DNA of 64,000 nt from Planotetraspora silvatica (GTDB lineage: Bacteria > Actinomycetota > Actinomycetes > Streptosporangiales > Streptosporangiaceae): assembly GCF_016863315.1 (NCBI RefSeq), contig NZ_BOOQ01000013.1, positions 62,001 to 126,000 of the forward strand, read 5' to 3'. Positions within the stretch are counted from its first letter, which is position 1. Every line of letters starts with the position of its first letter. This document shows positions 1 through 64,000 of the stretch, in pieces. The position numbers and the translations under genes are program-made. The notes under the pieces were generated by a model. That model searched no databases. It saw only the letters and a list, made by a program, of their open reading frames with translations, and had not been told where the DNA came from.

Positions 1-154
1 GCGTGTCGTCGACGGTCTTGTGGATGTCGCGGGCCCAGTCACGGAGCTGGTGCAGCCGGATGTCCAGGATGCCGCGGTCGCGGGCCTTGCCCATGAGCGA
101 GACGTCCAGCGGCGCGAAGTACTCCGGGAAGATCGAGATGATGTCGACGCGCAC
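1..154 (-). CDS. trmD: tRNA (guanine-N1)-methyltransferase TrmD, 3' part outside window
   Basis: The visible 51 N-terminal residues begin MRVDIISIFPEYF and continue through a PLDVSLMGKA stretch, LHQLRDW and HKTVDDT, the typical start of TrmD. TrmD is the SPOUT-fold enzyme that makes m1G37 in tRNAs with G36 and so prevents +1 frameshifting. The start is a GTG at 154-152. It lies 13 bp after the rimM stop, so the two are probably co-transcribed. The rest of the gene, with the SAM-binding knot, runs off the window. The identification rests on the N-terminal motif and on the classical rpsP-rimM-trmD order. Confidence 0.93.
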   Translation of the reverse strand, partial: MRVDIISIFPEYFAPLDVSLMGKARDRGILDIRLHQLRDWARDIHKTVDDT

Positions 155-167
155 GGGCCCGGCCTCC

Positions 168-686
168 CTACTCCGACTCGCCGAGATCGAACAGGCCCGG
201 CGGGGCGGCGACGACGAGCAGGCCCTTCTCGAGGTCGATCTCGGGTACGAGCGCCTTGACGAACGGCACGTAGACCTCGTCCCGGGACGGGCGGCGCACC
301 ACCAGCAGGTCCTGGCCGTGGTGGAGGACCTCGGCGACCTCCCCCACGCTCTCCCCGTCGGTCGTCACGACGGTGAGGCCCACGAGTTGGTGATCGTGGA
401 ACTCGTCCGGATCGTCCAGCGCGGGGATGTCGGCGGAGTCGACCACCAGCAGCGTGCCGCGCAGCGTCTCCGCGGCGTCCCTGTCGTGCACGCCGGCGAT
501 GGCGAGCAGCAGGATCCCGGCGTTCCAGCGAGCCCGCTCGACCACGAGCGGCCCCAGACCTGCGGGTTCGGTGGCCAGAGCCGTACCAGGGGCGAAACGC
601 TGCTCGGGGTCGTCGGTGCGCACCTCGATCGTGACCTCGCCCCGCACTCCGTGCGGCCGGCCGATCCTGCCCACGACTAGCTGCAC
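168..686 (-). CDS. rimM: 16S rRNA processing protein RimM
   Basis: A 172-residue protein starting MQLVVGRIGRPHGVRGEV, the signature of the RimM N-terminal beta-barrel. The C-terminal PRC-barrel contains HDHQLVGLTVV and EVYVPFVKALVPEID. RimM assists maturation of the 30S head, binding ribosomal protein S19 and processing 16S rRNA. The length is normal for the family. It sits between khpA and trmD in the conserved ribosome-maturation operon. A strong hairpin lies in the 109-bp gap before it, so rimM-trmD may be expressed at a different level from rpsP-khpA. Confidence 0.96.
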   Translation of the reverse strand: MQLVVGRIGRPHGVRGEVTIEVRTDDPEQRFAPGTALATEPAGLGPLVVERARWNAGILLLAIAGVHDRDAAETLRGTLLVVDSADIPALDDPDEFHDHQLVGLTVVTTDGESVGEVAEVLHHGQDLLVVRRPSRDEVYVPFVKALVPEIDLEKGLLVVAAPPGLFDLGESE

Positions 687-751
687 TTGTCGCCTTCCTC
701 CGAACGTCTGTGGAACCTCGGTCGCGACGTCGTCACGGCCCCTGAAACGAA

Positions 752-781
752 CCGGGGGACCCTCGCATGAGGGTCCCCCGG
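752..781 (-). terminator. Strong hairpin between khpA and rimM
   Basis: A perfect 13-bp GC-rich stem (752-764 pairing with 769-781) closes a 4-nt GCAT loop. Read on the minus strand it follows the khpA stop by 14 bp and is followed by a short T-rich stretch (TTCGTTT). It looks like an intrinsic terminator or attenuator inside the rpsP-trmD operon. No transcript data are available to confirm this. Confidence 0.7.
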
Positions 782-795
782 CCGTACGGTTCTAC

Positions 796-1038
796 TCAGC
801 GGGCCTCGTCCAGATCGACCAGGTCGACCCGCACGTACTTGCCGTCGGCCAAGGCGGTCACCACGGTGCGCAGCGCCTTCGCCGTACGGCCCCCGCGGCC
901 GATTACCTTGCCGAGGTCCTCGGGATGTACCCGAACCTCGAGGACGCGCCCGGTGCGAATGCGCCGGGCTCGGACCCGGACCTCGTCGGGATGCTCGACG
1001 ATGCCCTTAACCAGGTGCTCGAGGGCTTCCTCGAGCAC
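796..1038 (-). CDS. khpA: KH-domain RNA-binding protein KhpA
   Basis: An 80-residue single KH-domain protein with the RNA-binding GxxG loop in VIGRGGRTAKALR, ending YVRVDLVDLDEAR. The GTG at 1038 was chosen because it gives the family's usual start (MLEEALEHLVKGIVEHP) and leaves only 1 bp after the rpsP stop. A longer frame upstream would run into rpsP and encodes an Arg/Pro-rich string typical of an out-of-frame shadow. KhpA binds RNA, in some Gram-positive bacteria with KhpB, and its gene commonly follows rpsP. Confidence 0.95.
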   Translation of the reverse strand: MLEEALEHLVKGIVEHPDEVRVRARRIRTGRVLEVRVHPEDLGKVIGRGGRTAKALRTVVTALADGKYVRVDLVDLDEAR

Positions 1039-1039
1039 C

Positions 1040-1489
1040 TCAGGACCCGCCTTCCGGCTTCTCCTCGGCGGCGGGCGCCTCAGTGGTCTCTTCGGCCTTG
1101 GCCGGCTTCTTGGCCTTCTTCGGCGTGGTGGCGGCACCGGTGTCGCTGGACAGCGACTCCTTGGCCGCGGCCTCGTAGGCGGCGTGACGGTCGGCCTTCG
1201 GCTCGGCGACCAGGAGCGGCGCCGGAGCGGCCTCGCCCTTGAACTTCTGCCAGTCGCCGGTCAGCTTGAAAAGCTTGAGAACCGGGTCGGTCGGCTGTGC
1301 GCCGACGCTCAGCCAGTACTGTGCCCGGTCGGAGTTCACCTCGATGCGCGAGGGGTGCTCCTTCGGGTGGTACAGGCCGATCTCTTCGATCGCACGGCCG
1401 TCACGCTTGGTGCGGCTGTCGGCGACGACGATGCGGTACTGCGGGTTACGGATCATCCCGAGCCGCTTGAGCTTGATCTTGACTGCCAC
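1040..1489 (-). CDS. rpsP: 30S ribosomal protein S16
   Basis: A 149-residue S16. The core ([40 protein letters not shown]) fills about the first 80 residues. A low-complexity Ala/Lys/Glu/Pro tail of about 60 residues follows, as is usual in actinobacterial S16 but absent from the E. coli protein. S16 binds 16S rRNA during 30S assembly. It is the first gene of the rpsP-khpA-rimM-trmD group; the 232 bp between it and ffh should hold its promoter. Confidence 0.97.
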
Positions 1490-1661
1490 GGGTGTGGTCT
1501 CTCCTGCATTAGAGCGTGGGTGAGCGGTGTCTCATCGAGTGGGGCACGATGAGAGCCCGCCCGAGGGACAGACGCGACCGGCGGGGGTGAGAGGGCACCC
1601 GCCATGGCCACGATGTTCCAGCTAGACATTCTGCCAGACACTCACAGGTGCTCGGCCAATC

Positions 1662-1711
1662 GCCGCCGATGTGACGTCGACGAATTCGTGATCGAGACGC
1701 GGATCGGCGGC
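1662..1711 (-). terminator. Weak inverted repeat after ffh
   Basis: Nine-base arms (1662-1670 and 1703-1711) separated by 32 nt lie just past the ffh stop on the minus strand. The long insert makes it a poor terminator by itself. It is listed only as the one dyad visible between ffh and rpsP. Confidence 0.3.
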
Positions 1712-1721
1712 CGGAGAAGGC

Positions 1722-3236
1722 TTACTGCTGGCCGGGGAGCTTGAACTTGGACGGGTCGAACCCGGGCGGAAGCTGCAGATTGCCGAGCGCGCCGCCACGA
1801 GGCTGGGGGGTCTCCTCCGCCCCGGACTTGATCTGCCCCGCCTTGCGGGGGTCGCCGCTCACACGGCGGCCCTTCTTGGCCTTCTGCGCCTTCTGCGCCT
1901 TGTTCCGGCCTCCCGGCATGCCGGGGATCCCCATGCCCTGGCTCATCCGCTTCATCATCTTCTGCGCTTCGAAGAAACGGACCACGAGTCCGCTCACCTC
2001 GGTGACGGTCACGCCGGAGCCCTTCGCGATGCGGGCGCGGCGCGAGCCGTTGATGAGCTTCGGCTCCTGGCGCTCGCCGGGGGTCATCGAGCGGATGATC
2101 GCGGCGATGCGGTCCAGATCGCGGTCGTCGACCTGGTTGAGCTGGTCCCGCATCTGCCCCATGCCGGGCATCATGCCGAGGAGGTTCTTGATGGGGCCCA
2201 TCTTGCGGACCATCATCATCTGCTCGAGGAAGTCGTCGAGCGTGAAGCCGTCCCCGGAGACGAGCTTCTCCGCCATCTTGGCGGCTTCCTGCTCGTCGAA
2301 GGTCTTCTGGGCCTGCTCGATCAGGGTGAGGATGTCACCCATGTCGAGGATCCGGCCCGCCATGCGGTCCGGGTGGAACGCGTCGAAGTCGGCGAGCTTC
2401 TCACCCGTCGACGCGAACATGATCGGACGGCCGGTGACGTGCCGGACGGACAGGGCGGCGCCGCCGCGGGCGTCGCCGTCGAGCTTGGTGAGGACGACGC
2501 CGTCGAAGCCGACCCCGTCCATGAACGCCTGGGCGGTGCTGACGGCGTCCTGACCGATCATCGCGTCGACCACGAACAGCACCTCGTCGGGGCTGATCGC
2601 GTCGCGGATGTCGGCGGCCTGCCGCATCAGCTCCTGGTCGATGCCCAGCCGTCCCGCGGTGTCGACGATGACCACGTCGTGCTGCTGCCGCCTGGCGTGC
2701 TCGATCGACTGCCTGGCGACCGCGACCGGGTCCCCGACTCCGTTGCCCGGCTCGGGCGCGAAGACGGCCACCTCGGCCCGCTCGGCCATGACCGACAACT
2801 GCTGGACCGCGTTGGGACGCTGGAGGTCACAGGCGACGAGCAGCGGAGCGTGACCCTGGTCCCGCAGCCATTTGGCGAGCTTGCCCGCGAGGGTCGTCTT
2901 GCCCGATCCCTGGAGACCGGCGAGCATCACGACGGTGGGCGGCGTCTTGGCGTAGCGCAGCCGCCGCGTCTCGCCACCGAGGATCTCGATCAGTTCGTCA
3001 TTGACGATCTTCACGACTTGCTGGGCGGGATTCAGTGCCTGGGAGACCTCGGCTCCGCGGGCTCGCTCCTTGATCCGCGCCACGAAATCCTTGACGACCG
3101 CCAGCGCGACGTCCGCCTCGAGCAACGCGATGCGAATCTCACGGCAGGTCGCGTCGATGTCGGCGTCGGAAAGCCTGCCTTTGGACCGAAGGGAGGAGAA
3201 GACCGAAGTCAGCCGGTCGGAAAGCGTCTCGAACAC
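1722..3236 (-). CDS. ffh: Signal recognition particle protein Ffh (SRP54)
   Basis: A 504-residue SRP GTPase. The N domain comes first (MFETLSDRLTSVFSSL). The G domain has the P-loop GLQGSGKTT, DTAGR and the base-specifying TKLD. The C-terminal M domain is methionine-rich (LEQMMMVRKMG, MMKRMSQGMGIPGMPGG) and binds 4.5S RNA and signal sequences. A basic tail (NKAQKAQKAKKGRR) follows. Ffh delivers ribosome-nascent chains to FtsY at the membrane. Its place upstream of rpsP is common in actinobacteria. Confidence 0.98.
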   Translation of the reverse strand: MFETLSDRLTSVFSSLRSKGRLSDADIDATCREIRIALLEADVALAVVKDFVARIKERARGAEVSQALNPAQQVVKIVNDELIEILGGETRRLRYAKTPPTVVMLAGLQGSGKTTLAGKLAKWLRDQGHAPLLVACDLQRPNAVQQLSVMAERAEVAVFAPEPGNGVGDPVAVARQSIEHARRQQHDVVIVDTAGRLGIDQELMRQAADIRDAISPDEVLFVVDAMIGQDAVSTAQAFMDGVGFDGVVLTKLDGDARGGAALSVRHVTGRPIMFASTGEKLADFDAFHPDRMAGRILDMGDILTLIEQAQKTFDEQEAAKMAEKLVSGDGFTLDDFLEQMMMVRKMGPIKNLLGMMPGMGQMRDQLNQVDDRDLDRIAAIIRSMTPGERQEPKLINGSRRARIAKGSGVTVTEVSGLVVRFFEAQKMMKRMSQGMGIPGMPGGRNKAQKAQKAKKGRRVSGDPRKAGQIKSGAEETPQPRGGALGNLQLPPGFDPSKFKLPGQQ

Positions 3237-3726
3237 GTGATTGGCCAGCCTCGAAGCAAGTGAACAGTCAGTGGACTAAGCGTCGTGTCCCCCAGCCTAT
3301 CCGTCCAGACGGCCTGCGCGCCCGGGCCGCCGCGATCACGTCATCGGCCGCATACGCCTTGGACGGGAGCCGCCACGGTCAGACGCGGCCTCTCTGGAGG
3401 AAGAATCGCGACGCCGGAGAGCCGGCAGGGGCAGGCGACGGCGTGGACGCCGGCCAGCGGCGGAGCATGGAGACGGAACCGTCCGAGCAGGGCCAAGCTC
3501 GCGACATACTGCCGCCTCATTGGGGTTTCCAGTGCTCTGACCAGCAGCCACGCGGCCAGCACGGCGACGAAGCCGACTATCGCCTAACTCCTGGTCTCAG
3601 GTGCGTACCGGTTCGCCATGGGCAGCAGCACAGAGCGGAGGAGTCCCAGGAGTGCGCGGAATCGAGTCCCAAACGCCGATCATGCGGGAACGACAGCGGA
3701 GCACGCGCTCTCGGCCCGGGCGACGA
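3237..3726. other. 490-bp stretch without a convincing gene
   Basis: This lies upstream of ffh and downstream of the first conservon. The only coding hint is a minus-strand frame from a GTG at 3562 to 3341 (73 residues). It begins with a hydrophobic segment (MLAAWLLVRALETP) and then loses any recognisable pattern. It has no in-frame upstream start other than ATA and no clear ribosome-binding site. The ffh promoter should lie near 3240-3330. I see no RNA gene or repeat. Confidence 0.4.
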
Positions 3727-4317
3727 CTACGCGCGGTTCCCGTCGGGGACGGCGACCCGCATGGTCAGCGCGTGCTCGACCAGCGTGATGAGCGTGCCCT
3801 TGACCGAGTCCCTGTTGCGGGCGTCGGTCCGGACGACCGGAACGTGCGAGGACAGGGTGAGCGCCTCGCGCACCTCGTTCTCACTGTGCGGGTGGTGCCC
3901 GCCGAAGCCGTTCAGGCCCACCACGAACGGCAACTGGGCTTCTTCGAAATAGTCCACCGCAGGGAAACTGTCGGCGAGCCGCCGCGTGTCCACCAGCACC
4001 ACGGCGCCGATCGCACCGCGTACCAAGTCGTCCCACATGAACCAAAATCGGTGCTGGCCAGGCGTTCCGAACAAATAAAGGATCAAATCCTGATCCAGCG
4101 ACACACGGCCGAAGTCCATCGCCACCGTCGTCGTGGTCTTGTGCGGCGTCAATCCGACATCGTCGATGCCCGCCGAGGCGTCGGTCATCACCGCCTCGGT
4201 CGTCAACGGGACGATCTCCGACACCGCTCCGACGAAGGTGGTCTTGCCCACGCCGAAACCACCCGCAACGACGATCTTCGTCGAAGTCAGCCCACGACTA
4301 GAGCCTGCGAAGTCCAC
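3727..4317 (-). CDS. Conservon GTPase, CvnD-like (copy 1)
   Basis: A 196-residue Ras/MglA-like GTPase. It has the P-loop GGFGVGKTTFVGA, a switch region rich in threonines (HKTTTTVAMDFG), the G3-type LFGTPGQHRFW with Gln in the expected position, and a GLNG sequence in the place of the base-recognition motif. Such proteins are the last member of the four-gene conservons described in Streptomyces, thought to act like a eukaryotic G-protein module beside a sensor kinase. The start overlaps the DUF742 gene by 20 bp, so translation is probably coupled. The copy at 8619-9203 is nearly identical in its core. What it senses is unknown. Confidence 0.92.
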   Translation of the reverse strand: MDFAGSSRGLTSTKIVVAGGFGVGKTTFVGAVSEIVPLTTEAVMTDASAGIDDVGLTPHKTTTTVAMDFGRVSLDQDLILYLFGTPGQHRFWFMWDDLVRGAIGAVVLVDTRRLADSFPAVDYFEEAQLPFVVGLNGFGGHHPHSENEVREALTLSSHVPVVRTDARNRDSVKGTLITLVEHALTMRVAVPDGNRA

Positions 4318-4741
4318 TGAGCACCCTTTCCAGCAAGTTCAGATCCGGCTTACCCGCGTCCAGCTGCGGCTGGTGCACGTGCACCAGCCCTTCCGCCGCC
4401 ATGTCCCCGACCACCACGCGCACCACGCCCAGCGGCATCCGCAGCAGAGCGGAGATCTCCGCCACCGACCGCACCTGACGGCACAGCGAGCTGATCGCCT
4501 GACGCTCCGGGGTCAGGATGGACAGATCCTGGTGGATGGACGTGGCGGAGGACACGAGTGCCTCCATGGCGAGCTGGAGGCGAGGGGCAGTCCGCCCCCC
4601 GGTCACTGCATAGGGGCGCACCAGAGAGCTACGCTCCGGCGAAGGGGGCGGGGTCGATTGACCCGGGTTCGTGCCGCCGTAGTACCGGTGGGCGTCGTCC
4701 ACCGGCGGATATGGCTCATTGCTCCAGCCGCCGCCTGCCAC
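4298..4741 (-). CDS. Conservon DUF742 protein, CvnC-like (copy 1)
   Basis: A 147-residue DUF742 protein. The first 40 residues are Pro/Gly-rich. The conserved part runs from LVRPYAVTGGRT, through a helix-turn-helix-like segment (VAEISALLRMPLGVVRVVVGDM), to the family C-terminus (PDLNLLERVLSGLRRL). DUF742 proteins are the third conservon member; a winged-helix-like role has been suggested but is not shown here. The GTG start follows AGGAGG at 5 nt spacing. Compared with copy 2 (119 residues) it has a longer N-terminal extension. It is 108 bp from the roadblock gene, a wider gap than in copy 2. Confidence 0.9.
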   Translation of the reverse strand: MAGGGWSNEPYPPVDDAHRYYGGTNPGQSTPPPSPERSSLVRPYAVTGGRTAPRLQLAMEALVSSATSIHQDLSILTPERQAISSLCRQVRSVAEISALLRMPLGVVRVVVGDMAAEGLVHVHQPQLDAGKPDLNLLERVLSGLRRL

Positions 4742-4849
4742 AACGTCCTCCTGACCTGCTCGTGCTCGCTCGGGAACTCACTGACCCCCTGGCCGCCTCG
4801 CTTTCAGGCCGCTTCTTCCGCCCTAGGCTCGACCGCTTCGAACCACATG

Positions 4850-5272
4850 TCACCTGGGATGAGACGACTGAAGCTCGGCGCGAACCGCCGGCGTCAGCAC
4901 CTGACCCGCACGCTCGACCAGCAATGTCATCTGGTAGGCCACCAAACCCATGTCGGAGTCGGCCGAGGCCAGCACCGCGAGACAGGATCCGTCACTGATC
5001 GACATGATCAGCAGCAGGCCCCGCTGCATCTCGACCACCGTCTGGGTCACGGGTCCGCCTTCGAAGACCCGGGAGGCTCCCTGGGTCAAGCTGATCAAAC
5101 CCGCGGAAACCGCGGCCAGCTGATCCGCCCGATCCTTCGGAAACCCGTCGGAGTACGCCAACGGCAACCCGTCCGACGACACCACCACGGTGTGCGCCAC
5201 TCCAGGCACGTTATTGACGAAATCGGTGATCAACCAGTTGATGCCGCGTGCGGCCTGGCTCATTTCCCTCAT
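4850..5272 (-). CDS. Conservon roadblock/LC7 protein, CvnB-like (copy 1)
   Basis: A 140-residue roadblock/LC7 domain protein (INWLITDFVNNVPGVAHTVVVSSDG at its start, then DRADQLAAVSAGL). Bacterial roadblock proteins act as partners or GAPs for MglA-like GTPases, which fits the adjacent GTPase. The ATG at 5272 overlaps the kinase stop codon (ATGA) and is preceded by AAGGAGG inside the kinase gene, so this start is well supported and coupled to the kinase. Confidence 0.92.
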   Translation of the reverse strand: MREMSQAARGINWLITDFVNNVPGVAHTVVVSSDGLPLAYSDGFPKDRADQLAAVSAGLISLTQGASRVFEGGPVTQTVVEMQRGLLLIMSISDGSCLAVLASADSDMGLVAYQMTLLVERAGQVLTPAVRAELQSSHPR

Positions 5273-8200
5273 CGGTCCTCCTTCTCAGTGCCGTGGGCAC
5301 CGTTCTCGCCCAGTGGCACCGCCCCGGGGTAGCCCATTTCCTCGTTCGTGTCTCCCTTTGCGGCCGCCCGTGCCTGCCTGACTCCCTGCTGGAAGCTGGA
5401 GAGCCTGCTCCGCACCCGATCGGGCGAGAGCACGGGCGGGGGGGAGCTCACGGGAGTCGCGACGGACTCGGGAGCGGAGGCGGTGGCCGAGCCGGGCACC
5501 AGGTTCGCCTTGGGTACGCGCTTGGGCAGCCCTGAAGAGGTCACGCCTCCGAGCGCGGGCTCGCTGGCCGCCTTGGCCGCCTGCCAGCCTGCGTCGGCCG
5601 GAGAGGACCATGCCTTGTTCTCCACCGGGTCGACGCCGGAGTCCGTCTTCTCGATCTGCGTGTCAACCTTCTTGAACCAGTCGGACTCCACAGCCGCGAA
5701 GATCGGCAAGAACTCCTCCTCCGCCTCCATTGGCGAGGTCCGCACCACAGGCAGTGGACCCGTGTTGTCGACATCCCCGTTGAACGGGCCTCGGCCGGGT
5801 CGTCCCGACCAGCCGCCGTTGTCCTGCTGCTGTTGCGCCGGCCACGACCCGCTTCCCGGAGAGGGCAGATGACCCGGCCACGGCGTGTCCACCGGAGCCT
5901 CGCCGACCCGGGGCTGCCCGAAGGTGTTCGGCTCGAAGGAACTCCGGTCGAAGGCGCCGGTATCGAACGGGTCGCGCGCGAACGGATCCGGCTCGGGACC
6001 ACGCGCGAAGGGGCTGGGGTCGAAGGGGTCGCGCGCGAACGGATCCTGCTCCCTGCCTCGTTCGAACGGCGTGGGGTCGAACGGATCGCGGGCGAAGGTC
6101 TCGAACGGCCCGCGCTCCAGACCGCCGCTCCTGGCCACGCTGGGCTCGTCCGCTCCGTACACCGGCGTCCGCGGCATCGCCTCGAACGGGGTGGGGCTGG
6201 CGAGAGCCGGCGCGCCGAACGACGCGCCGAGCTGGCCGGCGCCGCCCACGGCGGGCATCGGGCTGGTCAGCTCAGGCTGGGGCATGCCCGGGTAGGCGGG
6301 GCCCGCGGCGGCGAGCAACGATTCGGGCAGCAGGACCATGGCGGTGAGGCCGCCGGACTCCTGCGGCCGCATCTGCACCCGGATGCCGTGGCGGAGCGCC
6401 AGGCGGCCGACCACGAACAGGCCCATTCGGCGGGAGACGGAGACGTCGACGACCGGCGGGTTGGCGAGGCGGTGGTTCGCCTGGGCCAGCTCGTCGCCCG
6501 TCATCCCGATGCCCATGTCGCTGACCGAGATGATCAGGCCGCCGCCGTCGATGCGATTACTGGCCACGGTGACCTTGGTCTCGCCCGACGAGAACGCGAT
6601 GGCGTTCTCGACCAGCTCGGCCACGAGGTGGACGACGTCGTTGACGGACTGGCCGACCACCGCCACGCCGGACTGAACCTGGAGGTCCACCCGCTCGTAG
6701 TTCTCGACCTCCGACAGCGAGGCGCGGACCACGTCCACGACCGGGACCGGCTGGCCCCAGCGCCGTGTGGGTTCCTGACCGGCGAGGACCAGGAGGTTCT
6801 CACTGTTGCGGCGCATGCGCGTCGCCAGGTGGTCGAGCTTGAACAGGTTGCCGAGCCGCTGCTCGTCCTGCTCGCCCTGCTCCAGGCCGTCGATCAGCGA
6901 CAGTTGCCGCTCGACCAGGGTCTGCGTACGGCGGGACAGGTTGACGAACATCGAGTTGACGTTGCTGCGCAGACGGGCCTCGTCACCCGCCAGGCGTACG
7001 GCTTCGCGGTGGACCTCGTCGAAGGCCCGGGCGACTTCACCGATCTCGTCGCGGGCGACCACGCCGATCGGGGCGATGGCCGGAACCTCACTCGCCTCAC
7101 CGGCCTCACGCAGCTTCTGGACCATGTCGGGCAGGCGCCGCCCGGCGATCTCCAGGGCCTCCCGGCGCAGGCGGCGCAGCGGCCCCACGAGCGACCGCGC
7201 GACGCCGGTGGTGAACAGCAGGACCGCGATCAGCAGCGCGGCCACGGCGACGCCGACGATGATCGCCCGCTGCTGCTCGTCGTCCTTGAGCGTCGCGCTC
7301 CTGGCGACGATCGACGCGGTGAGCTTGGTCTCGACGGACCGCATCCGGTTGATGGGATCCGACACGGAGTCGAACCACTCGCGGTTCTCGTCCCTGGTCG
7401 TGTAGTCGAGATTCTCGAGCGAGAAGCCGGCGTTGGCACGGTCGAGCACGAGGGTGCGGAGGAACTCCGCCTGGTCGACCTTGTTACCGGTGACGGTGTT
7501 GTCGAACTCGGCCCGTTCCTGCGTGGTCGCACTCTTGCGGAATGCCTTCAGCTCGCTGTCCTCGGCGGAGACGGCACCGAGGAAGTCCTGCAGCTGTGTC
7601 TGGTCGAACCGATGGGCCGGCAGGACGGTCGCCAGCAGTCCCCGCTGGAGGGAGAGATTCTCCTTGGCCTTGGCGAGGGCCGCCAGGGTGACCGACGCCG
7701 CGGCCAGGTTGTCGTCCTGCGTGCCCTTGGCGAGCTCGTCCTGCAACGCCAGGAGGTCGTCGACGACGAGGGTGTACTGGGTGATCACGGCGCCGGGGAG
7801 GAGCGTCCCTCGAACGGCCTGCTCGCGGAGCGGCTCGAGGCTGTCGAGCTTGCCGATGATGTGCTCGACCTCGTCGCCGGCGCGCCCTCCGACCTTGGAC
7901 CGGAGGCTGGTGGCGAGCTGCCGGACGGACGTGGCCGCCTTGTCCACCTTGCCGATCTGGGCGGTCACCGTCGCCGTGGTCTTCTCCGTCCGGCCGACGG
8001 TGGCGTTCCATGCCGCCCGGTCCCGCTCGGTCTGAAGCTCCTGGGTGAGCACGGCCACGGTGTCGACGAGCCGCGCCAGGTCGTTGACCTGCTGGTAGTC
8101 GGCGGCCGTGTTGACCGAGGTGAGCACACGCAGACCGCCCAGGAGGAGCGCCGCGAGGGTGGGGACGAGGATCAGCGCGACGAGCCTGGACCGCACACGC

Positions 8201-8298
8201 CAGTTCCTTAACCGGAAGCGGCTCCCCTCGCCAGGATCGCGCTCAGCCGGAACACCGGTCCTCGGGCCCTGATCACTCCGGGGGTCTTTGGTCCTCAC
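5269..8298 (-). CDS. Conservon sensor histidine kinase, CvnA-like (copy 1)
   Basis: A protein of about 1009 residues. A first membrane helix (LVALILVPTLAALLLGG) is followed by a nitrate-sensor-like extracytoplasmic helical region and a second helix (AIIVGVAVAALLIAVLLF). HAMP, a DHLATRMRRNSENL segment with a possible phospho-acceptor His, and a HATPase domain (N box LVENAIAF, G box DMGIGMTGDEL) follow. The C-terminal third is disordered and contains Asp-Pro-Phe repeats (ARDPFDPSPFARG and relatives). The frame is open to 8403; the GTG at 8298 was preferred because it removes a Cys/His-rich leader and has AGAGG upstream. It is first in the conservon operon. The ligand is unknown. Confidence 0.9.
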   Translation of the reverse strand: MRTKDPRSDQGPRTGVPAERDPGEGSRFRLRNWRVRSRLVALILVPTLAALLLGGLRVLTSVNTAADYQQVNDLARLVDTVAVLTQELQTERDRAAWNATVGRTEKTTATVTAQIGKVDKAATSVRQLATSLRSKVGGRAGDEVEHIIGKLDSLEPLREQAVRGTLLPGAVITQYTLVVDDLLALQDELAKGTQDDNLAAASVTLAALAKAKENLSLQRGLLATVLPAHRFDQTQLQDFLGAVSAEDSELKAFRKSATTQERAEFDNTVTGNKVDQAEFLRTLVLDRANAGFSLENLDYTTRDENREWFDSVSDPINRMRSVETKLTASIVARSATLKDDEQQRAIIVGVAVAALLIAVLLFTTGVARSLVGPLRRLRREALEIAGRRLPDMVQKLREAGEASEVPAIAPIGVVARDEIGEVARAFDEVHREAVRLAGDEARLRSNVNSMFVNLSRRTQTLVERQLSLIDGLEQGEQDEQRLGNLFKLDHLATRMRRNSENLLVLAGQEPTRRWGQPVPVVDVVRASLSEVENYERVDLQVQSGVAVVGQSVNDVVHLVAELVENAIAFSSGETKVTVASNRIDGGGLIISVSDMGIGMTGDELAQANHRLANPPVVDVSVSRRMGLFVVGRLALRHGIRVQMRPQESGGLTAMVLLPESLLAAAGPAYPGMPQPELTSPMPAVGGAGQLGASFGAPALASPTPFEAMPRTPVYGADEPSVARSGGLERGPFETFARDPFDPTPFERGREQDPFARDPFDPSPFARGPEPDPFARDPFDTGAFDRSSFEPNTFGQPRVGEAPVDTPWPGHLPSPGSGSWPAQQQQDNGGWSGRPGRGPFNGDVDNTGPLPVVRTSPMEAEEEFLPIFAAVESDWFKKVDTQIEKTDSGVDPVENKAWSSPADAGWQAAKAASEPALGGVTSSGLPKRVPKANLVPGSATASAPESVATPVSSPPPVLSPDRVRSRLSSFQQGVRQARAAAKGDTNEEMGYPGAVPLGENGAHGTEKEDR

Positions 8299-8546
8299 AG
8301 GCTTTCGAACCTCTCGCCGTATGTGCGCGCGGTGGGAAGACTCTCCACGAGTGTGACAGACGAGACACCAGAGACTTCCCGCGGGCGAGGGTAATTGCAG
8401 CACACCGACACCAGCGAGGCCAACCGAACACCCGTGCCCAAATAGCCTAAAGAGGGATGTGTATGGCGTTAATTGGTCAAATATCAGGCTGTCTTTATTA
8501 GCAAATTGTGCCCCGTCGGCAAGGAGGTCACTCCTCCGACAACGAA

Positions 8547-8578
8547 CAAGGGCGACGCCTTGTCAGGCGCCGCCCTTG
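8547..8578 (-). terminator. Terminator after conservon 2
   Basis: Arms CAAGGGCG and CGCCCTTG, with a second 4-bp stem inside and a TTGTCA loop, form a strong hairpin about 40 bp past the stop of the second GTPase gene. It separates the two conservons and suggests they are transcribed separately. Confidence 0.65.
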
Positions 8579-8618
8579 AAACCTCCGCGCCCGTGGCGCG
8601 GAACGCGTCCGAAACCCG

Positions 8619-9203
8619 TCAGAGAGCCCGGCCGTACGCCGCACGAACCGTCAGAACGTACTCCACCAGGTTGATGAGCGTCGACTTCACCGCGTCCCTC
8701 GACCGCGCGTCCGTGCGCACGACGGGGACGTGCGGCGGAAGGGACAGAGCCTCCCGGACCTCGTCCTCCGTGTGGACGAAGCTGCCGTCCCAGCCGTTCA
8801 GCGCGACCAGGAAGGGCAACTGCGCCTCCTCGAAGTAGTCGATCGCCGGGAAGCAGTCCGCCAGCCGGCGGCTGTCCACGAGCACGACGGCCCCGATGGC
8901 GCCTCGGACGAGGTCGTCCCACATGAACCAGAACCGGTGCTGGCCGGGAGTCCCGAACAGGTACAGGATCAGGTCCTGGTCCAGCGAGAGACGGCCGAAG
9001 TCCATGGCGACGGTGGTCGTCGTCTTGTTCGGTGTGAGCCCGAGGTCGTCGATTCCCGCACTGGCGTCGGTCATCACGGCCTCGGTCGTCAGGGGAAGGA
9101 TCTCCGAGACGGCCCCGACGAAGGTCGTCTTCCCCACGCCGAACCCACCCGCGACGACGATCTTCGTCGAGGTCAGACCACGGCTAGAGCCTGCGTAGTC
9201 CAC
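8619..9203 (-). CDS. Conservon GTPase, CvnD-like (copy 2)
   Basis: A 194-residue MglA/Ras-like GTPase with P-loop GGFGVGKTTFVGA, LFGTPGQHRFWFMWDD and ALNGWDG. It matches the copy at 3727-4317 almost residue for residue through the G domain and differs mainly after residue 130 and at the C-terminus. The start overlaps the upstream DUF742 gene by 20 bp, the same overlap as in copy 1. The parallel architecture shows a tandem duplication of the whole operon or the acquisition of two closely related ones. Confidence 0.92.
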   Translation of the reverse strand: MDYAGSSRGLTSTKIVVAGGFGVGKTTFVGAVSEILPLTTEAVMTDASAGIDDLGLTPNKTTTTVAMDFGRLSLDQDLILYLFGTPGQHRFWFMWDDLVRGAIGAVVLVDSRRLADCFPAIDYFEEAQLPFLVALNGWDGSFVHTEDEVREALSLPPHVPVVRTDARSRDAVKSTLINLVEYVLTVRAAYGRAL

Positions 9204-9543
9204 TGAGCACCCTTTCGAGCAGGTTGAGGTCTGGCTGTCCCTGGCTGAGCTGCGGCATGTGCAGCCGGACCAGACCCTCGTCGGCCATGTCGGCGATCAG
9301 CACCCTGGCCACGCCGAGCGGGACCCGCAGCAACGCCGAGATCTCCGCGACCGATCGTACGGAACGGCACAACATCATGATCGATTCCTGCTCAGGGGTG
9401 AGCAGGGAGTATTCGTCGCTCATCAAGGCCACCGATGATACGAGCGTTTCCATCGCCATGTGGTAACGCGGCTCGGAACGCCCGCCGGTGACGGCGTACG
9501 GACGGAACAGAGGCTCGTCCTCTGTCCCGTCAGACCCGCGCAT
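9184..9543 (-). CDS. Conservon DUF742 protein, CvnC-like (copy 2)
   Basis: A 119-residue DUF742 protein (LFRPYAVTGGRSEPR, VAEISALLRVPLGVARVLIADM, PDLNLLERVLSGLRRL). It lacks most of the Pro-rich leader seen in copy 1. The ATG follows a GAGAGGGG stretch. It lies 18 bp after the roadblock gene and overlaps the GTPase gene by 20 bp, so the three small genes form a tight unit. Confidence 0.91.
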   Translation of the reverse strand: MRGSDGTEDEPLFRPYAVTGGRSEPRYHMAMETLVSSVALMSDEYSLLTPEQESIMMLCRSVRSVAEISALLRVPLGVARVLIADMADEGLVRLHMPQLSQGQPDLNLLERVLSGLRRL

Positions 9544-9561
9544 ACCCCTCTCCGACGGTGA

Positions 9562-9981
9562 TCATCGGCGAGACACCTGAAGCTCGGCGCGGAGCGCCGG
9601 CGTGAGCACCTGACCGGCCCGCTCAACGAGCAGGGTCATCTGGTAAGCCACCAGGCCCATGTCGCAGTCGGGGGCGGCCAGCACGGTCAGGCACGAGCCG
9701 TCGCTGATCGCCATGACCAGCAGCAGCCCGCGTTGCATCTCCACGACGGTCTGAGTGACCGAGCCGCCCTCGAACACCCGGGAGGCGCCCATCGTGAGGC
9801 TGAGCAGACCGGCGGCCACGGCCGCCAACTGGTCGGCACGGTCATGCGGGAAGCCGTCGGATTGCGCCAGCCGCAGACCGTCGGCCGACACCACCACCGC
9901 GTGTGCCACACCCGGCGTGGAACCGACGAACTCGGTGATCAGCCAGTCGAACCTGCGTGCTTCCACGCTCAGCTCAGTCAC
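9562..9981 (-). CDS. Conservon roadblock/LC7 protein, CvnB-like (copy 2)
   Basis: A 139-residue roadblock/LC7 protein (FDWLITEFVGSTPGVAHAVVVS, DRADQLAAVAAGLLSL, LLVERAGQVLTPALRAEL). Its start overlaps the kinase stop by 4 bp, exactly as in copy 1. It is likely to dimerise and contact the GTPase at 8619-9203. Specificity towards its own GTPase rather than the copy-1 GTPase cannot be read from the sequence. Confidence 0.92.
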   Translation of the reverse strand: MTELSVEARRFDWLITEFVGSTPGVAHAVVVSADGLRLAQSDGFPHDRADQLAAVAAGLLSLTMGASRVFEGGSVTQTVVEMQRGLLLVMAISDGSCLTVLAAPDCDMGLVAYQMTLLVERAGQVLTPALRAELQVSRR

Positions 9982-12965
9982 GAGCCCTCCTCCTCATTTC
10001 CCAAGCCATCAGCGGATCCTCCGGCCAGATCGGCACGGCCCCGCCGTACACCCTGCTGCAAGCTCGACAGACGACTGCGGACCGCGTCGGCCGACACCGG
10101 GGGACGTGGCGCGGGGGCCGGGGTGTCCCCGCCCACCGAACCAGGTACCAGGTTGGCCTTCGGCGTCCGCTTCGGCAGACCTGCCGCCGTCACCCCGCCC
10201 TGCGTGGGATCCTTCGCCACACCGGCCGCCTTCTCGAAGCCGCTGTCCGCGCGGGACCACCAGGCCCCCTGCTCAGAAGTCGCACCGGGCGGGTCGAGCG
10301 GCCCCGGAACGGGACCGGTCTGCCTCCCGGGTGTGCCGGCCGCCGCAGGACGCGACAAGCCGGAATCCGGCGCCTTCCCGTTCCCCGCGTGCCCCGCCTG
10401 CTCGTTCGGGCCCGGCGCGGGCGTGCCCGCGCCGTTGGGCGCCGGACGCCGGAACCAGGCCGACTCCACGGCTGCGAAGATCGGCAGGTACTCGTCACCG
10501 CGCTCCAGCGGAGCGTCCTCCACAACCGGCAGCGGCCCCGTCGCCTCTCCGGGCTCCATGATGGGGAAGGCTCCGGAGTGCTCGGTGAACGTGGGACGTC
10601 CCGGCCTCTGCCGGCCCGGCAGCAGACCGCCGGCGGTGTCCGACACGGCGGGGAAGCTCGCCGTGGTCTCCTCCGGCGGAGCGCCGAAGGGCGCGAAGGC
10701 GCCCGTGTCGGAAGATGCGCCGGAACGGGCTTCCCCACCGGCCGCCAGAGGCCCGCCGTCATGGCCGGGCGATCTGCGCGTGGGCAGCCCGTTGGCCGGC
10801 GGCGTCGGAGCGGAGGACGTCCACGGTGAGAACGTCCCGGTCGCCTCGGGCGCCGCCGGAGGCGCGTTCCAGGACTGGAAACCGCCCGAAGCGGACGCGC
10901 CGCCGCCCATCTGGGGCTGATCGGCGAACGCCCCGACCGTGGCCGTCGCAGGTTGCGCGGGGGCCGCCTGGTCGGCGTTGGAGATCATCTCGGCGGGGAA
11001 CAGCACCATGGCGATCATGCCGCCCTGGTCACCGCGGCGCATCTGCACCCGGATGCCGTGGCGGAGCGCGAGGCGGCCGACCACGAACAGGCCCATGCGC
11101 CGCGACACCGACACGTCGACCGTGGGCGGCTCGGCCAGGCGGTGGTTGATGTCCGCCACTTCCTCGGGGGACATGCCGATGCCGGCGTCGCTCACCCCCA
11201 GCATGACGGCCCCGCCCTCGACGGGACTGCTCGACACGATGACCCGGGTGTTGCGCGGCGAGAACGCGATGGCGTTCTCGACGAGCTCCGCGACCAGGTG
11301 GACGATGTCGTTGGCGGCGTGCCCGGCGATCGCGATGCTGCGGTGCACCTTGACCGTGACACGCTCGTAGTCCTCGATCTCCGACAGGGAGGCGCGGACC
11401 ACGTCCACCAGGCGCGCGGGCTGGCTTCGCTTGCGCGCGGGCTCGTGCCCGGCGAGGACCAGGAGGTTCTCACTGTTGCGGCGCATGCGGGTGGCCAGGT
11501 GGTCGAGCTTGAACAGGTCGGACAGACGCTGTCCGTCCTCTTCACCGCGCTCCAGACCGTCGATCAGGGCGATCTGCCGTTCCACCAGCGTCTGCGTGCG
11601 GCGCGAGAGGTTCACGAACATCGCGTTGACGTTGGAACGCAGGCGCGACTCCTCCGCGGCCAGGCGGACGGCCTGCCGGTGGACCTCGTCGAAGGCCTGG
11701 GCGACTTCACCGATCTCATCCTCTGTGCCGACGGAGATCGGCCGCACATGCGGCTCGCTCGTGTCGTCCGACTCGCGCATCCGCCGGACCATGTCCGGCA
11801 GGCGCAGGCCCGCGATCTCGAGCGCCTCGGCGCGCAGGCGGCGCAGCGGCCGGACCATCGAGCGCGCGATGAGGACGGTGGTGGCGAGGACCAGGAGGAG
11901 CAGCGCGAGGATCAGGCCACCGGCGATCAGCACGTTGCGCTGTTCCGACGACTGCAACCCCCGCGCGCGGTCGAGAACCGAGGCCGAGACCCGGTGCTCG
12001 ACGGTGGCCATCTGGTCGATGGTCTTGGTGCTGTCCTGGAACCAGCGCTGCAGAGTCTGGGTACGGGTTAGAGCGTTGTACGTGGACAGCGGCGTGTTCC
12101 GGGTCCCGAGCTGGATCGCCCAGGCCTTGGCCAGTTCGGCCTCGACGACATCGGGGTCGCTGAGCAGCGTCACCAGTTGCTTCGACTGCTCAGGCTGGCT
12201 CTCGGTGATGAAGGTGTCGGTGTCCGACTGCTGCCGCGACTGGGAGGCGATGAAGTCCGTCAGCTCGGTACCCACGAACTGCTGCTTGTGCTCCAGCAGT
12301 TCCCTGGTGAGGGTCGCCCGCTGTTCGGACGCCTCCTCCTTCGCGTGGGCGAGCGCGGTCAGCGCGCGCGCGTCGCCGACCACTTCAGGGTCGTCGCTGG
12401 TCTGCGCGAGTTCGTCGTGCAGCCGCAGGAGTGTGGCGATGAGGGTGGTGTAGCCGTCGATCTCCCTCTTGTCCCGCAGCTTGGCCAGCCCCGTCAGCCC
12501 CGTGGCCGCCTGCTCGGCATCCTGCTCGGCGCGGACGCCGTAGCCGGCGTCGATCCCGTCGAGATCGGCGTTCACCTGCTTGGCCAGGCCGTCCACGACC
12601 ACTGTCTGCTGGGCGAGGGTGATGGTCTTGCCCGTGCCCAGCTTGATCTTGCGCTTGGGACCCCAAGTGCTGATGTCCCGTTCAAGGCCCAGCTGCTGGA
12701 TGAGATCCCTCAGCCGGACGGAGTACTCCGCACTCTGCCTCACCTGCTGATATCCGTTGAGGCTTTCGATCGACCCCACGACGCGGATGCCGGCAAGAAG
12801 CACGGCCACCAGCGTGGGAGCGACGATGAGGGCCGTCACGCGGGTGGGCACCCGCCAGTTACGCGGCGCGAAACGCCTCGACCGCGCGTGTTTTTCGCTT
12901 TTCGACTGCTCCGTGCTCACCGGCCCCGCCATCTTTCGGCATGTCTTCATGGGTCTGGACAGCAT
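9978..12965 (-). CDS. Conservon sensor histidine kinase, CvnA-like (copy 2)
   Basis: About 995 residues with the same plan as copy 1: an N-terminal helix (VTALIVAPTLVAVLLAGI), a nitrate-sensor-like helical sensor region, a second helix (VLIAGGLILALLLLVLATTVLI), HAMP, DHLATRMRRNSENL, and a HATPase domain (LVENAIAFSPRNTR, DAGIGMSPEEVADI). A Pro/Gly/Ala-rich C-terminal tail follows but lacks the Asp-Pro-Phe repeats of copy 1. The sensor regions of the two copies share little sequence, so they probably respond to different signals. Several starts are possible (ATG 12965, ATG 12932, GTG 12920) and none has a good ribosome-binding site. Confidence 0.88.
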   Translation of the reverse strand: MLSRPMKTCRKMAGPVSTEQSKSEKHARSRRFAPRNWRVPTRVTALIVAPTLVAVLLAGIRVVGSIESLNGYQQVRQSAEYSVRLRDLIQQLGLERDISTWGPKRKIKLGTGKTITLAQQTVVVDGLAKQVNADLDGIDAGYGVRAEQDAEQAATGLTGLAKLRDKREIDGYTTLIATLLRLHDELAQTSDDPEVVGDARALTALAHAKEEASEQRATLTRELLEHKQQFVGTELTDFIASQSRQQSDTDTFITESQPEQSKQLVTLLSDPDVVEAELAKAWAIQLGTRNTPLSTYNALTRTQTLQRWFQDSTKTIDQMATVEHRVSASVLDRARGLQSSEQRNVLIAGGLILALLLLVLATTVLIARSMVRPLRRLRAEALEIAGLRLPDMVRRMRESDDTSEPHVRPISVGTEDEIGEVAQAFDEVHRQAVRLAAEESRLRSNVNAMFVNLSRRTQTLVERQIALIDGLERGEEDGQRLSDLFKLDHLATRMRRNSENLLVLAGHEPARKRSQPARLVDVVRASLSEIEDYERVTVKVHRSIAIAGHAANDIVHLVAELVENAIAFSPRNTRVIVSSSPVEGGAVMLGVSDAGIGMSPEEVADINHRLAEPPTVDVSVSRRMGLFVVGRLALRHGIRVQMRRGDQGGMIAMVLFPAEMISNADQAAPAQPATATVGAFADQPQMGGGASASGGFQSWNAPPAAPEATGTFSPWTSSAPTPPANGLPTRRSPGHDGGPLAAGGEARSGASSDTGAFAPFGAPPEETTASFPAVSDTAGGLLPGRQRPGRPTFTEHSGAFPIMEPGEATGPLPVVEDAPLERGDEYLPIFAAVESAWFRRPAPNGAGTPAPGPNEQAGHAGNGKAPDSGLSRPAAAGTPGRQTGPVPGPLDPPGATSEQGAWWSRADSGFEKAAGVAKDPTQGGVTAAGLPKRTPKANLVPGSVGGDTPAPAPRPPVSADAVRSRLSSLQQGVRRGRADLAGGSADGLGNEEEGS

Positions 12966-13082
12966 GAAGTTACATAGCTATACAGGCGGGGACAATTCGA
13001 CCACAAGGTCAAGGGCACCGGAGGCCGTACGGATGGCGGCTCACCCAATCGTTACCAACAGGAAAGACGATCGTCGCCCATC

Positions 13083-15395
13083 TCACCGCAGAGCGGCCAG
13101 CACGTGCTCACGCACCTGGGCCCGTTGTTCCTCGTCAGCGATGGGATGGCCGTTCCGGTCCGCCACGTAGAAGACGTCGACGGCTTCCGCGCCGAGAGTC
13201 TCTACGCGAGCAGCCCTCACGTCAAGACCGCATTCGCCGAACGCGCGGCCGATCTTCCAAAGCAGTCCCGGCCGGTCGTGTGCGCGCACCTCGACCACGG
13301 TCGCCGTGCTGGACGCGTCGTCGATGAGGGTGACGCGGGGCGGCGCCACCGGCACCCGGGGCGGCCGGATCGACCTCGTCCGCCTGGCGAGTCTCGCCTC
13401 GATGTCGAGACGCCCGGCGAGGACCAGACGGAGATCGGCCTCCAGCGTCGCGGGGTCGGGGGGCGTGCCGTACTCGGGCACGACGACGAACTCGATCACG
13501 GCGGTGGAACCGGCGGACGCGGCGGACGCCGACCGCACGACCATCCGGTGCGCGGCCAGCACCCCGGCTGCGCTCCATAGCAGTCCGGGCCGGTCGGGCG
13601 CGACCACGGTGACGGCCCCCTTGTTGACCCGTACGGCGCCGCCGCCGTGCCGTGCGAGGGCCGCCTGCTCCTCCGACAGGACGGGCGCAGGCGTGGGCGG
13701 GGTGCCCGACAGGACCGACCTGACCCGGCGGACCAGGTCGGACACCAGGGACGCCTTCCAGGAGTTCCACGCGGCCGGGCCGGTGGCGTTGCCGTCGGCG
13801 ACGGCGAGGGCCGCGAGCAGTTCCAGGACCTCCCGCGACCCGACCGCCTCGGCCACCCGCGCGATGGTCACCGGGTCGTCGAGATCGCGCCGGGTGGCGG
13901 TCTCCGGAAGCAGGAGGTGATGGCGGACGACGGTGGACACGATCTCCACGTCGGCCGGCGGAAGGCCGATCCTGGCGCCGATGTCACGGGCCACGACCTC
14001 ACCCGTCGTCGAGTGGTCGCCGGGCCATCCCTTGCCGATGTCGTGCAGGAGCGCGGAGATCAGCAACAGGTCGGGCCGCGAGACCTCACGGGTGAACGAC
14101 GCCGCCCCCGCCGCGGCCTCGATCAGATGTCGGTCGACCGTGTAACGGTGCACGGGATTGCGCTGCGGGCGGTGCCGCACCCGCTCCCAGTCGGGGAGCA
14201 GACGCACCAGGATGCCCGCCTGGTCCAGTTCCTCCCACACCGGTACGGCGGCGCGCCCGGCGCCGAGCAGCGCCACGAGAGCGGCGCGGGCGTCCTCGGG
14301 CCACGGCACGTCGAGGGGAGGCGACTGCGCGGCGAGCACGGAGACGGTGGCGGGCGCGAGAGGGAGCCCGGCCTCCGCGGCGGCGGCCGCCGCGCGGAGC
14401 ACCAGCGTCGGGTCCTTGCGCGGGCTCACGCCGCGGGCGAGGACGACCTCGCCGCCGTGCTCCACCACGCCGTCGGCGAGCGGACGGCGGCCTCTCGGCG
14501 CGGGACCGGACAACAACCTGTCGACGGTCCGCCACGTGGCGTCGAACGAATGGGAGATGGTCCGGCCGGCCTCGGCGAGGCGGCGCATCAGCGCCTCCGC
14601 GTCCAGCAGGCCGAGCGTTCCCGCGACGGCGTCCTGCTCCTGGAGGACCAGGCGGTCGGCGCCGCGAGCGGTGACCAGATGCAGGCCGTGCCGGATGTCC
14701 AGCAGGAACTCGTAGGCCTCGCGTACCCGCGGGCCGGGGGCCGAGGCCACCCAGGCGGCGGCGACGGCCTGCATCGCCTGCACGTCTCGCAGGCCGCCCC
14801 TGGAGTCCCGCAGATCGGGCTCGAGGAGGAAGGCCAGCTCACCGCTCGACTCGGCCCGCTTGTCGGCCGCCATCCTGAGCTCGGCGAGCCTGCGCCGGGA
14901 GTCCGCGCGCCATTCCGCGAGCACGGCCTCGCGGGCCGCGCGCGTGAGCTCGGGATCGCCCACGATGTGGCGGGCCTGGATGAGGCCGAGCACGGCCTTC
15001 AGGTCCTCGCGCGCCACCTTGACGGCCTCGTCGACCGTACGGACCGAATGGTCCAGCCCGATCCCGGAGTCCCAGATGGGGTACCAGATACGGTCCGCGA
15101 TGCGCGCGACATCGTCGTGGCCGTTGTGGAGCAGCACCAGGTCGAGGTCGCTACCTGGGGCGAGTTCTCCTCGCCCCAGGCTGCCGACCGCCACGAGTGC
15201 GACGCCGCCGATCCCGTTGGGACCGGGCGCGCCGCGTTCGTCGGGGAAACCGCTCTTGGGGCCCGGCCCCGCCCGTCCCTCGCGTGCGTACGGTTGCGCA
15301 CCCGCCGTGCGGAACAGATCGGTGAGCCACCTGTCGATGTCCGCGGCCCGATCCTTACGGGCCGCGGCGAACGAACGAGCTTCCCCCCTCATCAT
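13083..15395 (-). CDS. glnD: PII nucleotidyltransferase GlnD
   Basis: A 770-residue GlnD. The nucleotidyltransferase motif is GSLGRGELAPGSDLDLVLLH (GSxGRxE...SDxDL). A GlnE/GlnD-type middle region follows. The HD hydrolase motif is LLHDIGKGWPGDHS, and two ACT domains (TVVAPDRPGLLWSAAG; EVRAHDRPGLLWKIG) occupy the end. In actinobacteria GlnD adenylylates GlnK on Tyr51 rather than uridylylating it. It is the third gene of amtB-glnK-glnD, 4 bp after glnK. The likely start is one of two adjacent ATGs. Confidence 0.96.
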   Translation of the reverse strand: MMRGEARSFAAARKDRAADIDRWLTDLFRTAGAQPYAREGRAGPGPKSGFPDERGAPGPNGIGGVALVAVGSLGRGELAPGSDLDLVLLHNGHDDVARIADRIWYPIWDSGIGLDHSVRTVDEAVKVAREDLKAVLGLIQARHIVGDPELTRAAREAVLAEWRADSRRRLAELRMAADKRAESSGELAFLLEPDLRDSRGGLRDVQAMQAVAAAWVASAPGPRVREAYEFLLDIRHGLHLVTARGADRLVLQEQDAVAGTLGLLDAEALMRRLAEAGRTISHSFDATWRTVDRLLSGPAPRGRRPLADGVVEHGGEVVLARGVSPRKDPTLVLRAAAAAAEAGLPLAPATVSVLAAQSPPLDVPWPEDARAALVALLGAGRAAVPVWEELDQAGILVRLLPDWERVRHRPQRNPVHRYTVDRHLIEAAAGAASFTREVSRPDLLLISALLHDIGKGWPGDHSTTGEVVARDIGARIGLPPADVEIVSTVVRHHLLLPETATRRDLDDPVTIARVAEAVGSREVLELLAALAVADGNATGPAAWNSWKASLVSDLVRRVRSVLSGTPPTPAPVLSEEQAALARHGGGAVRVNKGAVTVVAPDRPGLLWSAAGVLAAHRMVVRSASAASAGSTAVIEFVVVPEYGTPPDPATLEADLRLVLAGRLDIEARLARRTRSIRPPRVPVAPPRVTLIDDASSTATVVEVRAHDRPGLLWKIGRAFGECGLDVRAARVETLGAEAVDVFYVADRNGHPIADEEQRAQVREHVLAALR

Positions 15396-15399
15396 CCGG

Positions 15400-17045
<1,646 letters not shown>

Positions 17046-17184
17046 CGACGCGGCCCTCCTTACAATTTGCCGTGTGGCCGGTTATCACTCCCGCAGTGGC
17101 TTCGTCCGGGGCATCGTCGGCCGGCGGGCGCACTGACGTTGGCGACAGCGTGTTCTTTCGCCGTTTCAGGTCACGCCTCTTCGT

Positions 17185-17220
17185 GTTTCACATCTGTGAA
17201 ACACAGTGAACGAGCGTTAC
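17185..17220 (-). promoter_or_regulatory. GlnR-like operator upstream of amtB
   Basis: A perfect 8-2-8 palindrome, GTTTCACATCTGTGAAAC, lies at 17185-17202 and contains TTCAC-N6-GAAAC on both strands, close to the actinobacterial GlnR consensus GTNAC-N6-GAAAC. A GTAAC half-site (minus strand, 17216-17220) follows. It is 140 bp upstream of amtB, a classical GlnR target. Assignment is by consensus and context only. Confidence 0.65.
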
Positions 17221-17252
17221 AGGGAGGTTTCGGACACCCCGGAGAACGCAAA

Positions 17253-17277
17253 ACGCGCACCCCTTAGGGGTGCGCGT
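17253..17277 (-). terminator. Terminator of the sigma factor gene
   Basis: A perfect 11-bp stem with a 3-nt loop (arms 17253-17263 and 17267-17277) followed on the minus strand by TTTT. It is 58 bp after the sigma factor stop and separates it from the amtB promoter region. Confidence 0.8.
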
Positions 17278-17334
17278 CGCGGAAAGACCGGGAAAGACCC
17301 GCCCGCCGTGCGTCGTGCAGGTTTCCGGCGGGGG

Positions 17335-18270
17335 TCAGGCGGCGGCGGTGGCCATCTTCCGCAGCCGCGTCAGCGCGTCCCGCTCCAGCCTCCGGGCCCG
17401 GTCGCGGCCGATGCCGTAGCGCTCCCCCACCTCGGTGAGGGTGTGCTCGCGGCCGTCGACGAGGCCGTAACGCCACCGGAGTATCTCCCGCGTACGGCCT
17501 TCGAGGCCGGTCAGCCACTCCTCGAGACGCTCCTTCTCCAGCGTGGCGAGTGCCTGCTGCTCGGGATCCGCCCAGGTCTCGTCGGCGATCATGTCACCGA
17601 GCTCGGTCTCGTCCTCGTCGCCCACTCCGAGCTGGAGGGACACGGGGTCGGAGGCCCAGCGGCGCAGTTCCTGCACCCGCTCGATCGGCAGGTCGAGCAC
17701 CGCCGCCAGATCGGCGTCGGTCGGCTCGGCGTCGAACTCGGCCAGCATGTCGCGGCGGACGCGCATCAGGCGCGTCATCTGCTCCCCCGCGTGTGTGGGC
17801 AGCCGCACCGGGCGCGCCTGCTCGTGGATCGACCGGCCCACCGACTGCCTGATCCACCACGTCGCGTAGGTCGAGAACTTGTACCCCCGCTGGTAGTCGA
17901 ACTTCTCGACCGCCCGTACCAACCCCAGGTTGCCCTCCTGGACGAGATCGATCAGGGGCATCCCCCGCCCCGAGTACTTCCTCGCGACCGCGACCACGAG
18001 ACGCAGGTTGGCCTGGATGAACTCATCCTTCGCCCGCCTCCCGGAAATCGCTATGCGCTCAAGCTCCTCATCGGCCGCATCAGAGACCTTGGGCTCCACC
18101 CTGCCGCTGTCGAGCAGGTGCTCCGCGAGCAGGCCTGCCTCGATGCGCTTGGCGAGCTCGACCTCCTGCTCCGCGGTCAAAAGGGGCACCCGCCCGATCT
18201 CGGCGAGATATGTCCCCAACAGATCCCGGTCGGATACCTGCTGATCCTGCGTCCGATTCCCCGTCGCCAT
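17335..18270 (-). CDS. RNA polymerase sigma factor, HrdD-like group 2 sigma-70
   Basis: A 311-residue sigma-70. Region 1.2 is DLLGTYLAEIGRVPLLTAEQE. Regions 2.1-2.4 run from ANLRLVVAVARKYSGRGMPLIDLVQEGNLGL to FSTYATWWIRQSV. Region 3 begins RLPTHAGEQ, and region 4.2 has the helix-turn-helix HTLTEVGERYGIGRDRARRLE. It lacks the long N-terminal region of the principal sigma, so it is a group 2 factor like HrdD of Streptomyces. The ATG at 18270 follows GAGGTG; the frame is open to 18384 but that part has no sigma similarity. A SigR-type promoter lies about 115 bp upstream. Confidence 0.92.
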   Translation of the reverse strand: MATGNRTQDQQVSDRDLLGTYLAEIGRVPLLTAEQEVELAKRIEAGLLAEHLLDSGRVEPKVSDAADEELERIAISGRRAKDEFIQANLRLVVAVARKYSGRGMPLIDLVQEGNLGLVRAVEKFDYQRGYKFSTYATWWIRQSVGRSIHEQARPVRLPTHAGEQMTRLMRVRRDMLAEFDAEPTDADLAAVLDLPIERVQELRRWASDPVSLQLGVGDEDETELGDMIADETWADPEQQALATLEKERLEEWLTGLEGRTREILRWRYGLVDGREHTLTEVGERYGIGRDRARRLERDALTRLRKMATAAA

Positions 18271-18384
18271 TCGATGGCACCTCGTTCCGCCGCGCCGCAG
18301 TGTGCACCGTGTTAGAAGCCGGCCTCGGAGCCGGATCCCCCGCGATGAACACGGATTCCTCGACTTCGACGTCCTGAACCTCAC

Positions 18385-18410
18385 AACGGTTTATCCAGGG
18401 CAAAGATTCC
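18385..18410 (-). promoter_or_regulatory. SigR-type promoter of the sigma factor gene
   Basis: On the minus strand GGAAT (18410-18406) and GTT (18387-18385) are separated by exactly 18 nt. This matches the GGAAT-N18/19-GTT consensus of the thiol-oxidative-stress sigma factor SigR of Streptomyces, whose known targets include hrdD. The transcript would have a leader of about 100 nt. Confidence 0.6.
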
Positions 18411-18500
18411 CTAAATTAATACGCCCGCGGAATGGTTTCGGATTCATCCCCAAGGAGGATGTGACCCCCAGAAAGGGCCGATTACCCCACCGGAGAGTGA

Positions 18501-19649
18501 TCAAACAACCCTGCGGCCCGACCGCCACACCTGGGCCACCAATGGCACGCCCGGCCGGTAGGCGAGATGAACATAGGACGGCGCGTCCAGCATCACGAGA
18601 TCGGCCTGGGCCCCCTCGCGCAACGTGCCGACGTCGTTCCTCAGCAGGGCCCGCGCCCCGCCGCGGGTGGCCGCGCGCACGGCCTCGAGCGGCGTCATCC
18701 GCATCTCCCGCACGGCGAGGGCCACACAGAACGGCATCGACGTCGTGAACGAGGAGCCCGGGTTGCAGTCGGTGGCGAGCGCGACGGTGACCCCGGCGTC
18801 CAGCAGTCGGCGCGCGTCCGGGTACGGCGAGCGCGTGGAGAACTCGGCCCCGGGCAGCAGGGTCGCGACCACGCCCGCGTCCGCCAGGGCGGCCACGTCC
18901 GCGTCGGTCAGATGGGTGCAGTGGTCGGCCGACGCCGCTCCCATCTCGCAGGCGACCCGCACGCCGGGGCCCTCGCCCAGTTGGTTGGCGTGGATCCTCG
19001 CCCGCAGTCCCGCCTTGATCCCCGCGGCCAGGATCTCCCTGCTCTGGTCCTCGTCGAAGGCGCCGCGCTCGCAGAACACGTCCACCCATCGCGCGTGGGG
19101 CGCGCACGCGTCCAGCATGGGTCCGGTCACCGTGCGGACGTAGTCGTCAGGCGTCGTCTCCGGCGGTACGACATGGGCCCCGAGATAGGTCGTCTCCGGG
19201 GTGAACTGGCCGGCGATCTCCAGGCAGCGGCGCTCGCTCTCGACCGTCAGGCCGTAGCCGCTCTTGATCTCGAACGTCGTCGTGCCCTGAGCGGTCATCT
19301 CGGTCACCAGCAGCGCGGTGGTGGCGGCGAGTTCGGGGACGGTCGCCTCCCTGGTCGCGGCGACCGTGGTGCGGATGCCGCCCGCCGAGTAACGCTCCCC
19401 CGCCATCCGCGCGGCGAACTCCGCCGTGCGGTCCCCGGCGAACACCAGGTGGGAGTGGCTGTCGACGAACCCGGGAATGACCGCGCGCCCCTCCGCGTCC
19501 ACCCGCTCGTCCGCCGCGGGCGCGTCGGCGGACCGCCCGATCCATCGGACGACACCGTCCTCCACCACCAGCGCGGCGTCCTCGATCTCCTCACGGAACG
19601 GGTCCGCCGTGTACAGCAGGCCGATCCCGTCGAACACCGTTGAACTCAT
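18501..19649 (-). CDS. hutI: Imidazolonepropionase HutI
   Basis: A 382-residue amidohydrolase that converts 4-imidazolone-5-propionate to N-formimino-L-glutamate. It has the metal-binding [33 protein letters not shown], the [11 protein letters not shown] and [10 protein letters not shown] histidines, and DCNPGSSFT with the catalytic Asp. The ATG at 19649 ([14 protein letters not shown]) has GAGG upstream and gives the usual family start; the frame opens 11 codons earlier. It lies 54 bp downstream of hutF. HutU and HutH are not in the window. Confidence 0.95.
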
Positions 19650-19703
19650 CGCCCTCGCTCCACGATTTCGTTTCCTCGCCACCGGCCGCGGGGCGCAAAC
19701 CCG

Positions 19704-21041
19704 CTATTCGCGGGCCCGCGCGACGGCGTCACGCAGGAGAGCGCCGACGTCGCCGAGCGTGTACAGACCGTCCTCGACGATCATGCGGCCTCCCGAGATC
19801 ACCGAGTGGACGTCGGCCGCCGTCGCGGCGAACACCACGGATTCGGCGGCCGTCAGCCGTGTCGCCCCCGCCGTACGGACCGAGTCGAGACGGACGGAGA
19901 CCAGGTCGGCCCATGCCCCGGGGACCAGGCTGCCGGCGTCCGGGTAACCCATCGAGGCGTGGCCCGCCGCGGTGGCCGCGTTCAGCAGGTCGGCCGCACG
20001 CCAGTGCCCGCGCTCCCTGCTGGCCAGTCGCTCGTCCAGTTCGACGGCCCTGGCCTCCTCGAACAGGTCGATCACCGCCTGGCTGTCGGAGCCCAGCGTG
20101 ATCGGCGACCCGGCGTCGAGCAATCTGCGGGCCGGCCCGATGCCGTCGGCGAGGTCGCGCTCGGTCGTCGGGCACATGCACACGTGCGTGGACGAGCCTC
20201 CGAGCAGCGCCACGTCCACATCCGACAGGTGCGTGGCGTGCACGGCGGTCGAGCGCGGCCCGAGGACGCCGTGTTCATGCAGCACCTGCACGGGAGTGGC
20301 GGAGTAGGCCTCGACACACGCCTCGTTCTCGGCGCGCTGCTCGGACACGTGGACGTGCAGCGGCCCGGAGTGCCGATGGGCGAAGTCGACGACCACGTGC
20401 ATCTGCTCGGGCGGCACCGCACGCACGGAGTGGACCGCGGCGCCGATCTCCACGTCCTCCGCGCCCTCATACGACAGGGCCAACTCCTCGGCCCTCGACG
20501 CCCAGCCGTCCGCGTCGCCGTCCCCGAAGCGCACCTGGGGCCCGGTGAGGGCGTCGCCGATGCCACCCGTGAGATAGCACGTGTCGAGCAGCACGATCCG
20601 CAGACCGGCCTCCCTCGCCGCACGCACCAGAACGTGGCCCATGACGTTGGGATCGTCGTACGGCACGCCGCCCGGGCCATGGTGCAGGTAGTGGAACTCG
20701 GCGACACAGGTGATCCCGGCCAGCGCCATCTCCGCGTAGACGGCCCTGGCCAGCGCCAGGTAGGTGTCCGGATCGAGACGGCCGGCCACGCCGTACATCT
20801 GCTCGCGCCACGTCCAGAAACTGCCCCTGCCCGTCTGCGTGTGGCCCCGGAGCGCCCGGTGGAACGCGTGCGAATGGGCGTTGGCGAGGCCCGGCAGGGT
20901 CAGTCCGGCCAGCCGTACGGCTCCGGGCGGAGCGGGGACGCCGGGATACACCTCCGTGACGCGCACACCGTCGACGATCACGGCCACGTTCTCCACGACC
21001 TCACCGGGCGGCAGCCACGCCATCTCGCACCAGTAGGTCAC
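19704..21041 (-). CDS. hutF: Formimidoylglutamate deiminase HutF
   Basis: A 445-residue amidohydrolase (TYWCEMAWLPPG at the start; GLANAHSHAFHRALRGHTQTG; HVHVSEQRAENEAC; THLSDVDVALLGGS; LGSDSQAVIDLFEEAR). HutF removes ammonia from N-formimino-L-glutamate, giving N-formyl-L-glutamate, so this organism uses the formylglutamate branch of histidine breakdown. GTG 21041 was chosen over GTG 21047 because GGAGGA is then 9 nt away rather than 3. Confidence 0.94.
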   Translation of the reverse strand: MTYWCEMAWLPPGEVVENVAVIVDGVRVTEVYPGVPAPPGAVRLAGLTLPGLANAHSHAFHRALRGHTQTGRGSFWTWREQMYGVAGRLDPDTYLALARAVYAEMALAGITCVAEFHYLHHGPGGVPYDDPNVMGHVLVRAAREAGLRIVLLDTCYLTGGIGDALTGPQVRFGDGDADGWASRAEELALSYEGAEDVEIGAAVHSVRAVPPEQMHVVVDFAHRHSGPLHVHVSEQRAENEACVEAYSATPVQVLHEHGVLGPRSTAVHATHLSDVDVALLGGSSTHVCMCPTTERDLADGIGPARRLLDAGSPITLGSDSQAVIDLFEEARAVELDERLASRERGHWRAADLLNAATAAGHASMGYPDAGSLVPGAWADLVSVRLDSVRTAGATRLTAAESVVFAATAADVHSVISGGRMIVEDGLYTLGDVGALLRDAVARARE

Positions 21042-21380
21042 ACGCACAGATCCTCCAGAGCAGCGCCGCACTCGTCCGGCCCGCTACGGCCGGAGCCGGC
21101 GGCATCCTGACACTCTAGTGAACGCGTCCGCAGGCGCGGATCTCCTGGTGACGGGGCGCCCCGGGGTACACCCCCCGAGGCGCCCCGCCTTCGGCCGTCG
21201 TCCCCGGACGCGCCCGCACGCGCGTTCGACCCGGTGACTCCGGCTGAGGTGAAGGAGAGGTTCCGCACTCCGGGAGTTCCCGATTTCAGGAGCCGCCAAG
21301 CTGCGGACCGGCGTAAAGGCTGCGTACGGCTTTGCCATCACGGCCGCCGCATGTCACCGGATCCCCGCCCGCACAGGGGT
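21042..21380. other. 339-bp intergenic stretch between the ABC exporter and hutF
   Basis: It holds the hutF promoter region and, at 21153-21186, a GC-rich interrupted hairpin (8-bp outer stem, 4-bp inner stem, TACA loop) that could terminate transcription from the exporter gene. No open frame here looks like a gene. Confidence 0.45.
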
Positions 21381-23159
21381 TCACGACGACACGAGGAACT
21401 GGGTGGCCGCCAGCTCCCGGTAGAGGTCGTCGGCGTCGACGAGCTCCTCGTGGGTGCCCGAGGCTCGGACCCGCCCCGCCTCCATCACGATGATCCGGTC
21501 GGCGCCGGTCACCGTGGACAGGCGGTGGGCGATCACCAGGACGGTGGTCTCCCTGGCGACCTCGGCCACCACCTCGCGCAGGCGGAGTTCGTTCACGGCG
21601 TCGAGTTGCGAGGTGGCCTCGTCCAGGAGCAGCAGGGACGGCCGGCGGAGCAGGGCCCTGGCGATGGCGACCCGCTGGCGCTCCCCGCCGGAGAGCAGCA
21701 CCCCGCGGTGGCCGACCGGCGTCTCCAGGCCGGCGGGCAGGCGCTCGACCAGGTCGTCGAGGCGGGTCCGGGCGAGGGCCTGCGCGATCTCCCCCTCGGT
21801 GACGTCGGGGGCGCCGAAGACGAGGTTCTCCCTGAACGTGCCGGCCAGGACCGGGGCGTCCTGCTCGACGTAGCCGAGCGCGGCCCGCAGGTCTCCGAGC
21901 GGCCACTCCCGGATGTCGCGCCCGCCGACGAGGATCGTCCCGGCCTGAGGCTCGTAGAAGCGCTCGATCAGCCCGAAGACCGTGGTCTTGCCCGCGCCGG
22001 AAGGCCCCACCAGGGCCGTCATCCCGCCCGCGGGCACCTCGAAGCTCACCTGGTCATGGACGACCGGCCGATCGTCTCCGTACCGGAAGACCACGTCGTC
22101 GAAGCGCACGTCGACGGGCATCCGGGCCCGCGCCGGGCCCGCGCCGCCGGAGGCCGCGGGCTCAGAGTCGAGCGCGGTCACCTCCTGGATCCGGATGATC
22201 GCGGCCATGGCGACCTGAAGCTGGGTGAGGCTCTGGATGAGCTGCCCGATCGGGGAGACGAGATAGAACAGGTAAAGCAGGAACGCGATCAGCGCCGAGA
22301 CCTCCATCGCCCCACTGGCGACACGGGCTCCGCCCACACCGAGGACGGCGATGAACGCGAGCTGGACCGACATCCACGCTCCGGTGCCCGCGACGGACGT
22401 CCAGGCGGCGGCCGTCACACCGCGGTCGCGCGCGCGGGTCGCGGCGCCGGACACCGCGGCGATCTCACGTGACTCAGCCCCGCTGGCCTTGACCGTGCGG
22501 AACGCCTGAAGGGCACGGTCGAGCACGGAGCCCATCTCCCCGAGGGCCACCTGCGCCCCGAGCGACGCCCGGCGGATCCTGGGCGCGATCGCCAGGCCCA
22601 TGAGGGCGACCAGGGCCACGACGCCGAGGGTGACCAGGAGCAGCAGGCCGTCCATGATCGCCATGAGGACCACGGCGCCCAGGAACATGAACACCGACCC
22701 CACGGAGCCGGCCAGCGCCTCTGTGTAGACGGCGCGCAGCAGCGTGGTGTCGGAGCTGACCCGCGAGAGCAGGTCGCCCGGCTTGAGCCGGTCCACGTCC
22801 GGGACCTTGAGCCGGAGGATCCGCTCGACCAGGCTCGTGCGGGTGGCCAGCACGATGCCCTCGGCCATCCGCTCGAGGAGGAACCGTCCCCAGGCGGCGA
22901 TCAGCGCGCCCGCCAGGACGGCCAGCGACAACCCGGCCAGCGGCCCCACCAGGTCGGCGCCCTTCCCGAAGGCGTCGATGACCGACTTGGCGAGGATCGG
23001 CATCGCCAGCCCGGCGAACGTGCCGACCAGGCTGAGCGAGGCGCCGAGCACCAGCGCCTTCCTGTGCGGTCGCACCTGGCCGAACAGGAGCCGCCACGAC
23101 CCCCGGTCGCGCAACATGTCGGCCCGCCGGTTCTCCGGCTCCGCGTCCTCCGCACCCAT
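21381..23159 (-). CDS. ABC exporter, fused membrane and ATPase domains
   Basis: A half-exporter of about 592 residues. A type-I transmembrane domain of six predicted helices (LVLGASLSLVGTFAGLAMPIL, VFMFLGAVVLMAIM and others) is followed by an ATPase with Walker A GPSGAGKTT, signature LSGGERQRVAIARAL, Walker B LLLLDEATSQLD and the switch His in VIAHRLSTV. It should work as a homodimer exporting a lipid, drug or peptide; the substrate cannot be read. ATG 23159 follows GGGGGAG at 4 nt; an upstream in-frame start at 23195 lacks such a site. It has no obvious partner nearby. Confidence 0.93.
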   Translation of the reverse strand: MGAEDAEPENRRADMLRDRGSWRLLFGQVRPHRKALVLGASLSLVGTFAGLAMPILAKSVIDAFGKGADLVGPLAGLSLAVLAGALIAAWGRFLLERMAEGIVLATRTSLVERILRLKVPDVDRLKPGDLLSRVSSDTTLLRAVYTEALAGSVGSVFMFLGAVVLMAIMDGLLLLVTLGVVALVALMGLAIAPRIRRASLGAQVALGEMGSVLDRALQAFRTVKASGAESREIAAVSGAATRARDRGVTAAAWTSVAGTGAWMSVQLAFIAVLGVGGARVASGAMEVSALIAFLLYLFYLVSPIGQLIQSLTQLQVAMAAIIRIQEVTALDSEPAASGGAGPARARMPVDVRFDDVVFRYGDDRPVVHDQVSFEVPAGGMTALVGPSGAGKTTVFGLIERFYEPQAGTILVGGRDIREWPLGDLRAALGYVEQDAPVLAGTFRENLVFGAPDVTEGEIAQALARTRLDDLVERLPAGLETPVGHRGVLLSGGERQRVAIARALLRRPSLLLLDEATSQLDAVNELRLREVVAEVARETTVLVIAHRLSTVTGADRIIVMEAGRVRASGTHEELVDADDLYRELAATQFLVSS

Positions 23160-23356
23160 GACACTCCCCCTGCGCGGCCCGGCCGCATCCGTCAACTCAC
23201 TTTGACGGTAGGTCGGGAAGGGCGATCGTGGGCGCGTCGAGGGCGACGAATCCGATCAGTCGAGGTCGGGGAGCCGAAGTCGTCGTAGTCCGCGTCGCCG
23301 TCGGCGGGGCGGCTGGACGTCTCCTCAGTACGGCCGCCCCGCCGACGGCGCGGCGG

Positions 23357-23551
23357 TCATCCCGCCACCCCGTAGAGCTGGCGGATCTCCGTGGCGGTGT
23401 CGACGATGGCGTGCCAGGTCAGGCACAACCTCGCCTCCGCCTCCTCCGTGCGGGCCTCGGCGGCGAGCAGCCTGTCGCCCGTCAACAGGGCGGCCTCCCG
23501 TTTCAACTGCGCCGCCATTTCCTGAAATTCGAAATGCCCCTTCGACTCCAT
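23357..23551 (-). CDS. Small hypothetical protein, 64 residues
   Basis: The sequence begins MESKGHFEFQEMAAQL and ends IRQLYGVAG. The middle is rich in Ala, Glu and Arg and predicted helical, and it carries one Cys and a Trp. A GGGGAG site lies 8 nt before the ATG. I recognise no domain. Codon third positions are GC-rich, as in neighbouring real genes, which supports coding. It stands alone between the exporter and a membrane protein gene, in a locally lower-GC region upstream of its start. Confidence 0.6.
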   Translation of the reverse strand: MESKGHFEFQEMAAQLKREAALLTGDRLLAAEARTEEAEARLCLTWHAIVDTATEIRQLYGVAG

Positions 23552-23619
23552 GCCGTCGACTCCCCACCCCGGAACGACTTTCGCATGGATAAATACCCAT
23601 AATTAACTTACTTATCGAT

Positions 23620-24411
23620 TCATGAACGCCAGGATCGGCGCTGTGACGACGGAACGTCATGACGTCCGGAGACGAACTCCTGAATGGCGATCTTCACGCG
23701 GATGACGGGCCTGCGCCAGCGTTCCTCACGATGAACGGCTTTCGCCATCCGCCGCGGTTTGGGCCTTCTCGCCACCTCCGAGTAGTACCAGCGGGCCCAC
23801 GGCGATCCCGGGCGGGCGAGCCGCAGGGCCCCGATGTAGACGAACGGCGGGACGAACAGCCCGATCAGGCCACTCCAGATCTTCCCCTTGAGCAGGGTGA
23901 CGACGGCGAAGACGAGGTTGACGACGAGGATCGCCATCGCCGTGCCCCTGCCTCCGAGCGCCTCGTCCGAACCGCTCCACGCGAGCGGGCGCAGGCCGAC
24001 CAGCAGCAGGCCGGTCCCCGCGACGGCCACGAAGACGGCGTCGACCGACGTGCGGCCCTCCTCCTGCCAGTAGACGTCGCGCAGATGCAGGAGCAGGGCG
24101 AACTCGTCGAGCACCAGCGCCGCTCCGACACCGAAGACGGCCGCGCTGAACGCGTACCACCCGATGGAGACGCTGGACAGGATCAGCCCGGCGACCCCGC
24201 CGAGCAACATCAGCACGACGCCGAACACGACATGGTGGATGTGCGTCTCCCCGACGCTGACGTTGCCGAACCAGCGCACCCGTGACCGGATCAGCCGGAC
24301 GTTCACGCGGGTGCCCACGAAGGCGACGATCAGCGCCACGAAGAAGCAGAACAGCGGCAACCTGCGCGCGCCCTCATGGAGCGACGCGTCGGCAAGGTAC
24401 CAGTCAGCCAT
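23620..24411 (-). CDS. Integral membrane protein of unknown function
   Basis: A 263-residue protein with about seven hydrophobic segments (LPLFCFFVALIVAFVG, VVFGVVLMLLGGVAGLIL, WYAFSAAVFGVGAALVL, AVFVAVAGTGLLLVGL, MAILVVNLVFAVVTLL, GLIGLFVPPFVYIGAL). A GETHIHHVVFG motif precedes the second helix and an acidic DEFALLLHLRDVYW loop the fourth; both could bind metal, but that is a guess. The C-terminus is a basic cytoplasmic tail. GAGGA lies upstream of the ATG. It is 55 bp downstream of the FadR-type regulator, and may be co-transcribed with it. Confidence 0.8.
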   Translation of the reverse strand: MADWYLADASLHEGARRLPLFCFFVALIVAFVGTRVNVRLIRSRVRWFGNVSVGETHIHHVVFGVVLMLLGGVAGLILSSVSIGWYAFSAAVFGVGAALVLDEFALLLHLRDVYWQEEGRTSVDAVFVAVAGTGLLLVGLRPLAWSGSDEALGGRGTAMAILVVNLVFAVVTLLKGKIWSGLIGLFVPPFVYIGALRLARPGSPWARWYYSEVARRPKPRRMAKAVHREERWRRPVIRVKIAIQEFVSGRHDVPSSQRRSWRS

Positions 24412-24466
24412 TGATGAAGTCCTCGATCGGCGGAACTGCGGAAGCGACGGCGGTGGGACGGGCCGG

Positions 24467-25195
24467 TCAGCTGAGGAAGCCGCGCAACAGCGCGGCCGTG
24501 CCTTCCAAGTGCTCGGCCACCGCTCGCCGGGCGCCCTCGGGATCGCCTTCCAGGATCGCCGCCACGATGGCCGCGTGCTGCGTGGCGGCGTGCTCGATGT
24601 TGGGCTGGAGCACCGGAATGGCGTTGAGCAGATCGGTCACGCGTAGCCGGGCGTCCGCGCACGCGGCGGCGAGCAGCGGCGACCCGGTCAGCTCGGCGAT
24701 GGCGAGGTGGAAGGCGGTGTCCAGTCGCCGGTAGTCGGCCGGGGCCGCGTCGTTCACCCCGGCGAGACGGGAGGAGAGCGTCGCCCGCTGCCCCTCGGTG
24801 AGCTCCATGCCGGCCAGGATCTGGGCGGCGCCGCACTCGACCGCCATCCGGAAGGTCAGCGCGTCGTCAAGCCCGCCGGCTCCCATCTCGTTGACGGCCC
24901 GGCGCAGGTCTCCCTTGCGGGGGCTCGGCGGCCGGTAGACGACGAACGCTCCGCCGTAACGGCCTCGCCGTACGTCGAGGAAGTCCGCCTCCTGGAGGGC
25001 CCGGATCGCCTCCCGTAAGGTGACGCGGCTGATGCCGAGCTGGGCGGCCAGCTCGCGCTCCGGCGGCAGTTTCTCCCCATGGGCGACCACGCCGAGCTTG
25101 ATGGCCTGCAGCAGCCGTTCGACGGTCTCCTCGAACGCGTTGCCCGCCCGGACCGGCCTGAGGAGCGAGACGGCCCCCGTGGCGCCCCCGTCCAA
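24467..25195 (-). CDS. FadR/GntR-family transcriptional regulator
   Basis: A 242-residue regulator. The N-terminal winged helix has the GntR signature KLPPERELAAQLGISRVTLREAIRALQE. The C-terminal FCD domain is all-helical, with conserved Asp/His positions (DTAFHLAIAELTGSPLL, HAAIVAAILEGDPEGARRAVAEHL) that bind a metal and a small acid in relatives. It is transcribed away from the amine-degradation cluster at 25341-29564 and most likely represses it until the pathway substrate appears. The start appears to be TTG at 25195 with GGTGGAG just upstream. Confidence 0.9.
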   Translation of the reverse strand: MDGGATGAVSLLRPVRAGNAFEETVERLLQAIKLGVVAHGEKLPPERELAAQLGISRVTLREAIRALQEADFLDVRRGRYGGAFVVYRPPSPRKGDLRRAVNEMGAGGLDDALTFRMAVECGAAQILAGMELTEGQRATLSSRLAGVNDAAPADYRRLDTAFHLAIAELTGSPLLAAACADARLRVTDLLNAIPVLQPNIEHAATQHAAIVAAILEGDPEGARRAVAEHLEGTAALLRGFLS

Positions 25196-25308
25196 TGCTC
25201 CACCGTCCTTTCACGAATCGGCGCGCCCCACACCCCCGTGAGCCCGAGGTTAACCCACAGAGCATTGTTGACTCAGGGGCAGGCCGGGTGCTTGCATGCC
25301 CTTCAATG

Positions 25309-25322
25309 GTCTGTTTCCAGAC
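25309..25322. promoter_or_regulatory. Candidate operator in the divergent promoter
   Basis: A 5-4-5 inverted repeat, GTCTG-TTTC-CAGAC, sits 18 bp before the GTG of the glutamine synthetase-like gene, in the 145-bp region shared with the FadR-type regulator. Its place, over the probable transcription start, suits a repressor site. No direct evidence links it to the regulator. Confidence 0.4.
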
Positions 25323-25340
25323 TTTTGGACAGGAGGCACC

Positions 25341-26687
25341 GTGCTCGACGTGGATCAGCTTCGCGGCGACATCGAGGCCGGCCGCGTGGACACGGTCCTG
25401 CTGGCCGTCACCGACATGCAGGGCAGGTTGCAGGGCAAGCGCCTGTCGGCGCGGTACTTCCTGGAGGAGGTGCTGAGCCACGCCGCCGAGGGGTGCAACT
25501 ACCTGCTGGCCGTCGACGTCGACATGAACACGGTGGACGGCTACGCCATGTCGTCGTGGGAACGCGGCTACGGCGACTTCGTGATGAGGCCCGACCTCAC
25601 GACGCTGCGCCGGGTGCCCTGGCAGGAGGGGACCGTCCTGCTGCTGGCCGACCTGGTCTGGGAGGACGGGTCGGACGTCGTCCCCTCTCCCCGGCAGATC
25701 CTCCGCAGGCAGATCGCCCGGCTGGCCGACCGGGGATGGACCGCCTTCGTCGGCACCGAGCTGGAGTTCTGCGTCTACAACGACACCTATGAGGACGCGT
25801 GGCGGCGCGGCTACCGCGACCTGACGCCCGCCAACCTCTACAACGTCGACTACTCCCTGCTCGGCACGGCCAGGATCGAACCGCTGCTGCGGAAGATCCG
25901 GCTCGGCATGGAGGGCGCGGGCCTGTACGTGGAGTCGGCGAAGGGCGAGTGCAACCTCGGCCAGCACGAGATCGCCTTCCGGTTCTCCGACGCGCTGACG
26001 ACGTGCGACAACCACGTGATCTACAAGAACGGCGCCAAGGAGATCGCCGCCCAGGAGGGCAGCTCGATCACCTTCATGGCCAAGCCGAACCAGCGTGAGG
26101 GCAACTCCTGCCACATCCACATCTCCCTGCGCGACGCCGGCGGGCGACCGGTGATGGCGGGGACGGAGCCGCACGGGCTCTCCAAGGTCGGAGAGCACTT
26201 CATCGCGGGCCAGCTCGCCGCGCTCAGAGATCTGACCCTCTTCTACGCGCCCAACATCAACTCCTACAAGCGGTACGTCCCCGGCAGCTTCGCCCCCACC
26301 GCGGTGAAGTGGGGCATCGACAACCGGACCTGCTCGCTGCGGCTCGTCGGCCACGGGCCGTCACTCCGGATCGAGAACCGCGTGCCGGGCGGCGACGTGA
26401 ACCCGTATCTGGCGGTGTCCGCCCTGATCGCCGCGGGCCTGCGCGGGATCGAGGAGGAGCTGCCGCTGGAGGAGCCCTACGCGGGGAACGCCTACGCCGC
26501 GGGCGCGGAGACCGTGCCGAGCACGCTCCGCGACGCGCTCTCGCTGTGGGAGGGCTCCGACCTCGCCGAGGCGGCCTTCGGCAAGGATGTGGTCGAGCAC
26601 TACGCGAACAACGCACGGGTCGAGTTGGCCGCCTATGACGCGGCGGTCACCGACTGGGAGCTCTATCGGGGGTTCGAAAGGCTGTGA
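25341..26687 (+). CDS. Glutamine synthetase-like gamma-glutamyl-amine ligase
   Basis: A 448-residue member of the glutamine synthetase superfamily. Conserved parts include FVGTELEFCVYND (metal-binding Glu), ESAKGECNLGQHEIAFRFSDAL, ITFMAKPNQREGNSCHIHISL (HxH and the glutamate-binding region), and RLVGHGPSLRIENRVPGGDVNPYLA. It lacks the adenylylation loop of true GlnA. With an aldehyde dehydrogenase and a class-I amidohydrolase downstream it matches PuuA/GlnA3/GlnA4-type enzymes that attach glutamate to polyamines or ethanolamine. GTG 25341 follows AGGAGG at 4 nt. Confidence 0.9.
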   Translation: MLDVDQLRGDIEAGRVDTVLLAVTDMQGRLQGKRLSARYFLEEVLSHAAEGCNYLLAVDVDMNTVDGYAMSSWERGYGDFVMRPDLTTLRRVPWQEGTVLLLADLVWEDGSDVVPSPRQILRRQIARLADRGWTAFVGTELEFCVYNDTYEDAWRRGYRDLTPANLYNVDYSLLGTARIEPLLRKIRLGMEGAGLYVESAKGECNLGQHEIAFRFSDALTTCDNHVIYKNGAKEIAAQEGSSITFMAKPNQREGNSCHIHISLRDAGGRPVMAGTEPHGLSKVGEHFIAGQLAALRDLTLFYAPNINSYKRYVPGSFAPTAVKWGIDNRTCSLRLVGHGPSLRIENRVPGGDVNPYLAVSALIAAGLRGIEEELPLEEPYAGNAYAAGAETVPSTLRDALSLWEGSDLAEAAFGKDVVEHYANNARVELAAYDAAVTDWELYRGFERL

Positions 26688-28063
26688 AGGTACTCAATCC
26701 GGCGACCGAAGACGTGGTCGCCGAGGTCGGCATGGCGGACGCCGCCGAGGTCGACCGCGTGGTCGAGCGTGCGCGGACGGCGTTCGCGAGCTGGCGGTCG
26801 GTCGCCCCCGGCGAACGGGCGCGGCTCCTGCGGCGGTTCGCCCAGGTGGTCGAGGACCACGCCGAGGAGCTCGCCCAGCTGGAGATCGCGGGTGCCGGGC
26901 ACACGATCGGCAACGCCCGCTGGGAGGCCGGGAACGTCCGCGACGTCCTGAACTTCTACGCGGGCGCGCCCGAGCGCGACCACGGCAGGCAGATTCCCGT
27001 GGCGGGCGGTGTGGACATCACGTTCCAGGAGCCACTGGGCGTCGTGGGCGTCATCGTGCCGTGGAACTTCCCCATGGTCATCATGACCTGGGGGGTGGCT
27101 CCCGCCCTGGCGGCGGGCAACACCGTCGTCGTGAAGCCCGCCGAGTGGACGCCGCTGACGGCGCTCCGGCTGGCCGAACTGGCCCTTGAGGCCGGCATCC
27201 CCGAGGGCGTGCTGCAGGTCGTCCCCGGCGAGGGCGAGGTGGCCGGCGCCCGGCTCGTCGAACACCCGGACGTGCGCAAGATCGTGTTCACGGGTTCGAC
27301 CGAGGTGGGCAAGCTGATCGCGGCCCAGGCCGCCGCCCAAGTGAAGCGGGTGACGCTGGAACTCGGCGGCAAGAGCGCCAACATCGTCTTCGCCGACTCC
27401 GACTTGGACAGGGCGGCGGCGTCCGCCCCGATGGCGGTGTTCGACAACTCCGGGCAGGACTGCTGCGCCCGATCGCGCATCCTGGTGGAGCGTTCCGTCT
27501 ACGACGACTTCCTCGCGCGGCTCACCCGGGCCGTCCGGGACGTGAAGGTCGGGGATCCGCTCGATCCCGCCACGCAGATGGGCCCGCTGATCAGCGCCGA
27601 GCACCACGCGCGGGTGACGTCGTTCGTGGGGGCCGTCGACGTGCACACGGCCGGGTCCTGCCCGGACGGACCCGGCTTCTGGTTCGCGCCCACCGTCCTG
27701 GCCGCGCCCGCCGGGTTCGACCCGCTGGCGGAGGGCTCAGGCGCCTTCCACCGGGCGTTCACCGAGGAGATCTTCGGGCCGGTCGTGTCCGTCGTCCCGT
27801 TCGACGACGAGGCTCATGCCGTACAGATCGCCAACCACACGGCCTATGGGCTGTCCGGGTCGATCTGGACGCGTGACGTCGGACGCGCCCTGCGGGTGGC
27901 CCGGGCGGTCGAGGCGGGCAACCTGTCGGTGAACTCCCATTCCAGCGTCCGTTACTGGACGCCGTTCGGCGGCTTCAAGCAGTCCGGCCTCGGCCGGGAG
28001 CTGGGTCCCGACGCCCTGGCCGCCTTCACCGAGACCAAGAACGTCTTCATTTCCACGGAGTAG
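26684..28063 (+). CDS. Aldehyde dehydrogenase, PuuC-like
   Basis: A 459-residue NAD(P)-dependent aldehyde dehydrogenase. The cofactor loop is VFTGSTEVGKL, the catalytic Glu lies in LELGGKSAN, and the nucleophile Cys in NSGQDCCARSRIL. The C-terminal PFGGFKQSGLGRELG is typical. The GTG overlaps the ligase stop by 4 bp, so translation is coupled. In the inferred pathway it would oxidise a gamma-glutamylamino-aldehyde to the acid. It is slightly shorter than most family members (about 480-495). Confidence 0.93.
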   Translation: MKVLNPATEDVVAEVGMADAAEVDRVVERARTAFASWRSVAPGERARLLRRFAQVVEDHAEELAQLEIAGAGHTIGNARWEAGNVRDVLNFYAGAPERDHGRQIPVAGGVDITFQEPLGVVGVIVPWNFPMVIMTWGVAPALAAGNTVVVKPAEWTPLTALRLAELALEAGIPEGVLQVVPGEGEVAGARLVEHPDVRKIVFTGSTEVGKLIAAQAAAQVKRVTLELGGKSANIVFADSDLDRAAASAPMAVFDNSGQDCCARSRILVERSVYDDFLARLTRAVRDVKVGDPLDPATQMGPLISAEHHARVTSFVGAVDVHTAGSCPDGPGFWFAPTVLAAPAGFDPLAEGSGAFHRAFTEEIFGPVVSVVPFDDEAHAVQIANHTAYGLSGSIWTRDVGRALRVARAVEAGNLSVNSHSSVRYWTPFGGFKQSGLGRELGPDALAAFTETKNVFISTE

Positions 28064-28067
28064 AAAC

Positions 28068-28832
28068 ATGCAGCGTTTGCAGGACCGCGTCGCCGTCATC
28101 ACGGGGGCGGGCAGCGGCATAGGGCTCGCCACGGCACAGCGGTTCGCCCAGGAGGGCGCCAAGATCGTGGCGGTGGACCTCGACGAGGCGGCCGGGACCA
28201 AGGTCGCCGACGAGGTCGGCGGCCTGTTCGTCCGGGCCGACGTCGCGAACGAGGACGACGTCGTGCGGATGTACCAGACCGCGTTCGACACGTTCGGCAG
28301 CGTCGACATCGCCTTCAACAACGCGGGGATCTCGCCGCCGGAGGACGACTCCATCCTCGACACCGGCATCGAGGCGTGGCGCCGGGTCCAGGAGGTCAAC
28401 CTCACCAGCGTCTATCTGTGCTGCAAGCACGTCCTGCCGTACATGCGGAGGCAGGGCAAGGGCTCGATCATCAACACGGCGTCGTTCGTGGCGGTGCTCG
28501 GCTCGGCGACGTCGCAGATCTCCTACACGGCGTCCAAGGGCGGCGTGCTCGCGATGAGCCGCGAACTCGGCGTGCAGTTCGCCCGCGAGGGCATCCGGGT
28601 GAACGCGCTCTGCCCCGGGCCGGTGGACACTCCCCTGCTGCGGGAGTTGTTCGCCAAGGACCCGGAGCGCGCGCAGCGCCGCCTCGTCCACGTGCCGATC
28701 GGGCGGTTCGCCCGCGCGGAGGAGATCGCGGCCGCTGTGGCCTTCCTCGCGTCCGACGACTCGAGCTTCATCACCGCGTCGGAGTTCCTGGTCGACGGCG
28801 GCATCTCCGGGGCCTACGTCACTCCTCTGTAA
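28068..28832 (+). CDS. Short-chain dehydrogenase/reductase
   Basis: A 254-residue classical SDR with the cofactor motif TGAGSGIGLA, the acidic residue after beta-2 in VAVDLDEA (so NAD rather than NADP), NNAG, and the catalytic Tyr and Lys in SYTASKGG. It starts 4 bp after the aldehyde dehydrogenase stop and so belongs to the same operon. In an amine route it could oxidise an alcohol intermediate, which would favour an amino-alcohol such as ethanolamine as substrate. That is inference; SDR substrates cannot be predicted from sequence. Confidence 0.9.
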   Translation: MQRLQDRVAVITGAGSGIGLATAQRFAQEGAKIVAVDLDEAAGTKVADEVGGLFVRADVANEDDVVRMYQTAFDTFGSVDIAFNNAGISPPEDDSILDTGIEAWRRVQEVNLTSVYLCCKHVLPYMRRQGKGSIINTASFVAVLGSATSQISYTASKGGVLAMSRELGVQFAREGIRVNALCPGPVDTPLLRELFAKDPERAQRRLVHVPIGRFARAEEIAAAVAFLASDDSSFITASEFLVDGGISGAYVTPL

Positions 28833-28871
28833 CGGCGTCTCTGTAACGGCATCCGATCCAGCGAGGTGGTC

Positions 28872-29564
28872 ATGTCACGACCGGTCATCGGCATCACGTG
28901 CTACGTGGAGCCCGCCAGGTTCACGGTCTGGGACATGCCCACCGCGCTGCTGCCGTACATGTACGTCGAACACGTCGCACGGGCCGGCGGGCAACCGGTG
29001 ATCATCCCGCCCGCGGGTGATCCCGCCGAACTGGCCGGCCGGCTCGACGGCCTGATCATCGCGGGCGGCGGCGACATCGATCCCGCCCGGTACGGCTCTC
29101 ACCCGCACGAACAGACCGGATACGTACGGAAATTTCGTGATGAGGCGGAGTTCGGGCTGATGCGTGCTGCTCTGGACTCCGGCCTGCCGTTCCTCGGCAT
29201 CTGCCGAGGGCTCCAGGTCCTCAACGTGGCCTTGGGCGGCTCGCTCCACCAGCACCTTCCCGACGTGGTCGGCCACACCGACCACTCGCCCGCCCCGGGG
29301 ACCTTCGGCCGGGTCCCGGTACGGCTCTCGCCGACGCTGGCCAAGATCTACCAGGACGACCACCTGACCCCGGCGCACTACCACCACCAGGCGGTCGATC
29401 GGCTGGCGGACGACCTGGAGATCACCGGCAGATCAGAGGACGGCACGATCGAGGCCGTCGAACTGGCCGGCCACCCGTTCGCGCTCGCCGTCCAGTGGCA
29501 CCCCGAGGCCGACGAGGACGGTCCCCTCTTCGACGCCCTCGTGTCCGCGGCCGGGCGCGACTGA
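28872..29564 (+). CDS. Gamma-glutamyl amide hydrolase, PuuD-like class-I amidotransferase
   Basis: A 230-residue peptidase C26 / class-I glutamine amidotransferase-like hydrolase. The Cys nucleophile lies in FLGICRGLQVLNVALGG and the His in AVQWHPEADED, with the catalytic Glu two residues on. An LIIAGGGDIDPARYG motif is typical of PuuD. It would release glutamate from the gamma-glutamylated product, closing the cycle opened by the ligase at 25341. ATG 28872 follows GAGGTGG; an in-frame GTG two codons earlier is less likely. It lies 39 bp after the SDR gene. Confidence 0.9.
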   Translation: MSRPVIGITCYVEPARFTVWDMPTALLPYMYVEHVARAGGQPVIIPPAGDPAELAGRLDGLIIAGGGDIDPARYGSHPHEQTGYVRKFRDEAEFGLMRAALDSGLPFLGICRGLQVLNVALGGSLHQHLPDVVGHTDHSPAPGTFGRVPVRLSPTLAKIYQDDHLTPAHYHHQAVDRLADDLEITGRSEDGTIEAVELAGHPFALAVQWHPEADEDGPLFDALVSAAGRD

Positions 29565-29698
29565 CCGAGCCGCCGGCGCGGTTGACCGGGCCGCCGACGC
29601 GGTGTCCGCCGGGCAGGCTCCAGGCGCAGGGTCCGGACAGTTGAACCCGCATGTCAGCTGGGGAGGCGTCGACCGCGGTCTCGACCGGCCCGATCGAC

Positions 29699-30556
29699 TC
29701 AGGCGAAGAGTTCGTCCGCGGAGCTCACGGTGACCGCCCGGCGGATCCAGGTCTCCAGCATGTTCAGGTCGTCGCAGCGGGTGATCCGGTCGCGCGTGTC
29801 GGAGGAGATCTCCAGGCCACGCGTCTCGAGCACAGCCAAGATCGCCGCTCCTTCGCCCTCCGCCCGGCCTTCCTGACGGCCTTGATCGACCCAGTGCGAC
29901 AGGTACTGACTGGCGATGTGCTCGTAATCGTGGCTGGTCGTGGTCACGATCTCCTCCAGGTGCTTGCGTGCCACGCTCGGTAGCACGGCGAACACGTAGT
30001 TCAAATATAGCTTGGCCCGGTCCTCGTCCAGGGTGTCCAGCGCGGCGAGCATGGCCTGCAACGCCGGTCCGATCTCGGGCCGTTCGGCATGTGCGGTGGC
30101 CGACAGGACCGCCAACTCCGGACAGGCACGCGCCCGCTCCGGATCGGTGATCAGCGGAATACGGCCCGGGTGGACGGCCAGTGGGGTGACAGTGCCGCTG
30201 GGACCCAGCGCGATGGCCTGCTCGCACCAGCGGGCGACCGCCGCGTCCGGACAGAGGACCATCAGGGCGGTCGGGCACTCCAGCCGGGCCCTCAGTGCCG
30301 CGGCGTACACCGGCCAGCTGAACCTCTTGCGCGAGTCATGACGGTTCTGGACCTCCACGATCAGGGCCAGCTGAGCTCCCCCTGCCGCGTCGCGCAACAC
30401 CACGACCGAGTCGGCGCGGAACTCCACCGGGGCCAACTGGGCGAAGTCGACCGACTCCACCGCAGCGGTGGCGAAGGGGGGTGGTTGGACGCCGACGGCG
30501 TCCCGCAGTAGCTCTACCGCGGTCATCGGGTCGTTGTGGATGAGCTCGATAGGCAT
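29699..30556 (-). CDS. PD-(D/E)XK nuclease-like protein (Rpn/transposase-nuclease type)
   Basis: About 285 residues. The N-terminal half has a PD-(D/E)XK-type core: Asp in FRADSVVVL, then LALIVEVQNRHD (ExQ) about 17 residues later. The C-terminal part is helical and ends in the arrangement EGRAEGEGAAILAVLETRGLEIS...LETWIRRA, found in many lineage-expanded actinobacterial and cyanobacterial proteins related to Rpn recombination-promoting nucleases. No other transposition gene is adjacent. ATG 30556 gives the common start MPIELIHNDP; upstream residues of the open frame look non-coding. Its cellular role is unknown. Confidence 0.75.
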   Translation of the reverse strand: MPIELIHNDPMTAVELLRDAVGVQPPPFATAAVESVDFAQLAPVEFRADSVVVLRDAAGGAQLALIVEVQNRHDSRKRFSWPVYAAALRARLECPTALMVLCPDAAVARWCEQAIALGPSGTVTPLAVHPGRIPLITDPERARACPELAVLSATAHAERPEIGPALQAMLAALDTLDEDRAKLYLNYVFAVLPSVARKHLEEIVTTTSHDYEHIASQYLSHWVDQGRQEGRAEGEGAAILAVLETRGLEISSDTRDRITRCDDLNMLETWIRRAVTVSSADELFA

Positions 30557-30704
30557 CTCATGGTCGATCCCTGGCACAGAGCGGATACTATTTGCGGTCA
30601 ATCGATTACGCAAAGTTACGACCAATAACTCCGCACGGGGCAAGCCAGATCCGACCGGAATCATCCTTGGGCGAGGATCGGCAGCCCACGCCAGGCGGCG
30701 GGAG

Positions 30705-31004
30705 TCACCCGCTTCTTTCCGGTACGGCGATGCCCTCCTCGGTGCTGACGACCTCGTCGATCAGAGCGAAGAACGCTGCGATGCCGGGGAGGTTTCCACC
30801 CTTGGCGCGGGAGGCGGCGAAATCCTCCGGCGAACGCCAGTAGACGATGTCCAGCCATTCGCCCGCGGGCAGGCGGATCAGTTCGGCATCGAGGAAGCCC
30901 GCGCGGTCGGCCTGGAAGTCGCGCAACATCGCGGGCCGGGCGGCGATCAACTCCTCGGCGCGCTCCGGCGCCACACGGAAACGGGTCAGCTCGACGGTCA
31001 CCAT
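30705..31004 (-). CDS. Antibiotic biosynthesis monooxygenase (ABM) domain protein
   Basis: A 99-residue ferredoxin-like ABM protein (MVTVELTRFRVAPERAEEL, WLDIVYWRSPEDFAAS). ABM proteins form dimers and include quinol monooxygenases and haem-degrading enzymes; small stand-alone members often have no known substrate. ATG 31004 follows GGGGGG at 4 nt and matches the family start, whereas the open frame extends to 31076. It is a single gene between the Rpn-like gene and the glycine riboswitch. Confidence 0.82.
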   Translation of the reverse strand: MVTVELTRFRVAPERAEELIAARPAMLRDFQADRAGFLDAELIRLPAGEWLDIVYWRSPEDFAASRAKGGNLPGIAAFFALIDEVVSTEEGIAVPERSG

Positions 31005-31164
31005 TGGTCCCCCCTTACGACTGATCCGGGCAACGTGGCACGGCAGGCCCCTCGGCCCTCGACCGCCCACCAGCACGGGCGACCGGCCGAGGCCGCAAAA
31101 GGTGCCCAGCGGGCGTTACCACGACCAGTCCCCACCCACTAGGCTGGCGGAACACCATTGATCC

Positions 31165-31352
31165 CGCGCGGGAGAGTGTCCTGGCATCCTGTCAGGGCCC
31201 CTGAAGGAGCAAGCCCTCCCCGCGAACCTCTCAAGGCAAAGGACCGTGCGGGCCAGGTGTCCTCTGGAAAGCAGGCCTGCTGGCCTCGCCGAAGGTGAAA
31301 GTCCGGCAAAGGACGGGCGAAGCTCTCAGGCACCGATGACAGAGGGGGAGGA
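31165..31352 (+). ncRNA. Tandem glycine riboswitch
   Basis: Two aptamer-like modules lie before gcvT. The first begins GCGCGGGAGAGTGTC and continues to AACCTCTCAAGGCAAAGGACCG. The second includes TCGCCGAAGGTGAAAGTCC and ends GCTCTCAGGCACCGATGACAG. The GGGAGAG / CTCTCAGGCA-type core and the GCCGAAGG element are those of the glycine riboswitch family, which binds two glycines and in Gram-positive bacteria usually turns on glycine-cleavage genes. It ends about 45 nt before the gcvT start. The second aptamer's boundaries are approximate. Confidence 0.9.
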
Positions 31353-31396
31353 TGCCCAATAGTCCGACGCAGCATCCGTCCTCCTGAGGTGCATTC

Positions 31397-32512
31397 ATGT
31401 CCCGGTCCACTCCGTTGCGCGAGGTCCACGAGGCCCTCGGCGCCACCCTGACGGACTTCGCGGGCTGGCTCATGCCCCTGCGCTACGGCAGCGAGTCGGT
31501 CGAGCACAACGCGGTCCGGACGGCGGCCGGGCTCTTCGACCTGTCCCACATGGGAGAAATCTTCGTCACCGGGCCGCAGGCGGGAGAGGCGCTCGACTAC
31601 GCCCTCGTCGGCTGGCTGAGCGCGCTCGACGTCGGACGCGCCCGCTACACCATGATCGTGAACGGGGACGGCCGCGTCCTCGACGATCTCATCGTCTACC
31701 GGCTGGCGCCCGAGGAGTTCCTCGTCGTCGCCAACGCCTCCAACTACTCGATGGTCGCGCGCGAGCTGACCGCGCGTGCCGAGCCGTACGACGCGCGGGT
31801 GGATGACCGGTCCGGCTCCTACGCGCTGGTCGCGGTGCAGGGGCCGAAGAGCACCGAGATCCTGCGCACGCTCACCGACGCCGACCTCGAAGGTCTCAAG
31901 TACTACGCCGGCCTCCCCGCCACGGTCGCCGGGTTCGAGGCCCTCATCGCGCGCACGGGCTACACCGGCGAGGACGGGTTCGAACTGTTCGTCCGCAACG
32001 AGGACGCCGCGCCGCTGTGGAACGCGCTGACGGAGGCCGGTGAGGGCCTGGGGCTCATACCCGCGGGCCTGTCCGCCCGTGACACGCTCCGCCTCGAGGC
32101 GGGCATGCCGTTGTACGGCAACGAGCTGACCGCGGACCTCACACCGTTCGACGCCGGGCTCGGCCGGGTGGTGCGCCTGGACAAGCCAGGCGACTTCGTC
32201 GGGCGCGCGGCCCTCACCGAACGGGCCGCCCTCGCGGATCAGGAGGCCGGGCCGGACGGCACGGCCCGGCGCCTCGTCGGGCTCGTCGCGCGCGGCCGCA
32301 GGGTCCCGCGGCACGGCTATCCCGTCACCCGGGACGGCGTGGTCGTGGGCGAGGTGACCAGTGGCGCGCCTTCGCAGTCGCTGGGAAAGCCGATCGCCAT
32401 GGCGTACGTCTCGCCGAGCGCCGTGGAAGCGGGCGGCCTGGCCGTGGACATTCGTGGCAGCCATGAACCGGTCGACGTCGTTGACCTGCCTTTTTACAGG
32501 AGGAGCAAGTGA
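31397..32512 (+). CDS. gcvT: Glycine cleavage system T protein (aminomethyltransferase)
   Basis: A 371-residue GcvT. It begins [20 protein letters not shown] with a folate-binding fold, contains [24 protein letters not shown] and [21 protein letters not shown], and ends with the barrel domain ([21 protein letters not shown]). It transfers the methylene group from lipoylated GcvH to tetrahydrofolate, releasing ammonia. GAGGTG precedes the ATG. It is directly behind the glycine riboswitch and overlaps gcvH by 4 bp. gcvP is not in the window. Confidence 0.97.
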
Positions 32513-32898
32513 GCAGCATTCCCGAGGACCTCAGCTACACCAAGGAGCACGAGTGGGTCGCCGGGCTCGATGACGGCCGCACCGTCACCGTCGGCGTCAC
32601 CGCCTACGCCGCCGAGCAGCTCGGCGACGTGGTCTACGTGCAGGTGCCCGAGGTCGGCGCCGCGGTCACGGCCGGAGACGCCGTGGGCGAGGTCGAGTCG
32701 ACCAAGTCGGTCAGCGACATCTTCGCGCCGGTCACCGGCGAGATCGTGGAGGTCAACGCGGCCGTCGTCGACGATCCCTCGCTGGTCAACTCCGACCCGT
32801 ACGGCGAGGGCTGGCTGTTCCGTGTGCAGATCGGCGAGGAGCCGGAGGACCTGCTGACCTCCGGCGAGTACACCTCGCTGACCTCCGCCGAGGCCTGA
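32509..32898 (+). CDS. gcvH: Glycine cleavage system H protein
   Basis: A 129-residue lipoyl-carrier protein. The lipoylated lysine is Lys66 in [13 protein letters not shown]. The family start ([15 protein letters not shown]) and the C-terminal [16 protein letters not shown] are intact. It shuttles the aminomethyl group between GcvP, GcvT and lipoamide dehydrogenase. The GTG start overlaps the gcvT stop (GTGA). Confidence 0.97.
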
Positions 32899-32908
32899 CA
32901 GCCCTTCA

Positions 32909-32957
32909 GGACACCGACCTTCTCTCGGGACACCGACCTTCTCTCAAGGACACCGAC
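32909..32957 (+). repeat. Short direct repeats before sdaA
   Basis: GGACACCGACCTTCTCTC occurs at 32909-32926 and 32928-32945, and a partial third copy (GGACACCGAC) at 32948-32957, directly before the GTG of sdaA. The gcvH-sdaA gap is made almost wholly of this repeat, and no clear Shine-Dalgarno sequence is visible apart from the AAGGA in the third copy. Confidence 0.8.
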
Positions 32958-32958
32958 A

Positions 32959-34329
32959 GTGGCTATCAGCGTGTTCGACCTGTTCAAGGTGGGAATCGGG
33001 CCGTCCAGCTCGCACACGGGCGGCCCGATGGCCGCGGCTCACCGTTTCGCCCGCGGCCTGCACGCGGACGGGCTACTGGAGAAGGTCACCGAGGTCCGGG
33101 TCATCCTCTACGGGTCTCTCGGGCTGACGGGGAAGGGCCACGGCAGCGACAAGGCCGTGCTGCTCGGCCTGTCCGGGGAGAAGCCGGAGCTCGTCGACGT
33201 CGACCGCGTCGACGAGATGCTCGCGGAAATGCGGTCGAGCGGCACGGTCCGGCTCTTCGGCTCACAGGAAGTGCCGTTCGTGGTGGGCGACCACCTGGTG
33301 TTCGAGCGGAAGCTCTCGCTCCCCCACCACCCGAACGGCATGCGCTTCACGGCCTTCTCCGAAGGCACCCTCGTGCGGGAGAAGGTCTACTACTCGGTCG
33401 GCGGCGGCTTCGTCGTGGACGAGAACGCCACCGGCGCCGATCGGATCAAACCCGACGACACGGTGCTGCCGTATCCGTTCACGACGGCCGCGCAACTGCT
33501 CGCCCACTGCGCGGACACCGGCCTGTCCATCTCCGGACTGATGCTGGAGAACGAGAAGGCCTTCGGCCGTACGCCGGAGGAGGTCCGCGCGCAACTGCTG
33601 CACCTGTGGTCGGTCATGGTCGAGTGCGTACGGCGGGGCACCCACAACGAGGGCGTCCTGCCGGGCGGGCTGAAGGTCAAGCGCCGGGCGAACCAGCTCC
33701 ACCGCCGGCTCCAGAGCGAGACCGACGCCGACCCTCTGCGCGCCATGGACTGGGTGACGTTGTTCGCCCTCGCCGTCAACGAGGAGAACGCGGCGGGCGG
33801 CCGCATCGTCACGGCTCCCACGAACGGCGCGGCGGGGATCATCCCCGCGGTCCTGTCGTACTACACCAGGTTCATCCCCGGCGCGGCCGACGACGGGGTG
33901 GTCCGGTTCCTGCTGACCGCCGGAGCCATGGGCGTGCTGTTCAAGGAGAACGCCTCGATCTCCGGCGCGGAGGTCGGCTGCCAGGGAGAGGTCGGCTCGG
34001 CCTGCTCGATGGCCGCGGCGGGGCTCACCGAGGTGCTGGGCGGTACTCCCGAGCAGGTGGAGAACGCGGCCGAGATCGGCATCGAGCACAACCTGGGGCT
34101 GACCTGCGACCCGATCGGCGGCCTCGTCCAGATCCCCTGCATCGAGCGCAACGCGGTCGCCTCGATCAAGGCGATCGCCGCGGCCAGGATCGCGCTGCGC
34201 GGGGACGGCCGTCACTTCGTGGCCCTGGACAAGGCCATCAAGACCATGCGGGACACCGGCAGGGACATGCTCGACAAGTACAAGGAGACGTCCCGCGGCG
34301 GCCTGGCCGTCAACGTCATCGAGTGCTGA
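32959..34329 (+). CDS. sdaA: L-serine ammonia-lyase (iron-sulfur type)
   Basis: A 456-residue single-chain L-serine dehydratase. The beta domain begins [22 protein letters not shown]. The alpha domain contains [15 protein letters not shown], the Fe-S cysteines ([16 protein letters not shown] and [18 protein letters not shown]) and the terminal [12 protein letters not shown], whose C-terminal Cys inserts into the cluster as a fourth ligand in this family. It deaminates serine to pyruvate. Its place 60 bp behind gcvH, under one glycine riboswitch, suggests glycine is drained through serine to pyruvate. Confidence 0.96.
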
Positions 34330-34334
34330 TCCGG

Positions 34335-34811
34335 TCAGCGCCGGCGGACGTGCAGCCTGACCAGCGTGGGGATCTCCTCACGGTCGACCGCGCCGCGCAC
34401 GCGTGAGATCGCCTGCCCGTCGAGACGGCCGATCACCTCGTGCACGTCGGCGCGGGGCAGAAGGGACACCAGGACGCGCATCCGCTTGTCGCGGACCAGC
34501 CTGACCTGGATCCTGCCGATGCCCTCGATGCCCTTCATCGCGACGCCCAGCATCGCCGTCCCCGATCCCGTACGGCTCCCGCAGCGCCCCCAGCCGAGGG
34601 CGACCGCCAGCCAGCGCGTGACGAGAAGGGCGATCAGTATGGCGGCCGCCGCGGCCGGCGGCCGCGCCCAGGCGTTCCGCACGAAGAACGACAGGTCGAT
34701 GATCCGTACACCGAGGTGATCGGCCCGGGCGGCCAGCACGCCGACGCCGGCGATCGCCATGACCAGCCCGACGATCCCGAGCCCGACCCGGTTCCCCATG
34801 TGCGCGCGCAT
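34335..34811 (-). CDS. Alkaline-shock membrane anchor-like protein (AmaP-like)
   Basis: About 158 residues with two membrane helices (VGLGIVGLVMAIAGVGVLA; AAAAAILIALLVTRWLAVALGW) and a C-terminal cytosolic domain (IQVRLVRDKRMRVLVSLLPRADVHEVI). This plan matches actinobacterial AmaP-like proteins encoded beside Asp23/Gls24 family genes. ATG 34811 follows GGAGGAGGG and lies 2 bp after the DUF6286 stop. It converges with sdaA, with only 5 bp between stops. No Asp23 gene accompanies it here. Confidence 0.7.
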   Translation of the reverse strand: MRAHMGNRVGLGIVGLVMAIAGVGVLAARADHLGVRIIDLSFFVRNAWARPPAAAAAILIALLVTRWLAVALGWGRCGSRTGSGTAMLGVAMKGIEGIGRIQVRLVRDKRMRVLVSLLPRADVHEVIGRLDGQAISRVRGAVDREEIPTLVRLHVRRR

Positions 34812-34813
34812 CC

Positions 34814-35413
34814 TCAGACCCTCCTCCTGCGCAACCGGACGACGACCTCGTGACGGCACTGCGCACCGAGGCCGGAAAGCTGGTCGCCCACGGCCGCACC
34901 GACCTCGCGGAGTAGTTCACCCGTGCCCTTGGCCTCGGTCACCACCACGACCTCGATCTGGCCGCGCAACATCCGCACCCGGGCCCGCCGGACGCCTTCG
35001 ACCGTCTGCGCCGCGACCGCGAGCGTCCTGCTCAGGCCCGCGCGGGTCAGTCCCATCACGAGGAGCGGGTCCTCGCATTCCAGGGGCACCAGCCGGGGCC
35101 GCCCGGGCAGCACGGCGAGAGCCACCAGGCCCGCACCGCAAACGATCATCATCGCGGCGGTTCCGGGAACGGCGGGGTCCCCGAAGGTCGTCGACATCAG
35201 GCGATGGAGCGGCGGCCACAGGACGGGCGAGCCGAAGATCGTCGCGATGATCTCGACGGCCAGGGCCCACGCGCCGACGGAGAGCACCGCGGCCACCACG
35301 ATTCCCGCAGGCGTACGGCCCGGCCGCAGAGCGCGGATGGCGTTGCGACGTACGGCACGCCGGCTGTCGCCCTTCGCCGATGCGCCCGCGAAGATCTCCT
35401 GCACGACGCTCAT
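34814..35413 (-). CDS. DUF6286-type membrane protein
   Basis: About 199 residues: a basic N-terminus (SRRAVRRNAIRALRPGRTPAG), two membrane helices (IVVAAVLSVGAWALAVEIIATIFG; GTAAMMIVCGAGLVALAVL), then a cytosolic alpha/beta domain (LSRTLAVAAQTVEGVRRARVRMLRGQIEVVVVTEAKG). This fits DUF6286 proteins of Asp23/AmaP operons. ATG 35413 has GAGGTGA upstream. It is first in a two-gene operon with the AmaP-like gene. The function is likely envelope-related, which is inferred from family context. Confidence 0.7.
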   Translation of the reverse strand: MSVVQEIFAGASAKGDSRRAVRRNAIRALRPGRTPAGIVVAAVLSVGAWALAVEIIATIFGSPVLWPPLHRLMSTTFGDPAVPGTAAMMIVCGAGLVALAVLPGRPRLVPLECEDPLLVMGLTRAGLSRTLAVAAQTVEGVRRARVRMLRGQIEVVVVTEAKGTGELLREVGAAVGDQLSGLGAQCRHEVVVRLRRRRV

Positions 35414-35567
35414 CAACCGCTCACCTCTGACCAGCACAGCATCGAATCCGATCTGTAGTCACCTGTTCAGGGGTACACGGCGGGAGGCGGTCGCGAGCCG
35501 ATCACCCGCCATCTTGCGCGATCATGGCCGGGCGGCTCCGGAGATTTTGCCGCGGCCCCCGTTAACG

Positions 35568-35580
35568 TGAGTAGCACTCA
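35568..35580. promoter_or_regulatory. Small palindrome before the PLP enzyme gene
   Basis: TGAGT-AGC-ACTCA lies 35 bp before the ATG of the gene at 35615. A possible -10 (TAGGCT, about 8 bp before the ATG) and the lack of a Shine-Dalgarno sequence suggest a leaderless transcript, which would place this palindrome near the -35 region. The regulator is unknown. Confidence 0.35.
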
Positions 35581-35614
35581 TTTAATTTGTGCGCATTCGT
35601 ACTAGGCTGCGGGC

Positions 35615-36790
35615 ATGGACGACCGACAGCGTCTCGACCAGGCCACGGCCGGGTTGCACCCCCCCTTCGCGGTGGTCGACCTCGATGCGCTGCGGTCCAA
35701 CAGCGCCGACATGGTCCGCCGGGCGAACGGCAAGCCGATCCGCGTCGCCAGCAAGTCGATCCGGAGCCGGGCGGTCCTCGAACGCGTTCTCGCCATGGAC
35801 GGCTTCGCCGGGATCATGGCGTTCACGCTTCCCGAGGCGCTCTGGCTCGTGTCATGCGGTCTGCGTGACGTGCTCGTGGCGTACCCGTCCGTGGACACCG
35901 ACGCTCTCCGCACACTCGGGTCCGACCGCCGCGCCGCCGACGAGATCACGGTGATGGCCGACTCGCCGGGCCACCTGAATCTGATCGAAAGCCTCCAGCT
36001 TCCTCACCAGGTCCGGATATGTCTTGATATGGACGCGGCGTTTGTGGCGTTCGGCGGGAAGTTGCGCGTGGGGGCCTTGCGCTCCCCCGTCCGCGAGCCC
36101 GACCAGGCGGCCCGGATCGCCGAGGACATCGCCGGCCGCCCCGGAATGCGCCTGGTGGGACTCATGTCGTACGAGGCGCAGATCGCCGGCGTGGGCGACA
36201 GGGTCCCCGGCGCGTACGGGCGGGTCGTCCGGTGGATGCAGGCCAGATCCCGCCAGGAACTCGCCGTACGGCGCGGGCGGGTCGTGCAGGCCGTACGGCA
36301 GGCCGCCGACCTGGAGTTCGTCAACGGCGGAGGCACCGGCAGCATCGAGCGGACGGCGGCGGAACACGCGATCACCGAGGTCGCGGCCGGCTCGGGCTTC
36401 TTCCATCCACGGCTGTTCGACTTCTACCGGAGCTTCAGCGGGCGGCCCGCGGCGCTGTTCGCCCTGCCCGTGGTGCGCAAGCCGTCCCCCGGTGTCGTGA
36501 CGGTACTGGGCGGTGGGTATCCGGCCTCAGGTCCTTCAGGAGCCAGCCGGCTGCCCTACCCCCACCTGCCGGCGGGGCTGCAGTACGACTCCAACGAGGG
36601 GGCGGGCGAGGTCCAGACCCCATTGGTCGGAGCCGCGGCCCATGACCTGCGGATCGGCGACCGCGTCTGGTTCCGGCACGCCAAGGCCGGCGAGTTGTGC
36701 GAGCGCTTCGCCAGCCTGCATCTGATCGAGGGCGACCGGATAGTCGAGGAAGTCCCCACCTACCGAGGAGAAGGCCAAACCTTCCTCTGA
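35615..36790 (+). CDS. Alanine racemase-fold PLP enzyme (D-threonine aldolase/D-serine dehydratase-like)
   Basis: A 391-residue protein with an alanine racemase-type barrel. The PLP lysine is in IRVASKSIRS after PPFAVVDLDALRSN. A GGGTGS phosphate-binding loop lies near residue 240, and the C-terminal domain has GDRVWFRHAKAGELCERF, where His and Cys could bind the metal used by D-threonine aldolases and D-serine dehydratases. The substrate is probably a D-beta-hydroxy amino acid, but the family also holds less defined amino acid deaminases. It is monocistronic, followed by the large repeat array. Confidence 0.85.
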   Translation: MDDRQRLDQATAGLHPPFAVVDLDALRSNSADMVRRANGKPIRVASKSIRSRAVLERVLAMDGFAGIMAFTLPEALWLVSCGLRDVLVAYPSVDTDALRTLGSDRRAADEITVMADSPGHLNLIESLQLPHQVRICLDMDAAFVAFGGKLRVGALRSPVREPDQAARIAEDIAGRPGMRLVGLMSYEAQIAGVGDRVPGAYGRVVRWMQARSRQELAVRRGRVVQAVRQAADLEFVNGGGTGSIERTAAEHAITEVAAGSGFFHPRLFDFYRSFSGRPAALFALPVVRKPSPGVVTVLGGGYPASGPSGASRLPYPHLPAGLQYDSNEGAGEVQTPLVGAAAHDLRIGDRVWFRHAKAGELCERFASLHLIEGDRIVEEVPTYRGEGQTFL

Positions 36791-36810
36791 CCCCCTCCCG
36801 CCCTTTCCCG

Positions 36811-37198
36811 CGTGATCATGCACAGGTTCGTGAATGGATGGCCTGACCAGCCCAAACCCCGAACGTGATCATGCACAGGTTCGTGGATTACGCCGCCGAC
36901 CTGGCCGTTCTTCATCCGTGATCATGCACGAATTCGAGCGCAGCCCACACGGCCTGCGCCTCTTCAGTGTGTGATCATGCACAGCGGCGGCCCCCGTCAC
37001 ATGGGAAGCCCATCGGCTGACCGACATTGCATGATCACGAGCCACGCTTTCCCAGGTGGGCGGCCATGCAGAAGAACTTGCGCATGATCACGAACTGGAT
37101 CCGCCCAGGTCGGCGGCGCAATCCCCGAATCCGTGCATGATCACGTTCGGGACCCGGGCTGGTCAGGGGTCATCTTCACGAACCTGTGCATGATCACG
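36811..37198. repeat. 53-bp periodic repeat array with inverted halves (array A)
   Basis: Four forward units have TGATCA at 36813, 36866, 36919 and 36972, spaced exactly 53 bp. Four reverse units have TGATCA at 37032, 37085, 37138 and 37191, again exactly 53 bp apart. The two central cores are 60 bp apart. Forward units start TGATCATGCAC, usually followed by AGGTTCG or similar. The outer two units on each side also match in their spacers (for example CTGACCAGCCC and GCGCCGCCGACCTGG), so arms of about 100 bp are true inverted repeats. The array lies between convergent genes and carries no open frame. It has no cas genes nearby and its spacers are related, so it is not a CRISPR. Confidence 0.95.
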
Positions 37199-37243
37199 CC
37201 CAAAACCCCCTGGCGGGACCTTCGTGCCCGGCTTTGAAATCAC

Positions 37244-37280
37244 CGTCGCCCCATTGCTCTGCGAGAGCAATGGGGCGACG
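37244..37280 (-). terminator. Terminator of the DUF3618 gene
   Basis: A perfect 16-bp stem (37244-37259 with 37265-37280) closes a 5-nt loop, 5 bp past the DUF3618 stop on the minus strand. Being nearly symmetrical it could also stop plus-strand transcripts coming through the repeat array. Confidence 0.85.
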
Positions 37281-37285
37281 GGCGG

Positions 37286-37609
37286 TCAGCGGTTGCGGCG
37301 GCGGAGCAGGATGATCGTGGCACCGACAACGAGGACCGCGCCGAGGCCGATCAGCACCGGCGCCATGGACTGCGCCGGCGGATACCGCTCCTCGCCTTCC
37401 ATCTCGGCGGCGGAGCGCGATGTGGAGCCCCCCACGAGATCCCCGAACGACGACACCAGGTGTTCGGCGTTGGCCTTGACCTTGGCGACGCTCCGCTCGG
37501 CCACCCGTTTCGGGCTCACCCGGTCCGCGATGGCGTCGACCGTGCGAGCCAGCTCGGCCCGGGTGCGCTCGATCTCTCGTTCCAGCGCATCGGGATCGGT
37601 GTCAGCCAT
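37286..37609 (-). CDS. DUF3618 membrane-tail protein
   Basis: A 107-residue protein. The N-terminal region LEREIERTRAELARTVDAIADRVSP is the DUF3618 helix. A Ser/Glu linker follows, then one C-terminal membrane helix (MAPVLIGLGAVLVVGATIILL) and a basic end (RRRNR). Such proteins are common in actinobacteria, often near phage-holin-like membrane proteins, and their role is not known. It is a single gene divergent from bcp. Confidence 0.85.
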   Translation of the reverse strand: MADTDPDALEREIERTRAELARTVDAIADRVSPKRVAERSVAKVKANAEHLVSSFGDLVGGSTSRSAAEMEGEERYPPAQSMAPVLIGLGAVLVVGATIILLRRRNR

Positions 37610-37742
37610 GCGATCCCCTCCTGTGGTTTCCGTAGGTGATCAGTCTGCCAGGTCCGGTACGCACCCCGCACAACGGCCGAACCGGTAGTTTGGTTGACGC
37701 TTGTCCGCACATCGACGCGGGTCACCCTCACGGGAGGTATTC

Positions 37743-38210
37743 ATGAGCAGGCTCGAGGTCGGCGACGCCGCGCCCGAATTCACCCTCAAGGACGACAAGG
37801 GCGAAGAGGTGTCGCTCGAGTCGTTCCGTGGCCAGCGCGTCATCCTTTATTTCTACCCAGCGGCGATGACTCCAGGCTGCACCAAGCAGGCCTGCGACTT
37901 TCGCGACAATCTGGGCTCTCTCACCGCCCAGGGCTTCGTGGTCCTCGGCGTCTCCAAGGACAAGCCCGCTAAGCTCCAGCAGTTCCGCGAGCGTGACGCG
38001 CTCACGTTCCCGCTCCTGTCCGACGTCGATCTCGACGTGCACAAGGCGTACGGCGCCTACGGCGAGAAGACGAACTACGGCAAGACGATCCTGGGCGTCA
38101 TCCGCTCGACTTTTGTCATCGACGCCGACGGCAAGGTCGAGAAGGCGCTCTACAACGTGAAGGCCACCGGCCATGTCGCCCGCCTGGTGAAAGAGCTCGA
38201 CATCTCCTGA
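37743..38210 (+). CDS. bcp: Thioredoxin-dependent peroxiredoxin Bcp
   Basis: A 155-residue AhpC/TSA peroxiredoxin of the BCP/PrxQ class. The peroxidatic Cys is in YPAAMTPGCT and the resolving Cys five residues later in KQACDFRD. It reduces hydrogen and organic peroxides using thioredoxin. ATG 37743 follows GGGAGGT at 4 nt; the frame is open to 37701 without a good site. A tRNA gene lies 134 bp downstream. Confidence 0.95.
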   Translation: MSRLEVGDAAPEFTLKDDKGEEVSLESFRGQRVILYFYPAAMTPGCTKQACDFRDNLGSLTAQGFVVLGVSKDKPAKLQQFRERDALTFPLLSDVDLDVHKAYGAYGEKTNYGKTILGVIRSTFVIDADGKVEKALYNVKATGHVARLVKELDIS

Positions 38211-38344
38211 CCCGTACGGTCACACCGGCAGGGGCCCCCGCAAAACGGGCGGCCCGTGGCGGTGTCCAGCCTGTACGATGGGCGGCGCCTGCCTGTGACG
38301 CCACAGGGACCGCGCCGTCCGTCGGCGGCGCGCGTCGAAGCTCA

Positions 38345-38417
38345 GGGGCCGTAGTCCAACGGCAGAGACAGCGGCTTTAGGTGCCGTCCAGCGTGGGTTC
38401 GAATCCCACCGGCCCCA
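38345..38417 (+). tRNA. tRNA with UAG (Leu) anticodon and a class I cloverleaf
   Basis: A 73-nt cloverleaf: acceptor arms GGGGCCG (38345-38351) and CGGCCCC (38410-38416) with discriminator A. The anticodon stem GCGGC/GCCGT holds loop TTTAGGT, so the anticodon is UAG (leucine CUA). The T arm is GTGGG-TTCGAAT-CCCAC. The D stem is only three pairs plus a mismatch. The variable loop is 5 nt (CCAGC), whereas bacterial tRNA-Leu is normally class II with a long variable arm. CCA is not encoded. The amino acid is assigned from the anticodon only. Confidence 0.8.
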
Positions 38418-38437
38418 CTGCGTGACCGGCCATCCGG

Positions 38438-39079
38438 CTACGAGGTCGGAGCGGGATTCGGTACCGCTCCGGGTCCGTCACAGCGGATTCCCGCGTCGGT
38501 CCGTCGGCAGTATCCGGACAGGTCGTCCGACGGCTGGTCCTGCCCGAAACGCCGGCCGTTCTGGCCGTATCCCGGCATCCGCCGCGGCCCCTGATCGGGG
38601 TTCGACCACACGACGCCGTACCGCGGGCCGTGGAACCGGTGCCACAGGACGTCACCGACCGCGACGACGCTCCCGCCGAACAGGGCTCCCACCACCGCGC
38701 ACACCAGACCGACGATCACGAGCCGGTTGGCGTCCGTCCGCCGGGGCCTAGAAGCGCCCGGCTGAGGAGCACCCAGCCGAGGAGCGCCCGAAGGTCCCGC
38801 CGGTGGACCACCGGGGACTCCGGGCCCGCCCTGTCCCGCCGCGGGACGCCAGCCTGGAGCATTCCAGCCGGCCCCGCCGGGACCGTAGGCATACCCCGGC
38901 GCCTGGAACGCGGATTGGCCGGCGGAGCCTACTCCGGACCCTGCAGCAGATCCGGAGCCTGGCTCCGCCGTGGTCTGGTCGGGAGCCGCCTCGGCAGGTA
39001 GCGGTGTGGTGCCCTCTCCCGGCCCCGGAACGCGCGACTCATCCTCAGCATCGCGCGGCCCTCCATGTTGATCCGCCAT
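38438..39079 (-). CDS. Hypothetical Pro/Gly-rich single-pass membrane protein
   Basis: About 213 residues. The first 110 are disordered and rich in Pro, Gly and Ala. One membrane helix follows (LVIVGLVCAVVGALFGGSVVAV). The external part has HRFHGPRYGVVW and two cysteines near the C-terminus (SGYCRRTDAGIRCDGPG), which could form a disulfide. I recognise no family. The ATG at 39079 has AGGAG 7 nt upstream. It faces away from the histidine kinase gene and ends just after the tRNA. Confidence 0.7.
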   Translation of the reverse strand: MADQHGGPRDAEDESRVPGPGEGTTPLPAEAAPDQTTAEPGSGSAAGSGVGSAGQSAFQAPGYAYGPGGAGWNAPGWRPAAGQGGPGVPGGPPAGPSGAPRLGAPQPGASRPRRTDANRLVIVGLVCAVVGALFGGSVVAVGDVLWHRFHGPRYGVVWSNPDQGPRRMPGYGQNGRRFGQDQPSDDLSGYCRRTDAGIRCDGPGAVPNPAPTS

Positions 39080-39244
39080 CACAGATCTCCTGTCCGCCCC
39101 ACCGAGGCGCTCCCGTGGATAATGATGGTCCTCGTTTCGTAAAGGCGACGTAAGGCCCGTCTTCGCATCTGCGACCTGAGTCGTACGCCCGGATCCGCCC
39201 GAAGGCGGAACACCGCTGAGCAGCCACTACGTAGGGTTGGAACC

Positions 39245-40423
39245 GTGTTCGGCAGACCACGCGCCTGGGCCCGGCGTCATCCCGTCCTGATCGACTCCTT
39301 CACGGTCTCTCCACTCGTCCTGTTCTGCCTGGCCACGGTCGGGAACTTCAGCGAAGCCCAGTGGCTGGCCGGCACCCGCGTGGGGATGCCGGCGGGCCTG
39401 TTCCTGACGATCGCGCTCCTCGCGCCGCTCATGGTGCGCAGGAACCACCCCCGCGAGGTGTTCGCGGCCATCGCCCTCCTCAGCTTCGGCCAATGGGTGG
39501 CCGGCCTGGCCGAGATCCCGGCGAACCTCGCCGTCCTCGTCGCGATGTACGCCGTGGCCGCCCGCTGCACCGCCGCCTGGGCCGTCGCGGCCGGTCTGGT
39601 GACTGAGGTCGGGCTGGCGCTCGCCCAGTCCCGCTACACCGCTTTCGAACCGTCGACCTTCGCCTCCATGTCGGTGTTCGTCGTGGCCATCTGGGTCACC
39701 GGGATCTACGCGAACACCCGGCGGCGCTTCGTCGAGAGCCTGGTGGAGCGCGCCGAACGCGCCGAACGTGAGCGGGACCAGCAGGCGCAGATCGCCGCCG
39801 CCGCCGAGCGCACCCGCATCGCCCGTGAGCTGCACGACGTCGTCGCGCACAACGTCAGCGTGATGGTGGTGCAGGCGGACGGCGCGGGTTACGCCATCGA
39901 CAGCGACCCGGAGCAGGCGCGCCGTGCCGTACAGGCGATCTCGGCGACGGGGCGCACGGCGCTCGCCGAGATGCGACGCCTGGTGGGGGTGCTCAGGCAG
40001 GAGGGGGACCACACGCAGGAGTACGCTCCGCAACCGGGAGTGGCTCAGCTCGGCGACCTGGTCAAGCAGGTCGGCGACTCCGGATTGCCGATCGACTTCA
40101 CCGTCTCCGGCGTGCCGCACGTACTCCCGGAGGGAGAACAGCTGGTGATCTACCGGATCGTCCAGGAGGCGCTGACGAACACCCTCAAGCACGGGGGGCC
40201 GGGCGCTCGCGCCCTGGTCGACATGACGTACGGCCGGGGCGAGGTCATGCTGCGGATCTCCGACGACGGCAGGGGCGCGGCCGCGATCGCGTCAGAGGGC
40301 GGACACGGACTGGTCGGCATGCGCGAGCGGGCGGCGATGTACGGCGGGAGCATCGACGCGGGCCCGAAGGCCGGCGGCGGCTTCCAGGTGCTCGCGCGGA
40401 TCCCGACCGGAGTGACGGTATGA
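39245..40423 (+). CDS. Sensor histidine kinase, NarL/DesK type
   Basis: A 392-residue kinase. An N-terminal bundle of about four to five membrane helices is followed by a short coiled coil (VERAERAERERDQQAQIAAAAERTR is within it). The HisKA_3 phospho-acceptor is ARELHDVVAHNVSVMVVQ, and the HATPase domain has EALTNTLKHGGPGA and HGLVGMRERAAMYGG. The GTG start has no Shine-Dalgarno site but a TAGGGT -10-like box 8 bp earlier, so the transcript may be leaderless. It pairs with the response regulator 19 bp downstream. The adjoining ABC transporter suggests a role in sensing an envelope-active compound. Confidence 0.93.
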   Translation: MFGRPRAWARRHPVLIDSFTVSPLVLFCLATVGNFSEAQWLAGTRVGMPAGLFLTIALLAPLMVRRNHPREVFAAIALLSFGQWVAGLAEIPANLAVLVAMYAVAARCTAAWAVAAGLVTEVGLALAQSRYTAFEPSTFASMSVFVVAIWVTGIYANTRRRFVESLVERAERAERERDQQAQIAAAAERTRIARELHDVVAHNVSVMVVQADGAGYAIDSDPEQARRAVQAISATGRTALAEMRRLVGVLRQEGDHTQEYAPQPGVAQLGDLVKQVGDSGLPIDFTVSGVPHVLPEGEQLVIYRIVQEALTNTLKHGGPGARALVDMTYGRGEVMLRISDDGRGAAAIASEGGHGLVGMRERAAMYGGSIDAGPKAGGGFQVLARIPTGVTV

Positions 40424-40442
40424 CGGACAGGAAGCTGCGGCG

Positions 40443-41108
40443 ATGATTCGAGTGATGGTGGTCGACGACCAGGAACTGGTGCGCACGGGATTCCGGATGG
40501 TGCTCGGGGCGCAGCCCGACATCGAGGTCGTCGGTGAGGCGGCGGACGGGGCCGCGGCCATCGAGACGTTGCGCACGACCGAAGCCGACGTTGTGTTGAT
40601 GGACGTCCGGATGCCCCGCATGGACGGGGTGGAGGCGGCCCGGCTCATCTGCGCGTCCCCCGGCTCGCCGAAGGTCCTCATGCTGACGACCTTCGACCTG
40701 GACGAGTACGCCTTCGAGGCCATCAAGGCGGGCGTCTCGGGCTTCCTGCTCAAGGACGTGCCGCCGCCCGAGCTGATCAGCGCCATCCGTTCCGTCCACG
40801 CCGGGGACGCCGTGATCGCCCCCAGTACGACCAGGAGGCTGCTCGACCGCGTCGCCGTACATCTGCCGGCGGGCGAGGCCCTGAAGCGGGACGACGACAC
40901 CCTGACGGCGCGGGAGCGTGAAGTCCTGTACCACGTGGCCCTGGGGCTGTCGAACTCGGAGATCGCCCAGCAGTTGCAGCTGGCGGAGGCGACGGTGAAG
41001 ACCCACCTCGGCCGGATCCTGGCCAAACTGAGCCTGCGTGACCGTGCTCAGGCCGTCGTCTACGCGTACGAAAGCGGGCTCGTCACGCCCGATCGTTCCC
41101 AGGGCTGA
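40443..41108 (+). CDS. LuxR/NarL-family response regulator
   Basis: A 221-residue regulator. The receiver domain has the acidic pair in VVDDQELVRTG, the phosphorylated Asp in DVVLMDVRMPRMDGV and the Lys in GFLLKDVPPPE. The C-terminal GerE helix-turn-helix is TAREREVLYHVALGLSNSEIAQQL...VKTHLGRILAKL. GGAAG precedes the ATG. It should control the ABC transporter genes that begin 112 bp downstream. Confidence 0.95.
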   Translation: MIRVMVVDDQELVRTGFRMVLGAQPDIEVVGEAADGAAAIETLRTTEADVVLMDVRMPRMDGVEAARLICASPGSPKVLMLTTFDLDEYAFEAIKAGVSGFLLKDVPPPELISAIRSVHAGDAVIAPSTTRRLLDRVAVHLPAGEALKRDDDTLTAREREVLYHVALGLSNSEIAQQLQLAEATVKTHLGRILAKLSLRDRAQAVVYAYESGLVTPDRSQG

Positions 41109-41189
41109 CTCGGGACTACATCAGAAATCGCAGATCCTCCGTACGGACCCTCAGCAAACGGATCAGAAAGCCCTTCGCACGGCAGAGGT

Positions 41190-41204
41190 GCACGCATGAT
41201 CACG
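41190..41204 (-). repeat. Single copy of the TGATCATGC repeat
   Basis: GCACGCATGATCACG lies in the gap between the response regulator and the ABC ATPase gene, 16 bp before the latter's start. The same 15 bp recur exactly at 44497-44511, on the other side of the transporter genes, in the same orientation. Confidence 0.75.
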
Positions 41205-41220
41205 AATCTAGGGTTTTCGT

Positions 41221-41964
41221 ATGACCACAATCACGAGTGTCCGGAGCGCCGTGACCGCGCAGGGGCTCACCAAGGTGTACGGCACGGGCGACGCAGCCGT
41301 GCACGCCCTGCGCGGAATCGACGTCGGGTTCGCCACCGAGGCGTTCACCGCGATCATGGGCCCGTCGGGCTCCGGCAAGTCGACGCTGATGCACTGCCTC
41401 GCCGGACTCGACTCGGTGACGGACGGCCACGTCTCCATCGGCGACATCGAGATCACCCGGCTGAACGACAAGCGGCTCACGCTGCTGCGGCGCGAGCGCG
41501 TCGGCTTCATCTTCCAGGCGTTCAATCTGCTGCCCACCCTGACCGCCGAGCAGAACATCCTGCTGCCGTTGCAGATCGCCGGGCGGCAGGCCGACCAGGC
41601 CCTGTTCGACCGCGTGATCGACACGGTCGGCCTCCGCGACCGGTTGCGGCACAAGCCGAGCCAGCTGTCCGGCGGCCAGCAGCAGCGGGTCGCGGTCGCG
41701 CGGGCGCTCATCAGCAAACCCCAAGTGATCTTCGCGGACGAGCCGACCGGAAACCTCGATTCGCGTAGCGGCGCGGAGGTCCTGGCGTTCCTGCGCACCT
41801 CGGTGCGGGAACTCGGGCAGACGATCGTGATGGTGACCCACGATCCCGTCGCGGCGTCCTACGCCGACAGGGTCGTGTTCCTCCGCGACGGGCTGCTGGT
41901 GCGCGAGATCGAGCAGCCGACGCCGCAGACGGTCCTCGACACGCTCGTGGCGCTGGAGGCCTGA
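41221..41964 (+). CDS. ABC transporter ATPase, MacB/LolD type
   Basis: A 247-residue ATPase. Walker A is GPSGSGKSTLMHCLAG, the Q loop GFIFQAFNLLPTLTAEQN, the signature LSGGQQQRVAVARAL, Walker B VIFADEPTGNLD and the His switch MVTHDPVA. This is the MacB/LolD/FtsE subclass that works with FtsX-like permeases by mechanotransmission. Its stop is 3 bp from the permease start. A TATG start without a strong ribosome-binding site follows the repeat copy at 41190. Confidence 0.95.
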   Translation: MTTITSVRSAVTAQGLTKVYGTGDAAVHALRGIDVGFATEAFTAIMGPSGSGKSTLMHCLAGLDSVTDGHVSIGDIEITRLNDKRLTLLRRERVGFIFQAFNLLPTLTAEQNILLPLQIAGRQADQALFDRVIDTVGLRDRLRHKPSQLSGGQQQRVAVARALISKPQVIFADEPTGNLDSRSGAEVLAFLRTSVRELGQTIVMVTHDPVAASYADRVVFLRDGLLVREIEQPTPQTVLDTLVALEA

Positions 41965-41967
41965 CCC

Positions 41968-44448
41968 GTGTTCAGGACCACCATCATGGGCCTGCTGGCG
42001 CACCGGCTCCGGCTGGTGCTCACCTCGCTGGCCATCATCCTCGGCGTGGGCTTCATCGCCGGGACCTTCGTGCTCACCGACACGATCGACGCCGGCTTCA
42101 GCCAGTCCTTCACCGCCGCCGCCGACAAGATCGACGTCGCGGTGCGCTCCAAGGACGACCCGCTTCCCCCGAGCCTGCTCGCCAAGATCGGATCAGTCGC
42201 CGGCGTCAAGGACGCACAACCCGTCGTGTCCGGCGAGGCGCCCCTCATCGGCAAGGACGGCAAGACCGTCGGCGAACTCGTCACCGCCGGGGTGTCGTTC
42301 CCCTCGTACCGGCTGGACGTCACCAGCGGCAAGGCGCCGGCGTCGGACGGCGAGGCCCTGGTCGACACGAGCACGGCGAGGACGCAGGGCTTCCGGATCG
42401 GGGACACCATCGGCGTCCTCGACCAGAAGAACGTCCGGCACGACTTCCGGCTCGTCGGCACCTTCGACGTCGGCGTCGACCAGTCCCTCGCCGCCCGCGG
42501 CGCGGTCGCCTACACCCCGGCGACCGCGATGCGGATGACGGGAGCGACGGGCTACGCCGAGATCGACGTCACCACCGCGGGCCCGTCCAGGGAGAGTCTC
42601 CGTACGGCCGTCGCCGCGGTCGCCGGGTCCGGCGCCAAGGTCCAGACCGGGGAGGAGGTCGCCTCCGACCTGGCGGCGTCCAACGGCGCGAGCACCGAGT
42701 ATCTGAAGGTCGGCCTGCTGATGTTCGGATTCATCGCGCTGCTGGTCGCGGGCCTGGTGATCTATAACACCTTCGGAATCCTGGTCGCCCAGCGCATGCG
42801 CGAGCTGGCGCTGCTGCGATGCATCGGGGCGACCCGTCGTCAGGTCTTCGGCTCGATCATGTTGGAGTCGGCCATCGTCGGACTGGTCTCCTCGATCCTC
42901 GGCCTGGCCGCCGGGCTCGGCATGGGATGGCTCGCCGTGTTCCTGCTGGGGACCTACCAACCGGACGTGGAGGTCCCCACGGGCACCGTGACGTTGTCGC
43001 CGCAGACCATCGTCATCGGCCTGGCGACCGGCCTGATCATGACGGTCGTCGCGGCCCTGCTCCCGGCCCGCCAGGCCACCAAGGTCGCGCCCGTCGCGGC
43101 CCTGCGCACGCAGACCGAGGAGCACACGTTCCGCGCCGGCGTCGTACGGATCGTCTTCGCCGTGCTGTTCGGGCTGGCCGCCGCGGGACTGACGTACATG
43201 GGCGTGACCGCGAAGCCCGACGAGACGGCGCTCATGACCGTGATGGCGGGCGGCGTGCTGGCCTTCTTCACCGTGCTGATCCTCGGGCCGGTGGTCGTCA
43301 CACCGCTGAGCGGGCTGGCCGGCTGGCTGCCCGGGCGGCTGTTCGGGGTGCCGGGCCGCCTGGCCACGGAGAACTCACGCCGCAACCCGAAGCGGTCGGC
43401 CACGACGACGATCGCCCTCACCATCGGCGTCACTCTCATGACGTTCATGGCCGTCCTCACCGCGACCATGCGGGCCACCGCCGACCAGGAGCTCGACTCG
43501 CAGTTCCCCGCCGACTACCGGGTCGCCGCGCAGACCGGCGACATCCCCCACGCGGTCGCGGAGGCGTTGCGCGGGCACTCGGAGTTGGCCACCGTGGCGG
43601 AGTTCAGGGAGGTCGACGGCAAGCTCGACGACGAGGACTATCCCATCGGGACGGTGACGTCGTCGGTGCTCGAGACCGCTGTGCGGCCGAAGGCGACGTC
43701 GGGCTCCGCCGACGGCTTCAAGCCGGGAACGGTCATGATCGCCGACTACGTGGCCAAGCAGCTCAAGATCAAGGTGGGCGACGACGTCAGGGTTGGAACC
43801 GCGAAGAACGCCACCCCGCTTCGTGTGGTCGCCATCCTCGACTCGCAGTCGTTGCTGCCGTCGATCACCGTGCCGGAGCAGTTCTTCGACGAGCGCTTCG
43901 GGAAGACGGACGACAACCAGATCCTGATCACCGCGGCCGACGGCGCCGACCTGGACAAGGCACGGGCGATCGTGGACAACGCGACCCAGCCGTACCCGGC
44001 GGTGAAGGTCGCCAGCTCCACCGAGATCCGCGGTCAGTTCGACGAGGCGATCAACGGCATATTGTCGGTCGTCACCGGCCTGCTCGGCCTCGCGATCGTC
44101 ATCTCGCTGCTGGGCATCGCGAACACGTTGTCGTTGTCGGTTCACGAGCGGACGCGCGAGTCGGCGCTGCTGCGCGCCCTCGGCCTGAAGCGCGGGCAAC
44201 TGCGCGGCATGCTCACCGTCGAGGCGCTGATCCTCGGTCTGGTCGGCGCCCTCGTCGGCACCGTCCTCGGCATCGTGTACGGCTGGGCCGCGACGACGAC
44301 GATCTCGGAGTCGGTGAGCTTCCGGCTGCCCGTCGGGCAGGTCGCGTTGTTCATCGCGGCGTCCGGGCTTGCCGGAGTGCTGGCGGCCGTCCTTCCCGCC
44401 AGGCGCGCGGCGCGGACGTCCATCGTGGGCTCCCTCGCGAGCGACTGA
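41968..44448 (+). CDS. FtsX-like ABC permease, duplicated
   Basis: An 826-residue permease with two FtsX/MacB-type modules. Each has one helix ([22 protein letters not shown] and the [21 protein letters not shown] region), an extracytoplasmic MacB-PCD domain, and a three-helix FtsX block ([49 protein letters not shown]). The repeated [17 protein letters not shown] and [17 protein letters not shown] mark the coupling helices. With the upstream ATPase and two-component system it probably exports or defends against an envelope-active molecule. It starts with GTG. Confidence 0.94.
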
Positions 44449-44496
44449 GCCCGCTCACAGCCGGCCGTACGCCGAGGGTAGGGCGTGCGCGGTCAC

Positions 44497-44511
44497 GCAC
44501 GCATGATCACG
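44497..44511 (-). repeat. Single copy of the repeat, overlapping a stop codon
   Basis: GCACGCATGATCACG, identical to 41190-41204. The TGATCA core (44504-44509) supplies the TGA stop of the minus-strand YrhB-like gene (44509-44507), whose end reads GCG-TGA-TCA-TGC. Confidence 0.75.
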
Positions 44512-44770
44512 CAGGTGGGGGGAGGGGGGTGGGCCACTGCTCGGCCACGTCGTTCGGGCCGAGCAGTGGCCGTATCACGATGTCACCCGTCGTGCCGTCG
44601 ATGACGACGCAGCCGCCCCCCACCGTCTCGGGGGGAACACTCGGGTCCTCGGGCTCGTCGTCCGCGATCCAGGCTACGTAGCCGCCGTCGAAGGCGAGCA
44701 TCTCCGCCTCGGATCCGCGATCACCGAAATAGCGCTCCGCCAGCTCCCGCGCCTGGTCGGGCGAGACCAT
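44507..44770 (-). CDS. YrhB/Imm35-like small protein, probable immunity protein
   Basis: An 87-residue protein: SPDQARELAERYFGD at the N-terminus, a beta-rich middle (MLAFDGGYVAWIAD), then GGGCVVIDGTTGDIVI, the pattern of YrhB-like immunity proteins. It starts 1 bp inside the stop of the toxin gene (TGATG), so it is translated with it. The longer open frame to 45040 overlaps the toxin and is a shadow. Proteins of this type usually protect the producer from the toxin encoded next door. Family assignment is by pattern only. Confidence 0.7.
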   Translation of the reverse strand: MVSPDQARELAERYFGDRGSEAEMLAFDGGYVAWIADDEPEDPSVPPETVGGGCVVIDGTTGDIVIRPLLGPNDVAEQWPTPLPPPA

Positions 44771-46545
44771 CAAAGGCGCTGCCCTTCCCGGTCGATGACC
44801 ACGCAGAAGACCCCGGTGACGACCTCGTACGGCGGTTCGACCGCCATGTGACCCCGCTGCGCGTCGATCCACAGGACCTCGTCCCGGCAGTTCACGGCGT
44901 TCCATGCGTGGCTCCCACCACCCGGCCAGCGGGTGATGAGCATCGCGCTCGCCCCGTGACCTCCGAAGACCAGGCGCTGCGCGATGGCCACGTAGGCGCG
45001 ACGGCCGTGCCCGACATACTCGAACCGATGCCCCAGCCACTGCTCGGCGCGGGCCACTCCCCCGGTCTCACCGGTCAGAAGCGGCTTTCCCCCCGCGTCG
45101 AACTCAGGCTGACGACGTGCGGCCACGACCGGTTCCCCGTGCCAGGTCGACATGACGGCGAGCGCGCAGTCGACGGCGTTCGTCGACCGGAACGGGTCCT
45201 CCGTCGGCCCCTCCGCGTTGATCAGACGGATCCACGTGCCCCGGGGATCGGGGAACCGGCCGCTGACCGCTTGGACGAGACTCGCCTGGGCGAGGATCTC
45301 CTCGGTCCCCGGCCTCGACTCCGCGAGCCCGCCCGGCTTGCCGTACGGACGCGTCGTCTCCAGTCGCGGCGGCCTGCGGGCACTATCGAACCAGTCAGGC
45401 TCGAGATCCGTGCCCGCGTCGTCCCGGACCCGGGATCCGGCTGGTCCCCGCATAGGACCCTGCTCCCACCCCGGGACGGCCGACTGCGGCGGGACGTCCG
45501 ACACCGTCGGGACCTCTGACCGCGGCGGGACGTCTGGGTGCGGCGGGACCTCTGACCGCGCCGGGCTCTGGCCCCATTCCGGGCGCTCTCCCCAAACCGG
45601 AATCCCGGCATCGGGTGCGGCGGTCTCAGCGACCACGCCTTCGGCCGACGCGACCGGCGACAGGTCCGCCAGGCCCTCCCCGCCGGAGGCGGGCGCAGGC
45701 GGCAGTGCCGAAACAGGTGCGGGTGTCGAAACCGGTGCGGGTGCGGGTGCCTCAACCCGGACCCCGGCAACGGCCTCGACCGACGCTTCAACAGGTGCCG
45801 GAACCGATGTCTCAGCCGGCACTTCGAGCTGTGCGCCGGCCTGCGTCCCGTGCTGTGCTTCGACCTGTGCTCCCGGCTGTGTTCCCGGCTGTACGGCCGC
45901 GTCGGCGATCGCCTCACTCGCCGGATCGGCTGCGAACGCGGCCCCCTCCAGTGCGTGGGTGGCGGTGTCGCCCGTGGCATCCGCAACTGGGGCGACGGCG
46001 CCCTCGGCCGCGTCCTCCACAACACCGTCGTTCAGACCGTCATTCAGACCACCGTTCAGACCGGCATTCGGGCCGTCGGCCAGGCTGTCGCCCGGGGCCT
46101 CGCTCAGGCCGTTCGGCGTGCCGCCCAGCAGGGGATTGGACGTCCCCTTCACCAGGCCGTTCCGCGCACCCTTCGCCAAACCGTTGAGCAGGCCGCTCAG
46201 CAGCCCGGTCGACGTGCCGTTCGAAGTGCCGTTGGACATCCCGTTGGCCAGGCCGTTCGCCATGCTCTTCGCCGAAGCGTTCACCATGCCACCGGCCACG
46301 CTGTTCGCCGGGCCGTCCGCCAGGACGACCGCACGCACCTCGGCGTGACGGTTCTCCTGGACTCGACCTTCCGTGCAGAGATCGTCCACGTGGCGATCGT
46401 CGAGGTGCCGGTTCTCCCCGGACGCCGGAGTCTCCGCGGCCCTCTCGTAATCGCGCCACCTACGCCCGTCTGCGCTCACGATCGGGTTGTAGACACCGGT
46501 CGGCAACCGCCACCGGGCATGCCTGCGAGCCATCTCCTGAGTCAC
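44770..46545 (-). CDS. Polymorphic toxin-like protein with papain-fold glutamine deamidase (Tox-PL) domain
   Basis: About 591 residues. The C-terminal 150 resemble the papain-fold toxin 1 domain: catalytic Cys in TNAVDCALAVMSTWHGEP, His in GGGSHAWNAVN, and Asp in LWIDAQRG. The middle is disordered. One part repeats small units (NGLANGMSNGTSNGT, GLNGGLNDGLNDG), another is Pro/Ala/Val-rich, and a third has a PPHPDVPPRSEVP-type repeat. The N-terminus (ARRHARWRLPTGVYNPIV) has no signal peptide, so the export route, if any, is unclear. Start choice among GTG 46569, GTG 46545 and ATG 46533 is uncertain; 46545 has AGGGGG upstream. Confidence 0.75.
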   Translation of the reverse strand: MTQEMARRHARWRLPTGVYNPIVSADGRRWRDYERAAETPASGENRHLDDRHVDDLCTEGRVQENRHAEVRAVVLADGPANSVAGGMVNASAKSMANGLANGMSNGTSNGTSTGLLSGLLNGLAKGARNGLVKGTSNPLLGGTPNGLSEAPGDSLADGPNAGLNGGLNDGLNDGVVEDAAEGAVAPVADATGDTATHALEGAAFAADPASEAIADAAVQPGTQPGAQVEAQHGTQAGAQLEVPAETSVPAPVEASVEAVAGVRVEAPAPAPVSTPAPVSALPPAPASGGEGLADLSPVASAEGVVAETAAPDAGIPVWGERPEWGQSPARSEVPPHPDVPPRSEVPTVSDVPPQSAVPGWEQGPMRGPAGSRVRDDAGTDLEPDWFDSARRPPRLETTRPYGKPGGLAESRPGTEEILAQASLVQAVSGRFPDPRGTWIRLINAEGPTEDPFRSTNAVDCALAVMSTWHGEPVVAARRQPEFDAGGKPLLTGETGGVARAEQWLGHRFEYVGHGRRAYVAIAQRLVFGGHGASAMLITRWPGGGSHAWNAVNCRDEVLWIDAQRGHMAVEPPYEVVTGVFCVVIDREGQRL

Positions 46546-46670
46546 GTGCTGCGGCCCCCTCCCTGACACGTAATCAGGGTGCCGATGGTAGGGGCGGCCT
46601 CACCGCCGTCACAGCGGCTTTCCCAAGTCCAGAAGGATCGCCGGCGGCCTTCAGCAGGGTTCGTCCGGGT

Positions 46671-48404
46671 TCATCCGACCAGAATGCCGATGGCGTGGTA
46701 GCCCGTCGCGCCATCGGGAGCGGGCGGAGCATAATTCGGCGTCTGGGTGTAGCCGCTCGCATCGGTCGCGCGGACCGTGATGACCCGCTTTCCGGGGGTG
46801 AGGTCCGTCTCGATCGACCACTGCCTCCAGGTGTCCGGGCCGTTCACCTCGGCGAGCTTCGCCTCCCGCCACTCGCCTCCGTCCACCTGGACCTCCACCG
46901 CGGAGATCCCCTTGTGCTGGGCCCAGGCGACTCCGGCGATTATGGTCGGGCCGTGCGGGACGGCGTCGCCGTCTCGGGGGACGTCGATCCGGGACTCCGT
47001 CTTGATCGGGCCCCGCGGAGACCAGCCGCGTGGCGTCCAGTAGGCCTCGTCCTGGTCGAACCGTGTCACCTTGATCTCGGTGATCCACTTCGTGGCGGAC
47101 ACGTAGCCGTACAGGCCGGGGACGACCTGACGGACGGGGAACCCGTGCGCGGCCGGCAGCACCTCGCCGTTCATCGCGACCGCGAGCAGCGCGTCCCTGC
47201 CGTCCATGACGACGTCGACGGGGGTGCCGCAGGTGAAGCCGTCCTGCGAGACGCTCAGCAGCATGTCGGCGTCCGACCTGATCCCCGCGTCGCGGAGCAC
47301 ATCGGCCAGGCGCGCGCCGAGCCAGCGGGCGTTGCCCACGTACGGCCCGCCGACGTCGTTGGACACACAGGTCAGCGTGACGTCCGCCTCCATCAGCGGA
47401 CGCCTGAGCAGGTCGTCGAAGGTGAGCTCGACCGGCTTGTCGACCAGTCCGTGGATCTTCAGCGTCCAGTCGGTCGGATCGACCGAGGGGACGACCAGGG
47501 CGGTGTCCACCCGATAGAAGTCACGGTTGGGCGTGACGAAGGGCGACAGATCCTTGAGGTGCAGGTCCGCACCCGCCGGGATCGGCTTCGCCGCGACGGC
47601 CGGCCGGGGCAACGTCTTCGCGACCGTCCTCCTGGCGAGGTCCACGTCCTTGGAGGCCCCGAGCAGGCGCCCGCCGAACCCGGCGACTCCGGCGACTCCC
47701 ACCCCCACGGCCACGCCGGTCAGCAGGCGCCGGCGGTCGAACGTGTAGAGGGCGTCGCCTGCCCGCATCACGGGCGGCATCTCCGCTGGATGCGGGACCG
47801 GCTCACCCCCGCCCGGCTCGTCTGCGTCCCGCTCATCCTCGCCCGGCTCTCCCTCGTCCGCGTACGGCGGATATTCCGAGTACTCGGGGTCGGTCGTCCA
47901 CGCCGACGTGCCGGCAGCGGCGGGATACTCCTCCGGAAGGTCGTCCCAGTCGTTCAGCTCCACCCGGCGGAACAGCAGGGAGAGCGCCCACGCTCCCGCG
48001 CCTACACCGATGAGGGACGGCAGGATGTCGAACGGCCCCGAGTCGGGCCTGGTGGCCGCGGCCCCCGCTCCGACGAGGCCGAACAGCAGCAGCCCCGTCA
48101 TGCCGTAGCCGACCCTCCGGCGGGAGAGCACGCCGAGACCCGCGGCGATCAGAGCCAGGACCACGACGATGCCGCTGATCAGGACCAACTTGTCGTTCGA
48201 CCCGAAGTTCCTGATGGCCCAGTCCTTGAGCGCGGGCGGGGTCCGGTCGACCGCCGCGCCGCCGACCGCGATCACCGGTGACGCACTCGCGTTGGTCAGT
48301 CCGGCCGCGAGTTGGGCCACGCCGAGCGCCACCGCTCCCGCGACGACCCCGATCACGGCCGCCACCCACTTGGGCAGGCGAGAACCGCCGTCGTCCTTGT
48401 TCAC
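46671..48404 (-). CDS. Membrane-anchored molybdopterin oxidoreductase (sulfite oxidase family)
   Basis: A 577-residue protein. About four membrane helices occupy the first 170 residues (WVAAVIGVVAGAVALGVAQLAAG, LVLISGIVVVLALIAAGLGVL and others). An acidic linker and a further helix (LLTGVAVGVGVAGVAGFG) follow. The SUOX-type catalytic domain has the molybdenum-ligand Cys in VTLTCVSNDVGGPYVGNARW and the dimerisation domain near the end (ISAVEVQVDGGEWREA). The catalytic part should face outside. The substrate is not predictable. The GTG start lacks a ribosome-binding site, and TAGCGT 6 bp before it suggests a leaderless mRNA. Confidence 0.9.
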   Translation of the reverse strand: MNKDDGGSRLPKWVAAVIGVVAGAVALGVAQLAAGLTNASASPVIAVGGAAVDRTPPALKDWAIRNFGSNDKLVLISGIVVVLALIAAGLGVLSRRRVGYGMTGLLLFGLVGAGAAATRPDSGPFDILPSLIGVGAGAWALSLLFRRVELNDWDDLPEEYPAAAGTSAWTTDPEYSEYPPYADEGEPGEDERDADEPGGGEPVPHPAEMPPVMRAGDALYTFDRRRLLTGVAVGVGVAGVAGFGGRLLGASKDVDLARRTVAKTLPRPAVAAKPIPAGADLHLKDLSPFVTPNRDFYRVDTALVVPSVDPTDWTLKIHGLVDKPVELTFDDLLRRPLMEADVTLTCVSNDVGGPYVGNARWLGARLADVLRDAGIRSDADMLLSVSQDGFTCGTPVDVVMDGRDALLAVAMNGEVLPAAHGFPVRQVVPGLYGYVSATKWITEIKVTRFDQDEAYWTPRGWSPRGPIKTESRIDVPRDGDAVPHGPTIIAGVAWAQHKGISAVEVQVDGGEWREAKLAEVNGPDTWRQWSIETDLTPGKRVITVRATDASGYTQTPNYAPPAPDGATGYHAIGILVG

Positions 48405-48450
48405 AGTCGAACGCTACGCCCCACTCGTGCCGGAAGGTCTTACGGGTGGA

Positions 48451-49053
48451 TTACAGGACGACCGATTCGATGACCGGCACGAGGGCGCGAAAAGCCCGGC
48501 CACGATGGCTGATCGCGTCCTTCTCTCCCGCTGACATCTCCGCGGTCGTACGGCTCTCGCCATCCGGAACGAAGATCGGATCGTAACCGAAGCCGTTGGC
48601 TCCCCTGGGCTCACGGATGACGTGGCCGTGCATGGCCCCCTCCACCACGTGCTCCTCGCCCGAAGGCAGCGCGAGCGCGGCCGTACAGGCGAAGTGGCCC
48701 TGGCGGCGGCCGTCGGGGACGTCCGAGATCTGGGCCAGGAGCAGCCACAGGTTGGCGACGTCGTCACCATGCGTGCCGGACCAGCGGGCGGAGAAGATCC
48801 CCGGCATGCCGTTCAGGGCGTCGACGCAGAGCCCGGAGTCGTCGGCGACGGCGAGCAGGCCGCTCTCCCTCGCTACGGCGTGCGCCTTGAGCAGCGCGTT
48901 CTCGGCGAACGTCAGGCCCGTTTCGGCCACGTCGGCGATGTCCGGGAAGTCCTCGAGCCCCACGAGTTCGATCGGCAGGCTGGACTCCTCCAGGATCCTG
49001 CGGAGCTCCACGATCTTGCCGGCGTTCCTGGTCGCCAGAACCACCTTGTTCAT
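48451..49053 (-). CDS. rdgB: XTP/dITP diphosphatase RdgB
   Basis: A 200-residue Ham1-family pyrophosphatase that removes non-canonical purine nucleotides. It begins [20 protein letters not shown] and carries [27 protein letters not shown] and [15 protein letters not shown] 49053 overlaps the rph stop by 4 bp (ATGA); the longer open frame upstream is within rph. It is last in the murI-phosphodiesterase-rph-rdgB operon, the same order as in mycobacteria. Confidence 0.96.
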
Positions 49054-49778
49054 TCGGTCGCCACCGCGAGCGCCTCGGCCTGCAGGCGGGTCAGCTCCGC
49101 GCAGCCGCCGGCGGCCAGGTCGAGCAGGCCGCTCAGCATCACCCGGTCGAAGGGCGCACCCTCGGCGGTGCCCTGCACCTCGACGAAGTCTCCGGCGCCG
49201 GTCATCACCACGTTCATGTCGGTCTCGGCCTTGACGTCCTCGGTGTAGCAGAGGTCGAGCAGCGGCTCCGAGCCGAGGACGCCGACGGAGACCGCCGCGA
49301 CCGAGGTGACCAGCGGGTCTCCCGGGCACATCTTGCGCTTGCGCATCCAGGCCACGGCGTCGGCGAGCGCGACGTAGGCCCCGGTGATCGCGGCCGTCCG
49401 CGTGCCGCCGTCGGCCTGCAGCACGTCGCAGTCGAGGATGATCGAGTTCTCCCCCAGCGCCTTGTAGTCCACGCAGGCCCGCAGCGAGCGGCCGATCAGC
49501 CGCGAGATCTCGTGGGTCCTGCCACCGATCTTGCCGCGGACCGACTCACGGTCACCGCGCGTGTTGGTGGCGCGGGGCAACATGGCGTACTCGGCCGTCA
49601 CCCAGCCGAGGCCGCTGCCCTTGCGCCATCGGGGCACGCCGCTCTCCACGGAGGCGGCGCACAACACCCGCGTGCCGCCGAACTCGACGAGCACGGAACC
49701 CTCGGCGTGCGCGAGCCAGTTCCGCGTGATGGTCACGGGGCGAAGCTGATCGGGACGACGTCCATCTGAACGAGCCAT
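49050..49778 (-). CDS. rph: Ribonuclease PH
   Basis: A 242-residue phosphorolytic 3'-5' exonuclease that trims tRNA ends ([72 protein letters not shown]). ATG 49778 has AGGGTGA upstream and gives the usual start ([11 protein letters not shown]). It follows the beta-lactamase-fold gene by 5 bp and overlaps rdgB. Confidence 0.96.
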
Positions 49779-49783
49779 AGGGG

Positions 49784-50536
49784 TCACCCTAGGTCATAGA
49801 CGGCGCCACTCCGAGCCAGCTCCATCCTGCCGGCGAAGCCGCCGCGCGAGGCGTCGTCCAGCACCCTCTTCTGGTCGTTCCAGGGGACGAGATGGGTGAG
49901 GACCAGCGTCTGCGCCCCGGCCCGGGCCGCGTGTTCCGCCGCCTGCCGACCGCTGAGATGGAGACCGGGTGTGAGGCCTGGGCCGTCGACGAAGGATGCC
50001 TCACACAGCAGCACGTCGGCGTCGTGTGCCAGCTTGACGAGCTCGGCGGACTCGCCGGTGTCCGCGGAGTAGGCCACGGAACGGCCGCCGTGGGTGACAC
50101 GGAAGCCGTAGGTCTCGACGGGATGGTTCATCGGAGCGGCCGTCACCTCGAAGGGGCCGATCTCCCGTGTGCCGGGCGAGAGCCGCGCGAAGTCGAAGGA
50201 CTTCTCCATGACCGGTTCGTCGGGCATGCCGTACGCGGCGTTGAGCCGCTGGGCCGCCCCCGCCGGAGCGTGGACGGGCACCCGGGGCAGCGGCCCGGCC
50301 GGCGAGTAGGTGCGGACGACGTGGTAGGAGCACATGTCGAGGCAGTGGTCGGCATGCAGGTGCGACAAGCAGATGGCGTCCACGTCGTAGATCCCCGCGT
50401 AGCGCTGCAGGACCCCCAGCGAACCGTTGCCGAAGTCGAGCAGCATCCGGAATCCCTCGGCCTCCAGCAGATAGCACGACGAGGGGCCCTCCGGGCCGGG
50501 GAAACTCCCCGAACACCCGATGATCGTCAACTTCAC
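49784..50536 (-). CDS. Metallo-beta-lactamase-fold phosphodiesterase, Rv1339-like
   Basis: A 250-residue MBL-fold protein: [26 protein letters not shown], the metal-binding [11 protein letters not shown], later ligands in [21 protein letters not shown] and VLTHLVPW. Its place between murI and rph equals that of M. tuberculosis Rv1339, reported as an atypical cAMP phosphodiesterase. The same activity is plausible but not shown. Its start overlaps the murI stop by 4 bp. Confidence 0.9.
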
Positions 50537-51360
50537 GCCGACCTCCCAATGTCGGACTCGTCGCCGACCGCCGCGAGCTCGACCGCCTGGATCTCCGGCC
50601 CGAGGAACCGCTGTCCGAGATGCTCGAACAGAGCGGTGTCACCCGTGGCCCCGAAGCGGTGGAGCGGATCGTCCGCTCCACCGGCCAGCCCCCGGTCGTG
50701 CAGGATGCGATAGACGTCCTTGGCGGTCTCCTCGGCGCTCGACACGAGGGTGACCGTGTCTCCCGCGACGTAGGACAGCGCGCCCGTCAGAAGCGGGTAG
50801 TGCGTGCAGCCCAGGATGAGGGTGTCGCAGCCCGCGTCCTGGATGGGCTTCAGATAACCGCGGATCACATCGATGAGCTCCTCGCTCATCGTCTCGCCCC
50901 GCTCGACGAAGTCCACGAGGAGCGGAGCCGCGACCCCCACCAGTTCGACGTGCGGCGCGGCGGCGAAGGCGTCGTGGTAGGCCATCGATTCGATCGTAGC
51001 CCGCGTGCCGATCACGCCGACTCTGCCGTTCCTTGTCGCCCGCACGGCCCGGCGGGTGGCGGGCTGGATCACCTCGACGACCGGGACCCCGTAACGCTCC
51101 CTGGCGTCCCTGAGCACGGCGGCGCTGGCGCTGTTGCAGGCGATCACCAGCATCTTGACGTCGTGCTCGACCAGGTGGTCCATGACCTCGAGGGCATACC
51201 TCCGGACCTGGGCGATGCGCTTGGGCCCGTAGGGCTGCCGCGCCGTGTCGGCCACGTAGAAGATCGATTCGTGGGGCAGCTGGTCGAGGATCGCCCGGGC
51301 GACGGTCAGACCGCCGACGCCACTGTCGAAGATCCCGATCGCCCCACTGTTGTCCGGCAC
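50533..51360 (-). CDS. murI: Glutamate racemase MurI
   Basis: A 275-residue racemase that supplies D-glutamate for peptidoglycan. It has [24 protein letters not shown], the first catalytic Cys in [10 protein letters not shown] and the second in [11 protein letters not shown]. The GTG at 51360 gives the usual start ([11 protein letters not shown]) but has only a weak site (GGGAAG). The frame is open to a GTG at 51393, and this extra part overlaps a repeat copy (GGATCATGCAC at 51377). It is first in the operon with the phosphodiesterase, rph and rdgB. Confidence 0.95.
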
Positions 51361-51376
51361 ACTTCCCAAGGTTAGG

Positions 51377-51564
51377 GGATCATGCACGACCACTCACGGT
51401 AAGAATCCTCACAACCTCCCCCCACCCCCCTTCCCCGGCGTGATCATGCACAGATTCGGTGGCGGCACCGCTGACCTGCCACGATCCCGGCCGTGATCAT
51501 GCACAGGTTCGGAGAAAACGGCCTCACCAGCGGAAACACTCGGCGTGATCATGCAAACAGGCGC
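51377..51564 (+). repeat. Repeat array B, forward units
   Basis: Cores lie at 51377 (GGATCATGCAC, imperfect), 51441, 51494 and 51546, with spacings of 64, 53 and 52 bp. The units at 51441 and 51494 begin TGATCATGCACAG followed by ATTCG or GTTCG, like array A. The spacer after 51441 shares the CTGACCTG element seen in array A (GACCTGG). The array lies between the murI start and the 3' end of the thioesterase gene and should contain the murI promoter. Confidence 0.9.
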
Positions 51565-51601
51565 GGAATCCGAACCGGCGCGGCCGGGCCGTACGGAGGA
51601 G

Positions 51602-52396
51602 TCAGCCTCGTCCCACCCTCGCGAGCTGGCGAGATTGAGCCACCAGACGACCCGCCGAGTCCCACACCTCGACGTCCTCGTCGAACCAGCCGTCGCTGAT
51701 CAGCCTTCCGCTGCCCAAGAGGGTCAGCCATCCGGGGGCCGGCAGCGCGCGCAGGTGCCACGTCAACTCCACCGTGGGCGCCCACCCCCGCGCCCCCGCC
51801 GAGAACACCACTGGCGGCAGCGCGTCGACGGCGAGCGCGAGCACGAACGGATCGGGATCCTGCGTCTCCGCCATCCGGAAATAGGCCCGCGACTCCGGCC
51901 TGCCGGTGGGCTCTCCGGCGAGCCATCCGATCGTCGGCGGATCGAATCGCAACTCCATCTGCGCGTTCAGGTTCATGTTCGATTCGGGCTTGGGGTCCGG
52001 AAGTTTTGTACAGTCGGACAAATCTGGCATGGGGCTCGCCGGCCCGTCCGCCCATTCCGGAGTGGCGGCTGGATCCAATGTGGCCGTCGTCACCAGGGTG
52101 TCGATGAAGGACCGGCCGTCCTGCACCAGCGTCGCCCGGGTCATCGTGGCCGTCCTGCCCGACTTGAGCCGCTCGATCCTGACCGTGGCCGGCCCGGGCA
52201 CCGCGGCCCGGAGGAACTGGGCGCTCGTCGACACCGGGTGCGCGTGCGGCGACTCGTCGACCACCGCCCGCAGAACGGTCGCCAGCAGGTAGCCCCCGTT
52301 CAGCGGCCCGCCGATCGAATATCCGCCATCAAGACACACGTCATAGGTGGTGTCGTCGACCCGGATCGCCTGCGTCGCCTCGTCGAACTTGGTCAC
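51602..52396 (-). CDS. Thioesterase family protein (acyl-CoA thioesterase-like, double hot dog)
   Basis: A 264-residue protein with two hot-dog halves. The first includes GGPLNGGYLLATVLRAV, STSAQFLRAAVPGPATVRIERLKSGRTATMTRATLVQDG. The second includes VELTWHLRALPAPGWL and WDSAGRLVAQSRQLARVG, the usual end of TesB-like thioesterases. It probably hydrolyses an acyl-CoA. It is divergent from the DUF3352 gene across 168 bp of relatively AT-rich sequence. Mycobacteria have nothing like it at this place in the murI-cysM region. Confidence 0.85.
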   Translation of the reverse strand: MTKFDEATQAIRVDDTTYDVCLDGGYSIGGPLNGGYLLATVLRAVVDESPHAHPVSTSAQFLRAAVPGPATVRIERLKSGRTATMTRATLVQDGRSFIDTLVTTATLDPAATPEWADGPASPMPDLSDCTKLPDPKPESNMNLNAQMELRFDPPTIGWLAGEPTGRPESRAYFRMAETQDPDPFVLALAVDALPPVVFSAGARGWAPTVELTWHLRALPAPGWLTLLGSGRLISDGWFDEDVEVWDSAGRLVAQSRQLARVGRG

Positions 52397-52564
52397 AACG
52401 CTCCTCGCACGAAAAACTCAACCGAACCTTGTTCTAGTGAGTACTTTAGCGGAGGTACACGCCTTGTCACGGATATGTGACGCAATCAACTTTGTGACCA
52501 AGATTTCTCCAATTCATTGGCATAATTAGCAGATCATCCGACAAATGCATACGGGGCGTGAACT

Positions 52565-54172
52565 ATGTCTGCCGAAACTCCTCCGGGGGCTTCATTCCCG
52601 GAGAGTCCGGACCCTGATCGGACCATCGAACACCGGACGCCACAGCCCGGACAGGCGACCGCGAACGACGCGCACACCCGGCAACTGCCGTACGGCCAGG
52701 CCGAGGAGCTCGGGTTCAACGCTCCCGACGGGACCGAAGGCGCACCGGCCAAGCGCGGCCGCGGCTGGCTGCTCGCAGCCATCTCCGCCATCGTCGTCGT
52801 CATCCTCGGTGGTGGCGGCGTATGGGCGTTCTCGCAGCTGAGCGGTGGAGGAACTCAGCCGCAGGAGGTGCTGCCCGGCAACGCCATCGCCTACGTACGG
52901 CTGGACCTCGACCCCGCGGCCAACCAGAAGCTGGCCCTGCTGACCATCGCGAGGAAGTTCCCGGGGATCAAGGACTCCCTGAGCGACGACGATCCGCGCA
53001 AGGCCCTTTTCGAGGCCATCAAGGGCGACTCCCCCGACCTGGCGAAGGTCGACTACGCCAAGGACGTCGAGCCCTGGCTCGGCGACCGCGCGGGCCTGGC
53101 CGTACTGTCCTCCGGCGCCGGCAAGGAGCCCGACGTCGCGGCGGCCGTACAGGTGAAGGACGAGGCCGCGGCGCGGGACGGCATCGCCAAGCTGGCCCCC
53201 GGCGACGAATACGGCCTCGCGTTCCGCGACGGTTACGCGATCTTGGCCAAGACGCAGGCGGCGGCCGACGGGTACGCCAAGGCGGCGCCGCTGTCGCAGA
53301 ACGCCCAGTTCAGCGATGACACCTCTGCCGTCGGAGAGCCCGGCGTGATGTCGTTCTGGATGGATCTCGGCGAGCTGGCCGACATGTCGGGCGCCGCCGC
53401 CACCGCGGCCCCGACGGCGCTGGAATCGATCAAGGACATGCGGTTCGCCGGCGCTCTCCGCTTCGACGGCGACTACGCCGAGCTGACGGGGATCACCCGG
53501 GGCGGTGCCGCCAACACCCTCAAGGGGCAGCCGGTAAAGATCGCGGAGCTGCCGGCCTCGACCGTGGGCGCCATCTCGCTCTCCGGCCTCGGTGACGGGT
53601 TCGCGACGCAGTGGCCCAAGATCCAGCAGGCGGCGGAGGCGACCCCTGACGGCCAGACCATCACGAAGAGCCTCGAGCAGTTCCAGCAGCTCTACGGCAT
53701 CTCGGTCCCTGACGACATCGTGACGCTGCTCGGCAAGAGCCTCACGATCGCACTCGACCAGGAGGGCCTCGACGCCCAGCAGCCGAACGTCGGAGCGGTC
53801 CTCACGACCGATCCGGTCAAGGCGCAGGCGGTCGTGACCAAGCTGGAGGCGCTCCTCGCCGGGTCCGGCACCCCGTTGCAGCTCGCCAAGAAGCCCGGCG
53901 ACGGGCAGCTGGTGGTGGCGAGCACGCAGACATACGCGGACAAGCTGGGCACGAAGGGGACACTCGGCGAGAGCGAGAGCTTCAAGCTGGCCGTTCCGGA
54001 CGCGGACGCGGCGAACTACGCCGTGTACGTCGACCTCGACAAGCTCGAACCGCTCTACCTCAGCGGCCTGAAGGGCGAGGAGAAGTCCAACGTCCAGGTG
54101 CTTCGCGCGATCGGGCTGAGCGGGAACTACACGGACGGTACCAGCATGACCCTGCGCGTCCTGTTCAACTGA
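52565..54172 (+). CDS. DUF3352 membrane-anchored protein
   Basis: A 535-residue protein. The first 65 residues are disordered. One membrane helix (GWLLAAISAIVVVILGGGGVWAF) anchors a large external domain that begins VLPGNAIAYVRLDLDPAANQKLALL, the start of DUF3352, and ends GNYTDGTSMTLRVLF. There is no Cys in the external part and no catalytic motif I can recognise. DUF3352 proteins are widespread in actinobacteria and of unknown function. A strong terminator follows. Confidence 0.88.
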   Translation: MSAETPPGASFPESPDPDRTIEHRTPQPGQATANDAHTRQLPYGQAEELGFNAPDGTEGAPAKRGRGWLLAAISAIVVVILGGGGVWAFSQLSGGGTQPQEVLPGNAIAYVRLDLDPAANQKLALLTIARKFPGIKDSLSDDDPRKALFEAIKGDSPDLAKVDYAKDVEPWLGDRAGLAVLSSGAGKEPDVAAAVQVKDEAAARDGIAKLAPGDEYGLAFRDGYAILAKTQAAADGYAKAAPLSQNAQFSDDTSAVGEPGVMSFWMDLGELADMSGAAATAAPTALESIKDMRFAGALRFDGDYAELTGITRGGAANTLKGQPVKIAELPASTVGAISLSGLGDGFATQWPKIQQAAEATPDGQTITKSLEQFQQLYGISVPDDIVTLLGKSLTIALDQEGLDAQQPNVGAVLTTDPVKAQAVVTKLEALLAGSGTPLQLAKKPGDGQLVVASTQTYADKLGTKGTLGESESFKLAVPDADAANYAVYVDLDKLEPLYLSGLKGEEKSNVQVLRAIGLSGNYTDGTSMTLRVLFN

Positions 54173-54197
54173 TCGTTCAGCTGTCCCGGGAACGCCG

Positions 54198-54234
54198 CGA
54201 CCCCGGCATGTGACCCGATCACATGCCGGGGTCG
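54198..54234 (+). terminator. Terminator after the DUF3352 gene
   Basis: A perfect 16-bp stem (54198-54213 with 54219-54234) with a CCCGA loop, 26 bp after the stop. There is no long U tract, as is common in high-GC actinobacteria. Confidence 0.8.
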
Positions 54235-54238
54235 TCCG

Positions 54239-54294
54239 CTTTCATGAGCCTGCTTTCATGAGCCTGCTTTCATAAGCCTGCTTTCATAAGCCTG
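54239..54294. repeat. Four tandem 14-bp repeats abutting array C
   Basis: CTTTCATGAGCCTG occurs twice, followed by CTTTCATAAGCCTG twice (54239-54294). On the minus strand the unit reads CAGGCTTATGAAAG, close to the CAGGTTCGTGAA found just after the core in array A. It therefore looks like a local expansion of part of the 53-bp unit. Confidence 0.9.
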
Positions 54295-55645
<1,351 letters not shown>

Positions 55646-55743
55646 CGCGGCTCAGTCTCCTTGGTCAGTGGTCGTCATGATGTTGGACACCCACCTGATT
55701 GGAACATGGTCAGGCGGAGCGGGATTCCGTCCGGGACGGATTC

Positions 55744-55842
55744 TCAGCGACAGTCGTAGACGACGACGGAGGGGGTGTGCGCGAAAAGGAACCTCTGCAG
55801 GGCAGCGCGGGACGACACGGTACGGATGTCGTCGCGAGGCAT
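55744..55842 (-). CDS. Possible 32-residue small protein between mec+ and cysO
   Basis: The frame begins MPRDDIRTVSSRAALQ, continues with FLFAHTPS and ends VVVYDCR. Its ATG is 9 nt after the stop of the Mec+ gene, so it could be translated by reinitiation; no Shine-Dalgarno sequence is visible. It has a single Cys next to its end. It could be a real small protein or a regulatory leader peptide for cysO-cysM. I recognise no family. The 98 bp between it and cysO hold no other frame of interest. Confidence 0.4.
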   Translation of the reverse strand: MPRDDIRTVSSRAALQRFLFAHTPSVVVYDCR

Positions 55843-55851
55843 GCGGCAAGT

Positions 55852-56265
55852 CTAGCCGTAGGCCTCGACGATCTTGACGTCCTCCTCGGTCACGACGCCG
55901 TCGACGATCCGGTAGGAGCGGAACTGCGGCTCGTCGTAGGCCGTGGAGACCAGGACGTAGTGCGTGTCCGGCTCGGAGGCGTAGCTGATGTCCGTACGCG
56001 AGGGATAGGCCTCGGTCGCGGTGTGCGAGTGGTAGATCACCACCGGCACCTCGTCACGATCGTCCATGTCGCGCCAGACGCGGAACTGCTCATGGGAGTC
56101 GAACCGGTAGAACGTCGGGGAACGCTCGGCGTTGTCCATCTGGATGAACCGCTCGGGGCGGTCGGACCCCTCAGGCCCGGCCACGACGCCGCAGGCCTCG
56201 TCCGGATGGTCCGCGCGGGCGTGAGCCACGATGGCGTCGACCAGCTCACGGGAAATCGTCAGCAT
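55852..56265 (-). CDS. JAMM/MPN+ metallopeptidase, Mec+-like
   Basis: A 137-residue JAB1/MPN+ domain protein with the full zinc signature: HSHTATEAYPSRTD (HxH-x7-S-x2-D), and an upstream Glu in PDEACGVV. Its mycobacterial counterpart Mec+ (Rv1334) cuts newly made cysteine from the CysO C-terminus. Here it may also trim the Ala-Arg tail. ATG 56265 (MLTISRELVDAI) is the probable start; an in-frame start at 56295 would overlap the DUF2017 gene. It is directly between DUF2017 and cysO. Confidence 0.92.
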   Translation of the reverse strand: MLTISRELVDAIVAHARADHPDEACGVVAGPEGSDRPERFIQMDNAERSPTFYRFDSHEQFRVWRDMDDRDEVPVVIYHSHTATEAYPSRTDISYASEPDTHYVLVSTAYDEPQFRSYRIVDGVVTEEDVKIVEAYG

Positions 56266-56275
56266 GCCGGGAAAA

Positions 56276-56800
56276 CTACCAAAGGGCCCGGACAAGGGTG
56301 TCCTGAAGGTAGGTCAGCCAGTCGTAGGTCACGAACGCCGGATAACGCGGATCGTCCTCGGACATGCCTGCGATCTCCTCGTGGACCTCCTCCGTCACCT
56401 CCAGCCGGACGCCGAGCGCGAGCCGCACATCGTTGATCGCGCGCAACCAGGCCATGGCCTGGTCGGCGGTGAGCTGCACCTTCCCGGGCTCGACCGTCTC
56501 CAGCAACGTCGCGGCGTCGGCCCGCTTCCCGTCGCGCAGCGTCGCCTCGGTGTAGCGGCGGAACTCACCCGCCGCCTTGTCGTCGTCCGCGTACGCCGCG
56601 GGGAACAGCCGGGCCAGCACCGGATCCGACGGCGTCTCGGGCGACCCGATGCCCAGAGCCCGCTCGAGGGGGTCGTCGCCCGTCGCGCCGGGCTCCACAA
56701 GATCGAGAACCTGGGATACCAGGGAGACGAGGAGCGAGACCTCGCCGGCGTCGAGTTTGACGGACACGCCCTTGCCCGACGACTTGAAACCCGTGCTCAT
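56276..56800 (-). CDS. DUF2017 protein
   Basis: A 174-residue helical protein (VSLLVSLVSQVLDLV, RYTEATLRDGKRADAATLLETV, MAWLRAINDVRLALGVRLEV). It is the counterpart of M. tuberculosis Rv1332 and always lies next to clpS in actinobacteria. The function is unknown; the constant neighbourhood hints at a tie with Clp proteolysis or cysteine synthesis. ATG 56800 starts MSTGFKSSGKGVSVKLD; the open frame begins earlier at 56845 with an Arg-rich stretch. Confidence 0.88.
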   Translation of the reverse strand: MSTGFKSSGKGVSVKLDAGEVSLLVSLVSQVLDLVEPGATGDDPLERALGIGSPETPSDPVLARLFPAAYADDDKAAGEFRRYTEATLRDGKRADAATLLETVEPGKVQLTADQAMAWLRAINDVRLALGVRLEVTEEVHEEIAGMSEDDPRYPAFVTYDWLTYLQDTLVRALW

Positions 56801-56896
56801 CGGCCCGGCCCTCGCCCGCATGACTGCCCGCACCGATGCCCGCACGATCGCCCGGACCGATGCCTGCCCGCATGAACGCTCGACGCGCCGCCCACG

Positions 56897-57184
56897 TCAG
56901 GAGTCCCGCTGGACGGTGGCCCACAGGCCGTAGGAATGCAGAATCTGGACGTCGCGCTCCATCTCCTCGCGCGCGCCGCTGGCGACGACGGCCCTGCCCT
57001 TGTGGTGAACGTCCATCATCAGCTTCTCCGCCTTCTCCCGCGGATAGCCGAACACCGCTTGGAAGACATATGTGACGTACGACATTAAATTCACCGGGTC
57101 GTTCCAGACGATCGTCAGCCAAGGCAAGTCTGGCCGCACGTCCGTCGACGGACGCTCGACCTCGGCCGGAGCGGTACTACCCAC
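56897..57184 (-). CDS. clpS: ATP-dependent Clp protease adaptor ClpS
   Basis: A 95-residue adaptor with [26 protein letters not shown], the Asp-Pro-Val-Asn segment and the helix that hold N-degron residues, and [14 protein letters not shown]. It delivers N-end-rule substrates to the Clp ATPase. GTG 57184 was chosen because it gives the usual length and has AGGA about 8 nt upstream; other in-frame GTGs at 57199 and 57223 are possible. It is divergent from pncB across a very short region. Confidence 0.92.
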
Positions 57185-57223
57185 AGGACCATCCTGCACC
57201 ACGCCGGTCGTAGTCTTCGACAC

Positions 57224-58507
57224 GTGCGCACGACCATGGGCTCCGCCCTGCTGACCGACCAGTACGAGCTGACGATGCTCCAGGCCGCCCTGGCCGATGG
57301 TGCGGCACATCGGAGGGCGGTCTTCGAGGTGTTCGCCCGGCGGCTGCCCGGAGGGCGCCGATACGGGGTGGTTTCGGGGATCGGCCGCTTCCTCGACGCG
57401 CTGGAGGACTTCCGGTTCGAGGAATCAGATCTCGGCTACCTCCGGGCCGCGGGCATCGTCGACGAGCCGACTCTGGCGTTTCTCGCCGATTACCGGTTCT
57501 CCGGACATGTGTACGGCTACCGCGAGGGCGAGGCCTACTTCCCCGGCTCACCGATCATGGTGGTGGAGGGCACGTTCGCCGAGGCGGTGCTGCTGGAGAC
57601 CATCGTCCTGTCGATCCTTAACCACGACTGCGCGATCGCGTCCGCCGCGTCGCGGATGGCCCACGCGGCCGGCGACAGGCCGCTGATCGAGATGGGCTCC
57701 CGGCGCACCCACGAGATCGCCGCCGTCGCCGCGGCCAGATCCGCCTATCTGTGCGGCTTCTCCTCGACCTCCAACCTCAGGGCGGGCCGCATGTACGGCG
57801 TGCCGACGGCGGGAACGGCGGCCCACGCGTTCATCCTGCTCCACGACTCGGAGGAGGACGCCTTCCGCGCCCAGCTGCAGTCCCTCGGAATGGACACCAC
57901 CCTGCTGGTGGACACCTACGACGTGGCGAAGGCCGTACGGACCGCCGTGGAGCTCGCGGGACGCGACCTGGGCGCCGTGCGGATCGACTCCGGCGACCTG
58001 GGAGCGGCGGCCCTGGACGTGCGGCGGGCTCTCGACGCGTATGGCGCGGAGGACACCAGGATCATCGTGACCGGCGACCTGGACGAGTTCTCGATCGCCG
58101 GACTCGCCGCGGCCCCCGTCGACGGCTACGGCGTGGGCACCGCCCTGGTCACCGGGTCCGGATGCCCGACGGCCAACCTCGTCTACAAGCTGGTCGCCCG
58201 GGAGGACGCCTCGGGCCGGTTGCAGCCGGTGGCCAAGCGGTCCGTCGGCAAGCCGAGCAAGGGCGGCCGCAAGTGGGCCTACCGGGAGACGTCCGGCGGG
58301 ACGGCCACCGCGGAGATCGTCACGGGCGCGCCGATGGAGTCCGTCGGCAGGCCCCTGCTGGCCGAGCTGGTCACGAAGGGCCGGGTCGTCGGCCGGGAAC
58401 CCCTGGAGGCCGCCCGCGAACGACACCGCGCCACGCTGGCCGAGCTGCCTCCGGCCGCCCACAGCCTCTCGCCCGGCGACCCCGCCGTCCCCACCGTCTT
58501 CAGCTGA
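57224..58507 (+). CDS. pncB: Nicotinate phosphoribosyltransferase
   Basis: A 427-residue PncB of NAD salvage ([66 protein letters not shown]-type [20 protein letters not shown]). It makes nicotinate mononucleotide from nicotinate, PRPP and ATP. The start may be GTG 57224, about 8 bp after a TAGTCT -10-like box and so leaderless, or ATG 57236. Neither has a Shine-Dalgarno sequence. pncA follows by 70 bp, giving a nicotinamide-to-NaMN unit. Confidence 0.94.
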
Positions 58508-58577
58508 TCTCAGCTGATCACACCGAGGCCGGCGCGCGCGAGTGACGCCGGTGCCCCCCTCGCCGTGAGGAGACCGA

Positions 58578-59150
58578 ATGAGAACCGCGCTCGTCGTCGT
58601 GGACGTCCAGAACGACTTCTGCGAAGGCGGCAGCCTCGCCGTGAACGGCGGCGCCGAGGTGGCCGCCGCGATCACCCGGCACACGAGGCGGCACGCCTAT
58701 GACCACGTCGTGGCCACCGGTGATCGGCATGTCGACCCGGGAAGCCACTTCTCGGCCGAACCCGACTACGTGGACACCTGGCCCGCCCACTGCGTCGCGG
58801 GCACCGCTGGAGCCGACTTCCATCCCGCCTTCGACACCGCGGCCGTGGAGACGGTCTTCAGCAAGGGCGCGCACGAGGGCGCCTACAGCGGATTCGAAGG
58901 AGTCGACCCGTCGGGCGTCGGCCTCCGCGAGTGGCTCGGCCGGCACGACGTGGAGGCCCTGGACGTCGTCGGCATCGCCACCGACCACTGCGTCAGGGCG
59001 ACCGCGCTCGACGGTGTGCGGAACGGCTTCGCCGTGCGGGTCCTGCTCGACCTCACCGCCGGCGTCGCCAGGGAGACCACCGACCGCGCCCTGAGAGAGC
59101 TCGAGAAGGCTGGGGTCGAGCTCGTCGGCACCCCTGTGGTGCGCCCCTGA
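58578..59150 (+). CDS. pncA: Nicotinamidase PncA
   Basis: A 190-residue isochorismatase-fold amidase. The catalytic Asp is in VVVDVQNDFCEGG, metal ligands in ATGDRHVDPGSHFS, the Lys in VFSKGAHEGAYSGFEG, and the nucleophile Cys in GIATDHCVRATALDG. It converts nicotinamide to nicotinate, the substrate of the adjacent PncB. GAGGAG precedes the ATG by about 7 nt. Confidence 0.95.
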   Translation: MRTALVVVDVQNDFCEGGSLAVNGGAEVAAAITRHTRRHAYDHVVATGDRHVDPGSHFSAEPDYVDTWPAHCVAGTAGADFHPAFDTAAVETVFSKGAHEGAYSGFEGVDPSGVGLREWLGRHDVEALDVVGIATDHCVRATALDGVRNGFAVRVLLDLTAGVARETTDRALRELEKAGVELVGTPVVRP

Positions 59151-59271
59151 CCCCGGCCGTATGCGTCCCACGCCCCGCCGACACTCCGGTCATGGGACGT
59201 TCAATGCCTTCACCACGATGCGTCATGGGTGTATTACGTAGAGCGACATCTCCTCGTGATTGGCAGCCTCG

Positions 59272-59907
59272 ATGTTCGCGTTCGTGCTCGGCCTCTCCTG
59301 GCTCATCCTGACTCCGGTGTGCGTCTGGCTGCTCTTCGGCCGCGGCCACCGCGGGCTCGCCCGCGGGGCGGCGGCCCTGACCCTCGCGGGGTTACAGGCG
59401 GGCACGTTGCTGATGGGGTTCCTCGAGGAGCCTCCCGCGTCCGTGGCGTCGCACCCGCTCGCCCGCCCGGCCGTCTCTCCCTCCCACGCCGGCTCCCCCT
59501 CCCACGCCGCCTCTCGTGACGGCGCCGCCGCCACGCCGCTGGCATCGGTCACCGCCCGCCCCTGCCCCGTCCACGCCCTCACCCCCGGGTCCGTACGGCT
59601 CTCGCGTCGCGGCACCGAGGTGGACGGCATGACGGTCTACTGGGCCGCCACCCCCCATGAATGCGGCACGGCCTCCGTGGCCCTGCGGCCCGCCGGACGG
59701 CGGTTGCGGATCTGGCTGGAGGAAGGCACCGCGGAACACCACGAGGGAGCTCGAGCGCTCCCCGTCACGGTGGCGGGCGGCCAGGCGTCGCTCGACCTCC
59801 GGCTCAGCCCGCCGCTGCGTCCCCGCCCGCACTACGTGGCGATCGACGCCCGCACCGGCCATCGCATCCCGCTCAAGCCGGGGACCCCCGCGTCTTCCGG
59901 GACGTAG
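59272..59907 (+). CDS. Hypothetical membrane protein with external domain
   Basis: About 211 residues. Two N-terminal helices (FAFVLGLSWLILTPVCVWLLFG; AALTLAGLQAGTLLMGFL) are followed by a Ser/Pro/Ala/His-rich linker and a beta-rich domain (SVRLSRRGTEVDGMTVYWAATPHECGTASVAL is within it) with two cysteines. I recognise no family. ATG 59272 is preferred to an in-frame TTG at 59260; neither has a good ribosome-binding site. Coding is supported by codon third positions and by the terminator that follows. Confidence 0.7.
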   Translation: MFAFVLGLSWLILTPVCVWLLFGRGHRGLARGAAALTLAGLQAGTLLMGFLEEPPASVASHPLARPAVSPSHAGSPSHAASRDGAAATPLASVTARPCPVHALTPGSVRLSRRGTEVDGMTVYWAATPHECGTASVALRPAGRRLRIWLEEGTAEHHEGARALPVTVAGGQASLDLRLSPPLRPRPHYVAIDARTGHRIPLKPGTPASSGT

Positions 59908-59961
59908 AAGGGACGTAGAAGGGACGCAGCAGGGACGAGAAAGGACGCGGAAAGAAGCGGC

Positions 59962-59989
59962 GAAGCCGGGCCTCGCGGGGCCCGGCTTC
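59962..59989. terminator. Bidirectional terminator
   Basis: A perfect 11-bp stem, GAAGCCGGGCC/GGCCCGGCTTC, with a 6-nt loop lies between the convergent membrane protein and helicase genes, 3 bp from the helicase stop. Confidence 0.8.
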
Positions 59990-59991
59990 TC

Positions 59992-61746
59992 TCACTTGCG
60001 CTGCATGGCCCACTTGCGGATCATCGCTATCCGCTCGCGTATCTGCTCGGCGGAGGCCTGGGCGATGGCCGGACCTCCACAGGCCCTGCGCAGCTCTGCG
60101 TGGATCACACCGTGCGGCTGCCCGGTGCGGTGGTTCCACGCGCCCACGAGCCCGTTCAGCTCCTTGCGCAGTTCGTGCAGCAGCTCATGCGGGGCGAGCA
60201 CCGGCTCGGACTCCGAGACGGGCTTCACCTTCCGCCTGGCGGCCTGCTGATCGGCCTGGCGCTTGCGCAGCAGTGACGCGACCTGGTCCGGCTCGAGCAG
60301 CCCGGGAAGGCCGAGGAAGTCCTCCTCCTCGGGCGACCCCGGAGCCGCGGCGGTGCCGAACTCGCCGCCGTCGAACAACACCCGGTCAAAGGTGGCCGAG
60401 GCCTCCAGCGTCTGAAAGGGCAGCTCGTCGCCCAGGGCGTCCGGCTGCTTCTTCTCCTGCTGCGCCTGCTCCAGGAGCAGGTCGTCGAGCCCGTCCTCGT
60501 CGCGCTGGCGGCCGAGCACGTGGTCGCGCTCGGCCTCCATCTCGGAGGCGAGGCCCATGAGCAGGGGCACCGACGGCAGGAACACCGAGGCGGTCTCCCC
60601 GCGTTTGCGGGCCCGGACGAAGCGGCCCACCGCCTGCGCGAAGAACAGCGGGGTCGAGATGCTCGTGGCGTAGACGCCGACGGCCAGGCGCGGGATGTCG
60701 ACGCCCTCGGAGACCATCCGGACCGCGACCAGCCAGCGCGCCTCGGAGGTGGCGAAATCCTTGATCTTCTTTGAGGCGCCGGGGTCGTCGGAGAGCACGA
60801 CCTGCGCGCCCTCACCGGTGACGGTCCTGATGTGCCGGGCGTAGGCGCGAGCCGACTCGTGGTCGGTGGCGATGACCAGGCCGCCCGCGTCGGGCATGCC
60901 CCGCCTGACCTCGGTGAGCCGCCGGTCGGCCGCCTGGATGACCTGGCGGATCCAGTCACCCTTGGGATCGAGCGCGGCCCGCCAGGCCTGGGAGAGCTGG
61001 TCCTTGGTGAGGGGGGTGCCGAGCGTGGCCGTGATCTCGTCACCCGCCCGCGTGCGCCACTTCATCTCGCCCGAGTAGGCCAGGAAGATCACGGGCCGGA
61101 CGACGCCGTCCGCGAGAGCGGGGCCGTACCCGTAGGAGTAGTCGGAGGCGCTCCGCAACGTGCCCTCGCCGTCCTCGACGTAGGAGACGAAGGGGATCGG
61201 GCTGTCGTCGGACCGGAACGGCGTGCCCGTCAGGCCCAGTCGCCGCGTCGCGGGCTCGAACGCCTCCCGGACGCCGTCGCCCCACGACTTGGCGTCGCCC
61301 GCGTGGTGGATCTCATCGAAGATGACGAGCGTCTTGCGTGCCTCCGTGCGCGCCCTGTGCAGGGCGGGATGCATCGCGACCTGGGCGTAGGTGATGGCGA
61401 CGCCGAGGTAGTCGCGGGAGGTGGCGCCCTGGCTGTTCTTGAACTCGGGGTCGATGCCGATGCCGACCTTGGCGGCGGCGTCGGCCCACTGGCGCTTCAG
61501 GTGCTCGGTGGGCGTGACGATCGTGATGGCCTTGATGGCCCCACGGGTGAGCAGCTCGCTGGCGATCCGCAGGGCGTAGGTCGTCTTGCCCGCCCCCGGC
61601 GTGGCGACCGTCAGGAAGTCTCTCGGCTCGCGCTGGAGGTAGAGGTCGAAGGCCTCCTGCTGCCAGGCGCGCAACTTCGTGGCGGTGCCCCAGGCGGCGC
61701 GATCAGGGTAGGAAGGGGAGAGATGGGACGCGGCCGAAACGCTCAA
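59992..61746 (-). CDS. DEAH-box superfamily 2 helicase
   Basis: A 584-residue SF2 helicase. It has a Q-like LRAWQQEAFDLYL, Walker A ATPGAGKTTYALR, DEIHHAGDAKSW, motif III LTGTPFRSD, and motif VI QAVGRFVRARKRG. The C-terminal 180 residues hold a charged linker (EQAQQEKKQPD) and a helical domain (HELRKELNGLVGAWNHRTGQPHG) found in actinobacterial members of the XPB/UvsW-like group. The DNA or RNA target is unknown. In related genomes it often lies close to a DUF3039 gene, as here. Confidence 0.9.
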   Translation of the reverse strand: MSVSAASHLSPSYPDRAAWGTATKLRAWQQEAFDLYLQREPRDFLTVATPGAGKTTYALRIASELLTRGAIKAITIVTPTEHLKRQWADAAAKVGIGIDPEFKNSQGATSRDYLGVAITYAQVAMHPALHRARTEARKTLVIFDEIHHAGDAKSWGDGVREAFEPATRRLGLTGTPFRSDDSPIPFVSYVEDGEGTLRSASDYSYGYGPALADGVVRPVIFLAYSGEMKWRTRAGDEITATLGTPLTKDQLSQAWRAALDPKGDWIRQVIQAADRRLTEVRRGMPDAGGLVIATDHESARAYARHIRTVTGEGAQVVLSDDPGASKKIKDFATSEARWLVAVRMVSEGVDIPRLAVGVYATSISTPLFFAQAVGRFVRARKRGETASVFLPSVPLLMGLASEMEAERDHVLGRQRDEDGLDDLLLEQAQQEKKQPDALGDELPFQTLEASATFDRVLFDGGEFGTAAAPGSPEEEDFLGLPGLLEPDQVASLLRKRQADQQAARRKVKPVSESEPVLAPHELLHELRKELNGLVGAWNHRTGQPHGVIHAELRRACGGPAIAQASAEQIRERIAMIRKWAMQRK

Positions 61747-61898
61747 CGACGCCTCCCCGCGCTCGTCAGGACAATGGTGTATCTATCGGTTCGCTCCCTC
61801 ACAGTGACCTCAGGGTAGTCGGACCCACCGACAAGACGTGCCGAGCCGACGAGATTCGAGCCACCGCACGCCTCCTGTGGTATGGGCGTCCGCGCAGA

Positions 61899-62633
61899 TC
61901 AGTGCACGCCCGTCATGACCGTCTCGATGTCCGCACGTGAGCGGGGATCGTCGGGGTGGGCGAGACCCAGCAGCACCGTGCTCTTGCCGTCGGGGCGGGT
62001 GAGCAACGTCACTCTCATGAAGGCCGGCTGGTTCACGACGTCGCGATACTCCGCCCGGACGGCCCGCGTGTGGCCGGGCCGTCCGCCGATCGTGATGTCG
62101 CGGTCGTCCACCACTTCGACCTTGTCGCCGTGGAGCAGCAGCTTGGCGTAGAGGCTGCTCAGATCGAGGACGGCGGGGCCGAGGCCGTCCGGCTCCACGT
62201 GCGCCTCCGGCCTGGCCATGACCGTGGCCAGGTCGCCTCGGGCGGCGACGGAGGTGAAGCCGGTCACCGGCGCGACCACCCCCTCGGTCCACTCCGGCGG
62301 CAGCGAGTAGGACACCCCGGCGAGCGGGTCGGCGACCATGGCCGGAGGCGCGGTCTCGCTGCGATTGAGGATCACGAACACCACCCCGCCGATCACGACG
62401 GCGGCGACGGCCACGGCGGCTCCGGCGACGAGGAGGCGTTGCAGCCACCGCGGCATTCGGCGGGGCGGTTCGACGGGCGTGCCGTACCAGACGGCCGAGG
62501 GCGGGAGGTCGTTGTCAGGCGCGGGCGCGTCGTCGGCGGGCGCGGGCATGAGCGTGGGTGTGAGCGGGGGCATGGGCTTGGGCGTGTCGTCGTCGGCGGG
62601 CGGCCATACGCGGCGCGACCACTGATCGTTCAC
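61899..62633 (-). CDS. Hypothetical single-pass membrane protein
   Basis: About 244 residues. The first 70 are Pro/Asp-rich. A membrane helix (LLVAGAAVAVAAVVIGGVVFVI) anchors an external domain (YSLPPEWTEGVVAPVTGFTS; VEVVDDRDITIGGRPGHTRAVRAEY; FMRVTLLTRPDGKSTVLLGLAHPDD) that resembles the LpqN/PknH-sensor-type beta fold only in general look. GTG 62633 has GGGAGG at 4 nt; the frame is open 11 codons further. The function is unknown. Confidence 0.78.
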   Translation of the reverse strand: MNDQWSRRVWPPADDDTPKPMPPLTPTLMPAPADDAPAPDNDLPPSAVWYGTPVEPPRRMPRWLQRLLVAGAAVAVAAVVIGGVVFVILNRSETAPPAMVADPLAGVSYSLPPEWTEGVVAPVTGFTSVAARGDLATVMARPEAHVEPDGLGPAVLDLSSLYAKLLLHGDKVEVVDDRDITIGGRPGHTRAVRAEYRDVVNQPAFMRVTLLTRPDGKSTVLLGLAHPDDPRSRADIETVMTGVH

Positions 62634-62789
62634 GAAGCCTCCCGGAGCCGGAGGAGCCGGGCGCACGTGGAACCGAGCCGGTGAGCGCCGGATCGATCAC
62701 GAGCGACCCACGACACCATGAGCGCTGCTGTGGCAGTTACTCACAGAGACGGTGCCTCGTCAACGAAAATCCGGGCATTGCTATCGGAT

Positions 62790-63758
62790 CTAGACAGGTG
62801 GGGCGGTTGGCCTGCGATAGAGGTCCCACATCTGCCGCATCCGGACCGCCTGGCCCGCGGTGAAGTTGGTCATGCACCGGTCCTGGGCGTAGTCCATGAA
62901 GTTGTGGACGGGGTCCTGCCCCGGCTCCGTGCAGGTGTCCTTGCTAGGCGGGCAGCCCGTGGTCGGGTACGCCTCGGGCGGGGTGTCGTCGACCGCGTCC
63001 CCCGGCGCGGAGCAGCCGTTCTCGAAGGTGTGCAGCAGGCCGAGCCAGTGGCCGATCTCGTGGACGGCGGTGAAGCCCTTATCGAAGTTGCGCAACGGGC
63101 CTCCCGGCACGCTGCGCCAGTCGATGACCACACCGTCCAGTTGCGGCTCGCCCTGGTACCAGTACGGGTAGGTCGCGTAGCCGAGGACCAGCTCGCCGAG
63201 CTGTGCGATGTAGAGGTTGAGCGTCTCCGGACCGCCCACGCGCAGCTTCGTCTTGATGGCCGCCTCGTTGCCCAGCGGGTCGCGGAACCAGTCCTTGTTC
63301 AGTGTGTGGGTGATGCCGGTGAGCACGAAGCGCACCCCGGTGTCGACGCCGCCGAGCCTGCCGCCGTAGGCCGCGTTCAGCGTGTCGACCTGCCGCTTGA
63401 CGCCCGCGTCCGACAGCCCGAGCACACCGTCCTTGATCACATGCACCCAGAGGGGCACCATGATCTCGCCCGTGGCCGGCGCCCGGCGCATGCCGCCGGA
63501 CTCCTCGAGCCGGCGACGCAGGTCTGCGGACATCCGGGCGATCTCATCCGGCCCCGGTTCGCGCGGCTCGACCGCGTGGGTGAGGCCCTCGGCTCCGGGA
63601 CGAAGGGCCGCGCCTTCGGACGGCTCGCCGACCGGGCACTCCGCCCCGGCCCTCACCTCAGCCGGGTCCGGCCGGCTGTCGGCGCGGGCCGCGGCAGGGG
63701 GACCGCCGCCCAGCGTGAACAGGCATGCCATGAGGACGGCTGTCGCACACCGGGCCAT
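62790..63758 (-). CDS. Secreted M43 family zinc metalloprotease
   Basis: A 322-residue metzincin. A signal peptide is visible (VLMACLFTLGGGPPAAARA). A propeptide-like region follows to about residue 95. The catalytic domain has HEIGHWLGLLHTF (HExxHxxGxxH) and the Met-turn NFMDYAQDRCM, with cysteines in NGCSAPGD, TGCPPSKDTC and DRCM that could form disulfides, as in pappalysin/cytophagalysin-type M43 enzymes. It should act outside the cell. GGGGGAG lies 3 nt before the ATG. Confidence 0.93.
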   Translation of the reverse strand: MARCATAVLMACLFTLGGGPPAAARADSRPDPAEVRAGAECPVGEPSEGAALRPGAEGLTHAVEPREPGPDEIARMSADLRRRLEESGGMRRAPATGEIMVPLWVHVIKDGVLGLSDAGVKRQVDTLNAAYGGRLGGVDTGVRFVLTGITHTLNKDWFRDPLGNEAAIKTKLRVGGPETLNLYIAQLGELVLGYATYPYWYQGEPQLDGVVIDWRSVPGGPLRNFDKGFTAVHEIGHWLGLLHTFENGCSAPGDAVDDTPPEAYPTTGCPPSKDTCTEPGQDPVHNFMDYAQDRCMTNFTAGQAVRMRQMWDLYRRPTAPPV

Positions 63759-63829
63759 TCGCTCCCCCGATCTTGCTGGTCAGGAGCCTGACGTTAGCCG
63801 TCTCGGGGGCGATCATTTCGTTTCGACAC

Positions 63830-64000
63830 TCAGTCGTCGGAAGGTTTGCCCTTGGGCAGTCCTTCGTAGATCTCCTTGCATTCCGGGCAGACCGGATACT
63901 TCTTGGGATCCCGGCTGGGCACCCACACCTTGCCGCAGAGAGCCCGGACAGGAGCACCCGTCACGTAGCTCTCAGTGATCTTGTTCTTGTCGGCGTAGTG
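63830..64000 (-). CDS. DUF3039 protein, 3' part only
   Basis: The visible 56 C-terminal residues run HYADKNKITESYVTGAPVRA, then LCGKVWVPSRDPKKYPVCPECK, ending LPKGKPSDD. The His and the Cys/CPxC pattern suggest a small zinc-binding domain, and the sequence matches actinobacterial DUF3039. The N-terminus is outside the window. Function unknown. Confidence 0.88.
   Translation of the reverse strand, partial: HYADKNKITESYVTGAPVRALCGKVWVPSRDPKKYPVCPECKEIYEGLPKGKPSDD

Follow-up and report, generated by a model that had tools for sequence, protein, structure and literature searches.

What is an intergenic stretch of DNA for in which one short core recurs every 53 bp and then runs back in the opposite orientation? 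The question arises within a 64,000-nt stretch of Planotetraspora silvatica DNA (hereafter, the window), where an earlier note made from the sequence alone had described eight TGATCA cores in two inverted arms between convergent genes and had considered a phased protein-binding array, a structural RNA or terminator, or a MITE-like element. Mapping by position confirmed the layout. TGATCA starts at 36813, 36866, 36919, 36972, 37032, 37085, 37138 and 37191, i.e. with spacings of 53, 53, 53, 60, 53, 53 and 53 bp; cores 1-4 read TGATCATGCAC on the plus strand and cores 5-8 lie on the minus strand, where two of the four finish TGCGC and TGCAA, not TGCAC. The arms are complementary over 66 nt (36842-36907 with 37102-37167; 86%) and, at their ends, over 25 nt (36810-36834 with 37175-37199; 100%), and the genes on either side (35615-36790 on plus, 37286-37609 on minus) indeed converge. 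Beyond what had been noted, the innermost (fourth) core of each arm is missing the GGTTCG extension and is referred to here as a half-core, the arm plan being three 53-bp units followed by this half-core. The window contains the following features:

35615..36790, plus strand: left convergent gene, Ala_racemase_N by domain match; best hairpin past its stop codon weak (-11.0)
36811..36969, plus strand: plus arm, three 53-bp units starting at 36811, 36864 and 36917, from the sequence
36970..36982, plus strand: terminal half-core of the plus arm, without GGTTCG, from the sequence
36983..37026, no strand: inner spacer separating both arms; inner core-to-core offset 57
37027..37039, minus strand: terminal half-core of the minus arm, from the sequence
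37040..37198, minus strand: minus arm, three 53-bp units starting, from outside to inside, at 37198, 37145 and 37092, from the sequence
37243..37281, no strand: perfect 18-bp hairpin past the stop codon of the minus gene; best hairpin -37.9 kcal/mol
37286..37609, minus strand: right convergent gene, DUF3618 by domain match
51439..51555, plus strand: second array of two units plus a half-core, flanked by two minus genes and directed against them
54294..54412, minus strand: third array, two units and a half-core, from the sequence

The first plus-arm unit begins 20 bp past the stop codon of the plus gene, and the minus gene's own arm begins ~90 bp from its stop codon. At the third array, a PALP gene (54408-55355) takes its stop codon from the TGA of the first core (window 54408-54412).

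Copy number, unit anatomy and dialects

Exact TGATCATGCAC occurs 711 times (365 + 346 by strand) in the 8.66-Mb genome from which the window derives (G000), against ~2.3 copies expected on both strands under a dinucleotide model, and its reversed-letter control yielded 0 copies. This abundance is not due to chance, and the genome-wide search that the earlier note had proposed returned further copies in the hundreds. The arrays are scattered across the genome at about one per 30 kb (13 in 400 kb). Of the 172 exact CGTGATCATGCA cores in the window, G000:C2 (400 kb), G004:C1 (382 kb) and G003:C1 (400 kb) together, 169 lay outside genes or at gene edges and 3 were intragenic.

Each unit joins the fixed CGTGATCATGCA core to an extension that varies by lineage, its dialect, and to the block TGACCTGC. 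The consensus of 302 non-redundant units (382 before similar spacers were removed) spans 53 bp in total: CGTGATCATGCACAGGTTCG comes first, then a variable segment, then TGACCTGC and AAC.C. Nearest-core spacing across the window and 400 kb of G000:C2 was exactly 53 in 62 of 67 cases; a helical-period test on the spacer was not significant. Arms hold 3-5 cores, the half-core included, and the gene-nearest unit is the best consensus match in 15 of 22 arms, with one tie. Of 17 mirrored arrays, 6 have inner cores offset by exactly 24 bp, an offset also present in loci of G060 and G143. Folding of single units (60 of 239 tested) was no better than that of shuffles and no Rfam match came near threshold, by which the structural-RNA suggestion was rejected.

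Exact pairs 52-54 bp apart, whose search among relatives had likewise been suggested, were present in all five genomes of the genus (5, 60, 321, 332 and 401 pairs) and in none of the other 55 genomes searched. The dialect is mostly CGTGATCATGCAGAAGTTCG in P. thailandica (G001) and is CGTGATCATGCACAGGTTCC in sp. A-T 1434 (G085), while the variants of G143 and G060 include CGTGATCTTGCAGTTTGTCG and CGTGATCTTGCAGTTTCTCG, respectively. Among 150 family genomes, a relaxed core pair matched 10 and a sequence model 14 at E 0.001, G062 and G100 with a single weak match each. At E 0.5, the model gave 53 matches in G077, 78 in G115, 41 in G028 and 7-15 in four others; the first three carry related forms of the element. 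Across 246 class genomes, the exact core was counted 753 times in G000, 289 in G182, 287 in G241, 65 in G143, 35 in G180, 29 in G300 and 22 in G223, and 0-6 times in the remaining 239. The core is thus abundant but patchy across distant actinomycete families, where it comes with other extensions, periods, or inverted pairs: mostly direct repeats of 37-38 bp in G182, a 31-44 bp period in G300. In 80-kb samples of G091, G122, G028 and G115, a lag-53 signal was not seen. The viral contigs, plasmids and phages searched yielded no copies, leaving aside 36-bp plasmid matches in Nocardia (E 0.009, two records) and Skermanella (E 0.6).

Two variant arrangements were observed alongside. Loci L134, L144, L223 and L251 of G077 hold 41-bp direct repeats that mix CGTGATCATGCA and CGTGATCTTGCA cores. 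In G028, G115, G223 and G241 (L211, L252, L248, L243), the 12-bp core occurs as one inverted pair, which can fold into a bidirectional hairpin; this form may be an ancestral or alternative version.

Arrays of G000:C2 with mapped flanks occupy the same place in 11 of 11 cases in P. mira (G004) and, by profile, in 10 of 12 in G003, with a core-chain method recovering one of the two G003 arrays missed by profile. Judged by these placements, the arrays are inherited vertically. Between G000 and G004 (11 arrays), each core position from 1 to 10 has 0-2 changes out of 53-54, position 11 (A or G) is variable (14/54), and spacers change at a rate of 0.158 against 0.059 at 4-fold sites. Versus G003, the rates are 0.134 for core 0-12, 0.407 for the spacer and 0.185 for 4-fold sites, and are rougher because the 12 alignments include loci without a profile-detected G003 array. 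On these rates the core looks to be under selection, while spacers outpace 4-fold sites. In both comparisons with G000:C2, spacer divergence is ~2-3 times that of 4-fold sites.

Gene ends with and without arms

We examined 58 arms from the window and 400, 382 and 400 kb of three species, using our own codon-model gene caller. In 45 of 58, the outer core lies 3′ of a co-directional stop codon, at -33 to +90 nt. Convergent genes flank 33 of these arms, 25 are in tandem regions (12 directed with and 13 against the upstream gene), and none lies between divergent genes. A second sample comprised 91 8-kb loci of five genomes, chosen by exact core pairs among the matches listed, with 99 array regions. 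Here, tandem regions held 22 mirrored arrays and single arms running 18 with versus 7 against the gene (p 0.043), and convergent regions 18 mirrored and 19 single arms; back-to-back arms were found in 0 of the 99, and one such region exists in G115. Divergent genes flank 15 arrays (14 of 98 at a 40-bp minimum), e.g. L057, L059 and L114; here small genes may have been overlooked, or the exceptions are genuine. In most cases an arm reads away from a stop codon. The co-directional stop is the TGA of the first core in 12 of 45 cases on the sampled contigs and in 15 of 55 in the 8-kb loci among the matches listed; a random frame gives ~1/3 in arms a gene runs into, and this overlap alone is therefore no signal.

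Gene ends with an arm of their own tend to be without strong hairpins. In the sampled contigs, the median hairpin at own-arm ends was -15.5 (n=35) versus -26.0 at array-free convergent ends (n=214; p 2e-11) and -23.0 at ends of the same regions without their own arm (n=9). Indeed, in the Planotetraspora samples an intrinsic-terminator hairpin past the stop occurs at own-arm ends at the random level, and a strong one is present instead in inverted pairs of the G241 type. The 91 8-kb loci among the matches listed gave medians of -16.2 kcal/mol at own-arm ends (n=55), -24.1 at array-free ends (n=68; p 4.5e-9) and -20.2 at same-region ends without their own arm (n=19). Tandem ends of these listed loci followed arm direction: those facing only an opposite arm had a median of -26.1 (n=7) versus ~-14 (n=40), and a hairpin of <=-22 at 5 of 7, against 5 of 40 ends with a co-directional or mirrored arm (Fisher p 0.0028). 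The hairpin was not merely displaced, being located behind the arm in only 4 of 18 cases in the same loci. Of 11 gene ends in the core-poor genome G162 whose P. mira orthologs bear arms, 5 have a hairpin of <=-22, against 0 of 11 among the matching P. mira ends. Among distant genomes, one agrees with this exchange and two small samples do not; distant G182 gave -12.3 at ends with their own core (14), -20.0 in the same region without (7) and -29.5 at array-free convergent ends (8).

Proposed termination and rival readings

The arrays sit where the usual hairpin stop is missing, and therefore look like an undescribed transcript-ending device. We favor, at a probability of roughly 0.55, directional, non-hairpin transcription-termination arrays, likely with a putative DNA-binding protein as their reader, similar to phage stoperators. 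Each arm would be a directional transcript-end element standing in for a hairpin terminator, and an array would be mirrored because each of two convergent genes has an arm to itself. A polymerase exiting a gene would meet 2-4 full asymmetric sites (CGTGATCATGCA, dialect and TGACCTGC) 53 bp apart and then a half-core; a sequence-specific protein, probably bound to each unit, would halt or release polymerase arriving from the gene side, and its specificity would drift by lineage. More tentatively, the arrays could belong to a chromosome-wide termination system of Actinomycetes in which a dedicated trans-acting reader recognizes the 12-bp class-wide core plus dialect, and which displaced many intrinsic terminators. 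If true, this would add a further sequence-specific form of bacterial transcript ending, encoded in DNA arrays of regular spacing whose dialect differs by species, and would help explain hairpin-less gene ends in high-GC actinomycetes. Engineering would also gain directional insulators, and the forms found in nature (53, 41 and 37 bp, and inverted pairs) would make up a series in which to study how a reader and its hundreds of sites co-change.

The closest known systems each share part of this plan. Excerpts of PMC9283540 describe the stoperators of cluster A mycobacteriophages (L5, TipsytheTRex repressor) as asymmetric intergenic sites oriented with transcription that are proposed to halt elongation, with reversal abolishing the effect. 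The arrays have in common with them many asymmetric sites in short actinobacterial intergenic DNA and an orientation tied to transcription, but stoperators are phage-borne 13-mers at >20 sites, whereas the present sites are chromosomal and number in the hundreds, and the search for a matching reader found none. Nor are stoperators known to occur in 53-bp arrays. By analogy, the arrays may work like stoperators; as chromosomal arrays without a found reader, we do not claim them as members of that class. With intrinsic and bidirectional terminators they share the position past stop codons, and the inverted pairs of G028, G115, G223 and G241 can form hairpins, but the arms here are unstructured, asymmetric and of fixed sequence. 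TAACTGA direct repeats of Beggiatoaceae, as excerpted in PMC4679880, are similarly short, patchy and intergenic and possibly horizontally spread, but are heptamers, mostly just 5′ of start codons, with a proposed translational role. No described family with this plan was among the matches listed in the literature, as judged by titles and abstract openings, in line with the earlier note, which knew of none.

Rho-dependent terminators are not known to have a fixed sequence or period, but the arrays resemble them in placing unstructured, C>G sequence past stop codons. That they are Rho-dependent modules without a dedicated protein, the C-rich unstructured spacer RNA being rut-like and the core a strong polymerase pause site, is possible but doubtful. 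C exceeds G in sense spacers of 9 of 9 samples, with C/G of 1.08-1.65 in 53-bp lineages against 1.02-1.03 in the control, and of 1.78, 3.42 and 5.25 in G077, G300 and G182 (these three counted from base 12, not 20), but C/G is only 1.08-1.28 in 5 of 9; the C-rich, G-poor character is strong in G182 and G300 and slight in Planotetraspora. Placed at -11 to +1, the 12-bp core fits G-10, T-3, G-2 and Y-1, with A or G at +1, of the elemental pause consensus G-11G-10T-3G-2Y-1G+1 (excerpted from PMC6062546), and if the reader were universal (polymerase, NusG, Rho), a common core in distant families would need no shared gene. This leaves unexplained the near-invariance of TGATCAT, TGACCTGC at a fixed distance, the 53-bp spacing, the dialects and the 0-6 exact cores in 239 of 246 class genomes. 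On the sequence evidence, then, a core that is identical even across distant families, the C>G excess and the partial pause fit favor polymerase, NusG and Rho, and a motif in two blocks, the constant 53-bp spacing and the dialects favor a DNA-binding protein.

Chromosome-organizing or nucleoid-protein arrays excluded from promoters, with the hairpin deficit a side effect of position, seem unlikely: conserved sequence, fixed spacing, a density of one array per 30 kb and the lack of copies among the plasmids, phages and viral contigs searched would all suit them, but they predict neither the order of the arms nor the hairpins retained at ends with only an opposing arm. REP/BIME elements are extragenic, species-specific, present in hundreds of copies and found as inverted pairs and clusters, and the arrays resemble them in these respects. 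We nevertheless regard it as improbable that the arrays are remnants or relatives of mobile repeats (MITE, REP, domesticated transposon ends) whose transposase has been lost or is not yet known. The patchiness, the lineage-specific sequence, the mirroring of the ends and the location between genes are consistent with it, as is one array inverted between G000 and G003/G001. Against it, loci are the same in sister species (11 of 11 in G004, 10 of 12 in G003), which does not point to insertion polymorphism between close relatives, cores are conserved, no copies were found in the viral contigs, plasmids and phages searched, most core-bearing genomes are without a RAYT-type transposase, array units are not imperfect palindromes with a stem-loop, and REP/BIME differ in period. 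A DNA-uptake signal doubling as a terminator is highly improbable. A constant core with species dialects recalls neisserial DUS (excerpts of PMC3630211), and dyad pairs of a USS-like motif are described at 3′ ends in Actinobacillus (excerpts of PMC5217627), but uptake sequences reach thousands of copies (PMC3630211, same excerpts) and also lie inside genes, whereas intragenic cores here are rare and tandem 53-bp units differ from the DUS plan. The interpretation in the earlier note is partly supported: termination is favored by the orientation rule and hairpin-less own-arm ends, a protein-binding array is favored by motif and spacing though no candidate proved to be its reader, and a MITE-like origin is disfavored by the shared loci and conserved cores.

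Candidate readers and possible array turnover

Among candidate proteins, RAYT was rejected, as PF01797 (Y1_Tnp) is present in only 4 of 17 core-bearing genomes, with G000 among the 13 that lack it. An extra NusG (RfaH/ops-like) was likewise set aside: PF02357 has a single match in 35 of 35 genomes, so no specialized paralog was seen. P0001, a chromosomal protein of 157 aa (G000:C1:42044-42514; L274), was found by phrog_357 and is homologous to the stoperator immunity repressor of a mycobacteriophage (PDB 7r6r, E 1.8e-5). Its homologs are conserved, mostly single-copy and present in 63 of 150 family genomes, including G000 and 10 of 10 tandem-array genomes. They also occur in ~52 family genomes without detected arrays, are absent from six core-bearing genomes (G182, G241, G180, G300, G223, G115) and, at 83% identity between G000 and G001, keep the DNA-reading region almost unchanged though dialects differ. 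On these grounds P0001 was set aside as the reader, and it serves as a lead for Streptosporangiaceae only.

CRISPR arrays have unrelated spacers between identical repeats, whereas the spacers here share TGACCTGC and arrays are scattered through the genome. CRISPR-like growth at the gene end is not claimed because G000/G004 arms mostly agree along their whole length and G003 does no more than lean toward such growth. At L123, L073 and L081, inner units look orthologous among three species; the units nearest the gene are dissimilar and show each species' own dialect, which suggests turnover at the gene end. Finally, the array that lies inverted in G000, compared with the orthologous locus in G003 and G001 (L191 and L018), is the one near 346755-346930 of G000:C2 (L036), and in this orientation its inner end can, by eye, form a strong hairpin.
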